Shown here in pieces: positions 1-10,647 of a stretch of 10,647 bases of DNA (position 1 is its first letter; each line of letters begins with the position of its first letter). Source of the stretch: Flavobacteriaceae bacterium (GTDB taxonomy: Bacteria > Bacteroidota > Bacteroidia > Flavobacteriales > Flavobacteriaceae); assembly GCA_030590765.1 (NCBI GenBank), contig JAUVCP010000039.1:1-10647 (forward strand), in the 5' to 3' direction. Under the pieces are notes generated by a model. The model was not told the DNA's origin, ran no database searches, and was given only the letters and a program-made list of their open reading frames with translations. The translations under genes were made by a program, and so were the position numbers.

Positions 1-1
1 G

Positions 2-448
2 TCAGAACTATTACGATATATGCTTTATCGAACGAATGATGACTTTGTTAAGTTAAATAATGAGTTGGATTATATTCAGAATTATTTAAAGTTGCAAAGA
101 CTTAGAATTGCTAATAATGAAAATGTAACTTTAAATATTCACGGCAATATTACAAATCAAAAAATAAGACCTTTACTTCTTATTTCATTTATTGAAAATG
201 CATTTAAATATGGAACAGATTTTAAAGGAAACACAATGGTTGATATAGATATTTATGTTAACGAAAATGAATTTAAATTCAACTGTATTAATTTGATTGG
301 TAATTCAAAAAAAGAGGATGGTAATTCGGGTATAGGAATTAAAAACACAAAAGAAAGATTAGAATTATTGTATCCCGAAAAACATGAACTAATTGTTGAA
401 AACGATGGGGAGTACTTTAAGTTATTCTTAACTTTAAATTTAGATTAA
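2..448 (+). CDS. LytS/YesM-type sensor histidine kinase, C-terminal part (5' end outside window)
   Basis: This is the C-terminal 148 residues of a membrane-type sensor kinase of the LytS/YesM family (His_kinase plus HATPase). The reading frame is open to the window edge, and the codons before the first internal ATG (position 20) read SELLRY. That is the usual sequence just after the phospho-accepting histidine region, so the ATG at 20 is not the start. Visible parts are the helix ELDYIQNYLKLQRLRI, an N-box with PLLLISFIENAFKYG, and a G-box with GIGIKNTKERLELLYP, which together form the ATP-binding domain. The H-box and sensor segment lie upstream of the window. Its stop codon directly abuts the ATG of the response regulator, so the two are almost certainly co-transcribed partners. 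The family is clear; the signal sensed is unknown. Confidence 0.93.
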   Translation, partial: SELLRYMLYRTNDDFVKLNNELDYIQNYLKLQRLRIANNENVTLNIHGNITNQKIRPLLLISFIENAFKYGTDFKGNTMVDIDIYVNENEFKFNCINLIGNSKKEDGNSGIGIKNTKERLELLYPEKHELIVENDGEYFKLFLTLNLD

Positions 449-1174
449 ATGCGCTGTGTAATTATAGATGATGAACCTTTAGCGATTGATGTAATAGAAA
501 ATTATGTTAATCAAGTTGGCGGATTGGAAATTGTTGCTAAATGTACTAATCCTTTAGAAGCAATTACAATTTTAAATAAAAAACAGGTAGATTTAATTTT
601 TTTAGATATTGAAATGCCTAATCTAACCGGAATAGAACTGGTTAAAACCTTAGATAATATTCCTCAATTTATTTTTACTACTGCTTACCCTCAATATGCT
701 TTGGAGGGTTTTGATTTGAATGCGACAGATTATTTGGTTAAACCAATTCCGTTTAATAGGTTTTTAAAAGCTATTTCTAGGGCTAAAGAAAAGTATGAAC
801 TTGAAAACTCATCTTTTAACCATCTAAAACCATTGCAGCCTGAACAAAGAGAGGTGAAAAATGATTTTATTTTTGTAAAGTCAGAATACGATAATGTAAA
901 GATAAATACTAAAGATATTAAGTATATTCAAGGGCTTAAGGACTATATTAAAATATATATTGTAGATTCAAATAAAGCAATCTTAACACTTTCGAGTTTT
1001 AAGGATATACAGGATAAACTCCCTGCTAGTCAATTTATAAGAGTCCATCGGTCATATATTGTTAATACTTCATTTATCAAATCTGTTCAAAAAACAAAAA
1101 TTATAATCGATGATATTCGTATTCCGATTGGCGAAACCTACAAAGATGAGGTTTTAAAGCGGCTGGGGGTTTAA
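449..1174 (+). CDS. LytTR-family response regulator
   Basis: This is a DNA-binding response regulator of 241 residues, the usual length for the LytR/AlgR type. Residues 1-120 form the receiver domain: acidic pocket D7-D8, phospho-accepting D53 in LIFLDIEMP, T78 and K98 in DYLVKP. Residues 139-241 form a LytTR DNA-binding domain, with the typical FIRVHRSYIVN stretch at 196-206. It begins directly after the TAA of the kinase gene with no spacer, so it is probably the cognate partner and translationally coupled. It is expected to be phosphorylated by that kinase and to bind promoter DNA in the cytoplasm. The next gene, an outer-membrane receptor, starts 104 bp downstream and is a reasonable but unproven target. 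Confidence 0.95.
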   Translation: MRCVIIDDEPLAIDVIENYVNQVGGLEIVAKCTNPLEAITILNKKQVDLIFLDIEMPNLTGIELVKTLDNIPQFIFTTAYPQYALEGFDLNATDYLVKPIPFNRFLKAISRAKEKYELENSSFNHLKPLQPEQREVKNDFIFVKSEYDNVKINTKDIKYIQGLKDYIKIYIVDSNKAILTLSSFKDIQDKLPASQFIRVHRSYIVNTSFIKSVQKTKIIIDDIRIPIGETYKDEVLKRLGV

Positions 1175-1278
1175 ACATCATTTTTACTTTTACTTTTTTT
1201 ATCTAAAATAATTGGGCTTATTTATAAAAAAATCTTCTTTCAACAAAATTACTGTAGACTATTAAAGTTTAAATATGC

Positions 1279-3600
1279 ATGAATAGATTTATAATATCAC
1301 TTATCATAATACTTTTTTCGCTTGCTGCAAGTGCGCAGCAAAAAAATACTATTAGCGGGACTATTACTGATGCTGCAACTGGAGAAACATTAATTGGAGC
1401 TACAATATTGATTAAAGAATTACCTCACACGGGAACCACCTGTAACGATTATGGTTATTATTCAATTACCTTACCAGAAGGACAATATACTTTAGAGGTT
1501 AGTTTTATAAGTTTTATAAAAGTTGTTAGATCGGTAAATCTGAATAAAAATAAAAAAATTAATATAAAACTTGAAGATGACACAAGTGTTCTTGATGAAG
1601 TTGTAATCAGTACCGAAAAGAAAAATGAGAATATAGTATCAGAAAAGATGGGTGTAGAACAAATGAAGATCAGAGATATTAAAAAAATTCCAGTTTTGTT
1701 TGGTGAGCAGGATATTATTAAAACCCTTGCTTTGACTCCAGGTGTTAAAACTACCGGAAACGGTAACGGAGGCATGTTTGTAAGGGGTGGAAATAATTCT
1801 CAAAACCTTATACTTTTAGATGAAGCAACAGTATATAATTCAAGCCACCTTATGGGATTTTTCTCTACCTTTAACAGCGATGCTATTAAGGATCTAACAC
1901 TTTATAAAGGGACAGCTCCAGCAGAATATGGAGGTAGAACTTCTTCGGTTATGGATATCAAAATGAATGAAGGCAATAATCAAAGTTATCATGTTAGTGG
2001 TGGTATAGGTATAATTTCTTCTAAATTGAATATTGAAGGTCCTATTATAAAAGATAAAGGATCATTCTTAGTAAACGGTCGCCGTACTTATGCCGATTTA
2101 TTCTTAAGGTTGTCAAAAGATGATAATATTAATAAAAACAAATTGTATTTCTATGATCTTAATGCAAAGGCAAATTACAAGATCAATGACAATAATCGAA
2201 TTTTTATTTCGGGATATTTTGGAAGAGATGAGGTGTCGTTTCAGGAAAAATTTGGAATAGACTGGGGTAATGTTACAGGTACTTTAAGATGGAATCATAT
2301 TTGGAACAATAAACTGTTTAGTAATACCTCGTTAATTTATTCTGATTATGATTATAAAGTTGCTATTACCGAAGGGGACGATGATTTTAGTTTGACCTCG
2401 GTAATTAAGAACTGGAATTTAAAACAAGATTTTCAGTATTATTTGAATAATAAAAACACTTTTACTTTTGGCTTTAACCTTCAATATCAAACAATAACAC
2501 CAGGACAAATAGATGTATCAGAAGGCTCTAATATTATTCCTGTTGAACTTGAAGATAGATTTGCATTGGATAATGCATTGTTCTTTAGCAATGATTGGAA
2601 ACCCAATAATAAATTAAAAATTACTTATGGATTACGATTAAGTTCTTTCAATTTACTCGGTCCGGGTAATTTTTACTCTTATAATGATGATGGTAAAGTT
2701 ACCGATACTATAGCCTATAAATCAAGGGAAGTTGTGAAAACCTATTTAAATTTAGAGCCTCGAATAAATGCAGCCTATATTTTAAATGAATCAACATCAA
2801 TAAAGGCATCCTATACTAGAAACACACAGAACCTACATCTTATACAAAACTCAAATTCATCTACTCCAACTGATATATGGATCTCATCGAGTAATAATAT
2901 CAAACCAGAGATAAGTGATCAGGTAGCTATTGGGTATTTTAAGAATTTTAAAAATAACGAATACCAGTTTTCTGGTGAATTGTATTATCGCTGGATGCAA
3001 AACCAAATCGATCTGAAAAACGGTGCCGAAATAAGAGCAAATGAATTTATTGAAGGAGAATTGCTTTTTGGGTCTGGTAGATCATACGGAATGGAATTGA
3101 TGCTAAAAAGAAAATACAAAAAATTAAATGGATGGATATCTTATACTTTGTCAAGAACTGAAAGGCAAATAGAAGGGATAAACGATAATAATTGGTATCC
3201 GGCAAGACAAGATGCTACACATGATATTTCGGTTGTAGGTATTTATGACCACAGTAATAAATGGAGTTTTTCGGCAACATGGGTCTACAATACCGGTAAT
3301 GCAGTAACTTTTCCGAGTGGTAAATATGAAATTGACGGTGGTGTTGAATTCTATTATACAGAAAGAAACGGATACAGAATGCCAGCATATCACAGGTTAG
3401 ATCTGGCCGCAACCAAATATATCAAAAGATCTGATAAGTTTGAAAGCAGTTTGAGTTTTTCATTGTACAATGCTTACGGAAGAAAAAATGCATACGCAAT
3501 TGATTTTGAAACTGACGCTGATGATTCATCAAGAACAATCGCAGTAAAAACATATTTATTCACTTTTATACCTTCCATATCGTATAATTTTAAATTTTAG
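1279..3600 (+). CDS. TonB-dependent outer-membrane receptor with carboxypeptidase-like N-terminal domain
   Basis: This is a 773-residue outer-membrane transporter. Residues 1-19 are a Sec signal peptide (hydrophobic run ending SASA before Q20). Residues about 23-108 form a carboxypeptidase-regulatory-like beta-sandwich (ISGTITDAATGETLIGATI) ending in the LDEVVIS motif that precedes the plug. The plug follows at about 125-230, with IIKTLALTPGVK, GMFVRGGNNSQNLILLDEA and YKGTAPAEYGGR. The rest is a beta-barrel ending in phenylalanine (SYNFKF), as expected for BAM-dependent insertion. The ATG is the first in-frame start before the signal peptide. A DUF4249 lipoprotein gene follows one base after the stop, a common arrangement in Bacteroidota. 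Uptake would be powered by TonB-ExbBD; the substrate cannot be told from sequence. Confidence 0.93.
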   Translation: MNRFIISLIIILFSLAASAQQKNTISGTITDAATGETLIGATILIKELPHTGTTCNDYGYYSITLPEGQYTLEVSFISFIKVVRSVNLNKNKKINIKLEDDTSVLDEVVISTEKKNENIVSEKMGVEQMKIRDIKKIPVLFGEQDIIKTLALTPGVKTTGNGNGGMFVRGGNNSQNLILLDEATVYNSSHLMGFFSTFNSDAIKDLTLYKGTAPAEYGGRTSSVMDIKMNEGNNQSYHVSGGIGIISSKLNIEGPIIKDKGSFLVNGRRTYADLFLRLSKDDNINKNKLYFYDLNAKANYKINDNNRIFISGYFGRDEVSFQEKFGIDWGNVTGTLRWNHIWNNKLFSNTSLIYSDYDYKVAITEGDDDFSLTSVIKNWNLKQDFQYYLNNKNTFTFGFNLQYQTITPGQIDVSEGSNIIPVELEDRFALDNALFFSNDWKPNNKLKITYGLRLSSFNLLGPGNFYSYNDDGKVTDTIAYKSREVVKTYLNLEPRINAAYILNESTSIKASYTRNTQNLHLIQNSNSSTPTDIWISSSNNIKPEISDQVAIGYFKNFKNNEYQFSGELYYRWMQNQIDLKNGAEIRANEFIEGELLFGSGRSYGMELMLKRKYKKLNGWISYTLSRTERQIEGINDNNWYPARQDATHDISVVGIYDHSNKWSFSATWVYNTGNAVTFPSGKYEIDGGVEFYYTERNGYRMPAYHRLDLAATKYIKRSDKFESSLSFSLYNAYGRKNAYAIDFETDADDSSRTIAVKTYLFTFIPSISYNFKF

Positions 3601-3601
3601 T

Positions 3602-4423
3602 ATGATGAAAACATTTCCATATAATAAATTTTTATCTATAGCTGTTATAGTAGTTTTTTTAGCTTCCTGTACCGAAGAAATTGTTGTGAATTTAAATTCT
3701 TCAGATTCGCAGATTGTTATTGAAGGAAACGTGTCTTCTGATGGAGAATTTTCAATAATTAAGATATCAAAATCTGTTGATTTTAATGAAAGTAATGATT
3801 TTCCTAAGGTTGAGGGAGCCCTTGTGACACTTGGGGATAATCTTGGAAATTTAGAAATTTTAAATGAAACATCATCAGGTGTTTATTCAACTTCATCATT
3901 ATTAGGTGTAATAGATAGAACCTATTTTTTAACTGTTGATACAGGAGGAAACACCTTTACATCCACGTCAGTTTTACCTAAGCAAGTTGATTTTGGATCA
4001 TTAGAAATCGAAGAAAGTGAAACGGGAGGAGGTGGGCCTGTTGGTGAAGAAGAAAGTTCAAATTATGATGTATTTGTAACATATAGTGATCCAGAAGGTG
4101 AAAAGAACTTTTATCGCTTTATAGAAATAGTTAATGATAAAAAAGAAGGAGTTTATGTTTTTGATGATCGACTATCAGACGGTCTCAAAGTAAAGCAAAA
4201 TTTGAGAAGAAGAGGTCGGGATTATAAACCAAATGATTCTGTTCAAATAATAATGCAATGTATTGATGAAAATGTATATAATTACTTTTCAAGTTTTGGT
4301 ACTACTGAAGGCAATCCTTTAAACACATCAACCCCTGCAAATCCAAATACAAATATTAAAGGAGCTGTTTTAGGTTATTTTAGTGCTCATACTGTTGAAG
4401 CAAAACAAGAAAAAATCAACTAA
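3602..4423 (+). CDS. DUF4249-family outer-membrane lipoprotein
   Basis: This is a 273-residue lipoprotein. A type II signal peptide ends in the lipobox LASC, with the lipidated cysteine at residue 23. It is followed by TEE, an acidic stretch resembling the lipoprotein surface-export signals of Bacteroidota, so surface exposure is possible. The family assignment rests on the N-terminal IVIEGNVSSDGEF segment, the LPKQVDF region, and the C-terminal signature NTNIKGAVLGYFSAHTV, which I recognise from DUF4249 proteins. A glycine- and glutamate-rich insert lies near residues 139-152. The gene starts one base after the receptor stop; a second ATG lies one codon on. It is very likely an accessory component of the adjacent receptor, perhaps in substrate capture. 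The biochemical role of the family is unknown. Confidence 0.85.
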   Translation: MMKTFPYNKFLSIAVIVVFLASCTEEIVVNLNSSDSQIVIEGNVSSDGEFSIIKISKSVDFNESNDFPKVEGALVTLGDNLGNLEILNETSSGVYSTSSLLGVIDRTYFLTVDTGGNTFTSTSVLPKQVDFGSLEIEESETGGGGPVGEEESSNYDVFVTYSDPEGEKNFYRFIEIVNDKKEGVYVFDDRLSDGLKVKQNLRRRGRDYKPNDSVQIIMQCIDENVYNYFSSFGTTEGNPLNTSTPANPNTNIKGAVLGYFSAHTVEAKQEKIN

Positions 4424-4446
4424 ACTGTTTACAATTACAAGTTTAG
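4420..4446 (+). terminator. Possible hairpin terminator after the DUF4249 gene
   Basis: An imperfect stem pairs CTAAAC (4420-4425) with GTTTAG (4441-4446) and continues as TGT (4426-4428) with ACA (4437-4439) past one bulged A, around an 8-nt loop. It overlaps the stop codon and is followed by the weak T-rich run TCTTTTAT. The stem is poor in GC, so strength is uncertain. Its position at the end of the receptor-lipoprotein unit supports a terminator role. Confidence 0.4.
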
Positions 4447-4467
4447 TCTTTTATATATAATTCTGAT

Positions 4468-4491
4468 ATTATGTACATTAATGTACATAAT
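4468..4491. promoter_or_regulatory. Perfect 24-bp palindrome, candidate operator
   Basis: The 24 bases centred between 4479 and 4480 are an exact inverted repeat. They consist of two copies of the self-complementary octamer ATGTACAT (4471-4478 and 4481-4488) separated by TA and flanked by ATT/AAT. Such symmetry suggests a site for a dimeric or paired-dimer regulator. It ends three bases before the ATG of the doubtful small ORF at 4494 and lies about 400 bp upstream of the GLPGLI gene. No regulator can be assigned, and chance AT-rich symmetry is possible but unlikely at this length. Confidence 0.45.
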
Positions 4492-4493
4492 TA

Positions 4494-4727
4494 ATGTTAT
4501 TCATAAAATGGTTCAATCAAATTTTTTCAGAGTCTGTCTATACATTTTACCTGTTTGTATATCATATTTTTAAAAGTTTTTTATTGGTGGTAAATTTGTT
4601 CTATAAATTAATTAATATTTTTTCTTTTAAACTACCAGCTTACAATGTGCCTGTTATCGACAGTAGTCAAACAAGCGAAGAAACCTATGATGAAGGTGAA
4701 AAACCAAGTAATATTGATAGAATGTAG
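4494..4727 (+). CDS. Small hypothetical membrane-like protein (doubtful)
   Basis: This is an open frame of 77 codons. The first 50 residues are rich in Phe, Leu, Ile and Tyr and could form one membrane helix (about 15-45). The last 27 are polar and acidic (SQTSEETYDEGEKPSNIDRM). That switch to a soluble, charged tail argues mildly for a real protein, because a random AT-rich frame would not be expected to change so sharply. Against it: there is no recognisable family, no evident ribosome binding site, and a start only three bases after the palindrome. I do not recognise it and cannot suggest a function. It may also be spurious. Confidence 0.3.
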   Translation: MLFIKWFNQIFSESVYTFYLFVYHIFKSFLLVVNLFYKLINIFSFKLPAYNVPVIDSSQTSEETYDEGEKPSNIDRM

Positions 4728-4749
4728 GTTTTGAGTTGTTAAGGGGATG

Positions 4750-4840
4750 AAAGGTTGAGTTTTTTTAAAGTTTAATTCCAACTTATTGGTTAAACAATTT
4801 AAATTACCTTTTACTTTAAATTGAAATTAACTCAACCTTT
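4750..4840. repeat. Nested inverted-repeat structure upstream of the GLPGLI gene
   Basis: A perfect 12-bp inverted repeat, AAAGGTTGAGTT (4750-4761) and AACTCAACCTTT (4829-4840), encloses a second one, TTTAAAGT (4764-4771) and ACTTTAAA (4813-4820). Inside these sits a small hairpin, CCAA-CTTA-TTGG (4778-4789), flanked by TTTAA and TTAAA. The whole could fold as a long leader stem-loop, or be a short MITE-like insertion with 12-bp terminal repeats. No target-site duplication is evident. It ends 47 bp before the GLPGLI start codon, so it may affect expression of that operon. Confidence 0.5.
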
Positions 4841-4887
4841 TTTAAACCAAATTGCTCCATACAAGTCAAACTATAAATCCTAAAATT

Positions 4888-5724
4888 ATGAATACAAGAA
4901 TTTTTTTTACATTAAGTCTTATTCTTTTAACAAGCTATTTAACTACTGCACAAAATTTTCAGGGCAAAGCGTATTATGCTTCAAAATCGAATTACGATAT
5001 AGACTTGAGTAACGGAGAGATGCCTCAAGAAATAAAGGATAGAATAAAACAGCGCATGAAAAGTATGTCTTCAAAAAGCTTTATTCTTGAATTTAATAAC
5101 GATGTTTCACTTTATACCGAAGAAGAGAGATTAGAACAAGCAAATCAACAAGGATTTGGAGGTATGAGAATGATATTAAGTGGTCAAGATGACGGGAATT
5201 ATTATAAAAATATTTCAGAAAAAAAATACACAAATCAAAAAGACCTCTACGGTAAAATTTTTCTTGTAAAAGATTCTTTAAAGCAATTTGACTGGAAACT
5301 TGAAAACGATATAAAAACCATTGGTAATTATACTTGTTTTAAAGCTACTACTGCCATAGTTAGTTACAAACCAAAACTTCCATTTAATCGAAATTCTGAT
5401 GAGAAAGAGGAAGATGAAAAAGAGGAGTCTGAGCCTGAAATTATACTTGTTACAGCTTGGTATACATTAGATATTCCTATTAAACAAGGCCCTGGTAGGT
5501 TTTGGGGTTTGCCCGGTTTAATTTTAGAGGTTCATACAGAAAACAATGTTTTATTATGTACAAAGATTCAATTAGAAAGAGGGAATAAAAAAACAGTTAC
5601 ACAACCAAAAAAAGGAAAAGTTGTTAATCAGGATGAATACAACAAGATTAATAAAGATAAACAAAAAGAATTACAAGAAAGTTTTAGAAACAGAAGAGGT
5701 TCAGGTGGAAGGTTTAGAAATTAA
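4888..5724 (+). CDS. GLPGLI family protein
   Basis: This is a 278-residue exported protein of the GLPGLI family, named after a motif present exactly here at residues 207-212 inside GRFWGLPGLILEV. A signal peptide covers residues 1-21 (hydrophobic core, then TTAQ). An in-frame TTG 36 bp upstream would only add a polar extension before the signal peptide, so the ATG at 4888 is preferred. Other typical parts are GKAYYASK after the signal peptide, FDWKLENDIKTIGNYTCFKAT, and VTAWYTLDIP just before the motif. Oddities are an acidic tract at about 171-184 and an Arg/Gly-rich tail. The family usually sits next to an outer-membrane receptor gene, as here: the next gene starts three bases after the stop. 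It is probably periplasmic or at the outer membrane; its molecular function is unknown. Confidence 0.92.
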   Translation: MNTRIFFTLSLILLTSYLTTAQNFQGKAYYASKSNYDIDLSNGEMPQEIKDRIKQRMKSMSSKSFILEFNNDVSLYTEEERLEQANQQGFGGMRMILSGQDDGNYYKNISEKKYTNQKDLYGKIFLVKDSLKQFDWKLENDIKTIGNYTCFKATTAIVSYKPKLPFNRNSDEKEEDEKEESEPEIILVTAWYTLDIPIKQGPGRFWGLPGLILEVHTENNVLLCTKIQLERGNKKTVTQPKKGKVVNQDEYNKINKDKQKELQESFRNRRGSGGRFRN

Positions 5725-5727
5725 AAA

Positions 5728-8454
5728 ATGAATTTATATATATTTAAATATCGACTGTCAATCTTTTTTCTTGCAGTATCATCTTTTGTTTTTTCACAAG
5801 ATGTTAAATTTTCAGGTACTGTAACAGATAGTTTAGGAAGGCCATTAGAGTTGGCAAACGTAATTGCCTTAAATAAATTTACAAACAAACTGGCATCTTA
5901 TTCTATCACTAATAATAAAGGTGAATATAAAATCAATTTAACTTCACAAAACACCTACAGCCTAAAAGTTAGTTTTGTTGGTTATCAATCCATTAATTAC
6001 GAAATTGATATTCCTGAAAAGAGTGACGATATTACAAAAGATTTTGCGATGTATGATGATAAATCAATTTTAGACGAAGTTACTTTGACATACGAAATGC
6101 CAGTAACCATTAAAGGAGACACTATTGTTTATAATGCAGATTCATTTAATACCGGAACAGAAAAAAAATTAAAAGATGTATTGCAAAATTTACCGGGTAT
6201 AGAAATTAATGATCTAGGGCAAATTGAAGTCGAAGGTAAACAAGTGAAAAAAATAATGGTAGAAGGGAAAGATTTTTTTGATGGAGATTCAAAATTGGCA
6301 ATAGAAAATATTCCTTCTGATGCAATTGACAAAGTAGAAGTTTTAAAAAATTATAGTGAGATTAATCAACTTAGCGGTATTACGAATAATGAAGATGATA
6401 TAGCAATCAATATCAAATTAAAAGAAGGTAAAAAAGAGTTTTGGTTCGGGCAGGTTTCTGCCGGTGGTGATTTAGATAAACACTATATAGTAAACCCTAA
6501 ACTATTTTTTTACAGTCCCGAAAAGAGTATCAACATCATTTCAAATATTAACAATATTGGAGAAATATCGTTTGACAGACGCGATTATTTTAAATTTACA
6601 GGTGGTTTTAGAAACCTTTCAAGTGGTTCAGGTACTTCTTTAGATCTTTCTACAGGTTCTGATGATTTGGGATTTACAATGTTAAAAGATAATAAGGCAA
6701 ATGAAATTATTTCAAAATTCGGTGCTGCAAACTTTAGTTATTCTCCAAATGAAAAATGGAATATGAGTGGTTTTTTTATTTTTTCAGATACAGATACTGA
6801 ACTATTGGAAATTACTACAAAAAATTATGTTGACGGGGCCAAAGAATTTTTAGAAACAAAATCTGATCAGGATAATACTTTAGCCTTAGCCAAATTTAGT
6901 TCTTCGTACAATCCAAATATTAATTTCCAGTTAGATTACGATATTTTAGTAAAATTATCAGACCAAAAAGAAAATAGCGAATTACTATCTTCCTTTGCAG
7001 ATGTTGAGAATAAAATAAAAACATTATCAAAAGATAATCCTTTTTCTATCAACCAAAATCTGAATACGTATCTTACTTTGAATGAAAAAAATATTTTTGC
7101 AGGTAAATTCCAATATTTACTTTCAGAAGAAGTACCATTTTACAACGCCACTTTTTTAGGATTAGGAGTTGATCCTAGCCCTAATGAATTACCATTTTCA
7201 ACCATTTTTCCTTATGATACTAATCAGGAGGATTATAGTGTCAATCAAAATAAAACTATTAAAACCAATAAGTTTGAAGGAAAAATTGATTACTATTTTT
7301 TATTAAATAACAAGAGCCATTTAAATTTTACCGTTGGAGGCATAATTAGTGAAGAAAAATTGAACACTAATATATTTCAAATATTGGATGATGACAGTGC
7401 ATATGATTTTACCGAACCTGAATTTAATAATGATATAACTTATAATTTTACTGATATTTTTTTTGGTTTACATTATAAATTTGTTTTAGGAAAATTTACA
7501 TTTGATCCGGGTTTGAGTGTTCATAATTATAACACAAAAAATAAACAGTTTGGTACTACTAAAGAGGATAATGAAACTAAATTCCTTCCTGATTTTTATG
7601 TAAACTATAAATTTAAAGCTTCAGAAAATTTACGTTTTACTTATGCAATGACCACGCATTATCCGAGTATCACTAAATTGGCTGAAGCTTATGTTTTTAA
7701 TAATTATAATTCATTATTTTTAGGAAACAGAACTATTAAAAACGGACTGTATCAAAATTATAAATTGTTCTATTCAAGTTTTAGCCTGTTTAATTTTACT
7801 AATGTATCAGCTTCTATAAATTATTCAAAAAAGAAAGATGCCATAAAAAACAAAGTATATTTTGAAGAAATAAATAGGGTTTCAACACCAGTCAATTCAC
7901 CCTTTGAAGATGAGTCAATATCAGGGAATGCTCGCTGGCAAAGAACTTTTGGAAAGTATAAAGTATCTCTTAGAGGGAATTTTGCATGGTCAAATTATTA
8001 TAATTTGGTTAATGATGATATAAATGAATCAAATGAAATAAGACAGGATTATACAGCTAGTGTTTCCACAAATTTCAGAAAAGGACCAAATTTTGAAGTG
8101 GGCTACAAGTGGATGAAAAATGACTATGATTACGGCACATCTGAAGGAGCTTATTATACAAACAAACCATTTGCCAGAATGGATGTTAAATTTTTAAAAG
8201 ATTTTATGTTTAATGTAGATTATAGCTATTATAATTATTCTGATGGAGATAATACCCTAAACACATATTCATTTTTAGATGCTGATTTAACTTACCAAAA
8301 AACAAACAGCAAATGGGAATTTAAATTAGGGTTAACCAACATACTTGATACAGAATCTATAAATCAAGATAGTTTTAACGAATTATTTATAAGCACAACT
8401 GAATACTTTGTTCAACCTCGTTATGCTGTATTTATTGTGAAATATAATTTATAA
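5728..8454 (+). CDS. Outer-membrane beta-barrel / TonB-receptor-like protein with carboxypeptidase-like domain
   Basis: This is a 908-residue outer-membrane protein. A signal peptide ends at about residue 23 (FVFS before Q24). Residues about 27-110 form a carboxypeptidase-regulatory-like domain (FSGTVTDSLGRPLELANV). A plug-like segment at about 125-235 contains KGDTIVYNADSF, LKDVLQNLPGIEI and KIMVEGKDFFDGD. That segment is characteristic of the Bacteroidota outer-membrane beta-barrel family related to TonB-dependent receptors. The remainder is barrel with alternating aromatic and polar strands, ending VFIVKYNL. It is co-oriented with and three bases from the GLPGLI gene, so the two probably form a transcription unit and may work together. 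Whether it needs TonB is unknown, as is its substrate. Confidence 0.92.
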   Translation: MNLYIFKYRLSIFFLAVSSFVFSQDVKFSGTVTDSLGRPLELANVIALNKFTNKLASYSITNNKGEYKINLTSQNTYSLKVSFVGYQSINYEIDIPEKSDDITKDFAMYDDKSILDEVTLTYEMPVTIKGDTIVYNADSFNTGTEKKLKDVLQNLPGIEINDLGQIEVEGKQVKKIMVEGKDFFDGDSKLAIENIPSDAIDKVEVLKNYSEINQLSGITNNEDDIAINIKLKEGKKEFWFGQVSAGGDLDKHYIVNPKLFFYSPEKSINIISNINNIGEISFDRRDYFKFTGGFRNLSSGSGTSLDLSTGSDDLGFTMLKDNKANEIISKFGAANFSYSPNEKWNMSGFFIFSDTDTELLEITTKNYVDGAKEFLETKSDQDNTLALAKFSSSYNPNINFQLDYDILVKLSDQKENSELLSSFADVENKIKTLSKDNPFSINQNLNTYLTLNEKNIFAGKFQYLLSEEVPFYNATFLGLGVDPSPNELPFSTIFPYDTNQEDYSVNQNKTIKTNKFEGKIDYYFLLNNKSHLNFTVGGIISEEKLNTNIFQILDDDSAYDFTEPEFNNDITYNFTDIFFGLHYKFVLGKFTFDPGLSVHNYNTKNKQFGTTKEDNETKFLPDFYVNYKFKASENLRFTYAMTTHYPSITKLAEAYVFNNYNSLFLGNRTIKNGLYQNYKLFYSSFSLFNFTNVSASINYSKKKDAIKNKVYFEEINRVSTPVNSPFEDESISGNARWQRTFGKYKVSLRGNFAWSNYYNLVNDDINESNEIRQDYTASVSTNFRKGPNFEVGYKWMKNDYDYGTSEGAYYTNKPFARMDVKFLKDFMFNVDYSYYNYSDGDNTLNTYSFLDADLTYQKTNSKWEFKLGLTNILDTESINQDSFNELFISTTEYFVQPRYAVFIVKYNL

Positions 8455-8456
8455 GT

Positions 8457-8480
8457 TATAGAAAAGTATAGATTTCTATA
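8457..8480 (+). terminator. Possible hairpin terminator after the barrel-protein gene
   Basis: A perfect 8-bp stem, TATAGAAA (8457-8464) with TTTCTATA (8473-8480), has an 8-nt loop and starts two bases after the stop codon. It is AU-rich and lacks a strong T run (TATTTGAATC follows), so it is only a weak terminator candidate. Its position at the end of the operon supports the role. Confidence 0.4.
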
Positions 8481-8554
8481 TATTTGAATCAAACCATCAT
8501 CAATTTCAGTTTAATATATAGTAAAAAAGAGATAATTCGCCTTAAAATTAATTT

Positions 8555-8673
8555 CTATTTTCCGATACAGAAAGTAATTATAGTTGAGAATCAGTTATTT
8601 ATATGGTGCGGGCAACAAATAGGCAACAGCTTTACTGGATAAAAGGAAGAAAAAAACAAATAAGAGTAGATTA
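8555..8673 (-). repeat. Attachment-like direct repeat, copy 1 (mnmE 3'-end core plus element arm)
   Basis: This aligns without gaps to 9988-10106 at about 76% identity (about 91 of 119 positions). Blocks of near-perfect identity are 8562-8581, GGCAACAAATAGGC at 8611-8624, and 8657-8673 (one mismatch). On the - strand the first 18 bp (8555-8572) read TTC TGT ATC GGA AAA TAG, that is F-C-I-G-K-stop. This is the conserved C-terminus of MnmE and the known 18-bp target of SGI1-type islands. An in-frame stop at 8591-8593 shows no longer mnmE fragment is present. The remaining arm contains GGCAACA twice (8611-8617, 8622-8628), which could be recombinase arm-binding sites. I infer that this is the outer attachment site of an inserted element. 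Confidence 0.7.
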
Positions 8674-8771
8674 TAGATTTACTTTATTATTTGACATTAA
8701 TAATTCAGATAATACTTTTCCTAATTGAAAGTCATTTTTTGACTCACATAATTATCATCAGTTATTTATTT

Positions 8772-9908
8772 TTATCCGCTTGTATTTAATTTTTCAAACG
8801 TTTTAACTGATTCTATAAATAACTCCCAAAAGTCCAAATGAAACTGATAACTATTATTTTTTACCAATATTTCATGTTCTGTAAGCATTTCTTTTTCGTT
8901 AGGATGAAATTTCCTATTTTTTGAGTCCGGATCATGAAGATAAAAGAATTCCGGGTGAAATTGCGGAGCAATAACATTTGGGTATTTCTTATGAATTAGC
9001 ATCTCTATCACTTTTCCATCCATGGAAGTAGCTGCCACTTTAATATCTTTTCCTAAGTTTTTAACTGCCTGGTGGTGACTACTTGCAACTATAGGATTGA
9101 ATTCATTTTTTAGCTTAAGTTTTTTTCTTAACTCTTTATTGATAATTTTTACATGATGAAAATTGTGATTATTAATCTCTGCTTCCGGATAAAGAAGTTT
9201 GTTGTAGTTTTTATGCATTTGATCTGTACCAAGATTTATTACATCTTCTACATAATTAAGCCCATAAATATCTGAAGGTATATCTTGATACATATCTCCA
9301 CCGGTTGCAACATTCATGGTTTGCATACCAAGGCATATTCCCATCACGGGATAATTTGGTTTTTCTTCTAAAAAATTATTAAAATCACCATTTTGATTTC
9401 CTCCTAATAAATGAAAAAGGAAACTTAATTCAAACAAATGTCTATTGGGAGTTTTAATTCCAACGGTTAGATTTGTCTTTTGCCCATAATAAACCGGAGG
9501 AATATCCCATCCACCAAAAAATATAATACCATCAGAATTTTGGAATACATCCCGAAAATCATCTGTACATTCATTTTTTTTATAAATATTGTCGATATCT
9601 AGGTTGCCATATATCTCCTTAAATTTTATACATTTTATATTGTTTTCTTTGACAAACTTTTTGGCTTCGCTATATTTTATTTCACTTTTGGTGTAAAAAA
9701 CAGCGAGATATTCAATGCCTTTAGCATTGATAACACCATTCTTAGTCATATATGCTATAGACTTTAAATAAAACACATCCGGATTGATAAGAACAATTTT
9801 TATTTTTTCGGTGTTGTCTTTATCCGTATTGTTAACGGGAATTATTGGAGCTGAATATGATTTTCCAATTATAAATAATATTGAAAAAAGAAGTACAATT
9901 CTTTTCAT
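8772..9908 (-). CDS. Exported class-I glutamine amidotransferase-like hydrolase (PuuD / peptidase C26 type)
   Basis: This is a 378-residue member of the gamma-glutamyl-gamma-aminobutyrate hydrolase family. The catalytic triad is visible: nucleophile C192 in MGICLGMQ, and H318 with E320 in APQFHPEF. Also typical are FFGGWDIPPVYYG (the family's GG-D-P-YG element), the TGGDMYQDIP segment after the nucleophile, and SSHHQAVKNLG. It is longer than the cytoplasmic PuuD-type enzymes (about 250 residues). It also starts with a signal peptide (residues 1-19, ending SYSA), so it probably acts in the periplasm or outside the cell on gamma-glutamyl compounds. The true substrate is unknown. It stands alone on the - strand between the two attachment-like repeats, convergent with the barrel gene, which suggests acquired cargo. 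No strong flavobacterial promoter motif is seen upstream. Confidence 0.88.
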   Translation of the reverse strand: MKRIVLLFSILFIIGKSYSAPIIPVNNTDKDNTEKIKIVLINPDVFYLKSIAYMTKNGVINAKGIEYLAVFYTKSEIKYSEAKKFVKENNIKCIKFKEIYGNLDIDNIYKKNECTDDFRDVFQNSDGIIFFGGWDIPPVYYGQKTNLTVGIKTPNRHLFELSFLFHLLGGNQNGDFNNFLEEKPNYPVMGICLGMQTMNVATGGDMYQDIPSDIYGLNYVEDVINLGTDQMHKNYNKLLYPEAEINNHNFHHVKIINKELRKKLKLKNEFNPIVASSHHQAVKNLGKDIKVAATSMDGKVIEMLIHKKYPNVIAPQFHPEFFYLHDPDSKNRKFHPNEKEMLTEHEILVKNNSYQFHLDFWELFIESVKTFEKLNTSG

Positions 9909-9987
9909 AAGTTATTGATTTTATACGAATTTACTAAATATAATTGAGCTGTATAAAAAAAGTGCTTAACAAACAAAGAAAAGGTAC

Positions 9988-10106
9988 TTATTTGCCGATA
10001 CAGAAAGTAATTATTATTGATAATCAAATACTTACGGGGCGAAGGCAACAAATAGGCTACATATTTCAGTGATAAAAATCTAAAAAAGACAAATAAGAAT
10101 AGATTA
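9988..10106 (-). repeat. Attachment-like direct repeat, copy 2 (mnmE 3'-end core plus element arm)
   Basis: This is the second copy of the 119-bp repeat, in the same orientation as 8555-8673 and without indels. Its - strand core (9988-10005) reads TTC TGT ATC GGC AAA TAA, again F-C-I-G-K-stop. It differs from copy 1 at two of 18 bases: one synonymous glycine codon change and one change of stop codon. An in-frame TGA lies at 10024-10026, at the same offset as in copy 1. The shared GGCAACAAATAGGC block is at 10044-10057 and the end block is at 10090-10106. It ends 25 bp from the stop codon of the Argonaute gene. I read it as the junction between the hydrolase module and an Argonaute-bearing module. 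Confidence 0.7.
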
Positions 10107-10131
10107 GGTTAAGCATTTCACTAGGCAGTGT

Positions 10132-10647
10132 TTACAAAAACCACAATTTATCTTTTCCATAACTAGGTATATCTGTTCCTTTAAAATTGGGTACAATTTC
10201 TGCTAACATTTCTGGATATTTGATAGTTACTGGTACATTTTGTTGTCGTAACGATTTCCAGTATAATCGGCTGAATTGATACACTTGTTCAATTAGTAAT
10301 TTATTTGTCTTTACATCATCTAAGGCTCCCTCTGTAGGACTTGAAATTGTCAATTTGATTGGAAAAGAATAACTTTCACCATAAGGATATTTTATATCAT
10401 TGCTATATCTACTATTATTAAATAATAAATATTGATTCCATCCAATTTTTATAAATGTACCGCTCTGGGGCATTAGTTTTCCATGCCAATCAGTATCAAA
10501 AGCAATAATATCTTCTGAGTCAGTTTTATTAATATTTACAATATAAAGAGGACATCCCAATTCTAATCTATTCATCTTATTAATAATAGGATCTATCTCT
10601 TTTTTACTCATTTCTTTGTAAAAATGAATAACTACTTTATCAGGATT
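10132..10647 (-). CDS. Prokaryotic Argonaute, C-terminal part of the PIWI domain (5' end outside window)
   Basis: This is the last 171 residues of a pAgo. The frame is open to the window edge, and the 12 residues before the first internal Met (codon at 10609-10611) are NPDKVVIHFYKE, a typical PIWI strand, so that Met is not the start. Other recognisable parts are the QVYQFSRLYWKSL helix, PVTIKYPEMLAEIVPNF, and a C-terminal DKLWFL. In known Piwi proteins the terminal carboxylate helps bind the metal and the guide 5' phosphate. By recalled alignment, the third catalytic Asp position (YRDG in Ago2) is Glu in FYKE, and the fourth (YAH/YAD) is Glu in KYPE. This suggests a slicing-deficient protein of the short or long-B type. 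It acts in guide-directed defence against foreign nucleic acid. If it is a short pAgo, its APAZ-effector partner must lie upstream, outside the window. Confidence 0.85.
   Translation of the reverse strand, partial: NPDKVVIHFYKEMSKKEIDPIINKMNRLELGCPLYIVNINKTDSEDIIAFDTDWHGKLMPQSGTFIKIGWNQYLLFNNSRYSNDIKYPYGESYSFPIKLTISSPTEGALDDVKTNKLLIEQVYQFSRLYWKSLRQQNVPVTIKYPEMLAEIVPNFKGTDIPSYGKDKLWFL

Follow-up and report, generated by a model that had tools for sequence, protein, structure and literature searches.

Gene content and paired repeats of the window

The window, by which we mean the whole stretch of 10,647 nucleotides that was analysed, comprises the entire contig C382 of a Flavobacteriaceae genome (G000; 2.44 Mb in 400 contigs, 67% complete). 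Its larger left part (1-8454) is occupied by a group of genes on the + strand encoding the end of a histidine kinase, the LytTR regulator of this two-component system, a TonB-type receptor, DUF4249 and Porph_ging proteins and a second TonB-type receptor-like protein, which has a 50% identical paralogue on contig C278 of the same assembly. No tRNA was found in the window. To the right of this group lie two copies of a direct repeat, with a Peptidase_C26 gene as the sole gene between them and the end of a prokaryotic Argonaute (pAgo) gene 25 bp to the right of the right copy. The features are as follows, with the predicted roles of the repeat copies discussed below.

8555..8572, − strand: core of the left copy, F-C-I-G-K-stop, predicted displaced mnmE 3′ end
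8556..8673, − strand: left (outer) repeat copy, predicted distal attachment site of the C26 module; 91/118 identical to the right copy
8611..8627, − strand: arm repeat GTTGCCTATTTGTTGCC of the left copy
8772..9908, − strand: Peptidase_C26 / class-I glutamine amidotransferase-like protein, 378 aa (Pfam PF07722, 3e-28)
9924..9959, − strand: promoter-side block, common to genome G021 and the contig end of genome G016
9988..10005, − strand: core of the right copy, F-C-I-G-K-stop
9989..10106, − strand: right (inner) repeat copy, predicted distal attachment site of the pAgo module, also forming the border of the C26 module on the mnmE side
10044..10060, − strand: arm repeat GTAGCCTATTTGTTGCC of the right copy
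10132..10647, − strand: prokaryotic Argonaute, C-terminal part of 171 aa, truncated at the contig end (PADLOC PDLC02385, 2.1e-88)

The pAgo piece matches positions 508-674 of the 674 in the PDLC02385 profile, and plasmid records gave a single match to it, at 27%. Rfam aligned SNORD108 end to end within the pAgo reading frame (10317-10387, − strand, 37.7 bits, E 4.7e-5), which is under the gathering score of 46 and probably a chance match.

A repeat search of the window returned direct repeats at 8556-8673 and 9989-10106 (118 nt, 77%), and a direct count confirmed this as the best-matching pair of the window with 91 of 118 positions identical; in simulated windows (first-order Markov, n = 12) the best pair in each reached only 61-64 matches. 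Conservation is arranged in blocks (leader, 9/10 and 9/10; CCTATTTGTT, 10/10; TGATT.TCAA, 9/10; core, 10/10 and 7/8), and between some of them only 5-6 of 10 positions are identical. Read on the − strand, a copy consists of an A+T-rich leader, a direct repeat GT(T/A)GCCTATTTGTTGCC, about 15 nt, TGATT(A/C)TCAA and TTACTTTCTGTATCGG(A/C)AAATA(G/A), and the stretch GGCAACAAATAGGC is common to both copies. The core letters are TTCTGTATCGGAAAATAG in the left copy (8572-8555) and TTCTGTATCGGCAAATAA in the right copy (10005-9988); both follow TTC TGT ATC GGN AAA TAR and encode F-C-I-G-K-stop, with an in-frame stop seven codons ahead of the core F in each. The earlier note on this DNA had described an ungapped pair of about 119 bp conserved block by block, an F-C-I-G-K-stop core on the − strand of both copies and a stop codon just upstream of each, and these descriptions hold.

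The genome-wide search suggested in the same note, carried out by BLAST with the left copy against the entire assembly, found two places only, the query itself (E 1.1e-56) and the right copy (E 4.4e-20), and no third copy. No Rfam family matched the repeats at E values up to 1. Both copies are intergenic and flank single genes, as might also be expected of an RNA element, or of a repeat of dispersed or regulatory type, with no tie to integration, but with just two copies in the assembly and no Rfam match this explanation was rejected, and a counterpart that shares the arm letters and is linked to an integrase in another genome of the order (G602, described below) makes it most improbable.

The repeat core and the 3′ end of mnmE

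Among 22 genomes of the genus, 15 contain mnmE. The proposal that the core is the conserved end of MnmE is borne out by these genes: FCIGK-stop closes the protein in 13 gene ends of 12 genomes, the end in genome G016 reads FCVGK-stop, and contig ends truncate two further copies. Of 21 distinct mnmE ends, 18 have an Asn or Lys codon before F and one has a Ser codon, while two Acidobacterial genes have Thr (ACT). Both window copies read ACT TTC at this position; the mnmE-like stretch is therefore no longer than some 15 bp, and what lies to the left of it is DNA of the element. The stretches TTACTTTC and GAAAGTAA are inverted repeats flanking TGTATCG, and we infer from this arrangement that they are half-sites with TGTATCG as the overlap.

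mnmE was found neither on the window contig nor in the 67%-complete assembly, so its adjacency to the window is a prediction: it would lie to the right on the − strand, and G016 has the same order starting from mnmE. On the other side, homologues of the outer-flank receptor occur in 18 of the 22 genus genomes, the own genome included; in G011 and G004 the homologue shares a contig with mnmE at a distance of about 0.5 Mb, and elsewhere the homologues are located on other contigs. In none of these relatives was the outer flank found next to mnmE, and the empty site that the earlier note had envisaged, with the mnmE end joined to the sequence left of the repeats, was not found for the window. Integrations at a secondary chromosomal site, with cores that merely resemble the target, would agree with the position of this flank and with the lack of mnmE on the contig and in the assembly; SGI1 has such a site according to the excerpted text of PMC2297512, and genome G071 carries a site with the same arms and another core. 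Yet Gly-Lys-stop is kept in both window cores, as expected for a displaced mnmE end, and the order in G016 begins at mnmE itself, which leaves a secondary site quite unlikely.

Elements beside mnmE in other Bacteroidota

A site pattern made from the window copies, ATTATCA-N6-16-ACTTTCTGYATCGG, was scanned over genome contigs and returned 26 stretches, 20 of which were taken as like sites in Bacteroidota, with varying arm letters (TGTACC, TTTGAACC and others). Loci L074, L076, L082 and L084 were set aside as having no such context, and L081 and L090 as mnmE's own end in Acidobacteria. Gly-Lys-stop, which the pattern does not demand, follows the core in 17 of the 20 like sites, and in 23 of 26 when the window copies and the sites of G016, G013, G602 and G011 are added. 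Ten of the loci (L070, L071, L073, L075, L079, L087, L088, L092, L093, L095) come from rumen or hindgut Bacteroidales MAGs with near-identical sites, the cores of which are FCIGK-type, the stop missing in some; a link to mnmE was not seen for these ten.

In 8 of the 20 like sites mnmE is located upstream on the same contig and strand; no such link was seen for the other 12, and mnmE sits on another contig in at least three of these. The distance from mnmE to the site is 8.5 kb in Cerina litoralis, 9.2 kb in Nafulsella turpanensis, 20 kb in a Prolixibacteraceae MAG (which has a second mnmE elsewhere), 28 kb in Chitinophaga arvensicola, 29 kb in Carboxylicivirga sediminis and 68 kb in a Winogradskyella; the remaining two linked sites belong to G063 and the Cyclobacteriaceae MAG G457. 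An integrase adjoins mnmE in the six named genomes, and none was found by mnmE in G457 and G063. The same arm letters occur at both element ends in Cerina, Nafulsella, Prolixibacteraceae, Winogradskyella and G013 (TGTACC), in Carboxylicivirga (TGTCCC) and in G602 (TTGTTGCC), and no clear arms were seen in the Chitinophaga element.

Searches with other queries gave few further matches. The 118-bp repeat matched in 15 of 100 relatives, the own genome included, and all matches other than L003, L004, L008 and L010 were dropped, as they resemble chance hits or matches in tRNA regions. A strict core pattern was found in 2 of 397 genomes of the family (the own genome and Cerina) and an arm pattern in 4 of 395 genomes of the order (the own genome, G602, G071 and G262); the G262 match, which falls within a coding gene, was discarded. 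Viral contigs gave no match to the att pattern. In G071 the TTGTTGCC arm repeats (L064 10056, L113 7316-7359) accompany a different core, and one arm set adjoins a type I restriction-like locus; a related integrase that uses another target may act at these sites.

The closest partner of the window is an intact 21.8-kb element in G602, a genome of the same order, which carries the window's arm repeat at both ends. It starts at mnmE (C39:15700-17091) and continues with three TTGTTGCC arms, an HTH_17 gene, an integrase gene (17712-18818), a DUF3987 gene, a gene for a 682-aa pAgo, further cargo that includes efflux functions, and an SNase gene; at the far end TTGTTGCCTATTTGTTGCC is followed by Y-C-I-G-K-stop near 38,922. 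Over 171 aa this pAgo and the window piece share 49% identity. Two genomes of the same genus show related arrangements. In G013, mnmE is followed by an HTH gene and an integrase gene, with the site 26.2 kb away, and in G011, the mnmE of which is 93% identical to that of G013, 7.9 kb separate the gene from a decayed site; Pfam recognised no integrase in the five main ORFs of this inner region. Outside the site, G011 and G013 have two genes in common, one for a methyltransferase (92%) and one other (91%). On the inner side blastn gave no match between them, and the alignment turns good from the core on. Such mnmE-anchored elements with the same site in other genomes, mostly with an adjacent integrase, support the earlier interpretation of the window as a tandem of islands.

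The integrase of G602 has Arm-DNA-bind_5, Phage_int_SAM_5 and Phage_integrase domains. It matched 573 phage and 335 plasmid records, with less than 45% identity among the matches listed, and one phage record falls in the 60-80% identity band, so that the enzyme may have a link to phages. The own assembly contains five integrase matches, none on the window contig, and the best match of the assembly to the G602 enzyme reaches 28% identity. In a phylogenetic tree the eight mnmE-adjacent integrases (those of the six linked genomes, G013 and G602) form one side of a branch against 19 others (98/98, 99% of 200 bootstrap trees), 14 of these 19 coming from the same genomes as the eight. The others were 20 integrase places picked among the matches listed plus one from the own genome, less two of the 21 rows (G467 C1a and G468 C1) in which the longest ORF was not an integrase. 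The Chitinophaga row forms a long branch. In a Pedobacter nototheniae genome an mnmE-adjacent integrase is broken into two reading frames (L103 2336-3530) and located by restriction-like genes; it was left out of the tree.

Probable stacked modules at the mnmE tail

Both window copies contain all features of the distal sites, namely the arm repeat, a TGATTATCA-like block and the FCIGK-stop core, and very probably they are distal attachment sites that remain from two integrations, one after the other, at the mnmE 3′ end, the modules being stacked. In the proposed mechanism a tyrosine recombinase of the Bacteroidota clade tied to this site would recombine a short core, probably TGTATCG (7 bp, flanked by the two half-sites), which lies within the codons for Cys-Ile-Gly in mnmE. 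The incoming DNA would supply a new mnmE end, and the old one (Gly-Lys-stop) would come to lie behind the arm repeats, at the element's far end. The same would happen when a second element inserts on the mnmE side; with repeated insertion there, modules would therefore stack with the older one outside. The window is best read as an inner pAgo-bearing module that runs off the right end of the contig, towards the predicted mnmE, and an outer 1.4-kb module that has one Peptidase_C26 gene and would have lost its integrase. Points against this reading are the absence of mnmE from the assembly, the position of the receptor homologues away from mnmE, the 12 like sites with no link seen, the two linked genomes with no integrase by mnmE, and the findings on the C26 gene in G021 and G016 given below.

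The C26 module retains two att sites and contains no integrase, and the absence of integration genes between such sites is what characterises a CIME; the pAgo module is incomplete, as the contig ends within it. Arms on the mnmE side, present in G602, Cerina, Nafulsella and others, are missing from the C26 module, with no TTGTTGCC-type repeat from the right core up to its gene. Because the module is short and lacks both an integrase and these arms, its simplest reading is a CIME-like remnant. Its order recurs in G016, where the mnmE end is followed by two genes, a site with one arm unit and, at the contig end, a C26-type promoter block identical to that of the window in 34 of 36 positions. Among the loci compared, this 36-mer (up to 6 mismatches) occurs only before the C26 genes of the window and G021 and at the G016 contig end; a search of the G016 assembly did not find the C26 gene. 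The G021 homologue is 90% identical as protein and 89% as DNA over 8768-9959. At its locus (G021:C520, L062 9297-10488) the homologous stretch, made up of the gene and about 50 bp upstream, has sharp ends and adjoins a release-factor gene, and no site was found beside it. This copy indicates that the C26 gene has moved by some route.

Other short units without an integrase occur at mnmE. In G063 the gene ends at L063 8411 and more FCIGK-stop copies follow near 9026 and 10014, marking off units that are about 0.6 and 1.0 kb long. No clear palindrome block or arms accompany the first extra copy. The G457 unit of 1.9 kb contains one unknown gene and a HigBA-like pair. These units, together with the exact arm repeat and core that the left window copy retains despite the integrase-less module, would suit a non-autonomous C26 cassette moved in trans by the integrases of full mnmE elements rather than a decayed island. 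We consider this unlikely, as the mnmE-side arms are missing, the G021 copy has no site and the same cassette was not seen moving between mnmE sites. The wider idea is a doubtful one, namely that the mnmE 3′ end is a cassette port of Bacteroidota in which modules of one to a few genes, closed by sites of about 118 bp, are exchanged in trans by a dedicated integrase clade. The corresponding picture of an integron-like stack without attC sites, with a peptidase, a toxin-antitoxin-like pair and perhaps pAgo as its modules, is likewise improbable.

The Cerina litoralis (G284) and G602 elements at mnmE have HTH_17, Phage_int_SAM_5 integrase and DUF3987 genes, a combination which we take to be that of a known Bacteroidota type of integrative element; what distinguishes the elements described here from this type is mnmE as the target. 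Stacked islands at this gene are already known. According to the excerpted text of PMC2297512, SGI1 has the last 18 bp of thdF as its integration site and can be present there in tandem arrays, in agreement with the parallel drawn in the earlier note, which named the last 18 bp of mnmE (trmE/thdF) as the target. MGIVchHai6-type islands use trmE, where different islands in tandem are 'not a rare occurrence' in the wording of an excerpt of PMC7449626, and the accretion of CIMEs with IMEs or ICEs is a subject of the review PMC5704250, as its excerpt indicates. SGI1 and MGIVchHai6 of the Gammaproteobacteria would share with window-type elements the target, the 3′ end of trmE/thdF (mnmE), Int-mediated integration and the stacking, but they belong to another phylum and differ in arm repeats and cargo; the elements described here are SGI1-like in behaviour, and membership is not claimed. 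Compared with CIME/IME accretion, the outer unit of the window is a single gene and the inner unit is seen from its cargo end only. Among the matches listed in open-licence PMC, judged by title and start of the abstract, there was no paper on mnmE islands in Bacteroidota.

The mnmE-tail hotspot of SGI1-like islands is hereby extended to a Bacteroidota-wide set of elements with mutually grouping integrases. The signature of an arm repeat and an FCIGK-stop core picks out island ends even in broken assemblies. Since an Argonaute is tied to a site-specific element, defence cargo at the mnmE site can be surveyed, and the displaced Gly-Lys-stop would be a readable insertion record, by which the order of insertions becomes testable.
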